The notes under the pieces are model-generated. The model did no database searches and was not told the DNA's origin. It saw only the letters and a list, made by a program, of their open reading frames with translations. A stretch of 64,000 nucleotides of DNA. It comes from Auriscalpium vulgare (lineage: Eukaryota; Basidiomycota; Agaricomycetes; Russulales; Auriscalpiaceae). Positions 1 through 64,000 of this stretch are shown here, one piece after another (the first letter of the stretch is position 1; each line of letters begins with the position of its first letter). A program made the position numbers and the translations under genes. The stretch covers positions 248,001 through 312,000 of the forward strand of contig JAHBBC010000026.1 of NCBI GenBank assembly GCA_019915015.1. Reading direction: 5' to 3'.

Positions 1-2017
1 ACACAGAGCCTGGGTGGGATCCAATGGAGACCCAACCGACCTCCACGAGGAACCACGTCCGCGGGTCAGCACTATCATGCCCAGGACGTCCGTGTGCGTA
101 CTTCCTCCTCCTCCTTTTCCAGGAGGCGCCTCGTTTTGCGTGCTCACGGCCCATAAAATGTGTCTGCAGCTGTGGCCCCCATACTCCGTGTACAACTCCG
201 TTGGCCGGTATTCTCACATCCATCAGTATCGCACGTTCACCGTATCTCCATGTCCATGTATGCGTTTCCTGCGGGTCTTGCGAGCGATAATGATAATGTA
301 TATCGATGGATACGATACGTGTATCAGCGGTGTCAACGCCCGAATGTATGCGCACGAGAAAGCCGAACCGCCACGCGCTATTCCTCTCAACGTCCTGAGA
401 CGCTCTGCGGCTCTCTCGCGCTCCTCCTGGAGCGGTACGCGCCCAGCCGACGAAGCGGCACTGAGGCGCGGATAACAGCTATCCAGACGTCATGAAGCGT
501 GCGCGCGGAATGCAGTCCGCTTGCCCGGAGCAATCGACTGCCCTGATAAACGCTGCGTGAGCGACGTCGATGGACAACTGACTCGCAGCGCATATATGCG
601 ACGCACCTAGGCTGCCGGTGGACCTTAAAGGGCAGCGAGTCCGTGTTTGACCTGTATCGAGTGGCGGTGCTTTGGGAGGCGCGGGTGGAGGAGAGGAAGA
701 TCGGGTCGCGGACGGGTGCTCGATGCGCTCGCTGTTCACATATCCATAGAGCAAGAAATATGAGAAAGGAACAGATGGGAAAGTCGTGGATACAACGTGC
801 CTTGAGCAGCCCGTTTCGTGTACGCGTTCTCCGATTCCACTCGATCTTCCGCTTATGAGAGACGCAGACGCCGACTCCGCGCGGCACTGGAAGCAGTCCT
901 ATGAGCAGTGCATACGAGGACCAGCGCGTCGGCAACGCACCTCACGCAGCCTATCTGCCCTGTTCGTTCTGCACGCCGGAGTCTTGTATCCCCGATGAAC
1001 GGGCTGTCAACATCTCGCGTCCGTGCGTGCCGTGTGTCTGGTCGTTGGATGGATGGCGGGGCGTCGCTGGCCGGTGCGCTGGGTATCCTGGGTACCAGGG
1101 AGCATGCGTGCGCAATCGAAGCACGACTCATAGCGCGTGGCGACAGCACTGCACGCACCGTCCCATATGTCTGCCCGTGCGCCTCGCTGACATTGCGCGT
1201 CTCCCGACGCGCGTATGCCCGAACAGACCCGGTTCCGCCTCGCGAGCCTCCAGCCCCAGCGCGGTATGCAGGGCAAATGGGCCCCTACGTGTGGGCATTT
1301 GCAGGGATAAGCGACGCAGCGCACCTCAAGTCTTGCCCGTCCAGCAACTTGACCGCGCCGTTGCCCGTTGCCCGGTGCCCGGGCCAGCGCGGATAGAGTG
1401 GGCGCGTTGCATCGCTGGCGGCTCGAGCTCGGGCGAGTGAGAGGAAGTGAAGAGCAGGAGCCCGTCGCGCGCGCGGCCGCATCCCAGTCAAATTGATCAC
1501 GTGCGGAGGACGCGTCCGCCGTCGACGCCGCGAGCGTCGCCCAGCCCGAGCAGAGTTTTCGACCGACAGCTGTTCCTGGTGCTGAAGAGCCTGTCGGTAA
1601 GAGAAATGATGAAGTATCATGGGTAGGAGAACTAAGAAAACGCACTGGGTGGGAGGGGGAAAAGGTCCGGCGATGGTGCAAAGGTCTCGAGGGGTATGTT
1701 CTAGTGTACTAATGTATGCGATGTATGCCGCACGGTCCTGGTGTGCGCAGGTCAGCGGGACGGAGAGGAAGAGCAGGAAGTATACGGCGCACCGTCTAAG
1801 CAATCTCGCCGTCGAGTGCCGAGCTCCGGAGACCCGCAAGCAAAAGGACAGACACCGCTGCATTGGAAGCGGATGTTGCGGAGGATATATGCTTCAGATG
1901 TGAAGAGATTTCAAAAGCAAGGAGAAGAACGTGGCCGGGGACGAGCTAGAGCAGGGAGCCCGAGCGAGCTGATGATCATGATAGCGCGGAGGAAACAGCC
2001 CGACGCCCGCGCTCTTC
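1..2017. other. gene-poor repeat-derived flank
   Basis: No convincing gene is visible. The stretch around 90-350 resembles 17800-18060 in the same orientation: both run through a 'gtgcgtacttc' start, 'ctgcag', 'tattctc(g)cacatccatca' and a 'gatacgtgtatca' block, so they are diverged copies of one sequence. Long open frames here are GC-driven and have no recognisable protein motif. The last part (about 1975-2030) closely matches the sequence upstream of the promoter module at 19387, showing that units A and C are paralogous well beyond the promoter core. Confidence 0.5.
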
Positions 2018-2030
2018 GTGTTCGCCGATA

Positions 2031-2124
2031 GCCACGTGCGCGGTCGCGTCGCCACGTCTCCCCCGCGCCGCGCCGGTGCTATTTGGCACCCATCCACACG
2101 CCAAACTCCACAGCGTATACAAAC
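2031..2124 (+). promoter_or_regulatory. unit A promoter module (E-box, palindrome, TATA)
   Basis: Copy A of a six-member module. It has a CACGTG E-box at 2033-2038, then ATTTGGCAC at about 2081 and GCCAAAC at 2100-2106 facing each other as an inverted repeat, then a weak TATA (gtatacaaa) near 2114. About 50-100 bases downstream lies the family's conserved block (gcgctcctcatcctg, near 2206), which reads as the hydrophobic core of a signal peptide. No ATG precedes it in that frame, so the coding part of this copy is probably dead. The transposon at 2407 splits this unit. Confidence 0.6.
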
Positions 2125-2401
2125 GAGCGCAGCTCTCTCCGCCCCTCCGATCGCATTTGACCCGCACCACCACGCACGCCCTCGTCCCCACGGCATACGC
2201 CCTGCGCTCCTCATCCTGCCCTTTCCTCAAATTCGCGCGTACTTGACCCGGGTGCGCATGGCATCAGGTCTTCAGCAGTTGCGCGGGTCCTTTGTGTCCC
2301 TTGAGCCGTGGTGCGCAGTCGTTTTGTGATACACTCGTCCCGCGTGAAGCTGGCGCGCTGCCGCGAACGCAGGGCGCAAGAGCCTGCACCGTGTATATAT
2401 G

Positions 2402-2406
2402 CTGAC
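2402..2406. repeat. target site duplication, left (CTGAC)
   Basis: CTGAC directly precedes the left terminal inverted repeat and recurs directly after the right one at 16969-16973. A 5-bp direct duplication at both edges is the footprint of a transposase-mediated insertion. Confidence 0.8.
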
Positions 2407-2449
2407 CCCCAGTGAGAAACCGGTCTGGCCCCATATGCCCCAGTATGCC
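2407..2449 (+). repeat. left terminal inverted repeat
   Basis: Begins CCCCAGTGAGAAACCGGTCT. The first 22 bases are identical to the reverse complement of 16947-16968. The match then continues imperfectly through a TATGCCCC(A/G)GTATGC block shared by both ends. Confidence 0.85.
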
Positions 2450-2770
2450 GATTTCTGCACGTGTGGGGCCGTCAGACCAGGTCAGATAAAGGCACAAAAT
2501 CTGGACTTTTGTATGACAGAATCTGCCATTTTCTGCTTCGTTGTCATGCGATAATATGCACCATTATGCCGATTTCTGACTCCTTATGAATACATATGCC
2601 TCCAGATGCCATTCCAATACCGTCCGAATTTTGCATACCATGCCATATGGGCGCATACAGAGCCATCTGCGCCATTCCCAGCCACCTGCCCCGCATCCGC
2701 CGCAATCTGCATACCACGCCAGATGGGCGCATATGGAGCCATCCCACTCACCTGCCCTGCGTCTGCGTCC
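2450..2770. repeat. left subterminal repeats of the transposon
   Basis: 'atgccgatttctg' occurs twice (about 2446 and 2566). A unit of about 75 bases (gcataccatgcc...gggcgcata...agccat...cacctgcc) is repeated in tandem at about 2630-2704 and 2706-2766. Repeated short motifs just inside the terminal repeats are the usual transposase-binding region of CACTA-like elements. That role is inferred here. Confidence 0.6.
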
Positions 2771-2865
2771 CGCGCCCACAGCCCGCCCGATCGCTAAGTC
2801 GTTCGATAAGTCGAAAGTCAGGCATTGTAGGCAGACAGCGTACCATTCTCCCGCAGCCGGTGAGC

Positions 2866-5430
2866 CTACGTGTTGTTCTTCTTCTCCTTCTCCAAGGCTT
2901 TAGCTGCCTGGCTCTCCTGTTCGAGTCGCTGAGACAGATGCATCAGTAGAGGACCGCAGACTGAGCAAGTAGTATGCACCAAGCGAGTTTCTCCATCTAT
3001 GCCATCAAATGCCTTCTGAAACTCGTCGTTCGTCATTTTCGGATCGCGTATCTTGCACTCTTGCATGTATAAATTTCTTGTCGTTGATGCTCTCAGCTGC
3101 GATACATCGAGCACAGCACAGAACTCACCGGACGGTGTTGGATGTCTTGCTGGGTTTGATAGACTTGTCGCCTGTTGCCTTCGCTTGGCCCGCTGTGCTG
3201 ATAGACGCACCGGGAGCGGTGGACGGCGCACTGCCAGACGCCTTGGAGGAGCCTGATTGATGCGAATGTGAGCAGGTAGATGCAGAAAGTGCCCGTAGAC
3301 GCACCGTTTGTAGCGTTTTGAGGTTTACCTGACCGTTTTGAAGAACCTGCATTGATCGAACTGTGAGCAGGAAGACAGAGAGCACTCGTAGACGCACCGG
3401 ATTCTGCTGGAGGGGCCCATCTAGAGACCGAGTCCGTTGCGCGTCCCGGAAAGAGGTCCTTGCTTCTTGGAAAGCGGTATTAGCAAGGAAGCGGAAATTG
3501 TGGCAATATGACACTGACAGAACGTTCACAACCTGCCCGAGTAAGCACGTGCATGTCGTGCTGCGGTCAGCAAAGAAAAGAATGTCAAGTCGGCGATGGA
3601 CTTACTTCGATAGGTGCAGCCCGCTTTGCAACGCTGTCAGTAGAAACGGCCGTCATCCCGGCTTCCCTGGCCGAAACGTTGCTATTGATGAGAGGAGCGA
3701 CAGGGCTGCCACCCGTTAGCACGACGTTGATGCTGCCAGCAGGGGTGGAGGGCTCGATAGTTGTCGTGTTGCCGAGGCCGCTCGTCAAGGCAGTCTCCGC
3801 AGGCTCAGCATTTTTTGTCGCTGTGCTGGCGAAACCATCATTGACCATGTTGCTCGCGCATGTTGCGTCGAGCGCTGCCGCTGCGGTGATGTTGCTAGAT
3901 GTGATGGGGGTAGCTTCAGATCCGTTGGCTGAGGAGGGCAGCTCGGAGGTGCTGGACGAGGCCGGTGTCGCCGGGTTATCATTTCCACTGGTTGAGGACA
4001 AAGGTGCGGATCTGCTTGCGGCCAAGAGTGAGCTATAACAAGCAGAGACAGGTAGATACTCACGCAAAAGAATCCGTAGCATCCTTCAATGCTGCAGACG
4101 ATGGATCAATAGCCTCCGCAGGGCCAGCCGGTGCGGCGGGCGGCGCTGGCACTTCGCTGAATTCCACAGACGCTACGAAAGATGCATGTCAAAAGCTCAG
4201 CCAAGCGACAGTTGGTTGCGACGTACCTGCTGGAGCGTCGCGTTTATGACGCTTGCTTGAGCCAGCGCCGGTAGCAGGGGCAGGCCGCTTGCTGCTTGTA
4301 GCGACTTGCTGTGAGGCTGGCGCAGCGTCCTCTGCGGAAGTGCTTGGCTTCGATTTATTGCGCCTCGTCTTCTTATACTGGGGGTACTGCTCTGTCACCA
4401 TCTTATCGAGCTTCCAGTGGCCCCGGCAGAGCCTCAGGTACGGAGCGTCTTTGTACAGCCAGTGCCTGGCTATGTTCTGAGCTTCCGGAGATGCGGAACC
4501 CCAGGTATCAGGCGCGATATTGCGAGCAGCGAGTATCTGGAAGACCGTCTTCATCGAGTGCCTGAGGTCGATGACATCCTCGTCGTTGATAATGCTACCA
4601 TCTTCTCGCTCGAGCCAGGGATAAGCAATGTCGCTAGCTTTCTTGCCCGTTAGATTTGCGCTGTTCTTCTTGGCAGCCACGACAGCCTCGTATTCCTTCC
4701 TCCGCCAGAAGCGGACGCTGGGATAGGCATCCCTCTTGAGCTGTTCAGGAAGCGGGGCAGTCGAGTAGGAATTAATCATGTCCTCATAAGACGTCGGCGG
4801 CGCCGTTGAGCTGCCAGGCAGAACAAGACTGGCCCCAGGCGTAGCAGTCGACGAGGATCGAGAGTATTTCGGCACCATCGATGTAGTCAGATCCTGAGAA
4901 AGAGTCATCCTGCACACATAGTACGGCCGCGTATCAGAGAGGATGGGATAAATGAACGGCAAGATCACATACTTGAGCATCACAATGTCCGCGCGCATTT
5001 CTGCTACCTTCTCTTCAAGTCTTGCATGAGATGCTTGTAAGTCATTGTACGCTTTGGCGAGGGTGTGGTATTTGTCGATCGGCATGACTTGGGTGCCCTG
5101 GAGCGCAGGGCCAGACGCGGTGAAGGAACGTCTCTCGACCCGCTCGTTTCGCTGCGTCACAGCCAGGGTATAGAAGTTAGTAATACGAAAGGCCATAGAG
5201 TAGCAATTACGCACCGCATTGAACTCAAATGGAAGCTCCAGAATGGGTGTCGTTGAGCCACTGTAGTATTCTCGCTCATGATATGCTTGTGACAGGGTGT
5301 CGACGGCAGGGCTAGATGACAAGTATCGGACAGGAGCTCTGAAACTGTCGCCTAAGTCAAGAGAGAGCTCTGGAGAGTTGGATTCGCGTGAAGAAGGAAA
5401 GGAATCCCCCAAGTCCAGAGGTTGGTCCAT
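2866..5430 (-). CDS. transposon cargo protein of unknown function, multi-exon
   Basis: I do not recognise this protein. It starts at the ATG at 5430 and is clearly spliced. Exon 1 is 5215-5430, exon 2 4973-5151, exon 3 4227-4909, exon 4 4064-4172 and exon 5 3606-4032, all with GT...AG introns that keep frame. Two or three short 3' exons between 3605 and 2866 are less certain. The start contains a repeated LDLGDSF motif (residues 5-11 and 24-30). A coiled-coil-like stretch follows near residue 100, then a charged region with a WRRKEY motif and a basic nuclear-signal-like KRHKR. The exon 4-5 part is very rich in Ser, Ala and Thr. The end has a CSVCG motif and a Gln/Glu/Lys-rich helix. It is divergent from the gene at 5667 (236 bases between starts). 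Its place inside the transposon suggests an element function, possibly DNA- or chromatin-related. Confidence 0.65.
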
Positions 5431-5666
5431 AGCTATGTTGCCAGCAGGTCGACGATGGCAAAGAGAGAGGCCGTCAAGTGGTTGGGGACGACAAGAGGCA
5501 AGTGACGTAGCCGATCGCTACCTCGCCGATGCGAGTGTCCCCAATCATGTGATCGCGTGTGCCCTCTGCACTTGTCGTGCGCGTCTTGCGCTTCTTGCCA
5601 TCTCCGCACTTCTTCCTCTGCTCACACCACCTCCTGCGCTTCCTTCTCTGATACTCGGCTACAAGG

Positions 5667-6548
5667 ATGTCCTCTAGAGTCAGTCATTCCGGTTGCTTTT
5701 TCATGACATGCTGCTGATTTCCTGGCATAGGACGCCTTGGAGTCTGTCGAAGTGGTCATGCAAGGGCATGGCAGCGTGGATGTCATTTACAGGCCAGCAT
5801 CGGTGGGCATTGGTGCGGTGAGCTCTCTTTCATCTTGTTATTAGCTATCGTTCTCATGTTTTTTAGCATATACGCTTCCAGTCCATCGCGACAGCATACA
5901 GCTCGTCGGAGTCTGCGCAAGCAGGCTCTTCACCCGTCCAGTCTGTCCACTCCATCCCGACCACCCCCATCCGCGAAGCTTCCGAACTCCCTGCCACCGC
6001 TGCAAACGCGGCTCCATCGCCCGGTCTCGCGCCGGCTTCACCAGCAGGCAGCCGAGCCCCATCCCGGAACCCCGTCCTGCCGACTAACACCGTTAGTCCT
6101 CCCCCGAGCAGCCACACCGAGGAGTCTACACCCGTTCACTCCACCAACATCAGCCCCACTCAATCCAACATCGCCCAGCCGCCTGTACGCGCGCACTCGA
6201 CGCGTCTTTCCAGCCCCTTCGACGTCGGGGTGACCCAGTTCCTGGAGGGTAACTTCAGCCTCCCCGACGTCACTCACATGCCCTCCAGCGTGCGCAGGCT
6301 CATTGAGGAGCCGGACGCTGCGTTGGACTGGCGCAGGAAGTCCCCTCTTCCGCGCCTGCAGCTCCACACGCCGAGGACGCGTGCGGGCCCATCCAGACGC
6401 AGGTGAGTGTGCTATTAGCATAGACCGTTCGCTCGTTTTCCTGACACGGTGTCATAGGGACACTGAGCCTGGGCCTTCGCGCTCAGACGCCGAGTCGCCT
6501 TCACCTCTGGCCAAGCGGGCTCGTGTGGACTCGAAGAAAAGGGCATGA
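5667..6548 (+). CDS. transposon cargo protein of unknown function, 4 exons
   Basis: I do not recognise this protein. Splicing is well supported: exon 1 5667-5678 (a four-codon microexon, MSSR), exon 2 5731-5817, exon 3 5867-6402 and exon 4 6458-6548, giving about 241 residues. Exon 2 encodes a compact, probably folded N-terminus (SVEVVMQGHGSV). The middle is a long Ser/Pro/Thr/Ala-rich disordered linker. A conserved-looking acidic/basic patch with DVTHMPSSVRRL follows near residue 170. The C-terminus has a bipartite nuclear-signal-like tail (AKRARVDSKKR). It is transcribed away from the 5430 gene, so the two share a 236-base promoter region. It looks like a DNA- or chromatin-associated adaptor, but that is a guess from composition. 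Confidence 0.65.
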
Positions 6549-7434
6549 AGAAGGGTAAAAATTCTTGTACAACAAACATCATGTAAACTACATGATATGC
6601 ATCTCCATGAACAAAGACATGCCTTCCTGAAGACTGGTCTGGATTTCTGCTTATCAAAAAGCTATAACCATGTAGATTGCAGGTGAAAGCGCATTGAAAT
6701 CTCATCCAGCAATCGCCTTAGACCTGCGCGATGTCATACTTAGTTTAGAGGGCACGATAGCAGCAGCTAGCAGCCGCTTATGCGTCAGCGCGCGCACTAT
6801 GCCTGCGACCAGGCGACCCGCGCGCGCGCGCGCGCAAACACGCACTGCGAGGCAGCGACGGACCAGTCCAGATGAACAGATAGGCGGGCCATGTCGTCGA
6901 GTGAAACGCACCGTGCAGAGAAGGCGCGCGACGCGTTGGGCACGTGCCGGCGGCCACGTCTTTGTTGATTGTTTGTTGATTGTCACACCTTTCGTGTGAC
7001 CTCGTCACTGTTCAAAACCGCGCCTCCACCCTCCTCTTCCTGCCAGCACGGTTGCCTCGCCAGAAGCGCGCTCAGCTTGAGCGGGGCGCCGTGCACCACT
7101 CGTCTCTCTTATACGCCCTCCTCTACCTCACCCGCCTACTTGGTTAGCACTCCGGTGAGTCAAGCAGCAGCAGCAGCTCCGGGCTTCTCCCACTGCCCGG
7201 AGCTGCCGGCGCATTTTTTCTTCGCGCCGTGCGGGGCCCGATTCCACCTCGCACGGGCGCTTTCTCCGCCTCTCCGCGCACGGCAGCAGGCCGCGCGCCG
7301 CAGGACTACGCGCCTCGGCGCGGTTCCACCTCTGCGACGCGTTGCCAGCTGGCAGCACACAGGCGCGCAGCCTCTTCGTTCGCGACACAACCCTGCCTTA
7401 CTGACTGCTCCGCGCATAGCACCCAGCCCGCCAC

Positions 7435-7770
7435 ATCCATTCTCCCAGCCCTAGCGCGTACCCCGCGTACTTCCCCGCGCCGCATGCCCCGTACTCGCGA
7501 CCGTACCTCAGCCCCACCGACGACTACGCCGCCCTGTTCGCCCCCACCGACCTCCAGGCCTCCGAGGCGCGCTACCGCCGCGCCCTAGCAGAGCTGCACG
7601 CCGCCGAGAGAGCGCGCGAGGCGGCCGCGCGGCTCCACCAGCGCGAGGCCGCGGCGTTCGACCGGCAGCTCGAGCAGCTTGCCGTCCAGGCCCACGCGGA
7701 GCAGGCGCAGCGCGAGCACGCGCTCCGGCTCCACCGCGAGCAGGAGAGGCAGCGCAGCTGTGCAGGGTAG
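7435..7770 (+). pseudogene. coiled-coil protein fragment, Ala/Glu/Arg-rich
   Basis: In the frame that ends at the stop at 7768 the sequence reads a Tyr/Pro/Ser-rich lead (AYPAYFPAPHAPYSRPY). A run of about 80 residues follows with regular Ala, Glu, Gln, Arg and Leu spacing (RYRRALAELHAAERAREAAAR) that looks like a long helix. The pattern of a Tyr/Pro-rich head followed by a charged Ala-rich helix is seen in basidiomycete BAG-type and small heat-shock-like proteins. I see no domain beyond the helix, no clear start codon in frame, and a stop soon after the helix. It is probably a captured N-terminal fragment. Confidence 0.35.
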
Positions 7771-7839
7771 GTCGGTAGATGCTGACTTGCGCTTCCGCCC
7801 CTACTGTCCCCGCACGCACCGCGCCACCCGCGCGCACTA

Positions 7840-7945
7840 CCTCCTCCGCACGCACCGCGCCCCCTGCCCCTCGCACCGTGCCTCCTGCCCCTCGCACACC
7901 GCCTCCTGCCCCTCGCACACCGCCCCCTGCCCCTCGCACCCCGCC
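7840..7945 (+). repeat. 18-base tandem repeat, five copies
   Basis: 'gcctcctgcccctcgcac' and close variants follow each other about five times. The array follows the coiled-coil fragment. A short segment after it can be read as KWLNGIYDKNVNNEG, whose origin I do not know. Confidence 0.6.
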
Positions 7946-8131
7946 ACCAAGTGGCTGAACGGCATCTACGACAAGAACGTCAACAACGAGGGCGTCACGT
8001 ACCACTGTGCATGTACCGTACTTATATCACACCATCCGCTTTCTGTCTGTTACCGAGGTGTCCAGTGTGCTGCTTTTAGTTATGAATACAATCAGTGTCA
8101 TGAGATGTAAAGTGCTGCAAGATCTCTGCGG

Positions 8132-9000
8132 CTACCCTATGGCAGCCCGCGCGACCGCTGGAACTGAACGCCATGTTCTGCTCGAGCCCATGTTCTGCTC
8201 GAGCGTCGGCCCGTTCAACGGCTCGGGCACGGCGCTCGGCGGGGGGCCTGCGACCGCGACGGGCGCGTCATCGTCCCCGGCGCTGGTGGACACCTGCGTG
8301 CTGCTCGGCGACGCGGAGCGCGAGGTCGCAAAGTCGGCCATCTCGACGTCCGAGTCGGACGAGACGGCGCTGGAGGCGGACTGCGTGCCGAGGAGGAAGA
8401 AGCGCCCGCCCGAGTGCGCGACGAGGTTCTCGTAGTACAGCTGGAGGACCTCGCGCGTGCACTGGGGGCGCGGGGGAGGTGTGAGCAGGCGCGGGCGCGG
8501 GAGGAGAGGGGGTGCTGGCCGTAAGCCGCCAGTCGATCGCGAAGAGGAACTCGCGCTCGAGGCGCGCGAGCTCGTGCGTGGTGATGCCGCCGATGCGGGC
8601 GTAGTGCGCGTTGGCGCAGAAGGAGTCGCAGAGCGTCTTGCTCGCGAGCGCGACGGCGGTGATCGTGAAGCGGTGCACGGTGAGCGAGGACACGACGAAC
8701 GTCGGCACGCGCGCGCAGATCTGGTCGATGTAGTGCATCGCGGTGAGCAAGCAGGTTTTCTGCGCGGGGGCGGTCAGCGGGCGGGTGAGGGCTGGCCGGG
8801 CGGGCGCACCTCGACGTTGGTGAAGCGCACGATGCGGCGGAGGTACTCGAGGACCCTGATGTGCGGGACCGAGGCAGAGTGGAGGCGGGAGATGCCCTCG
8901 CTGCAGCGCACATCGCACGTCAATCAGGCCCACACACCGGCTAGAGGACAGAGCGGGACGCACGGAGACAGCGGGATGCGGTCATTTATCGAGAGTCTTG
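8132..9000 (-). pseudogene. Pho80-type cyclin, 5'-truncated fragment
   Basis: Cyclins of the Pho80/PCL group bind Pho85-like kinases in nutrient and cell-cycle control. Reading the minus strand, conserved blocks appear in order: NDRIPLSP (about 8960-8987), SRLHSASVPHIRVLEYLRRI, VRFTNVE, then MHYIDQICARVP, VVSSLTVHRF, CDSFCANAHYARIGGI, LEREFLFAIDWRL and REVLQLYYENLV. The last leads into a Ser-rich tail with a stop at 8132. Introns lie between these blocks. One after VRFTNVE has GT...AG ends. The one after DWRLT would need a GC donor (gccagc), with a correct AG acceptor. The start of the protein is missing: the homology begins abruptly at about 9000, where synthetase sequence takes over. It is therefore a broken captured copy, although much of the cyclin box is still readable. 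Confidence 0.75.
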
Positions 9001-9004
9001 CTCG

Positions 9005-9975
9005 TCTGCAGCACGCCCGCGGGCAGCCCTATAGGCTTCGGGCGGTAGCAAATCGTCGCTGCGCGGCCGTGGAAGAAGGTGGGGTCTGGCGTGGCGAGTC
9101 AGCGATCAGTGATCGTGCCGCGACGGAGGGAAATGAAGGAGGAGAGATTGACCGGGCCGCTTCTTAAGGCAGTAGCCCGTCTTCGCCTTTGCGTCCGTGC
9201 TCGCGATGCGCGGCACCTCGAGCATCGCCGTCGCGCGGTCGAGCAGCCCGTGCACGGTCTCGAAGCCCGCGTGAACACGACGTCTGCAGCCTCGAAGATG
9301 CGGATTGGGAGCGCAGGCCAGCGGTTCTCGCGCATGGTTTTGAGCAGCCCCGGGAGCAGCGACGTGCGCACGACCTGGAACTCGAGCGTCTTCGGGTTCG
9401 CGATCTTGACGGCAGTGTTGTTGGTCTTCGACGTTGCCAGGCGAAGTTTCCCTCGTGTTAGCACTGCACAAAGCGGGGAATCAAGCCGGCAATTATGTGG
9501 TAGGGAGACGACGCGCCAGGATCAGCGGGAGGACCTCGACCCTGCCCGCGCTCGCCCACTGGTGACGGGTGATGTCGATCAGCTTGCTCACCGCGAGCGG
9601 CTGCGCGGCCGTGCTCGTCGTCGGGAACGTGTCCGGGAGGTTGTTGAAGCCATACACGGTCACTGCATCCTCCTTGACGTCGCACTCGTGCAGGGTCGGC
9701 CGCGTCGGCGGGATATCGACCGTGATCTCGTCCGGGTCCGTCGACGACGCGCGGCTGGGCAACGACATCTTGCCGAGGAGTTTCTGCACGTCGGGCGTGG
9801 ACAGCGTGAGGTACATGATTTGACGTAGGACCAGGACGTGTGCGCGGGGGTCGGCCACGAGGAGAGGTCGGGTGTGATGACTGTACGTCGGTCGGGGTAG
9901 GTGGTTTTAACAGGCTCGGTCCTGTTCGCACATGAAACCGCATCCAATCCACCCTGTCCAGCCACTGCCACTGTG
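9005..9975 (-). pseudogene. phenylalanyl-tRNA synthetase beta subunit, internal fragment
   Basis: The cytosolic enzyme charges tRNA-Phe. Blocks typical of its beta subunit are read in several frames on the minus strand: [138 protein letters not shown] and FFHGRAATICYRPKP. Defects are clear. After VLPLIL the intron donor is GC, and the codon following the acceptor (tgc tcg in a working gene, by inference) is tgc taa. A one-base shift follows near 9440. A segment between VVF and the GLLDR block is missing and the frame changes there. The C-terminal domain stops at the junction with the cyclin piece. It is clearly a pseudogene and cannot be the cell's working copy. Confidence 0.85.
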
Positions 9976-10367
9976 AACCCCCAAGTCAGTATTCCTCATT
10001 GGAACTCAAAATAGAGAACCACAATGCGTACCTGTACATTGGAATGCTTTCTGACAAACATACGCGAGCGGGCGGCGTTGCTGCTGCTTCACCGACGACG
10101 AGCGAAGGTTTGATTACCGACATCCGTGTGATGCAGAGGTGTCGCGGTGTGAGCACTGAGTGCGAGTGCGGGTGAGAGGCAGATGCAAAAGGCGGTGCCG
10201 AAGCGGCGAAGCCAAGATCTCACCTACGGAGCCCGAGATCTGTGATAACGATCAGCTGCGGGTGCTCGACATCGTCTGTTCCAAACCTCGTCCGAGATCT
10301 ACAGGTAAGGGCGTGCGTTAGTACGAGGAGTTGCTGAGCTGACTACGACGCAATCGGCAACAGGAAG

Positions 10368-12714
10368 ATGAGCCACATGGGGCTAGACCAGGCTGCCAAA
10401 GACACAGTGCCTCCTGCGGTGAGTCTTCCTGCTTTGCGACGCTAAAATTTGCTGACGCAGCTGGATCGCCTAGGGAGCCTTGTCCCTGTCAGTCACAACG
10501 CCTTGTGACATGGACGCATTGCTAGATCTCTACATGGAGGAGTATCGAGACGACGAAGACATGGCTTATGTCTCCGATCAGGCCGGGCTTCGGCGGGATC
10601 TGCTTACTTTCCACGTCCATGGGCTACATGAGGATGCGGAGGAGGAGCAGAAGGTTGAAGATATGCTCACGGGAAGTGACGATGGGGAAATCGACTGGGT
10701 GGAGTCGGAGTCGGAGGGATACGATGACGAGGGCGAACTGTTAGGTGCGCTGTGAACTTTCATAACATTGAGCCTTTCATTTTTACTTGCCTTCAGAAAA
10801 TGACCTAGAAGTCCAAAGCTGGGTGGCTTACCAGGAAGACGGAGAGCTGGATGCTTCAGAGGTGGCCATTCCCTTTTGGGATGAGGACCTGGAGCCTGGC
10901 GAAATATCTGAGGAGGCCAGTGAACCCCCAGCAAGTGAGGCTGGTGACCCTGTCACAGATGAGGCAAGTGACTCAGATGAAGAGATGGTTCAGGTAATTT
11001 CTTGGTTGCCTCAAATATTTTTCTGCTCACATGCTCTCCCACAGAACCCTAAAGGCTTTACATATACACAATCTAAGGGCCGCCTCATTGTTCCCTTGCC
11101 CAAAGTCTCTTGGAAAAATGCCCAAACTCAGTGAGATCTTAGAACCTATTAACTTCCTGTCAAATTTACATTTTAATTCCTTAGATTGGCTGTTTCCACC
11201 AAGTGCAGTGCTCCTTTGCAGCCTGGATCTACATCTGTGGGCTTCAAAAGGAAGAGGACCAGAGGTACAGCTTCCAGCAAAAGATTCTGGGATAATAAGG
11301 CTCTGGAAAACATCAACAAAGGGTCTAATCCCCTGAGGCAGAAAAGGCTGTGGGATCGCAGCCTAAAGGGTCCTGCTATCCAGATCCAGTCTTTCAATAT
11401 TCTGACAGAGGGATGCTTCTCTAAAACTGGCTGGCAAGGGACCCCTCCCCCACCCTTGGTCAGGAAAAAGATAGTTTCTCTATATCAGAGTGGGGAAATC
11501 TTCTCCCTCCTAGGAAACTTTCTTCCTCTTCCCTATCACCCAGAGCCCAGGTACTGTACTTTTGTCAAAGTCCTTGCCTTTGGAACTGATAGCATTATCT
11601 AGTAAAACAATGTCTCTTTGGGTCACAGACAAGAACCAGCATCTGTTTCTATACAGAGCATTTCAGGCCGACTGGTTAATGGAGCACAATGACTTGCTCT
11701 GGGCAGAGTTTCTCAAGCTCTTAGCGCATGAGCTGGAGAATCCCAGGACTGAGAAAAAACACAGGAAGGGATCTAGGGGCCCACATTTTGCCTGCATCAT
11801 TGGCTATTATAGGCAGTCTGCAAAGGTGAGCTGATCAAAATCGAGGTATCAAGTAATTCACTTACACCTCATAGCACCCTCAAGTAACTCAGTGGCATAG
11901 GAAAAATCAGGACAGAGTGAATTCCTTTGTGGAGAGCCCTTTGATAGAAAGAATGAAGTAAGCAAATTAATCTGCATACTTTCAGAGGTTAATAAAAGCC
12001 TAGTGCATTTGTCTCACATGTTGTGGGGCTGGCCTTCCCAGGTGTCAAGGAGAGATCAGAAAAATCCTCAGCATGGTTCAAAGCTACCTATGACATTGAG
12101 CCTCACTTTGGGCTGTTCTGGAACCTATGCATCAATGGTTGCTTTTCTGGCATGCCCAGGATTCATTGCCTGCCTCATGCAGATGCCAAGAACCCAGTCA
12201 GTGTCTGTGCTCTAATGGTATACCTGAAGCCAGGCTGTAAGTCTTGACACCTACTGTTTTGTCATTAGTTCTCACAATTGCTAGCTAAATTCAACCACAC
12301 CAAAAGATCTTGGCTGGTAATCTGGGAGGCTGGAATCATTATTGAGCTGCCCCCATGGGTGCTGCTTATATATCCCTCCTCTCTATTTTATCACTTCAAT
12401 GTTGATATCTCAGGTAATAGAGTCTCAACTTGTATGATTTTCATACTGATTTGCATAATACAGACATCAAATTTGTCACAACTGAGAATGGAGAGCAGCC
12501 TACTCTGGACAATAGCAGGCCCATAGAGGATGGTGATGAAGAAGGCAGAGGCAGTTTGGTCTGGTTCAACATGTCCAGCATGTTCCAGGCATCAGAGACT
12601 GGTTTCTCTACACTGAAAGAGGCTAAAGCAGCAGGGCACTCTGGAAAGGCAGATGCTCAAGAGACAGCAAAGCAGGCATTTGCAAAGCAGGCAAAGTTTT
12701 TTCCTGTAGCTTAA
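10368..12714 (+). CDS. 2-oxoglutarate/Fe(II) dioxygenase-like protein (TET/JBP-like)
   Basis: This is a spliced gene starting at the ATG at 10368 (MSHMGLDQAAKD), with about ten short exons. Well-supported introns follow 10418, 10744, 10993, 11825 and 12413. The region around 11530-11640 is less clear. The N-terminus is strongly acidic (residues of exons 2-3), followed by a basic stretch (GFKRKRTRG). The C-terminal part looks like a jelly-roll dioxygenase. It has FGLFWNLCING, then HCLPHADAKNP with an HxD iron motif near 12165, then WLVIWEAGIIIELPP and YPSSLFYHFNVDI with the candidate distal histidine near 12400. The same order (HxD, LVxWxxxxxIxxPPGxxxxxPSxxxxHxN) is found in fungal TET/JBP-type 5-methylcytosine oxidases. 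The gene converges on the transposase with 145 bases between stops, and is T-richer than the host block before it. Oxidation of DNA bases is inferred. The alternative is a catalytically dead derivative. Confidence 0.65.
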
Positions 12715-12859
12715 ATACAAAGGCGACCCCTTTAAGCATGCCACACTTGAGTAAGGTGGAGGGGGGACCAGAGAACAATCAGATAGGAATGAAAGGGTTG
12801 TTGACATAGTGCAGACTGAATAGTAGACTCAATGAAACAAGCCTCAACAAACTGTACAG

Positions 12860-15800
12860 CTAGTCATCATCCACAACCTCCTCCACAATGCCATTGTAGA
12901 AAGCCATCTGTGCACCAGGCTTCTCCACAAGATGAAACCTATCCTCGCTGTCCTGAAAAGGCACCATAGCTACCACTGTGATGATGTCTTGGACAGGAAT
13001 AACTGCAAGAGCGTTGAGCCCATGGTAGGTGCTAACTGCAAGGGCACCGCTGGACTCGGCCAAGAGAAAATCATCGGGCAGCGAGAATAGCGAGACCATT
13101 GCAAGGTGCTCATCGTTGATTCCGGGGAAATAGTACCGGACCTCGGCAATTCTAGTCTGGCCGTTGAATGTCACCTGTAGTCTTGTCAGCATAATCCCAG
13201 AGCAGGATCAATGTGAACAGCTTACTTGGACCATTCTCGCCATCCTAAGGTGCTCCAGCTCTTTGAGGGACTCCTTCCACCAAGACCGCGCAACTTGCCC
13301 ATTCGGAAGACGCAGCCTAGCCCACTTGATAACTCGAACAATATCCGGGCCCTGTGCATCCGGGCGATAGCGCTGCAGGATGAGTCGACTTTCCACTGGG
13401 CTGACTACTCGGAAGCAAGAGTCCCGAGCGCGAAGCAGGACATATCCGCTGCCTAGATCAATTGCACCATGGGGTATTGAAGTGCGCTGTGGGGCAAGTT
13501 CAGGAATGATAGCATAGAGGGCATTGACTTGGGCGAATCGGAGCGCTCGCTGAGCCAGATTGGCGTAAGGCTGGGAGGGCTGCTTGATCTCTGCACCAAG
13601 AAGCCCAATGATTCGCTCCAGCGGCCATTGCGTGTAGTCAACCAGTGGCCCGACTCGAAATGCTTCGGGCACTAAATGCGCCAGGGAATGAATGCTCTGC
13701 CGGCAGAAATGAAGGCGTTCCGGCATCCGTTGATAGTACAGCTCTTCGTATTCTCGAGAGAACTCGACGAAGAGAATGTGCGCTCGGACCAGCTGGTCTC
13801 GAGGGATCTTGTATTGGTGGATGATGCGCATACCGGAGACGAGCTTGCAGTAGTGTTTCCAGTATTTGTCGGGGAGAATACCATACAGCAGCCCTGGCCC
13901 CAGACCAAAGATATACAAGAGATATTCCCAGGCCTTGTAGCCACTGGAGATCTTCTCTGCAGGGTTGCGCGGCGGTCGGTCGAAAGATCCAGGGAGATAG
14001 GGCGTGGCATCTGCGACGGCCTTGCCATGCTCTATCCAGACGTCGCCTTGGAGAACGGCCCAGTCCCAGGTGGCTTTGTTGTCCCCGCCCTCGCACTCCA
14101 GCAAGGCCCGCCAGAGTTTCACCAAGAGTTCTGGGATGTTGATAGCACCCAGATGCATAATGTCAAAGGGATAGCCCAGAGGGAGAGGAAGACGTGCATG
14201 GGATGGAAGGCCGTGAAACAGGCTCGGCTTGGATATACCGGTCAAGAGGCGACGGCGATGATACTGGGTCACGTTCGGAGACTTGATGACTATTTGCAGA
14301 TTTGTGCGATATTCTTTGGGGTCAGGCGGGTGGTCGATGAGGGCGGCGACATCGATGTCTGGATGGTCAGAGCCAGCAACCTGATAATTCGTCGGCTTGA
14401 GGAGTGCAGGGTAGTATGTCGACTGCTGAAACCTATGTCGTCCTTTGACAGGACAGTAGATCCGACAGCCTCGTGCGCCGTTGTGCGGAACCCTTCCATC
14501 CAGCTTGGACAGTCCCGGACGGTCCGCAGTAATGAAGAAACAGAATGGTTTAGAATTGTAGACACGATTTGATGAGGCATCCCAGATTCCGATGCCTTCT
14601 CGCTGAATCGCAGATAGATGGTGGAGGCCGGGGTAGTTGAATGATTCCATGTTTTGAGGGGGGTTCGGACCAGGAAAGACAGCACCGGGGATAATGTGTC
14701 TCCTCTTGTAACGAAGACCAGGAGACAGGTCAAAGAGGACCCAGATAGCGATCCAGCAGTCTGACTTCTTGCTGCGATACAGCTGTGCGCCGTCTATTGA
14801 GAACATGACCACACAGTCGTCGGGACCGATGTCGCCACGCTGAACCGCCTTGATGTAGTCAGATCCGTGGACGATATCTTCATAGGAAGGAATGTTGCCT
14901 TCGTTCTCCGCAATCTCCGCCAACACCTCAGCCGTGCGTCTGTCGAGATAATGCATGTTGTCAGCGCTTTCAGGGCTGCGGAATAGGGCTTGGAGTGAAA
15001 GGCCGAGGGGAAATGTGTAAAACTGCTGGCGCGGCTCTTTCTTCTTGCCTCCGCTTTTCGCAAGCTTGCGGGGATCGTAGCGCGGCTGTCCGCAGATGAT
15101 GCAGGCTTCCAGGTGCGCCCATGGACCAGTATATGCCATGCAGGAGCCGACGCACGAGTCCCGGACAATGGCCTCGACGCCGCTTAGATCGCGCACGAGA
15201 GCCTTGACTCTGTAATATGAGAGTAGGTCGTCCTCAGGATGGGCCAGACGGATAGCGGCGCAGACGTCATGGTATGCCTGTTCGGAGGCATGCGTGAGGG
15301 CGGCGAATATCTGGATCGACAAGCGGTGTCCGGGATCGTCAACAGAGGCTGGGGTCTGCACTGGATGCCGTATTCGATGAACTATGTCCTGCTCGAGTCC
15401 GTCATTCTCGAGAGTGGCGTTCTTGATGCCATGGACAAAGCGCAACACCATGTCGATCTCCGGTATAGCACTTGTCTGTGGTAGATCATCGTCATCGGGA
15501 GGGACGTCCTCCTCGATGGGAAGCTCTTCATCTTCAAATTCATCAGGCAATGCTTCATCGACGTGCTCGGGATGCGGTGGGGGGATAGGGACAGGAATGG
15601 GTGGCGTGAGGTAAAGGTCGTCTTCGTCATCTTCATCCTCTTGCGGTCTGGTGAGGCTGCCTGAATCTGGTTCAATATTGCCCTGCCGGAAGGATTAGAT
15701 CATCCTGGGATGCACAGCACGAAAAAAGACTTACAACAATTTCTTCCACCGGAGGTGTTGCATCATCCGCATTGCCCTGATCATCTAGGCGTGCCCAGGA

Positions 15801-16483
15801 CTGCTGGGCTGCTCGGAAAGTCAGCATCGATACGGATGTATGTTATACATTGTAGCATACCTTCAAGTTCGAAATCATCGACCCGTGCGGTTGCCTCGAC
15901 TGAGGCTTCGGTCAAGTGCCCTCCTGCATGGCTGTTGGCATCTTCGGATATGCGTTCACCTGCAAAACTGTCAGTTCCCTAACGTTTATAGGGCATCAGA
16001 CCCAAGCGCACCTTCAAAGTCTTGCACTATCTCGTCCTGAGGCTCTGTCCATAGAGGGTCACTGTGCGGGCTTTGTTCACGCATGGGCGGTGTCTATGCA
16101 AGTTCATAGCATGTCAGGCTCGACGGGCTTCATAATGCATAACTGCCACGCACCAGTCCCGAATATATGCTCGTATCCTCAGCTGGTATGTCTTCGTGTG
16201 ATTCGTGTGCGGAATGCTGTGTGTTTTGATGAGGACTCTGTCGTGAGCCGCTAGCAGGCCCACTCACCTGGGAAGTGGACCCTTCCCCAAAGACATCGGT
16301 TCTCCTTCGCTTCCGAGGTGCAGGCTGCCCTACTTGGGTCTCCAGGTCTCGGTATTTGCTATGTGCATGGTAGGTCGACTTGGAGACCGCCTTGTAGTGA
16401 TCGCCACGACAGTACCGCAGACAGCCACAGTAGTACACAGCCGCAGCTCGTTGGCCCGAGCTCCCAGTAGAGGTTTCGGCCAT
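12860..16483 (-). CDS. Tnp2-like (CACTA/CMC) transposase, 7 exons
   Basis: This is the enzyme that cuts and pastes the element. Exons in order are 16268-16483, 16154-16216, 16012-16093, 15861-15959, 15735-15808, 13226-15682 and 12860-13174. All phases agree and give about 1101 residues. The start has a Cys/His zinc-binding motif (CGCLRYCRGDHYKAVSKSTYHAH, split here as CGC..YCRG and TYHAH). It is followed by a basic nuclear signal (PRKRRR) and an acidic region. The core has VVMFSIDGAQLY and SDCWIAIWVLFDL, then GLHHLSAIQREG, ADRPGLSKLDG, GARGCRIYCPVKGRH and FDIMHLG, which are hallmark blocks of Tnp2-type transposases. Next comes SIHSLAHLVPEAFRVGPL with YTQWPLERIIG, as in the DUF4218-like part. 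The last exon (RIAEVRYYF, IPVQDIITVVAMVPF) is the usual C-terminal module. No stop or frameshift is seen, so it may be active. Confidence 0.85.
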
Positions 16484-16549
16484 GGTACGTCCCGCAGAGA
16501 GCTATGCAAACACGCAGTGCGGAGAGGCCGCCAGGACGAGCGTCAGATG

Positions 16550-16770
16550 GAGGCGCACGACGGGGGCAGAAGCGGCTATGCGCAGGCGACACGGAGCGGC
16601 GCAGGGCAGCGCAGGCAGCAGCGCAGGCGACACGGAGCGGATTTGGCGGCGCAGTCTACACGGAGCGGCGCAGGGCAGCACAGGAGACGCGGAGCGGATT
16701 TGGCGGCGCAGGCGACGCGGCGCGACTTTGGCAGCGCAGGCGGCGTGGCTTTGGGCAGCACGATGCGCGC
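16550..16770. repeat. right subterminal direct repeats of the transposon
   Basis: A unit with 'cacggagcggcgcagggcag' followed by 'gcggatttggcggcgcag' occurs twice (about 16590-16650 and 16660-16713), with further partial copies. The array lies between the transposase start and the right terminus and is the counterpart of the left subterminal repeats, though with a different sequence. Confidence 0.6.
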
Positions 16771-16925
16771 GAGGTGTCGAAGCGGCAAAGCAGCGCCGTT
16801 GCAGCGAGGCAGCGGCGCTGGCGCTGGGATTGTGCTAGTCTACAGTACATTTGCGGCGACGACGCGCGCTGTGTCTACGTCACGGGGTCGCATTGCGCAG
16901 ATGGATGCACATTTCTCCCGACCTG

Positions 16926-16968
16926 CGCATACCGGGGCATAGGGATCCAGACCGGTTTCTCACTGGGG
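16926..16968 (-). repeat. right terminal inverted repeat
   Basis: Read on the minus strand it begins CCCCAGTGAGAAACCGGTCT, identical over 22 bases to the left end at 2407. It is followed directly by the CTGAC duplication. Confidence 0.85.
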
Positions 16969-16973
16969 CTGAC
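16969..16973. repeat. target site duplication, right (CTGAC)
   Basis: Second copy of the 5-base sequence at 2402-2406. No extra bases separate it from the terminal repeat. Confidence 0.8.
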
Positions 16974-17264
16974 CCCCGCGAGCCTATCTCCGTAATGGTA
17001 CCGTAATCACTTCCAGCGGTGCGCGCCGTTCGCGCTTTCGTCGCTGGAAATTACTGTCAGGCTGACGGATCGATGGAGCAGGGCCCGGGCGCGACCCTGC
17101 GACACGCCCTGAATGTGCCGCGACGGTCAGGCTGCCCTGGCGCGTCCGCCACTTGTGCGCAGCTGCTGCTGCTGTACTACTTACTCACTCTGCGAGAGTG
17201 CTGGTGCCCGGGGTGCTTGCGTGGGATGCGCGCCGGCAGGGCGTTACGTGTAGTTGAATGTCAG

Positions 17265-17282
17265 ATTCTCGCATCAATCATA
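17265..17282 (+). repeat. unit 3' motif, copy in unit A
   Basis: ATTCTCGCATCAATCATA, found also at 19991-20008, at 57680-57697 and, inverted and slightly diverged, at about 38006-38022. In units C and F it lies about 530-580 bases after the promoter palindrome. Removing the transposon puts this copy about 600 bases after the unit A palindrome. It marks the end of the repeated unit; a role in 3' processing is only a guess. Confidence 0.55.
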
Positions 17283-17444
17283 TATGTCCTTATAGGTGGT
17301 TCGGAGGTCGTGTGCGTACGGGTGTGCGAGTAGCAGAGCGCGCCGGTAATCCATACTTATATATTCCCTCGAGACCGACGGCACGTCTTCCGCTTATGAC
17401 CGTGGTCCCCGGCATCGAGAGATTGTCTCCCCGCTCGACAGCTC

Positions 17445-17526
17445 CACGTGAGCTCCCGCGTCGCATCGACGCCCCCGCGCTATTTGGCACCGCTCCTCAA
17501 GCCAAACACGCCGCCCTATATAAAGC
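17445..17526 (+). promoter_or_regulatory. unit B promoter module
   Basis: CACGTG at 17445-17450, ATTTGGCAC at 17482, GCCAAAC at 17501 and TATATAAA at about 17518-17525. A pyrimidine-rich stretch and a good start context (gccaccatg) follow at 17569-17579. Confidence 0.65.
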
Positions 17527-17576
17527 CGTGCCCGCACTTCTCCCGCACCAACGATTCAAGTCCCCTCTCGCCACCA

Positions 17577-17663
17577 TGTCCCCGTCCCCTTGCACCCACC
17601 CGCGCGCTCCTCATCCCGGCCATTTTGCTTCCGCCTCCTGCGTGCAGGTCGCGACCGGGTAGA
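17577..17663 (+). pseudogene. unit B signal-peptide ORF, frame-shifted
   Basis: An ATG in a strong context lies about 55 bases after the TATA box. In its frame the ORF is only 28 codons long, and the family's hydrophobic core (ALLIL-like) is read in a neighbouring frame as RALLIPAILLPPP. A small indel has therefore separated the start codon from the signal peptide, so this copy is probably non-functional. Confidence 0.45.
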
Positions 17664-17799
17664 CGGTACGATGTGGCTGCTCTCTGCAGCTGCGCGCCCA
17701 TCGCTGACCCAGTGCCCGGACGCACAGCCCCGCGCATCTCCGGCGCGATTGAACGAGGGTGAATCTTCGCAGGCCAGTTGAATGAGGGCCCTATCTACG

Positions 17800-18060
17800 T
17801 GCGTACTTCGTCGTCTGTGGGCGTCCGTGGTCTGTGTGCTCACGCTGGGTACATGCATCTGCAGCCATCGCTCTTCTATCATCCATGTAGCGTCAAAGGC
17901 AGAGGTATTCTCGCATCCATCAGGCAGGCCTTCGCCGCATATGTGTGTCCGCTGTCATGTATATATTGCTCTCAGGCGGTGCGCTGCACGCAATGCATAG
18001 CTATGAACACGATACGTGTATCAAGGGAACGATGTGTGCGAAACTAGCTGGATATATGCG
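17800..18060 (+). repeat. diverged direct repeat of 90-350
   Basis: Shares ordered blocks with 90-350 (tgctcacgc..., ctgcag, tattctcgcatccatca, gatacgtgtatca). The region 18070-18780 after it has open frames on the minus strand with segments such as CQQTLFIHLSHLALRDPGIV that look protein-derived but belong to no family I can name. Confidence 0.45.
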
Positions 18061-18069
18061 CATGCATGA

Positions 18070-19380
18070 CTAGATACTATCCCTCCTCGACGCCCTGATA
18101 CCCTCTACGACCCGCGCGCGCTCGTCCTCCGCCCCCAGCACCACAAAGCACGAAGCACGAAGCAGGTCCACGGCCCGTCGGCGGACGCGGGGCAGGTGCG
18201 CGAGCAGCGGCTCTCGAGATGCTGCGCGTAAAAGCATTTGCTCGCCCGGGCGCGCTCGATCGCCCCAGCCAAAGCCGCGTGAGCGACTCCGCGCGCCAAC
18301 GCACCTCGAGCGGCCCGGAAATGTGAGGCACGATTCCAGGGTCGCGGAGGGCGAGATGGCTGAGGTGAATGAAGAGCGTCTGCTGGCAGCGCGCCCGCGT
18401 GCTGTGCACATCCTAGTAGAAGCCGCGTGAGGAATAGGGAGTCGGGAGTCGGGAGCGCACGCCCCGGCTTGGGCAGCGCGCGACGAGGGCCTGCAAAATA
18501 GTTTGAGTGGCGCGTATCTGGTCTCCCTCGCAGACGCACGGCACTGGAGGCAGTCTGATGCGCGATGAGTCGAGAGCCAACGCACCGCAGGAGTCCTGCG
18601 AACTGGCCCCTCTAACTCTCTGTCTCCTCCCAGGTTCCGTCCAGTGTTAATCAAAGCAAACACGTCGTCCGTGCGTAGCGTATCACGCCTCCGGGCGTCG
18701 AAGGGTGTCTCCGTCACGTGTGACGGTACGAGTGACGGAATGTGCGTGAGCGAGCGCAGCAACACCGCATCCAGCAACACTCCGCACCGGGATATCGCGC
18801 TGCTCGTCCGCTTTTTGCTCCCGGCCGACCAGCTCCTTGCCCATGTATAGTGATGCTCGAGCAGCGGATCGATCGGCTGGAGAGACGCGGGCGTGGGTTC
18901 CTAGCGCGTGCGCACGCGCGGCCCGGGGGTTTCGCGTGACGGTGCAACGGGCAGCGTGCGTCGGTGCAGTCGTTCGCCCGATGCTCAGCGGCTCTCGGGC
19001 ATGGCTGGATTGCTGCAGGAGGAGCAGAAGGAGCCGAGGCCAGCCCGGGCAGAATCCTCGGTGCTGAAGAGCCCGTATGCATGGCAGTTGCAGTATCATC
19101 GGCGAGGACGGAGAAACTGACCGACCCGGACTGGGCACGCGTCCCCGCCCTTGTGCTCGAGCGACCAGCACAGGCAGAAGAAAATCATCATCACAGACAC
19201 GCTTGACGCCAACCGCGTCTTCCTGCGTCTGTGTGCTTCTGCTCTGTGAAGCAATGCTGCGATGCAATGAGAAGGAGGTGGCCAGAGCACAGCGAGAGCA
19301 AAGAGCACGACGAGCGGATGATGGCATTGACTGCGCGGAGGAAGGAGCCCGCCGCCGCGCCCGCGCTCTTCGAATTCGCC
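18070..19380. other. no clear gene; decayed repeats
   Basis: Overlapping open frames on both strands are explained by high GC content. No splice-consistent gene model with a recognisable domain was found. The last 200 bases are homologous to 1830-2030. Confidence 0.4.
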
Positions 19381-19386
19381 GATAGC

Positions 19387-19460
19387 CACGTGGCCCGCCG
19401 CGTCTTGCCCGCGCTATTTGGCACTCGTCCCACGACCAAACACCGGACCCCATATATCAG
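19387..19460 (+). promoter_or_regulatory. unit C promoter module
   Basis: CACGTG at 19387-19392, ATTTGGCAC at about 19416, ACCAAAC at 19435 (one mismatch to the palindrome) and a CATATATC TATA-like box at about 19451. The 60 bases upstream (gcgctcttcg...ttcgccgatagc) are nearly the same as in unit A. Confidence 0.65.
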
Positions 19461-19509
19461 CCTGCGCCGCTCCCTCCGGCCCGCAGCTTGCTTTTCTCCC
19501 TGTACGACC

Positions 19510-19698
19510 ATGTGCACGCACCCCACCCACCCGCGCCCGGCGCTCCTCATCCTGGCCCTTTTCTCTATCCCGCATATCCGCTCCCTCTGTCCTCCTGCCC
19601 TTGGCCTCCACGAAGAAGTGTGTTCACAAGCGAAGGAGACCCATATCTCGTGCGTGTTGCGCAGCCTGTTCTACGATACTCATGCCGCTGATCGCTGA
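19510..19698 (+). CDS. short secreted peptide, unit C (62 aa)
   Basis: The best-preserved member of the module family. The ATG (gaccatg) lies about 55 bases after the TATA-like box. Residues 1-25 look like a signal peptide: a short polar head, the core ALLILALFSI and a possible cleavage region PHIRS. The mature part would be about 37 residues with three Cys (in SLCPP, EEVCSQ and SCVLR). Units D and E encode the same core (LILAL) followed by A/P-HI, while the sequences after it differ, so only promoter and leader are conserved. The 3' family motif is at 19991. Function is unknown. An intron cannot be excluded. Confidence 0.45.
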   Translation: MCTHPTHPRPALLILALFSIPHIRSLCPPALGLHEEVCSQAKETHISCVLRSLFYDTHAADR

Positions 19699-19990
19699 CG
19701 CGCGCTGCCGCAGAAGCGCTGACCGCGTCGGGCGCGTGCCGCCTGCATACTCTTCACGCCAAGGTGCATGCGGTGCGCGGGCTGACGGATGCATCGAGGC
19801 GAGCAGGTGGGCGCCGTACGACACGCTGTGAATCAGCGGTACTTACTCCGGTGGGGTGCGCCCGTTTCCTCCACGCGGACGTTGTCGTGCTCGTGCTCAA
19901 GTACTTATCTGCCAGATGACGCTTCAGGGTGTCCGCCGAATGCGCGACAGCAGAGGGTAGCGCGCGGACTTTCGGCGGGAAATTGAGTAG

Positions 19991-20008
19991 ATTCTCGCAT
20001 CAATCATA
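19991..20008 (+). repeat. unit 3' motif, copy in unit C
   Basis: ATTCTCGCATCAATCATA, identical to the copies at 17265 and 57680. Confidence 0.55.
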
Positions 20009-22800
20009 TACAGTAGTGCTTGTATGCAGTCTGTAGCAGAGACTCGATAGCTCGACGCATGCATTAGAAACAGAAAGAGCTAGCTGCAGTTTGCGTAATC
20101 TTCAGCATGGGAAGACGACGTCGCAAGGACAATTCTTCGATACGTAGTCAGTGGGCGTGGTAAGTATCCGAGCGACGGCGAGAAGTGCTGTGCTTTCCCC
20201 TGGGCCTGAAGACACGCGGGGTCTAATATATGCTGCTCGACGCGCGTAAATTCAGGAAAGCGGTGCATTATGGGAAATACTCTAGTAATGGCTCGCGATG
20301 CTGTGAATGTACTCTGTGATACTAGTCACCCCCGTGCTCACAGCAAGGAATGTAGCTTTCGTCATACGCGCGCAGCCCTTCCCCATGGCCCGTGTCATGT
20401 CACTGCGGCCATCTCTGGCACGTCGTTCCTGCAATTGACGACTAGATGCGCTCCACCTCGAACTTCGAGGACAGCTGCGAGGTCCCGCGGGCTGTTGGCG
20501 TCGATTACGGATGGTGACGGCTGGGCCGTGGATGGAGATCGGAGCTGGAGCTTGAGGCCGCAGGGATACCAGCAAGCATCGGCGGTGCTGCTCAGGAAGA
20601 CTCTCTCGCGTCCTTGGTGGTCAGCTGGCGTACCCCGTCGCCAACGTGTGCGTTGATGAGGACCCGCGCGCAGCCGGCCGTCGGAGCGCCCCACGTGTCC
20701 TCGACGATCGCCGCGCGTAAGTCCGTCAGATGGGAGCGACCATGGAGCGGTTAACGCACTGCTGCGTGCGCCGGTCCGCTTGTCGCAGCCTCGGGCGTCG
20801 AGGAGAAAGGTCAGAGTTGGCAGTGTGCGCGACTGCATCAGCATAAGCCCCAGAATCTTATATTACATTATATGAGGTTATATTACTTCCCTTCAAATAG
20901 CGATGACTCCATTCTGGAAAAAGGACCAGCTCAACAGGTCCCAGTACTACACATGAGTTATACAGACAGTATGATTGTGAGTTTGTGAAAGAGATCGGGT
21001 GCATATATCCTGCTCAGACAGCAGTAATGGCCGCGCCCGAATATCTTATCTTGCCTTATCTGCATGGCAATATCAGTATAACTCAATATAAACACCATAA
21101 TATTTCGTCACTTTTGCTGATGTGGCCGGGAGACGACCCTGCGGATGCAGACAGGCTGGGTCAGCACGTATGCGCACGACCTGCAGGAATCCCGAACGTG
21201 CTGGGAGCTGGAAGCCGAAGCTCTAATCGCGTGCCTCGGCGAACCGTGCTCTCATCCCCAACGCTCGCTTCCCGCTCTGTGCTGCCTGCCGCTTTGGTAT
21301 ACTCTGAAAATGCGATGCATGGACGAACAATAGCCTAGTATGTCGATTCGTGCTTTTCGGACGCCGAGCTGCGGGGCCTCTCGGTTGCGATGCCGCGGAG
21401 GAGCACATGGCGGGCGGGGCGGTAGCAGATGGACGTATGCACGGGGATGTGACGTTGGAATGGGGCGCGCACGAGGGTGCGGCATCGACGTGCATATATC
21501 GAGAGAGCGGGGATGCGCGGGTCTGTGCTGTGGACGGGAGGGAGGCGGAGGACTGGGAGGTGGACGATTCCGTGCGGCGACGTGTGGCGCCTGGGAAGCG
21601 GACGCTCTGTGAGTGATGGGAGATAAGAGTAGATACACTACGTACCTCGACCGGGCTGTTCATGTCCATTCTCCCAAGCTTCCTACGAGCCTGACGCGCG
21701 CATCCGGCTCACACGGGACCAGTCGTTCGCTCAAGGAGGAGGCCCAGCTCCTCTGCTCGCGCGCACCTGTTGCGAGAGGCCGTGCGCAATTCGTTCGGCG
21801 GTACGAAGTTGGGAGGGCAGGCCGGGTGTAATCATTCTTCGTGGCAGGCTAAATCTAAGCAGCCCGAGGCGTTCGTGTGCTGTATGCTGCAAGAGTCGCG
21901 ATGATGGCTGCGTGAGTGAAGCAAAAAGACAACGCGCGTATAACGTACCTATTCTCGTTCTCCCGCCCACTGCATACGCTTCCCGAGATCTCAGCTCCTG
22001 TGAATCACAGCAAGGTCTTGGGACGGGTTTCTTTGACTTGTGGTCGACGTGGACGCTCGTGATGTGCGGGAGAAGGAGGAGTAGCTCGAGGCCGGCAACG
22101 TGGCGACGCGGCCCGCCCCCAGGCCAGACAACACCGTGCCCCCGGTCGCCAAGCACGCAGAAGTACTAAGGACCTGTGCAGAAGAGCGTCTAATCGAGCC
22201 TTTGTCGACGGGAGGGTGAGATCATGGACGAAGACAAGAAGAGGATAATCGCCGGCCCGGGGGGAAACGGGCCACGCCGACGCCGGGCCGGCCATGGCCA
22301 CCGGCCCACCGCAGCCAACTCGTGTTCTACCTCCCAGCATCGTCTTCGCAGAACAAACTGCCGTGTGTCAACCATACCATACATACTGACGCTCAACAAA
22401 AACTGGACTACAAACAGGTTGGACGATGGTGCATCAAGTTGCCGAGCTGGCTTGGGCTTAGGGCGGCGACGCGTAGTAACTGTGGAACACCCTTTGGGTG
22501 TAGTCGGAGAGCGGGATTAATGACTGGGAGAATGATCGCAGCGGGATATTGATACGAGCAGATCGCTCGCACGTTGCTGTGCTTTACTGATGCCAGCCGT
22601 CCGCCGTCCAGCTGCGCATATCCATGTCCATCTGGCGTAGCTCCCGGCTCCTGGTGCAGGAGGATGAGCCGCAGTGAGAGCGCAGGTAGAATAGGGAACT
22701 GAGCGCGCGCATCGTCTAGCTGGGCTGGTTTATATGTGACCCACTTCATTTATTGGGTAGCCCCACCCGCATACATATTGGAACCGCGCTCCTTTAGAAC
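20009..22800. other. no gene recognised
   Basis: Mixed GC-rich and AT-rich DNA (for example around 20860-20890 and 21040-21110). The open frames are short, lack motifs and overlap on both strands. Nothing here can be supported as a gene or RNA. Confidence 0.4.
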
Positions 22801-22803
22801 CGC

Positions 22804-24815
22804 TTACTTACCAGACAAACGGCCGAGCAGCTCTTTCCGCAAGCTTTCAGTCGCCTCTTGCACCCTGCGCGCCACCAGCACCTCCACCAGACGGTCAATC
22901 TGCGCCTCCATTCCCGGCGGAATATCTCCCAGCGCTGTTGCAGCCTCCGCCGCGTCGGTGGCTCGCGCAACCCTCATCGCAGCTCGCGCCGGCGGCCGCT
23001 TGGATGGTTCGGGCGCACCGATGGCGGCCTGTCAACAATGTCGATAAGCATATATTCCGAGTTCGGGCGAGCTCTACGTACCTGCGCACGTCCGCGTCCG
23101 CGTCCGCGTCCGCGTCCACGGCGCCGCACTGGGCCTGCAGCATAGTGCTCCGCGATGGGGACACACCGCTGGCACCTCAAGGAGCACAGCACACATGTCC
23201 CGCTCCCCTTGCCCGCCAGACACGGCGCCTCGGCCTCGTGACACTTCCCACACACAACCTTCCGTTCAAATAAATTCGACACCTCAATCAGAAACCTCAG
23301 CCATCGTCAACGCACCTCGCTCCTCTGCGCGTGCGCCGTGCCGAGATAGTACCTGTGACCGGCGACGGTGACGACGACCGCGTCGGCGGGGAGCGACGAG
23401 TCGCAGTCGGACTTGAGACGGCGCGGCTGCGCCAGCCGCGGATTCAGCGCGCGGAGCGCGGGCACGGGGACACCGGGCACGTGTGGCACGCACCGCGCAC
23501 GGCGCAGCCCGCAGAGCACGCAGTGAGTGCCCGACCCGGCCATGCACGGCACGTCGGCTCTGTGGCACCCTGCGCATGGCGCCTGCCGAAGGGCCCGTTA
23601 GTGAGAGAGCGAGTGAATTCAAGTTGGTCTGACAAACCGGGCATCTTGTCGACGATGTGGACCCGATGATGAATTTGCTGCTGGTGCCGGACTTGGTTGG
23701 GACGTTGACGACAAGGATGGAAGGAGGGAAGGCGGTCGGGTCTTCGTCTTCGTGTAGAATCCGCGGACACGCGGGGTCGTCGTCTCGTTCGAGCTCAGAG
23801 AGCGGTAGCAGACATGAGACTCCTCTGAGCGCGCACAGGACACAGAAGCCTTCGCGAGTTCCGACGAAGCACGGGATGCGCTGCTCGCTGCAGTACCCGC
23901 ACGGTGTCTGCAATTTCACATCCGTCAGCATCGAACAAAGACAAAACTAGGCAAGGCGGACTGACCTTGTGCTGAGGCGATGTTTTTGTGCCGACGAAGT
24001 ACTCGTCCTTCTCGACCGCATCCTGATACTCACGATGACGCAGTTTGGGTACGCCGATGACGACGGAGTCTGGTGGGAGTCGCTGCTCCTCGGCTGGATC
24101 GTTGCTGAGTAACCTTGGAATTGCTTGTTCATAAGGTGGTGGGCTCGCGCTGCGCGTGGAGGATTCTTCAGAGAAGTCACACGAAGGAGACGTCGGCATT
24201 GGTAAATCAGTGAGAGGCGAAGATGTGGCGCGCAAGGGTGGAAAAATTGGTGAAGGTGAAGGTAACATTAGTGGCGGGGTAGCGGGCCGCAGAGGCTGAA
24301 CAAGGTCTTCCACCGTGACATCGACGACACCGATTTGATCCAAGGCACCAACTGACAGACATCGTCAGGCCTCAATCGCACAGCGACAGAAAAGGTGCAA
24401 ATACTCACAATCCTCTGTCCACCAGACGTCTGGCTCCAGCGACCCGACGTCGTACGGAAAATCAATCTCAATCCCAAACACATTGAATTCCCACCCGCGC
24501 TCGCTGTATCCTTCGAGAGCATCGACAAGCGCCGCCCACGCCGATTCCACAACCAACGGTAGGCTTGCGGAAGCGCTCTGACGATGCCGCGCGTACTCGC
24601 AACAGCGGTGCTGTGCGCGCAACAGAAGTAGCCGTCAATGTCGGTCGAGCTGCACACCAGCACAATAGAGAACTGACAATCTCCGCAGCAAGCGCGTTGA
24701 AGTACTTCGGGCGTTCATCATATTTGAGAGAGCGGAGGTAAAGGACGGCCTGCTGGATGCGCGCAGCGAGGTATTTGAGTCTGCGCTCGTCCAGGTCAGT
24801 TGGCTGGGCGGACAT
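22804..24815 (-). CDS. protein with three Zn2Cys6-like clusters, 7 exons
   Basis: Exons are 24678-24815, 24409-24610, 23966-24351, 23638-23907, 23316-23582, 23082-23258 and 22804-23028. All frames join, giving about 554 residues from the ATG at 24815. The N-terminal 120 residues (AARIQQAVLYLRSLKYDE, EPDVWWTED) are of no family I know. A Ser/Pro-rich linker follows with a conserved patch (LPPDSVVIGVPKLRHRE, KDEYFVGT). Then come three cysteine clusters in exons 4, 5 and 6. Their spacings are CX2CX6CX8CX2CX6C (CGYC..CVLC), CX2CX6CX7CX2CX6C (CAGC..CVLC) and CX2CX6CX8CX2CX6C (CGKC..CVLC), which fit the Zn2Cys6 binuclear pattern of fungal regulators. Exon 6 ends in a Gly-Arg run and exon 7 encodes a C-terminal helix (QIDRLVEVLVARR). 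DNA or RNA binding in the nucleus is likely but inferred. The usual Lys/Arg-rich loop of Zn2Cys6 domains is weak. Confidence 0.7.
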
Positions 24816-26030
24816 GATGGGAGGAAGAGGGTGGTGTGGCGTACCAAAAGTGAGGACAATAAGTTGACCGCGATCAGCGCGCCACCGCGAGCGAGATCCG
24901 CCACGTGTTTGCTACGGAAGATGGGCGTTGTTGTTCTGCTGTTTGTTCAACGTTGACGCCGTCCGTGAGCAGGGCATTGTGCCTTGTTCTGGATACAAAG
25001 TCGTTCCGGGCTCCCGACGGGCGATGCACTGCGGCTGCCAGGCCCGCGCTCCTCGTGCACATGGTTCACACCCCGCGTCCAAGCCGGCGGGGCGTCTGCG
25101 CAAGGATGTTGGGTAGATGACGGGTATGGCCTTTAGAAATCCCACAGCCCATCTTGGAGAGACGACGACGAGGCGCGGGCGGGCGAGGCGGAGGTAGCTT
25201 ATGTTGTGCAGGCCACGTGGCGCATAGGACAAGAGCGAGGACCCGGTCAGCATTGTGTAGCTGCACAGAGCGTTGCGTTACGGACCGTACGGCGCGCATG
25301 GGACAAACATCACAACGAACTGAATGCAGAGGGCGACGCGACGCGTCAGCTAGGGCATCTGGAGAGTGCAAAGAGACGCGCTTGATTCCGCGATCTGGTG
25401 GGAAATAGGTCGGATCCTCCGATCAAGGAAGAGAGGAATTCCATCGAGCGATGCGATGGATGATCCAGGTGCGGCGTGTAGATTGTGCGAAATCGACGGT
25501 GAGGTGGCAGGGGAAGGTGAGTCGACGTTTGCCTGCGCCGATTGAGGACATTTTTCTGTACGCTTGAATCTCGAGATCATGTCAAGAGCTGAGTGGGCCT
25601 CCTTAGATGCCCGAGACATCTCGCAGAGTGTGCATGGATAGACATGGGATTGTGCGTGGAGGTCGCGATGCAAGCCGTCCGGCGCCGTTGTTTGACAGGC
25701 GGACGGCCGGCAACTTCCGCAGCAGCTCTGCAGCCGCCATCATCACTCCACCGACGATAAGGTCCTCGCGACGTCCTGATCTCTATCGTTGAAGGTTCGT
25801 CGACAGACCACGCTGTCACTGCTGCGCATAACATCATGGTCTTGTTTCTAGACTCCTCGCCACTCTTATAATAACATTGATGTCGTGGCCCTAGCGTGTT
25901 GTACTCGTGGCCGTCCTCGTGGCCCTCCAGATTCCCTTGTTCTATATCACATATAAGCATTGGCGAGCACATTCTCATCGCGCACTGTCCTACCCAAGTT
26001 AAAATCTGACCGAAGATGATGTCCACGGTC
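24816..26030. other. upstream segment, paralogous to 50566-51450
   Basis: The sequence from the start of the cluster gene to about 25560 matches 50566-51400, including a block 'gcgaaatcgacggtgaggtggc(a/c)ggggaagg' (25488 and 51304). The open frame 25350-25673 (minus; MHRDLHAQSHVYPC) lies in this duplicated block but is not preserved in the second copy, so I do not call it a gene. The part 25700-26030 probably carries the promoter of the F-box gene. Confidence 0.45.
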
Positions 26031-26196
26031 GACAAGTGCGTTATATCTCATTTCTGCATGAACTAAAGCCAACTCAGAGTTCTCTAGCGAATTCTGGGCG
26101 CGGGCCACAGACCAGCGACTAAAAGAAATTGGGCGGAGCATACAGGAAGAGCGCGACAGGTCCACACCGCAGTCCTCCACCATCAGAGATGAATAC

Positions 26197-27906
26197 ATGC
26201 GCATTTACCATCTCCAGGATGCGTTGCTGATCCTTCAAGCTCGAGAGGAGCGCGCTCTGGAGCTGGCTGTCGAAGCCATACGCAAACGTCTGCAGAAGGA
26301 GGACTACGAAATCAAGTCTCGGATCACTGCACTCCGTAACTCTCGTGTCCCTGTCTTGCGCCTTTCTCCGGAGATCCTCACACACATACTCGCATATAGA
26401 GCCGAACTCGATCACCCTGATTTCCCTCTACCATTTAACAAGAGCTGGATTGCTGTGACGCATGTATGTCGGCGATGGAGGAACGTTACGCTCGCGTGCC
26501 CTAGTCTCTGGACAAACGTTACGGATCGGTTCGGCGTCTCGTGGCTTGAGGCTATGATCGCGCTCTCCAGGGATTGTCCGCTCTCTGTCTCTGTACTCCC
26601 CGACAGGAGAAAGAATGCAAGAGAAGAACTGCTTCGCCAGCATTTGTTGGACAGCCTTCCACAAATGCGCCGGCTCTCACTCTCTTCTCGGGTCGACAGT
26701 CAGAACCAGCTGCAATTTTACGCTGAATTCTTTAGGAAACAAGCTCCATCTTTGCAACATCTGTGCGTACAAGCTCCGGCTGGTATCCCGTGGACATTTG
26801 CATTCATGCAGAAACTCGCAACACTCACGATCAATGTAAATGACGATTGGACCGCCGAGCTCCCTGACGTCACCGCAGCAGCAACTGACTCCCTCAAATC
26901 AGTGAAACCCTCTACAATGGACGTCGTCACCGTACTACAGAAGCTCAAGAGCCTGACACAGCTTACCCTGCGCGGTGTCTTCTTCCACCACTCGGATGCC
27001 CGCGGTGACCTCCGGAACACAAGAGCTAGTTTGTCGTCCCTCAAGTGCCTCCGCTTGGATACCACAATTGAAGCAGCACTTGTCCTTCTACACCACATCC
27101 GGATTCCTGCCACTGCCACAGCCAAATTCCTCCTGTTCTACAAGAGGGAGAACTCCGAGGACATCGCCAATCTCTTCTGCCACATACGCTCAGTACTCTC
27201 GCTCCCTGCCACACAGGACGGTAAAACAATAGCACCGCTTATCAGCAAGCTTGAAATTGGTCCGCTCAAGGGCAGGGTGGATAGAGATGATGTAGAGATA
27301 CGTGCTGGCGCCCGCAACACGCACATCAGTCAACTCATCATCCAGCTGTCAACGTATACCTCGGCAATTGGCATACCCTGGGACCAGAGCATCTGGCGGC
27401 AGCTTCAAGTACCCTGGTCCGCCGTGTCTACCTTCTCTTCGGACAATCTGAACAAGCTGGTGATGTGCGACTGGCTCGTGCGCGGCGGGCACGACTGGGC
27501 GGCCATGCTGAAGAAGACACCGAATGTGCGCAGGTTGCATGCATCAAGTTTCTCCGCCCTCGCGCTCTGCGTTGCCCTATCCGAGTCAACGCCTGCGAGT
27601 GCGGTTACGGGCAGCGGCGGCGTGTCAGCGCAGAAACGCCCGCTGCCCAAGCTTCATACGCTTGTTTTGCGGTCAGTCGACTTCTGGAACTTGGCACAGT
27701 GCGGCGCGTACGGCGACGACTTGCTGTACCCAGACATGGACAGCATGTCTTACTCACCGGTCGTTCTGATCAAGGAGATGGTCCGTATACGCAGGGAAGC
27801 TATGGTAGGCTTGAAAAGGCTGCATCTGAGGCAGAGATTCGTGCCCGATTATATCCGTAATGCACTATCGGAGCGCGGGTTACAGGTTTCCGTTTCACCT
27901 GAGTAA
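26197..27906 (+). CDS. F-box domain protein
   Basis: F-box proteins present substrates to SCF ubiquitin ligases. From the ATG at 26197 the 569-residue frame begins with a helix rich in Arg and Glu. The F-box follows at about residues 50-100 (VPVLRLSPEILTHILAY, WIAVTHVCRRWRNVTLACPSLWTNV). Then comes a long leucine-rich C-terminal region with repeat-like blocks (LQHLCVQAP, LKCLRLDTT, LVMCDWLVRGG, LHTLVLRSVDF). This is the architecture of the large agaricomycete F-box/LRR-like family. Reading frame upstream stays open to about 26085 (EFWARATDQRLKEIG), so a short first exon around 26020-26040 (atgtccacggtcgac) is likely and the true start may lie there. The paralogue at 51768-53504 shares the same plan and many blocks. 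The partner cluster gene is divergent here. Confidence 0.8.
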   Translation: MRIYHLQDALLILQAREERALELAVEAIRKRLQKEDYEIKSRITALRNSRVPVLRLSPEILTHILAYRAELDHPDFPLPFNKSWIAVTHVCRRWRNVTLACPSLWTNVTDRFGVSWLEAMIALSRDCPLSVSVLPDRRKNAREELLRQHLLDSLPQMRRLSLSSRVDSQNQLQFYAEFFRKQAPSLQHLCVQAPAGIPWTFAFMQKLATLTINVNDDWTAELPDVTAAATDSLKSVKPSTMDVVTVLQKLKSLTQLTLRGVFFHHSDARGDLRNTRASLSSLKCLRLDTTIEAALVLLHHIRIPATATAKFLLFYKRENSEDIANLFCHIRSVLSLPATQDGKTIAPLISKLEIGPLKGRVDRDDVEIRAGARNTHISQLIIQLSTYTSAIGIPWDQSIWRQLQVPWSAVSTFSSDNLNKLVMCDWLVRGGHDWAAMLKKTPNVRRLHASSFSALALCVALSESTPASAVTGSGGVSAQKRPLPKLHTLVLRSVDFWNLAQCGAYGDDLLYPDMDSMSYSPVVLIKEMVRIRREAMVGLKRLHLRQRFVPDYIRNALSERGLQVSVSPE

Positions 27907-28054
27907 GTATGGCTCATATAGGGTCTGAAAATCAAATAAACGGTTTGGAATGCATTCACTGGATCCAAAATCTAAGACATGCTGGTAAAGCTATGGGCCA
28001 CACGCCGAAGTGGCGCATGATTGTCCTATGTCTAGGCATTACAGGTTTCCGGTT

Positions 28055-28215
28055 TGAGATTCCCACCATGGAAATCCTGCGCAAGTTTTGGGCAATCTGG
28101 GGCACCTCGGCCCACCCGTGATCATCGCGCATCAACCAGTCGTACACGCATTGCTTATGACCTATCTGTATCTGCAGAGAAGACCGCGCAACATCCTCCT
28201 CAGACGGCCGAGTCG
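28055..28215 (-). pseudogene. F-box family C-terminal fragment
   Basis: On the minus strand the sequence reads VYDWLMRDDHGWAEV followed by PQIAQNLRRISMVGIS. This matches MCDWLVRGGHDWAAML..NVRRLHASSFS in the 26197 gene and IGDWLVRDGPEWREVL..NLRRLGTSGFS in the 51768 gene. It is a short inverted relic of the family. Confidence 0.6.
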
Positions 28216-29120
28216 ATACGATACAACCTACCGACTGAATTTCGCGTCCTATCGACCACGGATCTCCAAGCACGGTCCAGCGCGGCCGCCGACATGCAGG
28301 CCATCCGCATTTCCGAATACCCAGTTTTGGTTCGTGCGTCTTCCGAGACGCCTGGCTCGAGCTCCTACGTTGCTCGGCACCCACCTTCCTCCACCAGAGC
28401 GACGCCACCAGTCGCCGGCGCACACCGGTGCCCGCGCAAAATTGCATTCCAGGTCCGACAGGCCACACCTCTGCGCGCATATATTCTGATCTACGACTAT
28501 GTTTGGATACAGGATACATCGTCTCACCGCGTCGCGTCGTTGGTCAACGGAGGCTCTGGCCGCGGTAGGACACGCACCGTGAGCTGTAGCAACGCTTTCC
28601 GACTCCAGGCTATGTATGAGCTGATACGTGGAGAGTTTAGTACAGCCATGGAGCCTAGGCGCAGATAGCAGGTGGAAGTCCGATGCGGCAAGGAAGGCGG
28701 CGTCGTGGTGACACTTCGCTTGGCCTTTACATGGTGTTTCTACTGGCACCCTCATCTGGGTCGCCGTCTCTCTTCACTGTACCCAATGTTAGTATCATAG
28801 ATCATTCATTTATGGTGACCATGCAGGCTGTCCGTGATCCAGACGTCCTGTGCACGTTGTGGGACTGCCTCAACACGGTCAGCGTTCGGTGACTCGTCCG
28901 AGGCAACGTGGTATGAAATAGTAGAAACGAGCCTGTATATGCGTACATAGACATTGAAGCACAGCACTGCAATGGCAGGCGTTTTCCGAGGGGAGGCGCC
29001 GTCCTGCTCTCCGCTGCGGAGTACACGAGGACAGTCTATGCATATCAAGCCAGTGCTTCAGTCTGCAGCTGTCTGCACATACAAGACATACCCATATGAT
29101 GTAAAGTGAACAAGACACGC
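28216..29120. other. no gene recognised; left flank of the Gypsy element
   Basis: No motif-bearing frame was found. It ends in the GCGC target duplication. Confidence 0.4.
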
Positions 29121-29124
29121 GCGC

Positions 29125-30282
29125 TGATACGCCCCCAGCGCGGGTGGCTTCTGTTTTCGCATTTTTGGCACGTTCTATCGCCTCAACATCGACTATCGCA
29201 ACACATCGCGCTCGCAGTTCCAGCCAAGACGCTAGCACACTTGTAGCAACACGGGCCTATACTCCTTGACGTCTCCATCGATTCTCTACCATCCAGGCCA
29301 CGCAGGATGATTGCACAAGTCCCCAAGTCATGTGTACACGCCCACCAAGTCACCGAGACGTTCTGAGCCAGCCATTAGCATTCTGTGCGCACGTCGCAAT
29401 GTCTCGCGCATACATCCACATGTTGCCCTCGCCTCCCACCTCGTTCCCAGAGCGTCCTAGCGTTGCGCAGCCCCTCGACACGTCACCCACAGGTCCCAGG
29501 GTCCGGTCTAGATGCAGTGTCTCAGAGCAATGTTCCGGTTTGATGGTTTCCGATACGTCGCGATCCGCATATCTCGGAGTTTCACATGGAGATAGCACAG
29601 CCTTGCTGTTCCGATACGTCGCGATGCTTGTTTCTGATTGGATACGCCTTCTAGAATGTCTCACTATCCCCATACTTACCAGATGACTCACAGTAGCCAC
29701 AGAGACATGTTTCCCGTGTATATCTGTTGGTAGCTAGGTCACTGAATATCAGACAACTTCTCCCCTCCAGAGTCAACGTCTCAAACCTTTGCAACATCGT
29801 TTTATCGCGTTCAACATCGACCTCGACCTTCAACTTCGCAGCGCCCAAGATTATAGCCTTCACCTTCGCAGAGCCCACGTTTACAAGCCTTCAACTTCGC
29901 AGAGCACATTGTTTTCACCTCGTCCAGCGTTATCGTGTTACGTCGCGACCTTCGTATCACCTTGTCCCCTTGTCCCCTCGTCCTCGCCTTTGTTCCCCCA
30001 AACGTCTCAGCCCTCCAGCAAGGTATTCTCAAGCTCGCTACACATCGCAACGTCCTGTTCCGCACCAGCAGTGTCGACTTCCATCCCAGATCACCTTGTC
30101 CATTGTCCCATCGCCCTCCAAGTCACCTAGCGACTTCCCCCCAGCGTTCACGCCTCTCCCCGAGTCATCTGTAGGTCCTGGGACGCGCCCCCAACCTGTT
30201 ACTAGCACCGCTCGAGCCAGCAGGAGTTGGTTTTGTGGTTTGTTTTGCCATCTGACCGCCTGTGCGCCGAGATAGGTCATCA
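29125..30282 (+). repeat. left LTR
   Basis: Starts TGATACGCCC and ends GATAGGTCATCA. It contains three spaced copies of a 'cttca(a/c)cttcgcagagc' motif (about 29835-29905) and two copies of 'ttccgatacgtcgcgat' (29546 and 29608). Confidence 0.9.
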
Positions 30283-30286
30283 TTTG

Positions 30287-30303
30287 TGGAGCCCACCGCG
30301 AGG
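30287..30303 (+). other. putative primer binding site
   Basis: Four bases after the LTR the sequence TGGAGCCCACCGCGAGG begins with TGG, as expected for pairing with the CCA end of a tRNA. The tRNA was not identified. Confidence 0.5.
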
Positions 30304-30744
30304 GGCACTACCAGGATTGCTTCAGATCACTCTCGTTCATCTTCCACACCCCCTACACATCGACATCGCTATCCTACTCGAGTCTCCTCCCTAGCCGCAG
30401 AACTTCGCGAATCGTTTGTCGTTTGGCCCCCCAGTCCAGGAGAACTCTTTTCCTCAGTCCCTAGTCCATTTGCGACACACAACAACCTTCCTTCCGACCT
30501 TCTCAGTGATATCAACCTCCTAGATCCATTAGAAGACTCTCCACCGTTTCCAGGAAGCTTCCCATCGTCGCCTCGCCTCTTGTTACATCCTGTCACATCG
30601 CGCACTCCGCCTTCGCCATCGCCCCAGCCTATTTCCACACCTCCAGCCATCACCAGTCGTCTTCCATCGCCCGCCGTTTATATCGCGAACCGTCGCACAC
30701 ACACCGTTCAAGTCCCTATCACCAATCCCCAACCTTTTATCGCG

Positions 30745-32943
30745 ATGACTACGCTTATGCCAGCTCGTGGTGATCGCACCGCCCCTATATTTACCCCAGA
30801 ACAGCCTCGTTCAATCCGCAGGTTCTTTGCAGACCTTGAAATCCTATTCCTTCGTTGCTCAATCACCAAGGATGAAGAGAAGAAGACTTGGGCACAGAGT
30901 TATGTCCCTATCGAAGTAGCCGATCTTTTCGACGCCATGACAGAGTTCACCGACGCCTCCAAGTCATACAAAGAGTTCAAGGAAGCTGTCGCGAAGCTCT
31001 ACCCAGGTGCTAGCGAAGACAAAGCATATTCAGTTGCAGACCTTGAGCACCTCGTCGCGGAACGTCGCGCCAACGGAATCTCGACGCTGGAAGAGTTCGC
31101 AACATTCCATCGCGACTTCTTGACGCTCTCCAGCTATCTTATCAAGCACAAGCGCCTCTCAGACCTCCAGCAACAACGAGAATTCGTTCGAGGCATCCCA
31201 GCTGAGCTTTGGCAGCGTGTCCATGCTCGCCTTCAGATCAAATTGCCAGACCAGGAGCCAGAAGACCCCTATCTTGTTTCTGACGTCAAGGACGCAACGA
31301 ACTATGTTCTACATGGCACAGCAGCCTCTTCCTTTCGCAACGACACCGCTTTAGCACCCAGCTCATCATTAACGCCAGCCCCAGCGATCAAGACAGAAGA
31401 ACTCCTTGTCACCCTCGTTCGTTCGCTCACCCAAGCAATTCAAGGCAATAGCGCAGTCCCAGCAGCCTTGTCCACGCCCACACCTGCTCCAGTTGACACC
31501 ATTCGCTCGGAGAATCGTTGCCTATATGATGGCGCTCCAGATCATCACATCGCGAACTGTCCTGCAGTCGAAGAAGACATCCGCACTGGCTACGTCAAGC
31601 GAAACCATGAAGGACGAGTCATACTACCTGGTGGAGGATTTGTTCCTCGCTTTATTACAGGCAACACCCTTCGTGATCGCATGATGGAGTGGCATCGACG
31701 CAACCCAGGCCAGCGCGCACAAGCCCAGATGATGCTCGCAGTTGAGCCGCTCTCGACGTTCACGCTTTCCGCGACAGATCGCATCGCCGCACTTGAAGCG
31801 GAGCTAGCAGCACTGAAAGGCCCACAGGCTCGCGATTCGTTCAAGTTGGTCTTCGACGGCGTAGAAGTGCCCCCTCGTCGAACCGCGAACGTGAAGCCGA
31901 CTCAAGATGCCCCACCAGTTCAAGCTCCAGCTCCAGCGCAAGCTCCCGCTCCTAGCCCAGCACAGTCATCAGCACCTCGCACACCTTTGCACCCCTTTGC
32001 CAAAGCTCGTGACGCTACTTCCGCCCCAGTCAAGCAGACACGCTTTGTCCCTGCAGACCCGCCCAGGCCTTCGAATGCGCGAGACACCGCTTACAAGACA
32101 AATGCTCCAGTCCACAAGACAGAGATAGCAGACACAGTGTTTGCTCGCTCGATGAAAGCGAACTCGATCACGCTCACACCTGAGGAACTCCTTTCACTCT
32201 CGCCAGAGGTCCGCGCGAAGTATCGCGATGTTGTCACACCTCGTCGTGCAGTCAATGAGCAAGTCATTTCCAGTTTCCCCACTGTCGAAGAGGTCCCAGA
32301 AGACATAGTCTCGCCCGCCGCGGCAATTGCCGAAGCTGAAGCCAAGACGTTTGCAAACTATGTCCCTGCCCCTCGTGTTATCGCGCCAGATCGCAATAAC
32401 CCTCCGCCCGGCGTCCTAGTCATTGATGATCCATATGAGACGTACCTGATGGACTTAGCCCCTGAAGAAGAGCCTAAAGTCTTGACTGTCGCCCGCGAAT
32501 CACATGCGCTCCGCTCCATCGACGCTATCATTGACAACAAAGACACAGTTGAATGCCTTTTGGATCCCGGGTCACAGATTATCTCGATGTCAGAAGAGAT
32601 TTGTCACCATCTTGGCCTCGCATACGACCCTTCGATCCGCATTCGTGTTCAGAGTGCCAACACACACTATGACAGCTCGCTTGGATTAGCTCGCAACGTC
32701 CCCGTCAAGATCGCGAATATTACCATCTACTTGCAGATCCACGTCATTCGCAACGTCGCGTACGACATTCTACTTGGACGCCCCTTCGACGTTATCACAG
32801 AGAGTGTTGTGCGCAACTTCAAGAACGAAGACCAGACTGTTACGCTTCGCAATCCCAACTCGACAGCTGTTGTCACAGTGCCTACGTTCCCTAGAGGGCA
32901 TCATCGGTTTCGAGTCTCACAGGAGACAACTTTCGCTGCTTGA
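30745..32943 (+). CDS. Gag and aspartic protease polyprotein
   Basis: The frame is open from inside the LTR (30262). The first ATG after the LTR is at 30745 (MTTLMPARGD) and is my choice of start, giving about 732 residues. The N-terminal half is a retrotransposon Gag (RSIRRFFADLEILF, KKTWAQSYV). A zinc-knuckle-like motif lies at about 31518-31560 (CLYDGAPDHHIANC) but has Asp where the second Cys should be. A Pro/Ala-rich linker follows. The C-terminal part is the protease, with the active-site motif LLDPGSQI, where the family usually has D-T/S-G, and the flap/partner motif YDILLGRPF. It ends at the stop at 32941 and overlaps the pol frame by up to 170 bases. Confidence 0.85.
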   Translation: MTTLMPARGDRTAPIFTPEQPRSIRRFFADLEILFLRCSITKDEEKKTWAQSYVPIEVADLFDAMTEFTDASKSYKEFKEAVAKLYPGASEDKAYSVADLEHLVAERRANGISTLEEFATFHRDFLTLSSYLIKHKRLSDLQQQREFVRGIPAELWQRVHARLQIKLPDQEPEDPYLVSDVKDATNYVLHGTAASSFRNDTALAPSSSLTPAPAIKTEELLVTLVRSLTQAIQGNSAVPAALSTPTPAPVDTIRSENRCLYDGAPDHHIANCPAVEEDIRTGYVKRNHEGRVILPGGGFVPRFITGNTLRDRMMEWHRRNPGQRAQAQMMLAVEPLSTFTLSATDRIAALEAELAALKGPQARDSFKLVFDGVEVPPRRTANVKPTQDAPPVQAPAPAQAPAPSPAQSSAPRTPLHPFAKARDATSAPVKQTRFVPADPPRPSNARDTAYKTNAPVHKTEIADTVFARSMKANSITLTPEELLSLSPEVRAKYRDVVTPRRAVNEQVISSFPTVEEVPEDIVSPAAAIAEAEAKTFANYVPAPRVIAPDRNNPPPGVLVIDDPYETYLMDLAPEEEPKVLTVARESHALRSIDAIIDNKDTVECLLDPGSQIISMSEEICHHLGLAYDPSIRIRVQSANTHYDSSLGLARNVPVKIANITIYLQIHVIRNVAYDILLGRPFDVITESVVRNFKNEDQTVTLRNPNSTAVVTVPTFPRGHHRFRVSQETTFAA

Positions 32944-35900
32944 TTATCTAGAAGATGGTGAAGAAGTCGCCCTCATCTTGGAAGGCGACGGCGCGAGTGT
33001 TCGCGCACTTGCTTATACCCCTCTTGACCCTTCAGACGAATCCTCGCTCCAGTTTGCTTATTTAACCGCCTCCGACGCTCGTTCTTTGCTTCCCAACCAC
33101 GCCGCTCCAGCAGCCTTTACAGTTTTGACTTCAACGTTCGCTCCAAATCCCGCCTCAACGCAATCCACACTCTTTTCTACCTTTGCCTCAGACCTTCGTC
33201 CACTGCCTTTGCCAGAGAATCAGATACCCCCAGTTCGCGAAACGTTTGCGAAGCGCAAGTACAAGCCCGTTGCCCAGAAAGTCAAGCCTGTGCTAGGCTC
33301 AGTCCCAGAACAGTTCCGCATAGTTCGCAACATACAGGGAGATCCCCTTGCATCGCTCCCTATGCTCCCTACGCATCCCCCGCCCTTTGTACCCACCGGA
33401 CGCTACACGCAAGAACGCAAAGACACTGTTGATAGCCAAGAGTGCTACAATTTCCTTCAGCCAGCCGAACGAGACCTATTGCACCACGTCATTTCAGTTC
33501 ACAACGACGCTTTCGCTTGGAATGACTCAGAGCGAGGCAGTTTCAAGCGCGAGTTCTTTCCTCCAGTCCAAATCCCTGTCGTTCCGCATACACCTTGGGT
33601 ACAGCGCAATATTCCGATCCCACCAGGTCTTTACAAAGAAGTCACAGATCTCATTCGTCGCAAGATTCATGCAGGCACATATGAAGACTCGAATTCATCG
33701 TATCGTTCGCGTTGGTTCTGCGTCGCGAAGAAAGATGGCAAGTCGCTACGCATTGTTCACAGTCTTGAGCCCCTCAACGCCGTCACTATCGCACATTCCG
33801 GAGTCACACCCACGCCTGAGCACCTTGCAGAACAGTTCGGAGGCCGCGCATGCGGTGGAATACTCGATCTCTACGTTGGCTATGACGAACGCCTCATTGA
33901 CGAAGACTCGCGAGATCTCACTACGTTCCAGACGCCCTTTGGAGCCAAGCGCCTTGTCACCCTACCCATGGGATGGACGAACTCAGTTCCTATCTTCCAT
34001 GACGACGTCACGTACATCCTCCAGCCTGAGATACCAGCGATTACAGTCCCCTACATCGACGATGTCCCACTCAAAGGTCCCGCATCCGAGTATCTTGACG
34101 AATATGGCAAGCCCGAGCACATCGCGAACAATCGCAACATCCGCCGTTTTGTCTGGGAGCACTTCCAGAATGTCAACCGTATCTTGCAGCGCATGAAGTA
34201 TTGTGGTGGCACATTCTCTGGCACCAAGTCTATCATTATCAGTCGCGAGTTCACCGTTCTTGGCCATCGTTGCACCCCAGAAGGTCGACGTCCTGACGAG
34301 TCCACTGTCTCAGTTATCCGCAACTGGGGCCCCTGCAAAGATGTCTCTGACGTTCGTGCATTCCTTGGTACCATTGGAGTCTGCCGCATTTTCATCGACT
34401 CGTTCGCGAAACGTGCCCACGTCTTGACACAGCTTACTCGCAAAGGTGTCCCATTCGAGTTCGGACCAGAACATATTGCCGCTCAAGAAGACCTTAAAGT
34501 AGCCTTGCTCGCCTCGCCAGCGCTCCGTGCCATCAACTATGAATCACCCGACCCAGTTGTCTTAGCTGTTGACTCCTCGTACATTGCAATAGGCTATATC
34601 TTAGCGCAAGACGTCGCGACCCCCAAGAAGACGCTCCGCTATATCAATCGCTTTGGTTCTATCACGCTCAACGACCGCGAACGACGCTTCTCCCAGCCTA
34701 AGCTTGAGATTTACGGCCTTTTCCGTGCACTACGCACACTCCGCATCTATCTACTTGGCGTTCGCAACCTAGTTGTTGAAGTAGACGCTAGCGCTATCAA
34801 AGGAATGCTCAAGAACCCGGATCTCGTCCCTAGTGCAAGTATCAATCGATGGATTCTAGGCATCCTCATCTTCCATTTCAAGCTTCGCCACGTTCCAGGG
34901 GTTCGCCATGGACCAGACGGACTTTCGCGACATAGACAAGAAGGTGAAGATACCCCAGCAGAGACAGAACAAGATGACAGTTATGACGATTGGCTTGATA
35001 ACATGCATGGATTCCTTCACATTGTCTACCCTTCGCCTTCTGCGTTTCGTTCCCACATCCTAGCTGTGCCCACCCACCCTCCCTGCTTCGCGACCTATGC
35101 CCTGACCGAGGACGGTCAAGACTTCAGTAAGGAGGAGGAGGAGCCCAAGCTCTGTTATGACGATGTGCCACGTTCCGACTCAGCTAGAACCCACGACCTT
35201 CGCATTCAAGCAGTCCACAATTGGTTAAGGAAACCAGAACGCCCAGAAGACTTGTCAGATTCTGAGTTCGCGACCTTTGTCCGCTATGCGACGCGCTTCT
35301 TTATCGACAAGACAAGACTTTGGCGACGCAGTCTTGATGGCGCACACAAGCTTGTGATACAACCAGCTCAACGACTTCAAGTTCTTGCAGAATGTCATGA
35401 TCGTGTTGGACATCGCGGAGTTTTTGCTACAAGATCGCTTATTCAAGAACGTTTTTGGTGGCCAGCTTCCGAAGCGGATGCCATGTGGTATGTCCGCAGC
35501 TGTCTCATCTGTCAGCAGCGTCAGAAGCGTCAAGTTCTCATCCCCCCGGTTGTTGCGACACCCGCTGCGCTCTTCGCGAAGATCTACGTTGACACAATGC
35601 ATATGCCAGTCTCTAACGGCTTTCGCTATATTGTTCAAGGACGCTGTTCACTCACCCAGTACCCCGAGTTTCGACTCCTACGCCGTGAGACAGCCAAGGC
35701 CATTGCAGATTGGGTCTTTGAAGATATCCTTTGTCGTTGGGGTTCATTAAGCGAAATCGTCACAGACAACGGAGGCCCATTTGTCAAGGCACTTGACTAT
35801 CTGTCCAAGAAGTACAACATTCGCCATATTCGCATCAGTGGTTACAATTCGCGAGCCAACGGCATCGTTGAGCGTGCACACTTTGACGTTCGTCAAGCAT

Positions 35901-36592
35901 TGTTCAAGGCCTGCGATGGAGAACAGAGTCGCTGGTCTATGTCTGCGCACACAGTCTTTTGGTCCGAGCGCCTTACTACAAGACGCCGCATGGGTTGCTC
36001 GCCCTACTTTGCAGTCACAGGTTGTCATCCGCTCATTCCCCTTGACATATCCGAAGCAACGTACCTCTTGCCGCCGCCCACGTCCATTCTTTCGACCACA
36101 GACCTCATTGCACGACGCGCCATAGCCCTCCAGAAGCGACACGAGCACATTTCACACCTGCGTTCCAAGGTTTTTGCACATCGTCTAGCAGCAGCAGAGC
36201 GCTTTGAGCGTGACCACGCAGCGACCATTCGCGACTTTGATTTCAAGCGTGGAGACCTTGTATTGATCCGCCACACCGCTATCGAGAAGTCGCTAAACCG
36301 CAAGATGCGCCCTCGCTATCTAGGCCCCCTTGTTGTTGTATCGCGAAACCGCGGAGGCGCCTACCTTGTTGCAGAACTAGATGGTTCCGTCTTTGATCGA
36401 CCCATTGCCGCCTTCAGAGTCATCCCCTTCTTTGCGCGAAAGCGAATTGAAGTGGACTTAGATGCCATTGATATTGACACTACTCGACTTCGCGAACTAG
36501 AAGCTTCCCAGTCCTTAGGAGACGATGACAGCTTAGAAGACATGCCAATAGCCGATGAAGACGACATGGATGGTCCCCCAGATGGCTCCTGA
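32774..36592 (+). CDS. Pol: reverse transcriptase, RNase H, integrase
   Basis: The open frame begins inside the gag-protease frame, displaced by +1, and has no good ATG at its start. It is probably made by ribosomal frameshifting; the coordinate given is the start of the open frame. The reverse transcriptase lies at about residues 250-520, with VHSLEPLN, FGGRACGGILDLYVGYD, TPFGAKRLVTLPMGWTNS and the catalytic YIDD. RNase H follows (LAVDSSYIAIGYIL, VDASAIKGML). The integrase has an HX4H/CX2C zinc motif (HDRVGH, CLICQQ) and the DDE residues in YVDTMHM, TDNGGPF and NGIVERAH. A GPY/F-like module ends it (RYLGPLVVVSRNRGGAYLV). No chromodomain is evident. No internal stop is seen. Confidence 0.9.
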   Translation: MDAPSTLSQRVLCATSRTKTRLLRFAIPTRQLLSQCLRSLEGIIGFESHRRQLSLLDYLEDGEEVALILEGDGASVRALAYTPLDPSDESSLQFAYLTASDARSLLPNHAAPAAFTVLTSTFAPNPASTQSTLFSTFASDLRPLPLPENQIPPVRETFAKRKYKPVAQKVKPVLGSVPEQFRIVRNIQGDPLASLPMLPTHPPPFVPTGRYTQERKDTVDSQECYNFLQPAERDLLHHVISVHNDAFAWNDSERGSFKREFFPPVQIPVVPHTPWVQRNIPIPPGLYKEVTDLIRRKIHAGTYEDSNSSYRSRWFCVAKKDGKSLRIVHSLEPLNAVTIAHSGVTPTPEHLAEQFGGRACGGILDLYVGYDERLIDEDSRDLTTFQTPFGAKRLVTLPMGWTNSVPIFHDDVTYILQPEIPAITVPYIDDVPLKGPASEYLDEYGKPEHIANNRNIRRFVWEHFQNVNRILQRMKYCGGTFSGTKSIIISREFTVLGHRCTPEGRRPDESTVSVIRNWGPCKDVSDVRAFLGTIGVCRIFIDSFAKRAHVLTQLTRKGVPFEFGPEHIAAQEDLKVALLASPALRAINYESPDPVVLAVDSSYIAIGYILAQDVATPKKTLRYINRFGSITLNDRERRFSQPKLEIYGLFRALRTLRIYLLGVRNLVVEVDASAIKGMLKNPDLVPSASINRWILGILIFHFKLRHVPGVRHGPDGLSRHRQEGEDTPAETEQDDSYDDWLDNMHGFLHIVYPSPSAFRSHILAVPTHPPCFATYALTEDGQDFSKEEEEPKLCYDDVPRSDSARTHDLRIQAVHNWLRKPERPEDLSDSEFATFVRYATRFFIDKTRLWRRSLDGAHKLVIQPAQRLQVLAECHDRVGHRGVFATRSLIQERFWWPASEADAMWYVRSCLICQQRQKRQVLIPPVVATPAALFAKIYVDTMHMPVSNGFRYIVQGRCSLTQYPEFRLLRRETAKAIADWVFEDILCRWGSLSEIVTDNGGPFVKALDYLSKKYNIRHIRISGYNSRANGIVERAHFDVRQALFKACDGEQSRWSMSAHTVFWSERLTTRRRMGCSPYFAVTGCHPLIPLDISEATYLLPPPTSILSTTDLIARRAIALQKRHEHISHLRSKVFAHRLAAAERFERDHAATIRDFDFKRGDLVLIRHTAIEKSLNRKMRPRYLGPLVVVSRNRGGAYLVAELDGSVFDRPIAAFRVIPFFARKRIEVDLDAIDIDTTRLRELEASQSLGDDDSLEDMPIADEDDMDGPPDGS
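35103..35143 (+). other. internal copy of the polypurine-tract region
   Basis: TGACCGAGGACGGTCA (a perfect inverted repeat with a 4-base loop) followed by 'cttcagt' and AAGGAGGAGGAGGAG lies within pol. The same string precedes the 3' LTR at 36805-36840. It could act as a central polypurine tract. Confidence 0.5.
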
Positions 36593-36830
36593 CTCCTTTG
36601 TTTTGTTTCTCTTTCCAGCATGCTACGCATGGTTTCCCTTGTGTTTGTTTAAGTTTTGTTTCCCTTTTGCCCATGCCATTTACAGAGACCAAGAAGGGAC
36701 ATTCAAGTTCGCTATATGCTTCACTCTTCCATTTCTGTATCCTTTCGTTCCCACCCACCGCAGCCCCCAGCACTCCTTTGCCGACCCGTATTCAACGCAC
36801 GCGCTGACCGAGGACGGTCAGATCTTCAGT

Positions 36831-36840
36831 AAGGAGGAGG
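36831..36840 (+). other. polypurine tract
   Basis: AAGGAGGAGG directly before the 3' LTR is the expected primer site for plus-strand synthesis. Confidence 0.8.
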
Positions 36841-37998
36841 TGATACGCCCCCAGCGCGGGTGGCTTCTGTTTTCGCATTTTTGGCACGTTCTATCGCCTC
36901 AACATCGACTATCGCAACACATCGCGCTCGCAGTTCCAGCCAAGACGCTAGCACACTTGTAGCAACACGGGCCTATACTCCTTGACGTCTCCATCGATTC
37001 TCTACCATCCAGGCCACGCAGGATGATTGCACAAGTCCCCAAGTCATGTGTACACGCCCACCAAGTCACCGAGACGTTCTGAGCCAGCCATTAGCATTCT
37101 GTGCGCACGTCGCAATGTCTCGCGCATACATCCACATGTTGCCCTCGCCTCCCACCTCGTTCCCAGAGCGTCCTAGCGTTGCGCAGCCCCTCGACACGTC
37201 ACCCACAGGTCCCAGGGTCCGGTCTAGATGCAGTGTCTCAGAGCAATGTTCCGGTTTGATGGTTTCCGATACGTCGCGATCCGCATATCTCGGAGTTTCA
37301 CATGGAGATAGCACAGCCTTGCTGTTCCGATACGTCGCGATGCTTGTTTCTGATTGGATACGCCTTCTAGAATGTCTCACTATCCCCATACTTACCAGAT
37401 GACTCACAGTAGCCACAGAGACATGTTTCCCGTGTATATCTGTTGGTAGCTAGGTCACTGAATATCAGACAACTTCTCCCCTCCAGAGTCAACGTCTCAA
37501 ACCTTTGCAACATCGTTTTATCGCGTTCAACATCGACCTCGACCTTCAACTTCGCAGCGCCCAAGATTATAGCCTTCACCTTCGCAGAGCCCACGTTTAC
37601 AAGCCTTCAACTTCGCAGAGCACATTGTTTTCACCTCGTCCAGCGTTATCGTGTTACGTCGCGACCTTCGTATCACCTTGTCCCCTTGTCCCCTCGTCCT
37701 CGCCTTTGTTCCCCCAAACGTCTCAGCCCTCCAGCAAGGTATTCTCAAGCTCGCTACACATCGCAACGTCCTGTTCCGCACCAGCAGTGTCGACTTCCAT
37801 CCCAGATCACCTTGTCCATTGTCCCATCGCCCTCCAAGTCACCTAGCGACTTCCCCCCAGCGTTCACGCCTCTCCCCGAGTCATCTGTAGGTCCTGGGAC
37901 GCGCCCCCAACCTGTTACTAGCACCGCTCGAGCCAGCAGGAGTTGGTTTTGTGGTTTGTTTTGCCATCTGACCGCCTGTGCGCCGAGATAGGTCATCA
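36841..37998 (+). repeat. right LTR
   Basis: Same length, ends and internal open frames as the left LTR. It is followed by GCGC, the target duplication. Confidence 0.9.
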
Positions 37999-38002
37999 GC
38001 GC

Positions 38003-39156
38003 ACTTATGATTGATGCGAGGATCCGATTATCGTGGAACAGGAAGTCCCCAGCAGCCCCTCGCAGGCTCTTGATGTGAAGCCCACTGAAGATACCACATC
38101 AGCACGACTTCAGCGCGCACGAGGCCGACGCACCAGAGTGGCGACACCTACTGTTGTCACGGGCGAGCGGGCCCAACCTGCACACGCACAGTCAGCCGGG
38201 GCGCCGTGTCCGGGAAAAAGAAACAAACTGCACGCACGCACGGAACCACACATATTGTTCATGGTTGATGGTGTGTCCTGCATCGCGGTCGAAATCAGCG
38301 TGTCAGTTACACGGCACTGGCATGTCACGCGCCAGAAACAATGAAGATGTTTAACGCGCGGCGGCGAGTCGCGGAGGAAGGCCTCGACTAGAGGAAACGA
38401 TATATAGACTCGTTCTCTCGGCGTCGTTCTTCTTTCCCTCGCAATGTGGCTCTGCACAGCTCGCACAAACGACGCGCGCTGGGTACGTATTGGTCTCGGA
38501 GGGTACTCCAGAGCTACGACGGCGCGACTGTGCGTTTCTGCTCTCCGCACAGCGCGGGCTCTTGCTCTGAAGTCGACTGACTGTTCTGCATAGACATCGC
38601 AGCTGGTCCGAGCGCAAGATATCTCGGAGAGAAGATGCGCTCTTCATGTTTGACTGCGTGCAAACAGGGATAGAACTTGGATGGAGACCATGCGCCACCG
38701 GTGCGCCGCATCGTACTAGTATACGGAGGTCCATACAGCCAGAATGTAGCCATCCAGGCCCCCGTACGGCGCACCTAAGCTCCGATTTTCCCGGCATTAC
38801 AACAAGGGAATAAAGCGACAACGTGCACTAGCTATAGTATGATTGATACAAGAATACTCGAATTCAAGGAGCAAAACGACACGTTCAGAAAACTCCCACA
38901 AGACGGCCCCGCGGCCGCCGCGCCCCCGCAGACTCTGCCGGACACTGTGTGAGCTCACCGCAGAGACGCGGCAGAAGAAAGACGCACCTCGCAACACAGA
39001 GTTGTTGGCCTCGTTTAGCACCCCCGCTACGCTGAACAGGGACCGGTCCTCGCGGTGGGTCGGCAGCGGACGACATGCCCGGAGTCCGGCCACGCCCTGC
39101 ATTGCCGAACACAAACTCATCAGTCACGATCGTAGCGCAGAGCATATGCGATCCAG
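38003..39156. other. no gene recognised; 3' part of unit D
   Basis: An inverted copy of the unit 3' motif (about 38006-38022, tatgattgatgcgag) lies directly beside the Gypsy insertion. Relative to the unit D promoter on the minus strand it is about 1.3 kb downstream, longer than in units A, C and F. Open frames are short and motif-free. Confidence 0.4.
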
Positions 39157-39294
39157 CTACGTGCGATCGTGCGAGGTTTTAAACCTGCGATTGTCACCCA
39201 TAGCAGCGGCCAGCATCGAGGTGACATTGATGTGCGGAGCATAGTAAAGGGCCAGGATGAGGATCGGTATGCGACGCGGGCGCGGCGGGGACAT
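39157..39294 (-). CDS. short secreted peptide, unit D (45 aa)
   Basis: The ATG at 39294 (gccatg) lies about 50 bases after the TATA box of the module. Residues 1-20 have a basic head (PPRPRR) and a hydrophobic core (IPILILALYYA), a good signal peptide, followed by PHIN, which parallels SIPHIR in unit C. The remaining 23 residues have no cysteine. No function is known. Support comes from conservation of promoter, start context and leader among copies. Confidence 0.4.
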   Translation of the reverse strand: MSPPRPRRIPILILALYYAPHINVTSMLAAAMGDNRRFKTSHDRT

Positions 39295-39342
39295 GGCGGG
39301 GGGGAGCAAAGAGCAGATACGCCAGCGCGGGCAGCGTGGGCG

Positions 39343-39426
39343 GTTTATATAGGGCACGGTGTTTGGCCTGAGGAGGGGTGCCAAATAGCGCGAGAGACGC
39401 GTCGACAGGGCAGCAGTACGCACGTA
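39343..39426 (-). promoter_or_regulatory. unit D promoter module
   Basis: On the minus strand: CACGTA-type box at about 39421 (the E-box is degraded), ATTTGGCAC and GCCAAAC (plus-strand GCCAAAT at 39380 and GTTTGGC at 39361), and a CTATATAAA box at 39343-39352. Confidence 0.65.
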
Positions 39427-39700
39427 GTAGTAGGTTCTGTTTCCGCGCCTGCTCTGGGCTCTTTCCCTCCGTTGCTCTTGCTGACGGACTACATCGGCTT
39501 GCGACGTCGTAGACGACGACGCCAGCAAACTGCTCGAGCTGCGCGACAACAACTCATGCTCAGGAGCCACACGCTGGCGGCAAGGATGAGCAGGGCGCCG
39601 GACTGGCGCGACATGTCAGTGTATGCGCTCCATTTTTTTTTTTCAGCAGGCTCGGAAGCTGATACGGGTGCTCGAAGGGATACGTATTGGGCAGCTCGGA

Positions 39701-39744
39701 CTTGCTGGGAGTGGGCCGGTGCTAAGCACGACAGGTACGATTCC
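39701..39744 (+). repeat. dispersed 43-base motif, copy 1
   Basis: Starts CTTGCTGGGAGTGGGCCGGT and ends GTACGATTCC. Further copies are at 40515-40557 and 54721-54763. Its two halves resemble degenerate A and B boxes of a tRNA-like RNA polymerase III promoter. Confidence 0.55.
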
Positions 39745-40061
39745 GTTTCTAGCTTTGTATGAATATTATTGTGTAAAATATGTAGGATATGTAGTTACTG
39801 CGCTCTTTGAACCCTCCAATTTCACAACAAACATGGACCCAACCATGCCCCAATCGATACCTGGCCGGCCTCACTCGCAAGCTCGTTCAGGCCGCCAGGT
39901 ATTGAATTGGGACACTTAAGCCAAATATCTTGAGCGCAATTTCTTCTACGGGGGCAGTCTTGAGAATACAGATATTTGAGTTGGGCAGTACTTTGGTAGT
40001 CAAGAGACATGGTGTCATTTACGGATGCACACCACAGTAATTCTGAAAACAATAGGAAAGA

Positions 40062-40155
40062 AATGTATACATAGTCTAGTGGTAAGTAGAGATGCTACTA
40101 TGATTCTCTTGTAGGTAAGGGAACTAGAGTTCAAATCCCACTTAGGACCCCTTGA
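40062..40155 (+). repeat. tRNA-derived SINE-like sequence
   Basis: TAGTCTAGTGGTAAG (A-box type) and GAGTTCAAATCCC (B-box type) are spaced as in a tRNA, but the acceptor strands do not pair, so it is a tRNA-derived element and not a tRNA gene. It leads into an AT-rich body with two hairpins. Confidence 0.5.
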
Positions 40156-40171
40156 AAAATATTAGTATTTT

Positions 40172-40242
40172 CCGGCTATGTTAGCCGGAGTAGAGAGACA
40201 TGACGTAGTTTTCCGGGTACACCAGCTACAAACTACGTCATG
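40172..40242. repeat. two hairpins: CCGGCT and CATGACGTAGTTT palindromes
   Basis: CCGGCT/AGCCGG at 40172-40188. CATGACGTAGTTT at 40199-40211 pairs with AAACTACGTCATG at 40230-40242. Confidence 0.7.
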
Positions 40243-40514
40243 CTTCACGTCAACCGTGGGAACATTTTACCAAAAACGGAATTCATAGAGCTTTTGCGTC
40301 TGATACTAGGACAACTGGAATTTTACTCATATCTATTCTCCTTAGCTTACAAAATACAAAATACTGACTGAAACGAGAGTCTTTGAAAGGGTCATGAGGC
40401 AGAAAAACACGGGATTGGTGAAAAATAGACCGTGGGAACAAAGACCTATATATGGGGGCGAAGATGAAAGTTGCATGGGGGTCCAAAAACCGCGACTAGT
40501 GCTTACATAAGAAA

Positions 40515-41197
40515 CTTGCTGGGAGTGGGCCGGTGCGTAGCACGGCGGTACGATTCCACTCCCAATTCTGGGTTGGACTGGGATTTTTTTTACATAATCA
40601 GATATATCTATTATAAGTACATAAAATAATAATACTGTGGTACTATAGGAGACTACTAGCTCATGCCCGTGCATTCGCACGGGTTCTGTAGCTACTCAAT
40701 GATCTTCAAGTTAGCTATAGGCACTCTCTTTTCTCAATAAAAGAGAGGGCCCCTCCGTGCGATGGTGGGCAATGCTGCGCAGTGTTAGGCAGCACCAGTG
40801 GAGGACACTGAATATGCAGTTGCAAGCGGTTGCTACATGACACCTGGGATTGAGAGCAATGACATCATTCCGGGTTTTAAATTACATTTAAAACCCCGGG
40901 ATGATGTCATTGTCTTTCCCCGTCTGCAAATTGTACCGGTAAGTATTCCTTGCAATTTTTCATCTTCTGTGGACCTTGTATGGTCTCAAAAATGCCACAA
41001 AGACAATGATCTGTGGAATTGTTTCCGAGCAAAAGGGAGGGAGGCCAAAGCGCAACAATCATGACTAAAAATCATCGTGGGAGTAAATGACTATATATAG
41101 TGCTATACTTGTGTGTTGCATGGTCCGAAAAAACACTGTATGAACATGACATAAGCAACGATTCGTGGGAATCGTAACGATTCAAGGGAATCGTAAC
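40515..41197. mobile_element. small non-autonomous element with palindromic core, copy 1
   Basis: It begins with the 43-base motif, whose GTACGATTCCAC end faces an inverted GTTACGATTCCC-type end at about 41186-41197. Inside is a 55-base near-perfect palindrome (40858-40912) with arms CAATGACATCATTCCGGG. The same ends, palindrome type and right-end block ('tgacataagcaacgattc') recur at 54721-55899. No protein-coding capacity is visible. Confidence 0.5.
40858..40912. repeat. 55-base palindrome with TGACATCA arms
   Basis: The left arm 'caatgacatcattccgggtt' pairs with the right arm ending 'gatgatgtcattg' through 'ttttaaat/atttaaaa' around a very short loop. Confidence 0.8.
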
Positions 41198-41199
41198 TG

Positions 41200-43848
41200 G
41201 CCCGAGGTGCGCCGTACATAATGCGCCGTCTGACCTGCACATATTACTCATGTGTGCTCGGATGTTTCCAGCACCGTTCATCTCGGTCTCCGAGTCCCCA
41301 AAGGTACGATCTCGCGCAGGACGAGAATAGTTTGTAATTCGATTGCGCACTTGGCCGGCCGCTGCCTACGGTATACGCACTCGCGACGCGGGCATCTGGA
41401 TGACGAGAAGTGTGGGTCGAGCGTTGCCATCCTTCTCGCGCATACAACCCATATTGCCACGATATACATATAAATCGTCTTCAAAACACGCACTGTACCG
41501 CGCACATGGATAGATGTGTGCCATGGAAGCGAAAAGCCTGCGCACACATAATCTTGAACGTTCTGTTATTCAGCCTACAAGATGACGCCGCTGCAGAACT
41601 CACTCGCATCCCTGGCACCCTATCCACAATCGTTATGAGTGAGCGTATCCAAACAAAAGCGAATCGGATGCTCACAATTGCGCGCGCAGAAGAACTCAAT
41701 GACATTATCTGGTACTCGCTGACATGGACACCGACACTGTCGGCCCATGGTGAATTGGCTGACCGAGCGCGGCTTCGTTTGTCGAGGGAGGACGGCGCGA
41801 TCTTGCGCCGAGTGCATGACGCACGGAGACGCCCAGGGCGTGTCAGATGGCGTCGCGCCTCTTAGAGCGCACAAGACGCCGCCAGTGCACACGGGAGCAC
41901 CTGCAGCAAGTTTCCGCACGGCGTCAGCGTGATGCCACGCAGCAAGGGCGGACTGACCATGTGCTGCGCCGGGGCGGCCCACGTGCTCGTCCTTTTCGCC
42001 AGCCTCTGATCCTCGCCGCGGGTGCGCCGATGGCGTGGAGGGAGGCGCTGTGCCGCCTTAGTGGGTGGGTCGGAGGTCTCGAGCAAACGAGGGCGATTTT
42101 GTGTTTGCCCTGCGTAGGGAAAGCAGCTCGAGCTGTCCGGAAGTTGTAAGAGCCATGAAACGTTCACGGAAGCGCACTGCCAGACGATACGATGCGACGC
42201 CACGCTGCAGGATGGCAATCAATACCGTGCGCACAAGAATAAGGAAGCAACGCACCATGGCAGAACCCAGCCTATCTCCTCCATGTCCGCCCTGAGGCAG
42301 AGCTCATGGCAGGGCCGACATAGCAGGGCATAGAACAACTCGATAGCGGGGCTGACTCGATGGCGGTGCAGAGCGAGCCAACAGATGAAGTTGCACGGTG
42401 GAGGTCGGGCCGGCGTTAGCGATCACGCGGTCAATGCATCCATGCGTGGAGTCCGTATACTGCGCGCTATCCTTCATTGGGATGGAGACTCTAGTTGAGC
42501 GGAAGATGGAGCACAAAACATAGCACCTTGGCAGCAGTCTTCATGTTAGAGCGATACGTCGCAGCGCCGACCAAGGGATGGGCTCACCTTGGCGAACATT
42601 CCCCTGGGACGCCCCTGCGTGTCTACGGCCCTGCTTGCCTGCGCGCGGTAACGACTGTATTCTTCCAGGCAGTTGGGCTCGTAGCCGTCGCAGAGGGCCT
42701 AGGATAGGTCGATCGGCGGGTGCAGAGACCACGGCAAAGCCGACATGGCGGACTGGGGAAGCGAGGAGGAGCGCGAGACGCACGACGACGGTGATGTTGA
42801 ACCGCTGGTGTAGGAACACACACGTCGTCAGCTCGGCAATGCAAGTAGACCTGCATAACACGCACCGCGCCGACGCAATGTCGAGTCCCAGTAATCTACC
42901 GCATTGGCTGTGTGACTCGACCCGCGGCGTCCGTATCCTGCGCGTGGTCCTTTAGCCGTCGGACGAGAAATTCGGCAGGCCGGAGCGTGTTGGACGTTGG
43001 ATGTCAGGGGACAGTGCTGGGAGTCGAGGACATGGCGATGACGCGATGACGCGGGCTTGTGGCGCCTCAGCGCTTATTCGCTTCTTCCCTCATTCATTGA
43101 GCCGCAGTGGGGTGGGTGGCGGAATGGCCCGAGGCTCATAGGCACCGCGGCCGCGGAGCCAATTCTGCGGTTTTGTTTGCGGGCGGGCTGGATGTGGTGC
43201 CCGCGCACGATGCGCACGCGTTGGCAGCACAACGGTACCTGGTCGCTTTTCGTGCATGATAGATATCTGGCGAGGCACCGGTGCCGTGCAGCGCACGGAA
43301 AAGTGGGGACGGATCCGGAGTATCGGTATGGGCATGCGCAGAGATATACAAGCATCCACTTGTGTGAGGTTTATGACGGAGGAATGCTGGAGGAGAAGTA
43401 TGACGCGCATGGAATGAGAGAATTGTCAATAGGCCGGCATGCCGTGGATGTCCGCGCCGAGAGCGATGGGCGGGGAGTGTCGGTTGGGATATAATGGCAG
43501 AGAGCGTGGTATCTCGGGTTCTGAGCGTTGCATCCTGCATCGTAGATTGTGCGACCAGGTGTCGGCCGAGCCAGAGCTCCACGAGCGGCATCGCCGAGGC
43601 TCGGCCAACCAGGAGGCGTAGTCTGCACGAGCTAGAGAAGAAATAACAGAAATGGAGCCGTCTATGGCGCAGTTGTTGGGGGACACAATGGTAATCGGCT
43701 GGAGAGCTAGAGGCAAGCAGACGAGATATAGAGGCGAACGAGGCAGGAGGGAAGAGAAGTGCGATTTGTTATTGCGAGGTCGTGATGCCGAATATAAAGA
43801 TAAGGGCGTCTTGACAGGGAGAGAGAACCCTGAGCTCAGCCTTCAGAC
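41200..43848. other. no gene recognised
   Basis: Open frames overlap on both strands. One on the plus strand at 41513-41862 (DDAAAELTRIPGTLSTIV) looks slightly protein-like but has no family motif. No RNA gene was seen. Confidence 0.4.
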
Positions 43849-44956
43849 CTAAATCCAATCTACGTTCTCCATGCGCTGCAAGAGGCGTCAGTATATGGGA
43901 CTGTAAACACGGAGGTCCGCTTGAACGTACTCTAAACATGCGATGATCGCTCATCACCACGAAGTCCACACATATCTCCTGACACCCGCCCGTCAAGTCG
44001 GCCAGGTCCGTTTCGGTCAGCGCCCGAGTCGCGGTCACCAGGCGCAGGGCTGGTAACGCCTTCAGTGCGTCCATGAGGTAACGCAGATACATTACGTTGT
44101 TCTTCGTGACGGCGTGGTAGCCAACATGCCTGAGCGTCCGCGGGAGAATCACAGGCATCAAAGGGCGCGCGGCGAACACCAGCGTCTCCAGCCGGGTGCA
44201 GCAGTCAAGTATATCCTGCGGGGGCGGGGCGCCATAGAGGAGGACGAGCGACGTGAGATTATTGAGGACGGAGGTGCTCTTGAGCGGACGCAGACGATTC
44301 CACCTGACCTCGGAAATCTCGAGCTCGCGCACTGCGGACATGTCCGTGCCCTCCGACAAGTATTCTGTGAGCCCGGGGTAGTACAAATTCAACTTGAGAC
44401 CATGCGGTACTTTGAGTGGCACAGGAGGTTCATGGGGATCCAACGCGAAGATGATGCACGGATCAGAAAACGTGAGGCACCGCAAGCTGGGCCACAGACG
44501 GGAATAGAGGGCGATCAGTCTCAGCGCGACATTTGTTTCCAGGTACTCAATCCGTAGCTTTAAGGAGTGCAGACGGTCCAGGATGGAGGATGTCGATGAA
44601 CAGCTGATGAGGGAAATACAGAGGGAAGTCACATTCGGACAGAGCGTGAGCAGGGCGAAGAAAGCGTCGTTTTGGGACGTGTTGTCAGTGATAAAAATGG
44701 GGGTGGTTCGTACAAATGTCCCGAGACGTTTGTTTTCTTGCAGAACGGGGAGGAGCTTGTCAAGGGTGTGGAGCCGCATTACCGCCGTTTCGCGGGGCCA
44801 GATGCAGCGGAAGAGAAGCCGCTGGGCGGGGGTCGTCCAGGTCTTGCAGACGAGAGAACATGCAGATAGAGTGCGGTAATCGACGTCCGCGTGCTGCGAG
44901 TTGCGATAGACCCAGTCGATGATCTCAAGGTGGACGTCGCGCGGGAGAACAACCAT
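43849..44956 (-). CDS. F-box domain protein, 2 exons
   Basis: The ATG is at 44956. The F-box is at the very N-terminus (MVVLPRDVHLEIIDWVY, SACSLVCKTWTTPAQRLLF), followed by leucine-rich segments (LHSLKLRIEYLE, RELEISEVRWNRL, LTSLVLLYG). The N-terminal pattern LPxDVxxEIIDxV and CSLVCKxWxxxAQ is that of another common agaricomycete F-box group, distinct from the 26197/51768 pair. Reading straight on reaches a stop at 43769. A 55-base GT...AG intron (43876-43930) instead joins a last exon at 43849-43875 that ends RMENVDWI, a typical tail of this group, for a protein of about 350 residues. I prefer the spliced form. Confidence 0.75.
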
Positions 44957-46100
44957 TGCTGCGCTGCCCTAGCGCAGATGCTCAGTTCGGCCAGAGTGAC
45001 TCGGAATAGCAGACGTACTGAGTCAAGGGCAACTGGTTGTGAGACCTGTGCGCTGAGAGTTGAGCGGCTGTTGAGCTTGGATGGCGAGCAGATGGGAGAC
45101 GATGAGCAAGAGCGCGATGAGTCGGCGAGTCGGCAGCGCGGACCCGCATTACCGGATTTCCCACGCGCCTCCCGCCTGCTCAGCTTGCGCCCTTGTTTTG
45201 CTCTTGTTTTCTTACTGCTACTGCAACAGCGCAAACTAAGTACTCAATAGAGCAGCTGGAGACTCAAGAATTGGCGTGAACATGTGCCTTTGCACTCGGT
45301 CACCCCGTGCTGCCAGCTGGTAGGCTGAACGACGGGCCTGACGTGTGCGTCGCAAGTCTTGTTCTACGCTGCCCATCTCGCTAATCGCACAATCCACAGT
45401 ACCGCATAGCAACAGCCACTCAAACATTGCATATTGCAAGATAGCCATCCACAGAAGAATGCTGCGGAAGCACGCGCCGCACCTCGCTGTTCGTTCCCCA
45501 GGTGCCACTCTCGCGAGCCGTGTCTCGAACTAGGACGAGCCCGAGGCGCAATACGCTGGATTAGCACGACCATGCAGATGTCAATATTTACAAACTGGGA
45601 GAGTGTAAGGCGATGCGGCAGGATGTGCAGGACGGGCGGACGGGCGGACGGGCCATCATAAGGTGCGCCTAACATCCACGATCCTTTGCCTTATAGCTCA
45701 GGCATCTTTGAAGGCAAGGCACCCCATTTATTGCTTTGCAACTGCATAAATCGCGCCATCATACCATGGCCCCGCGAAGGCGCTTGGGCTGCTATCGCGC
45801 TACCGACGCTTCACTGTCTTCCTGCCTGCGTCCGAGTACGTTCTCGACCTCAAACATTATATCTTGCACATCCCCTTCCTCTGAGGACGTTGAGTACTTG
45901 CGTCGTGGCGATTGCTGTGTCCTTGAGCTGACGCTGTGCGTCAGGTCGTGGATCCATTCCTGTCGTCGCTGTCACAGTGGAGTCTTCCACACCGCCAGGC
46001 TCGCCAAAGTCCCCTTCATGTACTCCACCTCGGCCATCCATGCGCGCCACGTCATTGCGCCTCAGCATTGTACCACGCTGACGCACCGCGGGGCTAAGAC
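44957..46100. other. no gene recognised
   Basis: 45690-46100 may hold more decayed pieces of the cluster gene that follows, but the match is too weak to place. Confidence 0.35.
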
Positions 46101-46117
46101 TCGACAAACCAAACCGT

Positions 46118-46800
46118 TTGCCGAGCAACTTTGATCCAGCGAAGGCGCCACGGCTCCCGCCGAACTCCTTCGTCATAGGCATATTTAAGCTGTGCCATCG
46201 CGAGAATCAGAGCCTCGCTGAAAAGGCAGGATATCTTTGTCACCAGAATGAGGTGCGTTTGCTTGTGCGCTCTCAACAGCGCGCTGACAGATTTTGCAGA
46301 CGCGAGCGAAGGCTGCTGCGGAAGAGCGCGTGGCGCCTCCTCGGCCCTCCGCCGGGTCAGGTTCACCAGAGTCCTCCCAGTACTGCACCATTGCCATCCT
46401 CGCGTGCCAGATACATTCCCCTCACCGTTGTATTGCGAGACGGAAGTCTTCTGGCGACTCCTCGCAATTTTGCAACACGAGGCCACGACTCGACGAAGAA
46501 GTCACCTCAGCAACTCCGATGCACCAGAGGCGCGGCGACTCCCACCGGACACCGTCATCATTGACATACCCATTGCAAACCATGACCTGGTCGAATAGGA
46601 CGAGTACTTTTTGGGCACGAGGGCCTACGCCGCAGCACAAAGTCAATCCGCCCTACCGATAGATGTCTTTCTGACATCTGCCTTGGCGGCATGCTCGTGC
46701 GGCTACTGCGACACGCTGACGTTCCCGTGCCTCGTCGACTGCGTGCCCTACGCGCCGGGCGTCCACGGCCCGCACGCCCACCTCACGCTGCTGGCTCGAG
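46118..46800 (+). pseudogene. two decayed partial copies of the triple-cluster gene
   Basis: Two tandem fragments match the linker of the 22804 gene. At about 46145-46245 the reading is DPAKAPRLPPNSFVIGIF..LCHRENQ. At about 46515-46620 it is PEARRLPPDTVIIDIP followed by VE, a stop (tag), then DEYFLGT; the intact gene reads EKDEYFVGT here. After an intron-like gap the second copy continues with CGYCDTLTFPC, the first half of cluster 1, and then loses frame. Orientation is opposite to the other two copies. Confidence 0.7.
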
Positions 46801-46899
46801 GCCCTCTGCTCCTGGACTACGCGCTCGTCGTCTCTGTCGGAGCAGGCACTTCTTCGGCACGGCGCGCGTGGACCGGCGTGGTGCACGCACAGCCGTTAC

Positions 46900-48149
46900 T
46901 TAGATCTAAACGGAGACAAGGCGCACGAGGCCGACGTACCCTGGCTAGCTGGCGCGGGACGGGGGTTCTGTGCACGAGAAGGGAAGATGCATCGCTGGAC
47001 ACAAACGCTGCGGGCCCGCGGAGGTGCCCCGCGAATGCAGGTACCTCGAGTATCATGTAAATGGCGATGTATTCTCACCATCTCTCGGTTTTGACAGGCT
47101 GCTTGTCATGGGAGCCGTCCAAGCGGGCTGCTGCGATGATCCGAATCGCGTGGGCCACCGACACGGCTCCTTCTGCGTGTGCGCTGTATGACATGGTGTT
47201 GCACGCTTTCACTGGCGGCATAGCGAGACGGGTGGAGGTGCTGGGGCGAAAGAGACCACCGCTTTACGAGCCCTGGCGCGTATCATCATCATCTTCCGTC
47301 CTCCTCGCCATCGCCATCGTCATGCCGCCTCCACCAGCGTCGACCTCCCCGCATGCGCCGCGCTGGCTACCGTCAGCCTTCTGAGTCCCACTATCGACCA
47401 TCTGGAGTCCATTGCAGTCGCGAGAAAAAGCTGCTAGTTGGCGGCGTTGGACGGACGGGCAGGTACGCCGACACATACAGCCAACCTTTCCACTGGTACG
47501 TCACTGATCCGCGCACGATAGCATCGCGCCGCTTTCTATGTTTTCTATCTCCTCTCGGTCTGCCGCTGCGCAGCTCCCGGCTTGGGTCAACCGGGTTCTA
47601 CGCTCGCGGATGCGTCTAGCCAGGTGCGTGCTAGTGTAGCCTTAAGCGGGTGACGACGGTGGCGTTGGCGATCTCGACGCGCATCGTCTGTGTTTGCATG
47701 AATACTGCACATTGACCGGCCGTTAGCTCTCGATAGATGCTATAAATGACGGTTTTTGGTTCGTTCGAGATTGGGAGAGGATGACGAGGGATCGAGCACG
47801 TCGACTGGCACGGATTCTTCCGACGGCTGAGCAATGTAGCCGATTCATGCAACTGCCACCGACAGCCTAAATGTGCGCATGCGCGCGCGACAACAAGGAC
47901 AGTCTTCGCCTGCCCATAAGTACTGAGCGCTGCCAGATGGATTCAGCTCTGTGAGAATTTGCCGAATTCAGAATGAACAAGAGGCACGCACGACGCCGAC
48001 CCCGAGATATCAGGCGCTTCAAACGAGATGAGATGCCTTGTCTTCACTGACGACCGTCGACGGCCCGTCAGCTCTGCAAGACGCCCGCATATTGGCAATG
48101 AATAATTGCTCACCCCTGGACGGCACGACACAAGCAACTCCACGGTGTA
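46900..48149. other. no gene recognised
   Basis: Short open frames only. Unit E's 3' flank is included. Confidence 0.35.
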
Positions 48150-48242
48150 TCAGGTCGGTAGGGGCCAGTCGGAGCAGACCTCAATATGCGCGGCAGAGGA
48201 AAGGGCCAGGATGAGGAGGCGCAGGCGCAGGAGGATGAGCAT
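48150..48242 (-). CDS. short secreted peptide, unit E (30 aa)
   Basis: The ATG at 48242 (caccatg) is about 50 bases after the TATA box. The whole ORF is a signal-peptide-like leader, with basic residues among leucines (LILLRLRLLILAL), then SSAAHIEVC and a ten-residue tail. The LILAL..AHI pattern is shared with units C and D. Either the mature part lies in a further exon or this copy is a truncated relic. Confidence 0.35.
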   Translation of the reverse strand: MLILLRLRLLILALSSAAHIEVCSDWPLPT

Positions 48243-48293
48243 GGTGAGAGCGCGGGGAGAAAAGGGAACTGAGCGTGCCGTTGATCTGGGCTG

Positions 48294-48372
48294 GTTTATA
48301 TACTGCGCAATGTTTGGCTTCAGCATGGGTGCCAAATACGCTGGGAGGCGCAAGACGCGTTGCCGTCACGTG
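48294..48372 (-). promoter_or_regulatory. unit E promoter module
   Basis: On the minus strand: CACGTG (48367-48372), ATTTGGCAC and GCCAAAC (plus-strand GCCAAAT at 48331 and GTTTGGC at 48312), and TATATAAA at 48294-48301. Confidence 0.65.
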
Positions 48373-48601
48373 GGCTCCGCTCTCCATATTTTCTTCCCAG
48401 CCAACGAACTACCTGTGCGCGGGAGCTGGGAGAATATCTCGAGGAGGACAGGCCTGAGGCGCAGCAAGCGCAACTCGCTCGACTTGGCACGCTTGGGCTC
48501 AACGACTGCGCACTGGCAGCCAGTCATACGTCGCATATACACCCACATCATTCATTGCGCAGCCTCATCCGCATATCACCACCACGCTACTGTCGAAACA
48601 C

Positions 48602-50565
48602 TTACATAGCAGACAGTTGGCCGAGCAGCTCCTTCCGCAACCTCTCGGTCGCCTCGTGTACCCTGCGCGCAACCAGCATATCCACTGCCTGTCAATATGC
48701 GCCTCCATTCCCGGTGGAATGTCGCCTAGTGCTGTTGTAGCTTTCGCCACGTCGGTAGCCCGCGCAACTCTTATTGTAGCCCGCGCTGGTGGCGCCTTCG
48801 ACGGTTCGTGCACGGAGATGCCGGCCTGTCAACAATGTCGATGAGCATACATCCTCCTTCCCATGAGACGCACGAGCTCTACGTACCTGCGCGTGGCCTC
48901 GTCCCCGGCGCCGCACCGGGACCGCTGCGTAGTGCTCCGAGATGGGGCGACAGCTCCTGCGCCACAGCGAGCACAGCACGCACGTCCCGAGTCCCGCCCC
49001 TACGAGACACGGCGCATCCGCCTCATTAATTCGCCCGCACACGACGTCCTGCCACCAACCCATCAGCATGACTCGAATCGCACCAGCGTGAAAATGAACG
49101 AACGCACCTCGCTCCGCTGCGCGCGCCCCGTGCCAATGTAGGACCTGCCCCCGGCGACAGAGACGACGACCGCGTCGCAGTCGGACCTGAGCCGCCGCGG
49201 CTGCGCCAGCCGCGGATTCGGCGCGCGGAGTGCGGCCGCGGGGACGCCGGGCATGTGTGGCACGCACCGCGTACGGCGCAGTCCGCAGAGCACGCAGTGT
49301 GCGCCCGACCCGGCCATGCACGGCACGTCGGCGCTGTGGTACGTAGCACAGGGTGTCTGCCAAAGGGCCCCGTTAGTGAGAGGGCGAGCGATCTCAGGTT
49401 GGTGTGACAAACCGGGCATCTGTCTGACGACGTGGACCCGATGACGAATTTTCTGGTGCCGGACTTGGATGGAAGGAGGGAAGGAGGCTGGGTCTTCGTC
49501 TTCTTGTATGAGCGCAGACACGCGGGGTCGTGGTCTTCAGAGAGCGGCAGAAGGCAGAAGACACAGCACGCTTCTCAGCTCGCACAAGAAGCAGCTGCCG
49601 TCGCCCGCGCTGACGAGGCATGGAGGCTCCTGCTCGCCACAGTACCGGCACGGGGTTTGCAACGCCGCATCAATCAGCGCGCTGCTAACACAGACAAAAG
49701 CATGGCGGACTGACCTTGTGCTGCGGCGAGGCCTTCGTTCCCACGAAGTACTCGTCCTTTTCAAGCTGGCCCTGATTTTCGCGGTGGCGCAGCTTGGGTA
49801 CGCCGATGACGACGGAGTCCGGCGGAAGTGGCTGCGCTTCGAGTGGATCGTCGCTAATTAACCTTGGAATTGATCGTTCGTCAGGTGGTGGGCTCGCCCC
49901 GCACCGCACGTTGAGGATTCTTCAGAGGAGTCACGCGACGGAGGCGTTTGCATGGGTACATCGTTGAGGGGCCAGGATGTGGCGCGCATGGACGGCGCAG
50001 GCGACTCTGGTGGATGTGACGGGGTGGCGGGTCACAGAGGCGCGACGAGGTCTTCCACAGTGACATTGGCGACGCCGATTTGATCCAAGGCATCGACTGA
50101 CAGACATCGTCAGGCCTCAATCACACAGCGACGGAAAGCCTGAGGACACAAGTACTCACAATTCTCTGACCACCACACGTCGGGCTCCAGCGACTCGACG
50201 ATGTATGGGGCCCCAGTCTCGATCTCAAACACATAGAAAGTCCATCCGCGCTCGCTGTAGCCTGCGATGGCGCCGACCAGCGCTGCCCACGCGCATTCCA
50301 CGACCAACGGGAGCCGCGCAATTGCGCTTTGATGGTGCCTTGCGAATTCGCCACAGCGTAACTGCAGCAAATTAGAATAAATGCGTCAATGTCGTACTTG
50401 CAAGAGTGCGACGGGAAGCGTAAGATCTCCGCGTCCAGCCCATTGAAGTACTTCGCGCGTTCCCCCAATTCAGTGAAAGAACGAAGATGTGAGAACGGCC
50501 TGCTGGACGCGTGCAGCGAGGTATAGGAGCTTCTGCTCGTCCAGGTCAGTCGACTGGGCGGACAT
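48602..50565 (-). pseudogene. second triple-cluster gene, frame-damaged
   Basis: It is colinear with the 22804-24815 gene in exon order, from MSAQ at 50565 to a stop at 48602, and shares the duplicated upstream DNA. Damage is visible. Exon 1 has one extra base, so the frame hits a stop before the KYFN block. The first intron has lost its GT donor (gagatcttac). Exon 4 has an insertion near 49545 that stops the frame after cluster 1. Cluster 1 is intact (CRYC..CFLC). Cluster 2 has lost its second cysteine (CATY) and cluster 3 its second cysteine (CGRI). Unless it is rescued by unusual splicing, it does not encode the full protein. Confidence 0.75.
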
Positions 50566-51767
50566 GACGGGCGCAGCAGAGTGGTGTGGCGAACCTAAAG
50601 CGAGGACAATAGGGTGACTGGGATCAGGGCGCCACTGCGAGCGAGATCCGCCCCGTGGTTGCTACGGAAGATGGGTGTTGTTCTGCTGTTTGGTCGGCGT
50701 CGGCGATGTCCGCTGGCCGGTATTGTACCTTGTTCTGGAGGCAAAGTATGCCCGGGATCCCTAATGTCAGATGGTATGAGAACGCACGATTCGTGGAGGC
50801 CGCCAGGACCGCGATCCTTCACAAGAATCACAAAGCATAGACTGCCTTAAATTTGGCGGGGTTGCTGCTGCATTGAGTCGCGCATGGATGTTATGTCTAC
50901 CGCGGCGTCGCCTGGGTGCATATAGAGCTTGAAACTGCTCATAGAGCTTCTCGGTGCGAGAGAAGGCGACGACACGTATGCGGGCAGCTGAGAGCGTTGG
51001 GGACGGGGTCGCGCAGGGCAAGGACGGTGACGGATAGCCACGTGGCGTGGACTTTGCAAAGCTGATGAGCGCATTTTGGTAGGTGTGTTTGCGAAGGCTA
51101 TTTGACAACCCTCACCCCATAGCAAACGGAAGGCAGAGGGCGCCTGCGAGGCGTCAGTCGGGGCATCTGTAGAGCGGAAAGACACGCACTCGATGTTGCT
51201 CTGGTGGTCACAATGCGTCGGATCTCCCGATAGAGCCCCAGCTAGAGAGCGCAAGCTAACAAATCGATGCCTGACCCAGGTGAGGCGTGAATGAGCGGAG
51301 ATCTCGCGAAATCGACGGTGAGGTGGCCGGGGAAGGCGGTTCGGCGTTTGTCGGGCCAAGGGTTCAGGTCCATCCTTAGCTTTTCCTGCTGCTTTTTCGA
51401 GTAGTTTGCGATGTTGCGCTGTTGCAAGAGGAGGAAGAAAACAAGAGAGGAACAAGGAATATTGGATGGCGAGCGCAAGACCGCCGGCACCGGCCAGCAC
51501 TGGCAGCGCAAGTCGACACGCGTGGGAAATCGTGTCTCGGCGCAGGTCTCGCCGAGAGCGCGCTCACAACTAGTACTTATGCCGGTTTTACCCCGTTGCC
51601 AAATTTCGACATCTCATCTGTGATGTCTCGCACCGGAGACCATCGCGCCATCCAATGGTGGTGGTTAGAGGATGAGCCGGCTCACATACGTGACCACCTC
51701 ACTTAGTATCATAAATGCAAGCATTTTGTACCACGATTCTATAAACCGGCCTCATATGAATCATACC
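50566..51767. other. duplicated upstream segment, no gene
   Basis: Homologous to 24816-25560 over most of its first 850 bases. Frames such as 50847-51500 (minus) are not shared with the paralogous segment, so they are unlikely to be genes. Confidence 0.45.
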
Positions 51768-53504
51768 TCACCGCGGGGGAAAAGCCATCCGTAGCATCGA
51801 ATCTACAGTCCCTGATACCCTGCTCTTCGTCAGATCTAATTTCTTCAGCCCAACCCCATCGTTCCGACGTGTATATACCATCCTCAATAGAAGGTCGGCC
51901 GGCCTGAGTGTGATCAAATTGTCGCTGCTTGGCCCAGGATGCAGCTGGTCATCTACCCACGGAACGCATGCCCACACCTCAGAGGTGAAGTTAACCGACC
52001 GCAACTCGAGCCAGTCGAGCTTGGGAAGCGGTATGGCCATTGCCAGTACTGGCAAGCCCGACTCTTCGTCTCTGCGAGCTAGCCAGGACGCAGGCACCGA
52101 GAAGACCTCGCAGAGCTTCAGTGCGGAGAACCCCGACGTTCCAAGCCTGCGCAAATTCGGTGCGATATGCAGCACTTCCCTCCACTCGGGGCCGTCGCGC
52201 ACCAACCAGTCGCCAATTTCCAGACTCTCCAGTCGATCGGACGCCAGTGCAGACACGGCTGCCCACGGTACCTGCAGTCTCCGCCAGATGCTCGCGTGCC
52301 ATCCGGTGTACTCATCCATACTGGCCGGGTGCGGCATTAGCTGGATGGTGAGATGGGTGACGTCCTCATACCCGGCGATGATCTTTACGTTGTCTTTCTC
52401 TTCTGGCTGAATGCAGAGGGTGCTGATCGGAGGCCCTGATATTCCGTCTTGCCGAGGGAGACATAGGGCGGAGCGTATGTTGCCAAAGAGCGCGGTGATT
52501 ACCTCCGCGCTCTGGCCTTCATAGCTGAGGCAAAATACTGCTACAATGGTAGAAGGGACACGGAGGTGTCGCAGAAGGATGGAGGCCGATCCAACAGTGG
52601 TAGTCAAGTGGAGGCTGTTGAGGGCCGACGTTGTTGCAATAATGTGCTGGGTTTCGGTATTTGACTGCATAAACAGAATGTGAAGCAGCGTGAGCTGTGT
52701 CAGGTTCTTCATCTCCTGTAAAACGGCAACAGTGTCCGTGACAGATTGCATGCAGAACCTAGCAACGTCCGGGCTATCATAATGGATCTTGAGCGTCGTG
52801 AGGTTCTTCATGAACGCGGTTGTCCAAGGAACGCTCCCGCGCGTGCGCACATTCAGGCTCTGCAGGACCGGAGTTTGCATCCCAAATAATTTGCCGTAGA
52901 AGTTCAACTGGCCCAGAGATAGGTAATTTGAAGAAAATGAGAGCTGCTGCATTCGCTGAACGTTAGCCAAGAGTGGCTCGCGAAGCAATCGGTTCATATA
53001 TTGATTGGTCCCAGGTGATGCGGACACAGAGCACAGCTGCATGACCGAGCCCGAGCGCGCTATCATCGTCTTCAGCCATGTAAGCCCGAACTGGTCGGTA
53101 ACTTCGCTCGCCCACAGACCAGGGCACGCAATAGAAATGGCCCTCCAGCGCTGACACACGTGCGTCACGGCGATCCAGGTCCTATTATAGGGCACAGGCA
53201 ACTTTGATTGGGAGATGCCGACGGACGGGGGCTGGGTATGCGTGAGATATTTGAATATATGGGTGAAGATCTCTGGCGGAAGGCGGGAGACAGGCTGAAA
53301 GAAATTGTGCCAGGATTTGATCATGCGTTCCTCCTTCTGCAGACACTCTTGCACATGGGTCAGGGCGCGTGTTCTTCCCTGTTTCATCGTCAAGAGCGCC
53401 AACAAGCGATCCCTCATGCGCATGTACTCGCCCTCGAAGACGGCTTTATGTTGGTCGTAGTTTGTTGTCCCGATGATGCACTTGAGCTCTGTGAGCCGCC
53501 GCAT
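51768..53504 (-). CDS. F-box domain protein, paralogue of the 26197 gene
   Basis: A frame of 578 residues from the ATG at 53504. A charged N-terminal helix (RMRDRLLALLTMKQ) precedes the F-box at about residues 75-135 (VSRLPPEIFTHIFKYL, WIAVTHVCQRWRAISIACPGLWAS). Leucine-rich blocks follow (LQSLNVRTRG, LTQLTLLHILF, LESLEIGDWLVRDG, LDWLELRSVNF). The ladder of blocks is colinear with the 26197 gene, so both derive from one ancestor. An upstream mini-exon at about 53580-53596 (atggacgctgtcgac, with a GT donor) parallels one at 26030 and may hold the true start. The gene lies on the same strand as the neighbouring cluster pseudogene, whereas in the other pair the two are divergent. Confidence 0.8.
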   Translation of the reverse strand: MRRLTELKCIIGTTNYDQHKAVFEGEYMRMRDRLLALLTMKQGRTRALTHVQECLQKEERMIKSWHNFFQPVSRLPPEIFTHIFKYLTHTQPPSVGISQSKLPVPYNRTWIAVTHVCQRWRAISIACPGLWASEVTDQFGLTWLKTMIARSGSVMQLCSVSASPGTNQYMNRLLREPLLANVQRMQQLSFSSNYLSLGQLNFYGKLFGMQTPVLQSLNVRTRGSVPWTTAFMKNLTTLKIHYDSPDVARFCMQSVTDTVAVLQEMKNLTQLTLLHILFMQSNTETQHIIATTSALNSLHLTTTVGSASILLRHLRVPSTIVAVFCLSYEGQSAEVITALFGNIRSALCLPRQDGISGPPISTLCIQPEEKDNVKIIAGYEDVTHLTIQLMPHPASMDEYTGWHASIWRRLQVPWAAVSALASDRLESLEIGDWLVRDGPEWREVLHIAPNLRRLGTSGFSALKLCEVFSVPASWLARRDEESGLPVLAMAIPLPKLDWLELRSVNFTSEVWACVPWVDDQLHPGPSSDNLITLRPADLLLRMVYTRRNDGVGLKKLDLTKSRVSGTVDSMLRMAFPPR

Positions 53505-53599
53505 TACGACACGGGGCGAGGATGCGCTGATGGAGACGGCGTTAGCTGCAGAAATGCGAGACGGTCAAGGGACTCACTTGTCGACAGCGTCCATCGTCT

Positions 53600-54720
53600 T
53601 CTGCTTAAAGTCAACGAGGTGATGAGGGCTCACAGTGGGAGGGAGCTCGTTGAAGCTTTTATGTGTCCAAAAACAAGGGAATGGATGGGCACGAGGACAA
53701 CACAAGGCCGATGAAAACAATTTATTGTCAGTGTGGCGAGGCACCGAACACGTATGTGCGGCGCCACCGAGATCAGTGGCATGGTGCCGCCGTGGTAACC
53801 GTCGCATGTAAGTAGCACAGCATAACAAATAAATGAGAAACACGGTGATTGCGAGACGAGCCGATAGAACAAGGCTGCATGATGCACACGAACGAACACG
53901 CGTAAAACATGTGCAGGGAGAAAAACAATTTGAAGCGCCGAAGAAAGAACAACAACACGCACGGCGGGCCACAGCGCAAGCGAATTCGACGGCCAGAGCG
54001 CCTCTTGCGCGGTCTGCTCCACACAGTAATCGCAGCAAGCCAGTACCCCGGCGATCTGCGAGCGATACTTCGTATACCTACCCTGCGATGGAATTAACTC
54101 GCGGTGCCCGGAACTACGCGCCCGGTCCTTGAAACGCCGCAGCAACGGAGGTGGCACGCCCAAGCGCGCACCGTGGACCACGTACGCACCGCCAATCAGT
54201 ATGTGTGGGTATCGGAGAGAGCGGAGGATGCACCTTAGGCCTACTCGCTGTCCTGCATCGCCACACGCACGCGCGCCGGCCAACGTCCTCGCACATCCGG
54301 CTGCGCTTGAGAACTTGCCCCATCAAAATATAGAGCGGTGCATTCGTGCGGTATGTGCATTGCGGATGTCTAGTGCCGTTATCGCCGCAGCGAAAAGGCA
54401 GCGTAGATCGTCATGAGGAGAGTATCGGACGAGATGGGGTTCCGGCAACGTCGGGCATCGCTCTGAGACCAAGCCCATCCCCGGGACCGCCCAGATGCGC
54501 AGTGCTGCGCGTAAAGAAAACTTGACGTCAGATAAGTTGACAGTGCGACAGGTATGCTGGGAGGAGAGACAAGGGACGCACTTTGGTGCCCATCGCGCCG
54601 ACTATGACTCGTGCCCAACTCGCCCAATCGCCCTCCCAGAACCGTGTCCTTGTTTTCTTCACTGAGACCAGTCTATTCAGCAGCTTGATTCAACTTGTAC
54701 GCAGAGCTGCAGACTGGAAA
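53600..54720. other. no gene recognised
   Basis: GC-rich open frames without motifs. They probably include the promoter of the F-box gene near 53600-53800. Confidence 0.35.
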
Positions 54721-55086
54721 CTTGCTGGGAGTGGGCCGATGCTTAGCACGGCAATACGATTCCACATTGAATACTCTCCACTAATGGACCAAACAAATGT
54801 GAACATGAGAGTCTGAGTTGAATCCAGTAAGTATGAGCAATGACCCACAGCACTTGACGACCTGCTACCTCCAGAATTGCGGGCGGAGGTGGGCAAGGAA
54901 AATATTGTTGGATATATCACGTGAGCAAGCTCAAGACCGTGTCGGCAACTTCCGGGTCCTATACAGTTCACACGAACCATATTATGTATACATGTAGCTG
55001 GCTCTTAGCGTACACTGTTATCAGCCTATTCCCTCTCTCATCGTGCTTCGAGTGCATCGCACCCTCTTCTTGTAGATCATGTGGAC

Positions 55087-55135
55087 CATATTTGTTGGGG
55101 AAATTGGGTCCAACCCAATTTCCCCAACAAATATG
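55087..55135. repeat. perfect 23-bp inverted repeat with 3-base loop
   Basis: CATATTTGTTGGGGAAATTG plus GGT pairs perfectly with its complement across the loop CCA. DNA of this form can extrude a cruciform. Confidence 0.85.
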
Positions 55136-55183
55136 ACGTCACTCCGGTCACTAAACTGTCGGTTAGTTACCGGAGTGATGTCA
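55134..55183. repeat. TGACGTCACTCCGGT inverted repeat
   Basis: TGACGTCACTCCGGT at the left and ACCGGAGTGATGTCA at the right, one mismatch in 15 bp, around a 20-base loop. Confidence 0.75.
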
Positions 55184-55575
55184 TAAGTCACACTGTTGCT
55201 ATGGTAATAACAACATGTACCTACACACAAGGAAATGCACTTATGAGGCATATGGATAACAGCCCAGTTGGGGTGTTGTTTAATGTGTGGATGTTGTCTG
55301 CAGTGTAAGAGTGTCAGAGTGAGCAGAGTACAGATGTTGCTGAAGGTGCACTAGCACTATGTGAGTATTGTCAGAAGATGTGAATACATAGTGATGACGG
55401 GCGACGTGGGTGATACGCTAGGGGTGGCATGCACCGTGAGCAGGTTGGGGCTCGGTTGGGGGGGTGCAGTGGCAGGTATCACGCCATGCAGGGCGCGTGT
55501 AGCTGCACCCGTTGATGCTGGCACTGGTGGACGGCATGCTAAACAATAATTGTTGCCAACACTTGAGCTCAAAAG

Positions 55576-55630
55576 CGATGACATCATTTCGGCTTTTAAA
55601 TGCACTTTAATACCCGGAATGATGTCATCG
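55576..55630. repeat. 55-base palindrome, sister of 40858-40912
   Basis: CGATGACATCATTTCGG on the left and CCGGAATGATGTCATCG on the right, with 'ttttaaa/tttaa' inner arms. Length and plan match the palindrome at 40858. Confidence 0.75.
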
Positions 55631-55899
55631 TCTTTTCCTACCGACTGTGCACTGTTCGATGTTCAATCCTGGCAACATAATCACTGTGCGCGTTGTATGG
55701 TCTGAGTAAGTTTCATAGGCAACAATACATGTGTAGTGTACAGTGTATCATCCCGTGAGGCCGGTGAGGGAGCTGAAAGCACGAGTGAACAAAGCGTGGG
55801 ACTGAATTTCCAGAAAAGGCGACACAGACTGTCGTTGCATGGGTCAAAAAAATGCTGGATGTAGATGACATAAGCAACGATTCAAAGGAATCGTAATGG

Positions 55900-57110
55900 G
55901 ATGGACAGGCGGTGTCGACGACGGTGAGGTGATGACGTTTGCGGGCAGAGTTGCCTCGGCAGTTGCCGGCCGCCACACAAGCGCGCGGCGCGACGGCTTT
56001 GATCTCGCCGTCCACGCCCAACCTCCCATCTCATTCCTCTCACCCTGCACAGTCTGTGATACCTCTGGAGTACCCAAAGAGCTCCGCACAGTTGTTGAGC
56101 TCGCGATTCAAGTGCTCGCCACCTTCAAGACGCGGCGCGCTCGGATGGAGCTTGTTCAACGCCGCAACCTCCACTGAGCAAGCCAGCTCGACGAGCCCGA
56201 GGCGCAGCGGACGAGGCTTCGGTACGCGCTGGACCACTCTCTTAGTTGTGCGCCTCCAGCCTGTCGTCCAGCCGACAGCGTGCTACTATGACTCCGTCGC
56301 GTCCCTGCAGGACCCCTCCCTACCCTTTCGACTGCCGAATCCTTTTTTGCCTGGGGAACGCAGTCTTTGGCCAGACGCGTAGCTGCATATCCTGGAAAGT
56401 TCCAGGAGCGTCGCGGGCGGTATCGAGGTCCCAGGGCTGTTGATATCAATCTGAAATCATGTACGTTCCCGAGCACTCTTGTATGCGCGCGTTCATTGAA
56501 GAATATCGTATAGATTATGCGCAGCAGCAGTTGACATCCGGCATACTCCTCTGCCGCGCGTTCTGCTCCCTGTGCTTGTACCTTTAATGTATGCCTCACG
56601 GTTGAGCTCCCTCGGCTCGGGCTCGCACACCCGCTGCTGTCCACCTCCCCTTCCGATTTCCCTGCTCTCACAAGGACGCTTCCATTTCTATATCCTCTCC
56701 CACTACGACCTTGTTGCTGAAACTTACTAGTACACATATCGTTGTGCTCGTCGTCAAAGTCCGCGACGTCGGTGTGGCGCGTGGGCGACTCGGATACCTG
56801 TACCTCTCTGCAGTGTACTGACACTCATCAGAATGTTAGACATTGCGAACCAGATGATCCTGTGCTCTCCCCTGCGTCCTGCGCGCAAGATACCGTCTGT
56901 AAGCAGATCGAGGACGTGGATGGGCAAGGAAGCGCGACTGGGCTGGGTTGCGACGGATCGCTAGGGAACTAACGAAGCAAACCGTTCAAAGTAGCTCAGG
57001 ACCCGAGCGAGAAAAGGTCGAGGTCGGAAGAGGGCAAGCAAAGGGGACTCAGGAAGTGCTTCTGAGCGAGTTGTCGCGATGACACGGACTCGGAGGGCAC
57101 CCGCCCAACT
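55900..57110. other. no gene supported
   Basis: A plus-strand frame at about 56050-56240 (VPKELRTVVELAIQVLATFKTRR, then a stop, then ASQLDEPEAQR) looks like a broken helical protein fragment but could not be assigned. Confidence 0.35.
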
Positions 57111-57113
57111 GGC

Positions 57114-57194
57114 CACGTGAACCGTCGCGTCCCCAGCGTTTCTCGCGCTATTTGGCATCCATCCTGAAGCCAAACACTGGGCCCCATATAAACC
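57114..57194 (+). promoter_or_regulatory. unit F promoter module
   Basis: CACGTG at 57114-57119, CTATTTGGCATCC at about 57148, GCCAAACAC at 57169 and CATATAAAC at 57185. The spacing is the same as in units B and E. Confidence 0.65.
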
Positions 57195-57260
57195 CGCCCA
57201 CCGCTCTCCACGCCCGCACATCGCTTGCACGGCCGGCCCTCACCCGCACCTGCACCCACC

Positions 57261-57338
57261 CTGTGCTCGGCGCTCCTCATCCTGGCCCTTTTCTTGTCCT
57301 ATCATATATCCGCTCAAGCCTTACACCCGCTTCATTAG
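57261..57338 (+). pseudogene. unit F signal-peptide relic without ATG
   Basis: The frame CTG-TGC-... reads SALLILALFLSYHISAQ and then a stop, which parallels PALLILALFSIPHIRS in unit C. The position of the start codon holds CTG. The copy is therefore probably silent unless CTG is used. Confidence 0.45.
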
Positions 57339-57679
57339 AATGTTATCTGCGTTTACGCTTCCACGCCCGTCTGAGGTGCGCCGTGTCTTGCATGCTACTG
57401 CTGCTCGTTGCTGACGCGATGTCACTCATGCCCAGCCTGAATAGAAGAATTGTCCGGAGGCGCATCAGTCGTAGAGTGTCACGCTTGGAGTCTTCTCCGT
57501 GAGTACCGCTTGTGCTTGTCTCCCGCACAGACACAAAGTGGGCTAACGGATCGAGCAGCAGCCGAGCGCCGCCGGATGCCCTGAGCGCAGCGTTCTCTTC
57601 AATATTTAGCTGTAGGTTCAGCGCGTACGTTCTCGTAGAGGGTTGCTTGGCGTTTAGGTGTGATTGCATAAGTCTCAGG

Positions 57680-57697
57680 ATTCTCGCATCAATCATA
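57680..57697 (+). repeat. unit 3' motif, copy in unit F
   Basis: ATTCTCGCATCAATCATA, as at 17265 and 19991. Confidence 0.55.
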
Positions 57698-58214
57698 CAT
57701 GTTTTCGGGTCGCTGTACACATATTCATTGTAAACATGTAGCAGACGCGTATGGTACAGGTGCTACGTGCGCATCGACGACGCCCGCATGAGCTCCAGGT
57801 AGCAGAGCGCGCGCGGCGTCCAAGTAAATGCATGCCCTTCGATGCGAGCGGTCCCGGGCCATGCGGCAGCGCGCAGCACGCGTCCGTTCAGAACCGTATT
57901 CGACGCGTTGTGGGAAGAGAATTCATGCAAAACGACGGCAATGTTATACGAGAGTCGAGCACGCGGAACAAATATGTGCAATAGATGCATCCTGCCTACG
58001 TACAAGTCTCAGCCTCGACTCGGCATGCTTGAATGGCTGGATATATGCGCTGTAAATCACCCGCTCCGTCCGCCGACACTCATCTCAGTGGGCGAATGGT
58101 GGATGGAGATAGCATAGAGAGAGATGAACGGCGACGGACCTTGATCGTATTTCACAGACAGTGCGAAAGGGCAATTCGTGCGGTTGGTGCGGTGTCGACA
58201 GGGCACGCGTGCGT

Positions 58215-58540
58215 TGTCCTGGCAGAGATCCTAGTTGTAGTAAACTAGAATCTCCGTGTGAGCGGAAAAAACGGATCCAGTGCGGGGTCAGATTGAGAGA
58301 GCCCGAGCGGTCGCGCTGGCAGCTCCCGGTGAGCGCAAAGGCGGATTGGGGCTTCAGGCCTCGTGGACGAGGAAGACACTGTCCTGGCAGAGATATAATT
58401 GCAGTAATCATAATCGCAATGTGAGAGGAGAAAAGGAGTGCGGGGCCAGAGTGAGAGAGCCCGAGCGGTCGCCATGGCAGCTCCAGGTCAGCGCAGGGGC
58501 GAGATCCGGACTTCAGGCCTCGTGGGCTCCCTTACGCGTG
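58215..58540 (+). repeat. tandem duplication, period about 168
   Basis: The first copy, from 'ctggcagagat' at about 58218, and the second, from about 58391, share 'gagagagcccgagcggtcgc', 'tggcagctcc' and 'cttcaggcctcgtgg' in the same order. No coding function is evident. Confidence 0.6.
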
Positions 58541-58731
58541 CTGAGCCAGAGATTGCGAACATCCGCATTTATGGAGGCTCGATAATGGAACAGGATAGAG
58601 CTAGAGCATCGTGGTCAGTGACGTGGACACGATGAGCGATGTCGTGGCGCACCTGGCCGTCTCGCTATCAACCACCTCGCTTCATAGCTCACTACACTCC
58701 GGCTTATCCGGTGTTTATCAATCGACAGACT

Positions 58732-58910
58732 GGTGCGGAGCAAGCAAGGTTTATTAGATACTCGAGACATGAGAATACAATGAAATAGAGATCATACCTG
58801 GTGCGGAGCAAGCAAGGTTAAAGGGGCTTGTGCTCCGCCCCAGGATCTAAGTAAGACTTCGGCCAAGATGTTCAGTTGCGGCTTATAGCCGCAACAGATC
58901 AATCTGCGGC
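58732..58910 (+). repeat. LTR-like remnants related to the Copia end
   Basis: A 21-base direct repeat starting TGGTGCGGAGCAAGCAAGG occurs at 58732 and 58799. At 58874-58907 a palindrome (ttgcggcttatagccgcaa) is followed by 'cagatcaatctgcggcg'. This block recurs, inverted, at about 63087-63125 inside the Copia LTR. It is probably a solo or fragmentary LTR. Confidence 0.45.
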
Positions 58911-59869
58911 GGGGGGCCATCGTTACGATTCCCTGAGGTACGAAGTAGAATCGTTTACTAGGGGGTTTTTCGGGCTGGTGCCTGCATCTATTCGGTCATG
59001 GTCGCCGGATGCCGGTTTGATTCCCGGTTTGATTCCCGGTGGTGCCCGCCCGACCTCACGCAGCCTCACGCCTGGGACAACACCCACACCACGTCCCCCA
59101 TTCCTCTGCACCTCCGCCTCAAAAGCTAATCTCGAACAAGCACTCAATGTATCGCCAATAGGTTTCAGTACACCAACGTGCTACGATTGACGGGACGTCC
59201 GAGGTTCGTTTTCGTTTTGATGCGGCCAGCCGGCCCCGGCCATCACCGGCCTTCGGCACATCTGCTTACATACATCACAGACTTGTGAGCCGCTTGCCAA
59301 TGCCTGCTCCCTTGGCCCTCCCCACAGCCCCGTGACCCCCGTCCCGCCACGCGTGAACGGACGTGATGATCTTGCGCCCTGCAAGCGTCTCTGGTGAGCC
59401 CTCCCGCACATTCTGCCTGACAGGACAGAATCTCACCGTATGCCCTCCCCAACCGATCTCAGCTCCTATCGCTCACCTCCCAGCAACGTCCGCGTGCGTT
59501 CCACCTCCACGCGAACAGCCTCTAGGACACATTAAAGCCACCTGCAGGATGACCAGCCTGCCGCTCTCCCTGCTCCTCCACTGCATTGGCCGAGGGACAT
59601 TTCCGCACCGCGCATCTTGTGCAAAGCGGCCAGACGCCACGTCCGCACATCGCGCACAGGGCGTGTCTCAGCGGCGCCGTGTCAAAACCCCATGATGAAG
59701 ACGCAATGGCGGTGCGTCCTGCGCCCTTTAAGAAGAGAACAACGCGCCAGTTGACACGCAGGGGTCGCCCAGCAACGCTAGAGGCTAGAGCCGTCCACCA
59801 GCGCTCGCGCGCGCGCGCGTTTCCGAAACACGCTCCACCGGATTGGCGTTTTCCAGACAGCGTCCAGGC

Positions 59870-60365
59870 CTCAATTAGCGTTGGAGGCGGCGTTTAGGGA
59901 TGCGGGGCGTACTCGGGAACCCGTCCGTGTCGGCGTTGGGCACGTCGTCGGTGAGTTACATCTGTCTTTGTGCGCGCCGGCTGAAAAACAGATATATGGC
60001 CAGATCTTCATGCACAGCGACACGCGCGCGCACGCCTGTGAAACACACCGACAGGCTGAGACCACTCGCTGCTCTCGCCCGCCTACTTGGACACGGTGTC
60101 ATGCAAAAGATGGCATGTATTTCTTGCTTTCTCCACCGGGCATAGTTCTGGCTCACAGACCATCTGCAGCCACGTCGCGCTGCTCCTCCCATCTCACGGC
60201 ACTGACCGCGAAAATGCCTCCCCGCCAAAGCGAGGAATTGGAGACGGCGTCCAGGCTTCATGCGGCAATGGAGGCAGCGTCCAGGGCATCAGGGAAGCCA
60301 CGCCCAAGCGTAGGTGTTTGCACCGGGAGCCGTGTTGGTGAGTTATGCTTGAATTCATGCGCCCG
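59870..60365 (+). repeat. duplicated exon-like segment
   Basis: 'caggc(c/t)tca...g(a/g)ggc(g/a)gcgt...' followed by a conserved stretch and a 'ggtgagtta' donor-like end occurs at about 59865-59955 and 60245-60340. The translations are similar: MEAAFRDAGRTREPV and MEAASRASGKPRPSV, then GVG or GVC before the donor. Two tandem first exons, or a duplicated gene start, would explain this. Confidence 0.4.
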
Positions 60366-60569
60366 GGCCAGGAAGGTGACGATGCCGTAGGTGTGATTTT
60401 TTGGAGGGCGGCACGTCCGCGCACGCGCTCACACACAGCCCCACAACGTCCCTGCACGCGTGGCGCAACCTCGTGGCTCACGAAGCGCCGAAACGAACCT
60501 GCAGACTGTGTCAGTAAGTGCATCGAGTTTGCACTAGCAAGGAAACTCACCCTTTCACTTGTGCCGCAG

Positions 60570-61182
60570 CGCAGCAGCCTGCGACGCGTCCACGGCAATG
60601 GGCAGAAGCAATCTGGACCGTTCTTCGCGTTCAAGAAGATCTCAAAAGGTCGTGGCCGTGGCGTGCGTCCACGCGCAGCTCGAACAGTCGCGCTCAAGAC
60701 ACACCATCACGCTGGATGACTCTGCACGCCGCCACGACATGGACGAGGCCGTCGACTCTCAGGCTGTGGACGAGGACGACAACTATCAAGAAGAAGCTGC
60801 AGATGCTCGCTTTCAACAAGGCGTCCCGGGCACGACATCCTACGCACGACTGCGCAGGACGCGCACTCGGCGCGCGTGTCGCAAGGACGAGCCACGACAA
60901 TGGCACGAACAACTGGACCGACACAAACAACGCGCAGCATCGCCGACGAAGCGCATCAAGACGTTTCTGGAGGCGCGAACGGTGCCCTCTAGCTTGACAT
61001 CATGTGCCGCCATACTCACGAGAGGCCGCGAGCACGTCGAGTGGTGCATGGACGGAACAACGGTGGCGCCGCGTCCGCCCCCTTGCCCACATGCTAGACG
61101 AGGAGCAACGGGGCGGGAATCAAGGCGCCACGGGAGGCACGGAGAAGAAGAACGAAGCGTGTCCTACGTCTCGACAGCGTAG
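60570..61182 (+). CDS. hypothetical protein, uncertain
   Basis: The longest clean frame in this part (open from 60559, with no ATG at its beginning) may be an internal or last exon after the AG at 60569. It is rich in Arg, Ser, Asp and Glu, with an acidic block (DEAVDSQAVDEDDNYQEE) followed by a basic one (YARLRRTRTRRACRK) and QWHEQLDRHKQRAAS. Acidic-basic composition of this kind occurs before the catalytic part of some basidiomycete transposases, but nothing downstream supports a transposase. It may be spurious. Confidence 0.25.
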
Positions 61183-62100
61183 TGGGAGCGGCACGGAGGC
61201 CAGAGACAATGATGGCGGCTCACCAAGGTGCGCACGCTCACGTCGCAGCGGGAGAAATGCGGTGCGGTTCGAAGGTGAGTTCCAAGCGCCGCCGTATCGT
61301 GAGCCCCGGTATTGACGTCGCCTAGCGTCTGTATCTGCGTTCCCCTCCAAGCTCCTCGCATCTCATCGCGCCGGATCAGAGCCTGCTAAGCCGTGACCAG
61401 CAGCATCACATCGCCTGCAGGCTGCCCGTCCAGCATGCGCACAGAATCGTGCTCGCTTGTCAGTGGCAAGATCATCTGCGACATGACCTCCGAGAGGCTC
61501 CTCACCCTGAGCACCGTCAGGCCCCGCCCCGCCTGCCGTCGCGACCCAGCCCGCCGCCCTCGTTGCCGCGCCGCTGCCCAGCGTGCTGCCGCCACCGCCC
61601 TCGACCCGCCGCGCTCACTATGCTGCGCGGCGCGTGCGCTCTGCAGGCACAGGGCTACTTCAGCGGGCTGTTTCCCGCAGCAATCAAGACGCTCGGCGCG
61701 TCTTATTTTTCGTCGCTCACGATTTGCCTGTGTACATGTAACTTATTCTATTCACGCACCTCTGTTCACATCTGCTGTGTACTACTTGTTGCTGCGCATC
61801 ATCGATTAGTCTCCAGTCTGAGATCAAGTGCACGTTTCAGCGCCGAGTGGCTGCTCAGCAGCACGTAGCGCTCTGGTAGGGCTTCAACCGAAACGCGCCG
61901 ATATGTCAATCCCCATCACTAACTCATAGAAATAGACATACACGCAGGAAACTGCAGGTGGATGCAGCTGAGAGATAAGGCTCGATAAGGAATCGTCCTG
62001 CCATGCTTAGCAATGGCTCTCTACAAGCTAGTGTAGTAAATTCATGATGTCGTATATAAGTATACAAAGAATGCCACGTCGTTAGCTGCCCGCACTACAC
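61183..62100. other. no gene supported
   Basis: A minus-strand frame at 61386-61595 (LTVLRVRSLSEVMSQMILPL) and a plus-strand stretch near 61650 (GYFSGLFPAAIKTLGASYF) look weakly protein-like. Neither could be extended into a gene model. Confidence 0.3.
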
Positions 62101-62104
62101 AGAT

Positions 62105-62345
62105 ATCCAAGTGACCTTACCGCATAGATATCCTTGTCAACGCACAGATATCTGTGTGTACATCCACACAGATATCCGTGCGTACATCCACACAGATATC
62201 TGCGTGGACTTCCACACGGATATCGCGGATGCGGTCAAAATATTACGAGCGCGAGAATCGAACCGGCGGCGTTCGGAACGTCAACTGCGCAGCTTACCGC
62301 AGCGTCAACATGCTATGCATAGCCAAGCAAACAGACGATTTATGA
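62105..62345 (-). repeat. tRNA-derived SINE-like head with GATATC tandem tail
   Basis: On the minus strand a B-box (GGTTCGATTCTCG, about 62255-62270) is followed by 'taatattttga' and 'gcgatatccgtg'. An array then follows with a period of 25-28 bases (acatccacacagatatc(c/t)gtg, four to five copies, plus-strand 62105-62222). The same order of parts is seen on the plus strand at 62943-63060. Confidence 0.5.
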
Positions 62346-62942
62346 CGCGTGTTTACCAACGCAGACATGTACAGGTCAGCGAGGCACAGACACCAAATCA
62401 ATGTGAAGCACGCACCTCTCGCCTGCGCGAGTGCTCAAGTGTCGCCAGAGATCTTGTCGCTCGCGGGCAACAACGATTAGCATGAAGCAACAGAGATGCA
62501 TGCACCGCCTTGAGACGATGGAGCAGCACGGCGCACCAGGCTCCGGCGTGAGCGCGTCAGTGGCTCAATCTGCACGTTTTTACTCAGTTTCTCACTATGT
62601 TCATCACCTGTGTGTATCAACGCCTACATAACCTTGGATGTAGTGATGTTCCAAGCATGGTTTCAATGGTTGAGGAGCATTGACCACAAATTTTCCGTTG
62701 GAGATGATATGCTAGCTGACTAAGCAGTCCCGACTTCAACAATTCCATGCTCGAGCCGCCCGCAATGCACTGTACTGTCCCGTAACGATCCACCCCAGTA
62801 AGCACTCCCCGCATCATGGCCACCCAGGCCGTGTTTGTTTCTTGCATTGTCAGAGGCAGCCTCGTGCCTTGTGCTTTGAAAATAAGGAGTTGCATTGGCA
62901 GAGGGGTGCTCTACTTGTCTTGTCGCTTACCAGCAGATTTAT

Positions 62943-63060
62943 GGACTCTTAGTGTAGTGGGTTATTCAGTGGTGATACATTACTAGAAGCTCTCGGTTCA
63001 ATTCCCGCTGTTGGCAAAATTTTGATATCGACAGCGATATCTGTGCTGACGAGACCGCCT
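62943..63060 (+). repeat. tRNA-derived SINE-like sequence, second copy
   Basis: A-box TAGTGTAGTGGGTTA, B-box GGTTCAATTCCC, then 'aaaattttgatatc' and 'gcgatatctgtg', as in the copy at 62105-62345. Acceptor strands do not pair, so it is not a tRNA gene. It lies next to, or within, the Copia LTR. Confidence 0.5.
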
Positions 63061-63069
63061 TGGTGAGTG

Positions 63070-63221
63070 TGGCACGCACCGCCGCGGATTGATCTGTTGC
63101 GGCTTTAAGCCGCTACAGATTGATCCGTCCAACTGAAGTCCCTCCTTCGGCCACACAGCCTCCGGCCCTCTGCCTCAGTCCCTACGACTCACGTCCCTAC
63201 GACGCTAGTCATCCTTCGACA
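63070..63221 (-). repeat. Copia 3' LTR, start visible
   Basis: On the minus strand the polypurine tract AAGGGGGGG (63222-63230) is followed by TGTCGAAGG, the first bases of the LTR, at 63221. The LTR overlaps the last codons of pol. Its far end is not certain; the palindromic 'gcggcttaaagccgc' block lies inside it. Confidence 0.6.
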
Positions 63222-64000
63222 CCCCCCCTTGACTAGCGTCCAGCCGCAACATCTGCACCCAGCGAGCATGAAGAACACGATGGAGAGGCTTGGTGAAAAG
63301 ATCTGCAGTGTTCTCTTTGTTAGAGACATGCACGACGTCGATAAGTCGCTTCATGACGCAGTCTCGGATGAAGTGTTCGCGAATGGAGATATGCTTCATT
63401 CTTGAATGTGTGTGAGGATCATGAGTGCATGCGACGGTTCCTTGGTTGTCGCAGAACATTGTGGTTGGCTGGATCTGTGGGTATCCAAGCTCGGAGAAAA
63501 GATTTCTGAACCAAAGAACATCGCGTGCGCAATGTGTTGTGGCCAAATACTCAGCCTCGCATGATGAGAGAGCAACTACAGCCTGTTGTTTTGAGCTCCA
63601 GGACAACGGCGACTCATCCATGAGGATGATGAAGCCTGAGACGGACTTCCGCGTGTCTCCCATGCCCCAGTCTGAATCAGTCAGTGCCTTGAACATCACA
63701 TGCGGGCTGTTGGATCCTCCAAGAGTGATGCCGTGTGTGACAGTTCCCTTCAGATAGCGTAGAAGGTGCTTTGCGGCTGCGACGTGTGTTGATCCATAGT
63801 TAGACATGAATCTGGCAAGTTCCCGCACAGCGTACGCAATATCCGGGCGCGTGCAGGTTGACAGATACATGCATTTGCCGACGATTGCAGGGTAAGGAAA
63901 ATCCTTGGAACGTCCGGCTTCCTCAGCAGTCGCTGGTAGTAGCCGCACGCCGGGATCCATGGGAGTGGAGACAGAGTTGCAGTTCTCATACCCAAATTCC
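63205..64000 (-). CDS. Ty1/Copia Pol, C-terminal part (RT end and RNase H)
   Basis: The frame is open to the window end, so the gene is cut off at its 5' side. It reads the end of the reverse transcriptase (VSTPMDPGVRL, YPAIVGKCMYLSTCTRPDIAYAV) and a complete Copia RNase H (LTDSDWGMGDTRKSVSGFI, WSSKQQAVVALSSCEAEYLA, MFCDNQGTVACTHDP, RMKHISIREHFIRD, NKENTADLFTKPL). It ends at the stop at 63205. No frameshift is seen in the visible part. Gag, protease and integrase lie beyond the window. Confidence 0.9.
   Translation of the reverse strand, partial: EFGYENCNSVSTPMDPGVRLLPATAEEAGRSKDFPYPAIVGKCMYLSTCTRPDIAYAVRELARFMSNYGSTHVAAAKHLLRYLKGTVTHGITLGGSNSPHVMFKALTDSDWGMGDTRKSVSGFIILMDESPLSWSSKQQAVVALSSCEAEYLATTHCARDVLWFRNLFSELGYPQIQPTTMFCDNQGTVACTHDPHTHSRMKHISIREHFIRDCVMKRLIDVVHVSNKENTADLFTKPLHRVLHARWVQMLRLDASQGGVSKDD

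Follow-up and report, generated by a model that had tools for sequence, protein, structure and literature searches.

Probable recent transfer of a TET-like dioxygenase gene between transposon superfamilies into a Tnp2-type element of Auriscalpium vulgare

The window analyzed here is a stretch of 64,000 nt of Auriscalpium vulgare (assembly GCA_019915015.1, contig JAHBBC010000026.1, positions 248,001–312,000 of the forward strand). Comparison with other copies in the same assembly confirms that positions 2408–16967 of the window (14,560 bp, with ends common to other copies) are a genuine, complete cut-and-paste transposon of a Tnp2-type lineage. We consider it quite probable that a TET-like gene was recently transferred between transposon superfamilies into the cargo slot of this recently active element. 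One single genome holds loci of the donor type, the recipient, a sister element with another gene and the junctions, at 96% identity, which makes it testable by what route such a gene moves and what selective value it has.

The element starts with CCCAGTG at 2408 and ends with CACTGGG at 16967, the same border found in other copies, and is flanked by the 7-bp target-site duplication GCTGACC (2401–2407 and 16968–16974). The duplication described in the initial annotation was real, but the CTGAC given there is only part of these 7 bp. An inverted-repeat scan placed the terminal inverted repeats at 2408–2448 (forward strand), coinciding with the border of other copies, and 16927–16967 (reverse strand), the latter with mismatches to the C1 copy (see below) at 16956 and 16959. 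The arms of the scan (2407–2448 and 16927–16968) have 42 nt and are 90% complementary, in agreement with the inverted termini reported before. Their 22 identical bases do exist, but the figure is one too long because a flanking C outside the element matches by coincidence. The subterminal repeats were also recovered, as direct repeats on the forward strand, at 2624–2743 on the left (44-nt units 2624–2667 and 2700–2743, 84%) and at 16580–16724 on the right (units of 19–50 nt).

The recent mobility of the element is well supported by its copies and relatives. The lack of any other copy had been named at the outset as a result that would speak against a single mobile unit; searching the assembly with the element ends did find other copies. 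The terminal pattern with at most one mismatch appeared 27 times in the genome, versus once for the reversed control. A second full-length copy, at about C1:2773616–2788169, is 99.84% identical (15 mismatches and 8 gap bases across 14,561 columns), and there are also three close copies, shortened or altered, and nine relatives with paired ends. Perfect 7-bp duplications flank 14/14 of the end pairs found, a count that leaves out the partial end matches C13:645,496 and C7:1,689,619, and the target site fits NNTNANN in 13 of the 14. The partial end matches at C3, C53, C6 and C12 had no paired end. No empty allele of the window insertion site was found in the same assembly. One of the relatives is inserted in another element, of which uninterrupted copies have a single 7-mer, i.e., a paralogous empty site; the interrupted copy, at C4, has ca. 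0.9 kb of extra DNA ending ca. 19 bp left of the junction. At C19 the distance between matching ends with a 7-bp duplication is 73.4 kb, and the interval contains a dioxygenase match. Of 293 reverse transcriptase candidates 150 were scored, and none of these fell within this 73-kb unit, an uninformative absence since only ca. 0.2 would be expected in it by density.

The transposase gene (12860–16483, reverse strand) was modeled as six exons (16483–16154, 16093–16012, 15959–15861, 15808–15735, 15682–13226 and 13174–12860) coding for 1118 aa in frame and without stops. The earlier description of exons joining without defects holds, though not their number, given as seven. The match to Transposase_21 (PF02992) had 33.2 bits, over a Pfam cut-off of 28.6 (E 3.8e-8), which bears out the Tnp2 type. 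We aligned the window transposase with 15 picked from the 120 homologues listed, and the D, D, E with H(3-4)H that characterizes the CMCT clade (CACTA, Mirage, Chapaev, Transib and Plavaka) was invariant in 16/16; the assignment of catalytic residues among these is putative. On the other hand, all 16 have C-x3-C, against the C(2)C found after the second D in this clade, and the 7-bp duplication falls outside its published range of 2–5 bp (PMC12730594). The termini are different from the CAC..GTG (with 3-bp duplication) of CACTA/EnSpm and from the TGT or CATCA (with 2–3 bp) of Plavaka. A domain search at E <= 1, in a library that may lack models for KDZ and for Plavaka (pfam18759, as used in PMC8290104), returned only Transposase_21. 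Because this was the sole transposase match, the link to the KDZ group proposed initially is unsupported for the transposase. Kyakuja (KDZ) elements, as described in PMC12730594, share with the window element the 7-bp duplications and a TET cargo but are without terminal inverted repeats, while here there are repeats of ca. 41 bp and a Tnp2-type transposase. In the open-access library searched, nothing on 7-bp duplications was found beyond PMC12730594. The Transposase_21 domain is common to CACTA/EnSpm and TRC elements (SmTRC1, PMC1636069), and TRC elements have CCC-type termini as well (CCCAGTCAAC in an Aedes element). Their direct repeats are of 2 bp, versus 7 bp here.

The layout orfA-orfB-slot-transposase is common to the window element, its sister element at C4 and a Tnp2 element at C8. 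The first exon of orfA (4227–5430, reverse strand) has 401 codons, the later exons being uncertain; its relatives are about 61% identical in amino acids at C4, with indels and one stop in the alignment, and 34% at C8. For orfB (5758–6548, forward strand; exons 5758–5817, 5867–6402 and 6458–6548, with a start codon that is one of several possible) the values were 92% at C4 and 66% over the main exon at C8. Neither gene had a match in Pfam, and for orfA none of the 7996 candidates scored reached E <= 0.001 as a homologue. The slot between orfB and the transposase contains different DNA in different copies. In the C4 sister element another dioxygenase occupies it, and in the C8 element no dioxygenase match was found and two stretches of the cargo have no match in Pfam. 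Of the four genes that the initial annotation considered as the element's own, three (orfA, orfB and the transposase) occur in relatives as well, whereas the block with the dioxygenase looks imported.

The TET/JBP-like dioxygenase gene (10510–12714, forward strand) has nine exons (10510–10744, 10797–10993, 11045–11130, 11185–11555, 11629–11825, 11875–11957, 12004–12236, 12285–12413 and 12464–12714). By sequence, a Pfam search gave no match to any dioxygenase family and sequence-only PDB searches returned no dioxygenase. A TET-type fold was recovered in the predicted structure of P0001, a homologue with 42% identity to the window protein. The HxD...H metal triad and the following R are present (PHAD, YHFN, GRGS), and in alignment A1 H434, D436 and R526 were nearly invariant and H490 invariant. 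The window protein has HAD, so it departs from the HxE of the PE-type TET of Kojima. The coding sequence is under purifying selection. The C1 gene is missing one T from a run near the end, and the alignment of coding sequences contains 6 gap bases for the C95 gene. All five strong dioxygenase loci are either in a window-type element or beside rva_4 sequence, and no separate host locus was seen.

The cargo block that we call U (6684–12719, with TG...CA ends) looks imported because a near-identical dioxygenase gene (96%) adjoins a different transposase, rva_4, at C11 and C95, and because of the other dioxygenase in the C4 slot. The C11 transposase has an integrase core (PF24764, E 4e-64), a type that we take to be IS3EU. 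A third, diverged dioxygenase (69% DNA identity) is convergent with an rva_4 gene at C4:327–329 kb. No Tnp2 transposase, orfA or orfB was found in C11:311,800–320,469 or C95:1–7,505, and no Tnp2 end in C11:309,500–325,500. The best inverted-end pair in the latter region, 316,378–321,183, encloses only the two genes, with 7-bp flanks GCGAGAG and 13/16 end bases matching (0/20 shuffles, although the pair was picked post hoc). IS3EU elements have TAYGG..CCRTA inverted ends and a 6-bp duplication. The candidate pair is unlike these published ends, and no IS3EU-type pair was among the 25 matches listed in the scan (2–10 bp duplications), the best being the 7-bp one.

The junctions of U point to an inversion within the family. 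On one side, the stretch F1 (6614–6683, forward strand) is also found at C11 and C95, joined inverted to the dioxygenase end, and there the rva_4 reading frame extends into this stretch. F1 shares its first 31 bp with the C8 Tnp2 element and therefore does not by itself settle the direction of the transfer. On the other side, F2 (12720–12859) is DNA that lies downstream of the transposase gene; the short copies have F2 joined to the opposite end of U. A nested transposon at 6684–12719 was rejected because the ends share only TG/CA, without duplication, and the C11/C95 and short-copy junctions are those of an inversion. Inside U there is a stretch (6996–8005) that partially matches many other parts of the genome (75–97%), and two fragments of host genes on the reverse strand, one of a cyclin (PF08613, 8002–8992; relative at C28:398912–399985, 94–96%) and one with a tRNA-synthetase B5 domain (PF03484, 8995–9945; relative at C21:64316–65333, 88–89%), presumably the PheRS beta chain. 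The latter is without 67 bases that belong to the open frame of the C21 relative, so intron loss by an RNA route is unsupported for the captured pieces.

We propose that a recently mobile Tnp2-type lineage, making 7-bp duplications mostly at NNTNANN, would have received the dioxygenase from a locus where the gene was beside an rva_4 (IS3EU-like) transposase. That source is supported, not proved, and the same applies to the arrival of the gene with or next to the captured host pieces, to its taking the position where the C4 sister element has another dioxygenase, and to the later inversion at TG/CA dinucleotides. The opposite direction, with the Tnp2 element as donor and the rva_4 neighborhood at C11/C95 as recipient, seems rather unlikely. 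The 31 bp shared with the C8 element, where no dioxygenase match was found, would fit with it, and C11/C95 might then hold a Tnp2 remnant, but both loci are free of Tnp2 transposase, orfA and orfB over the regions given above (and C11 of Tnp2 ends), the third dioxygenase is also convergent with an rva_4 gene, and the slot of the sister element contains another dioxygenase. A conventional CACTA/EnSpm or Plavaka element with an inherited TET gene, as published for Agaricus, is contradicted by duplications of 7 instead of 2–3 bp at 14/14 paired copies, by the CCCAGTG termini (not CAC, TGT or CATCA), by Transposase_21 as the only match at E <= 1 and by the different dioxygenase of the sister element. 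We regard it as very improbable, even if the transposase is Tnp2-type and PMC12730594 describes EnSpm and Plavaka families with TET genes.

As to function, the dioxygenase might oxidize methylated bases on the DNA of the element and so relieve silencing, orfA and orfB might assist transposition, and the host-gene pieces would be passengers. That the dioxygenase is itself a passenger without a role would agree with the captured pieces in the same block and with an enzyme function that is putative; still, its purifying selection, versus the 67-base loss in the PheRS-like piece, and the distribution of the five strong loci, none of them a separate host locus, make this quite unlikely. In a broader scenario, to which we give slightly less than even weight, a separate Tnp2 lineage would act as cargo vehicle, with 7-bp NNTNANN duplications and a fixed orfB-transposase slot reloaded time and again with TET-like genes of other transposons and with host pieces, some units, such as that at C19, being very large. 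The 7-bp duplication with a T-N-A core would be diagnostic of a Tnp2 lineage beyond the published CMCT range, and the element illustrates how transposons may exchange anti-silencing tools.

Evidence that TET-like genes move from one superfamily of fungal transposons to another has so far consisted mainly of trees of diverged genes (Kojima 2025, PMC12730594). A single inter-superfamily TET pair over 70% DNA identity (about 80%) is given there, and the TET-bearing elements have duplications of 2–3 bp (Plavaka) or 3 bp (EnSpm). The case described here is alike in having a TET/JBP-type gene on a DNA transposon, and differs in the 7-bp duplications, the 96% identity and the junctions and inversion that can be read off. 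Another similar situation is the fungal transduplication described in PMC6710886, a hAT element carrying histone H3, i.e., host housekeeping sequence on a DNA transposon. That element is of another superfamily, and here two host-gene pieces are found beside a conserved enzyme gene.

The inverted ends of the element are present as the initial annotation claimed, although, judged by the other copies, the element begins at 2408 and ends at 16967, and CTGAC, the duplication proposed there, is part of one of seven bases, GCTGACC. The right end is perfectly identical to the left one over 21 bases. The right-end variant ACCGGGTTTTCACTGGG is common to copies on contigs C1, C7, C20 and C57, and the window differs from it at 16956 and 16959, possibly by conversion between ends. 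The sequence to the right of the element, starting with the duplication (16968-17005), recurs at C2, C26:369,474, C8:1,399,806, C4:45,635 and C37 (90-95%), so that the insertion may border on another family of repeats.

The window lies at C26:248001-312000 in an assembly of 51.6 Mb and 96 contigs. When we searched this assembly for further copies, the check suggested in the initial annotation, 14 end pairs were found, including a second full-length copy at C1. Scanning with the end sequence (at most one mismatch) gave 27 places versus one in the reversed control, and a diverged version gave four versus none; 28 of these 31 ends form the 14 paired copies and three are single (C12, C4:298,522 and C16). 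The first 299 bases of the element as first reported match five places (99-100%), two of them, C26 and C1, being full length and 99.84% identical to each other (15 mismatches and 8 gap bases over 14,561 columns). Those at C57 and C20 are 3.2-kb units that retain 2408-2939, 12718-13051 and 16135-16967, and thus lack most of the transposase. The fifth, at C7, is a 19.8-kb unit having the same three segments. Within it are direct repeats about 11.5 kb apart and sequence that weakly resembles window 33.5-40.4 kb (67-69%), perhaps an inserted retrotransposon. At C19:876143-949574 matching diverged ends stand 73.4 kb apart, both with the identical 7-bp duplication GTGTAAC, and enclose a dioxygenase match at 898,254, pieces resembling window 7271-8005 at 911 kb and, close to the right end, a transposase; this is either a giant unit or nested insertions.

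A perfect 7-bp duplication was found at all 14 paired copies: GCTGACC, AGTCACT, ACTGAAG, GCTCAGG and ATTAAAG; CCTGAGG, CCTCAGG, CTTGAAG, GATGAGA, CGTGAGT and CTTGAGG; and GCTGAGT, TCTGAGC and GTGTAAC. All 14 have A at position 5, and all but the one at C19 have T at position 3. The first 12 are all T-N-A, and NNTNANN, a motif picked after seeing the data, has a frequency of 0.040 in the window. Of the three unpaired ends, those at C12 (GCTCAGC) and C4:298,522 (GCTGAGA) fit it and that at C16 (GTTCGGC) does not. We also found a short relative interrupted by a sister element at C4:1682503-1693504, and uninterrupted relatives at C33 and C13 with a single CCTGAGG at the insertion point. In the interrupted relative, about 0.9 kb of additional DNA lies to the left of the junction and stops about 19 bp short of it. 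We conclude that the window element is a genuine Tnp2-type transposon that was mobile recently and whose 7-bp duplication is unusual.

Its transposase gene was modelled with six exons (1118 aa). Only Transposase_21 (PF02992, E 3.8e-8) matched it at E <= 1, with no further family in the domain search. For residues 300-900, 1049 of the 7992 candidates scored were homologues at E <= 0.001, the best of them (64%) in Auriscalpium vulgare. The named protein neighbours among those listed, for the dioxygenase as well as for the transposase, are Agaricomycetes. When the window protein was aligned with 15 of 120 listed homologues, the acidic residues as well as C-x3-C and H-x3-H were the same in all 16 sequences. 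PMC12730594 describes a transposase clade in which the motif is C(2)C and the duplications measure 2-5 bp, whereas the window element has C-x3-C and 7 bp. Given these differences and the single domain match, we label it Tnp2-type, without assignment to CACTA, Plavaka or KDZ.

The same paper describes TET-bearing transposons in 11 lineages and transfer of TET genes between superfamilies, and gives the TET cargo a putative, likely anti-silencing role. We found five strong loci of the window-type dioxygenase: C26, C1, C11, C95 and a diverged one at C4:327-329 kb. At C11 the gene is convergent with a transposase gene of another type, rva_4 (PF24764, E 4e-64). This junction recurs at C95, where the rva_4 gene continues for 461 bases before other DNA follows, and at C4:327 kb both genes are again convergent, the rva_4 frame being apparently shortened as read. 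Candidate rva_4 element ends at C11:316,378-321,183 (inverted, 13/16 bases, with 7-bp flanks GCGAGAG) enclose only these two genes; in the shuffle control a 7-bp pair appeared in 0 of 20 and a 6-bp pair in 1 of 20. The TET-like gene of the window element was apparently imported, and is under selection.

In the C4 sister element the transposase is 99% identical to the window's over 2.8 kb, and at the protein level orfB is 92% and orfA about 61% identical, the latter with indels and one stop in the alignment. Its cargo slot holds a different dioxygenase, in the same place and orientation, which matches Tet_JBP weakly and below cut-off (E 0.03) and, in a single comparison, shows a profile match to the window dioxygenase family (E 2.4e-9). 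Searching the whole assembly with an exon of this second type gave 103 matches at E <= 0.001, some being pieces of one locus, a large expansion; the window element thus carries the rarer of the two types.

The cargo block (6684-12719) also contains a cyclin piece with a relative at C28 (94-96%), to which the C95 copy is 96-98% identical, and a B5-domain, PheRS-beta-like piece with a relative at C21 (88-89%) that has 67 extra bases in open frame. These host fragments had no match in the C4 sister element. At both C11 and C95 the block's dioxygenase end adjoins, inverted, the flanking stretch 6614-6683, while at C57, C20 and C7 the opposite end, inverted, adjoins 12720-12859, the DNA downstream of the transposase. 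In the window and C1 the block lies between both stretches in the other orientation. A single inversion of the block at dinucleotides TG and CA is the simplest account of these junctions. A further element, at C8, had other DNA in the slot, with no dioxygenase match found there. It also has the first 31 bp of 6614-6683, so this stretch may not be purely rva_4 sequence. Its similarity to the window is a patchwork (orfB end 97% at the DNA level over 194 bp, orfB main exon 66% in amino acids), as is that of the C4 element (transposase core 97-99%, first 170 residues 42%), suggesting recombination among families.
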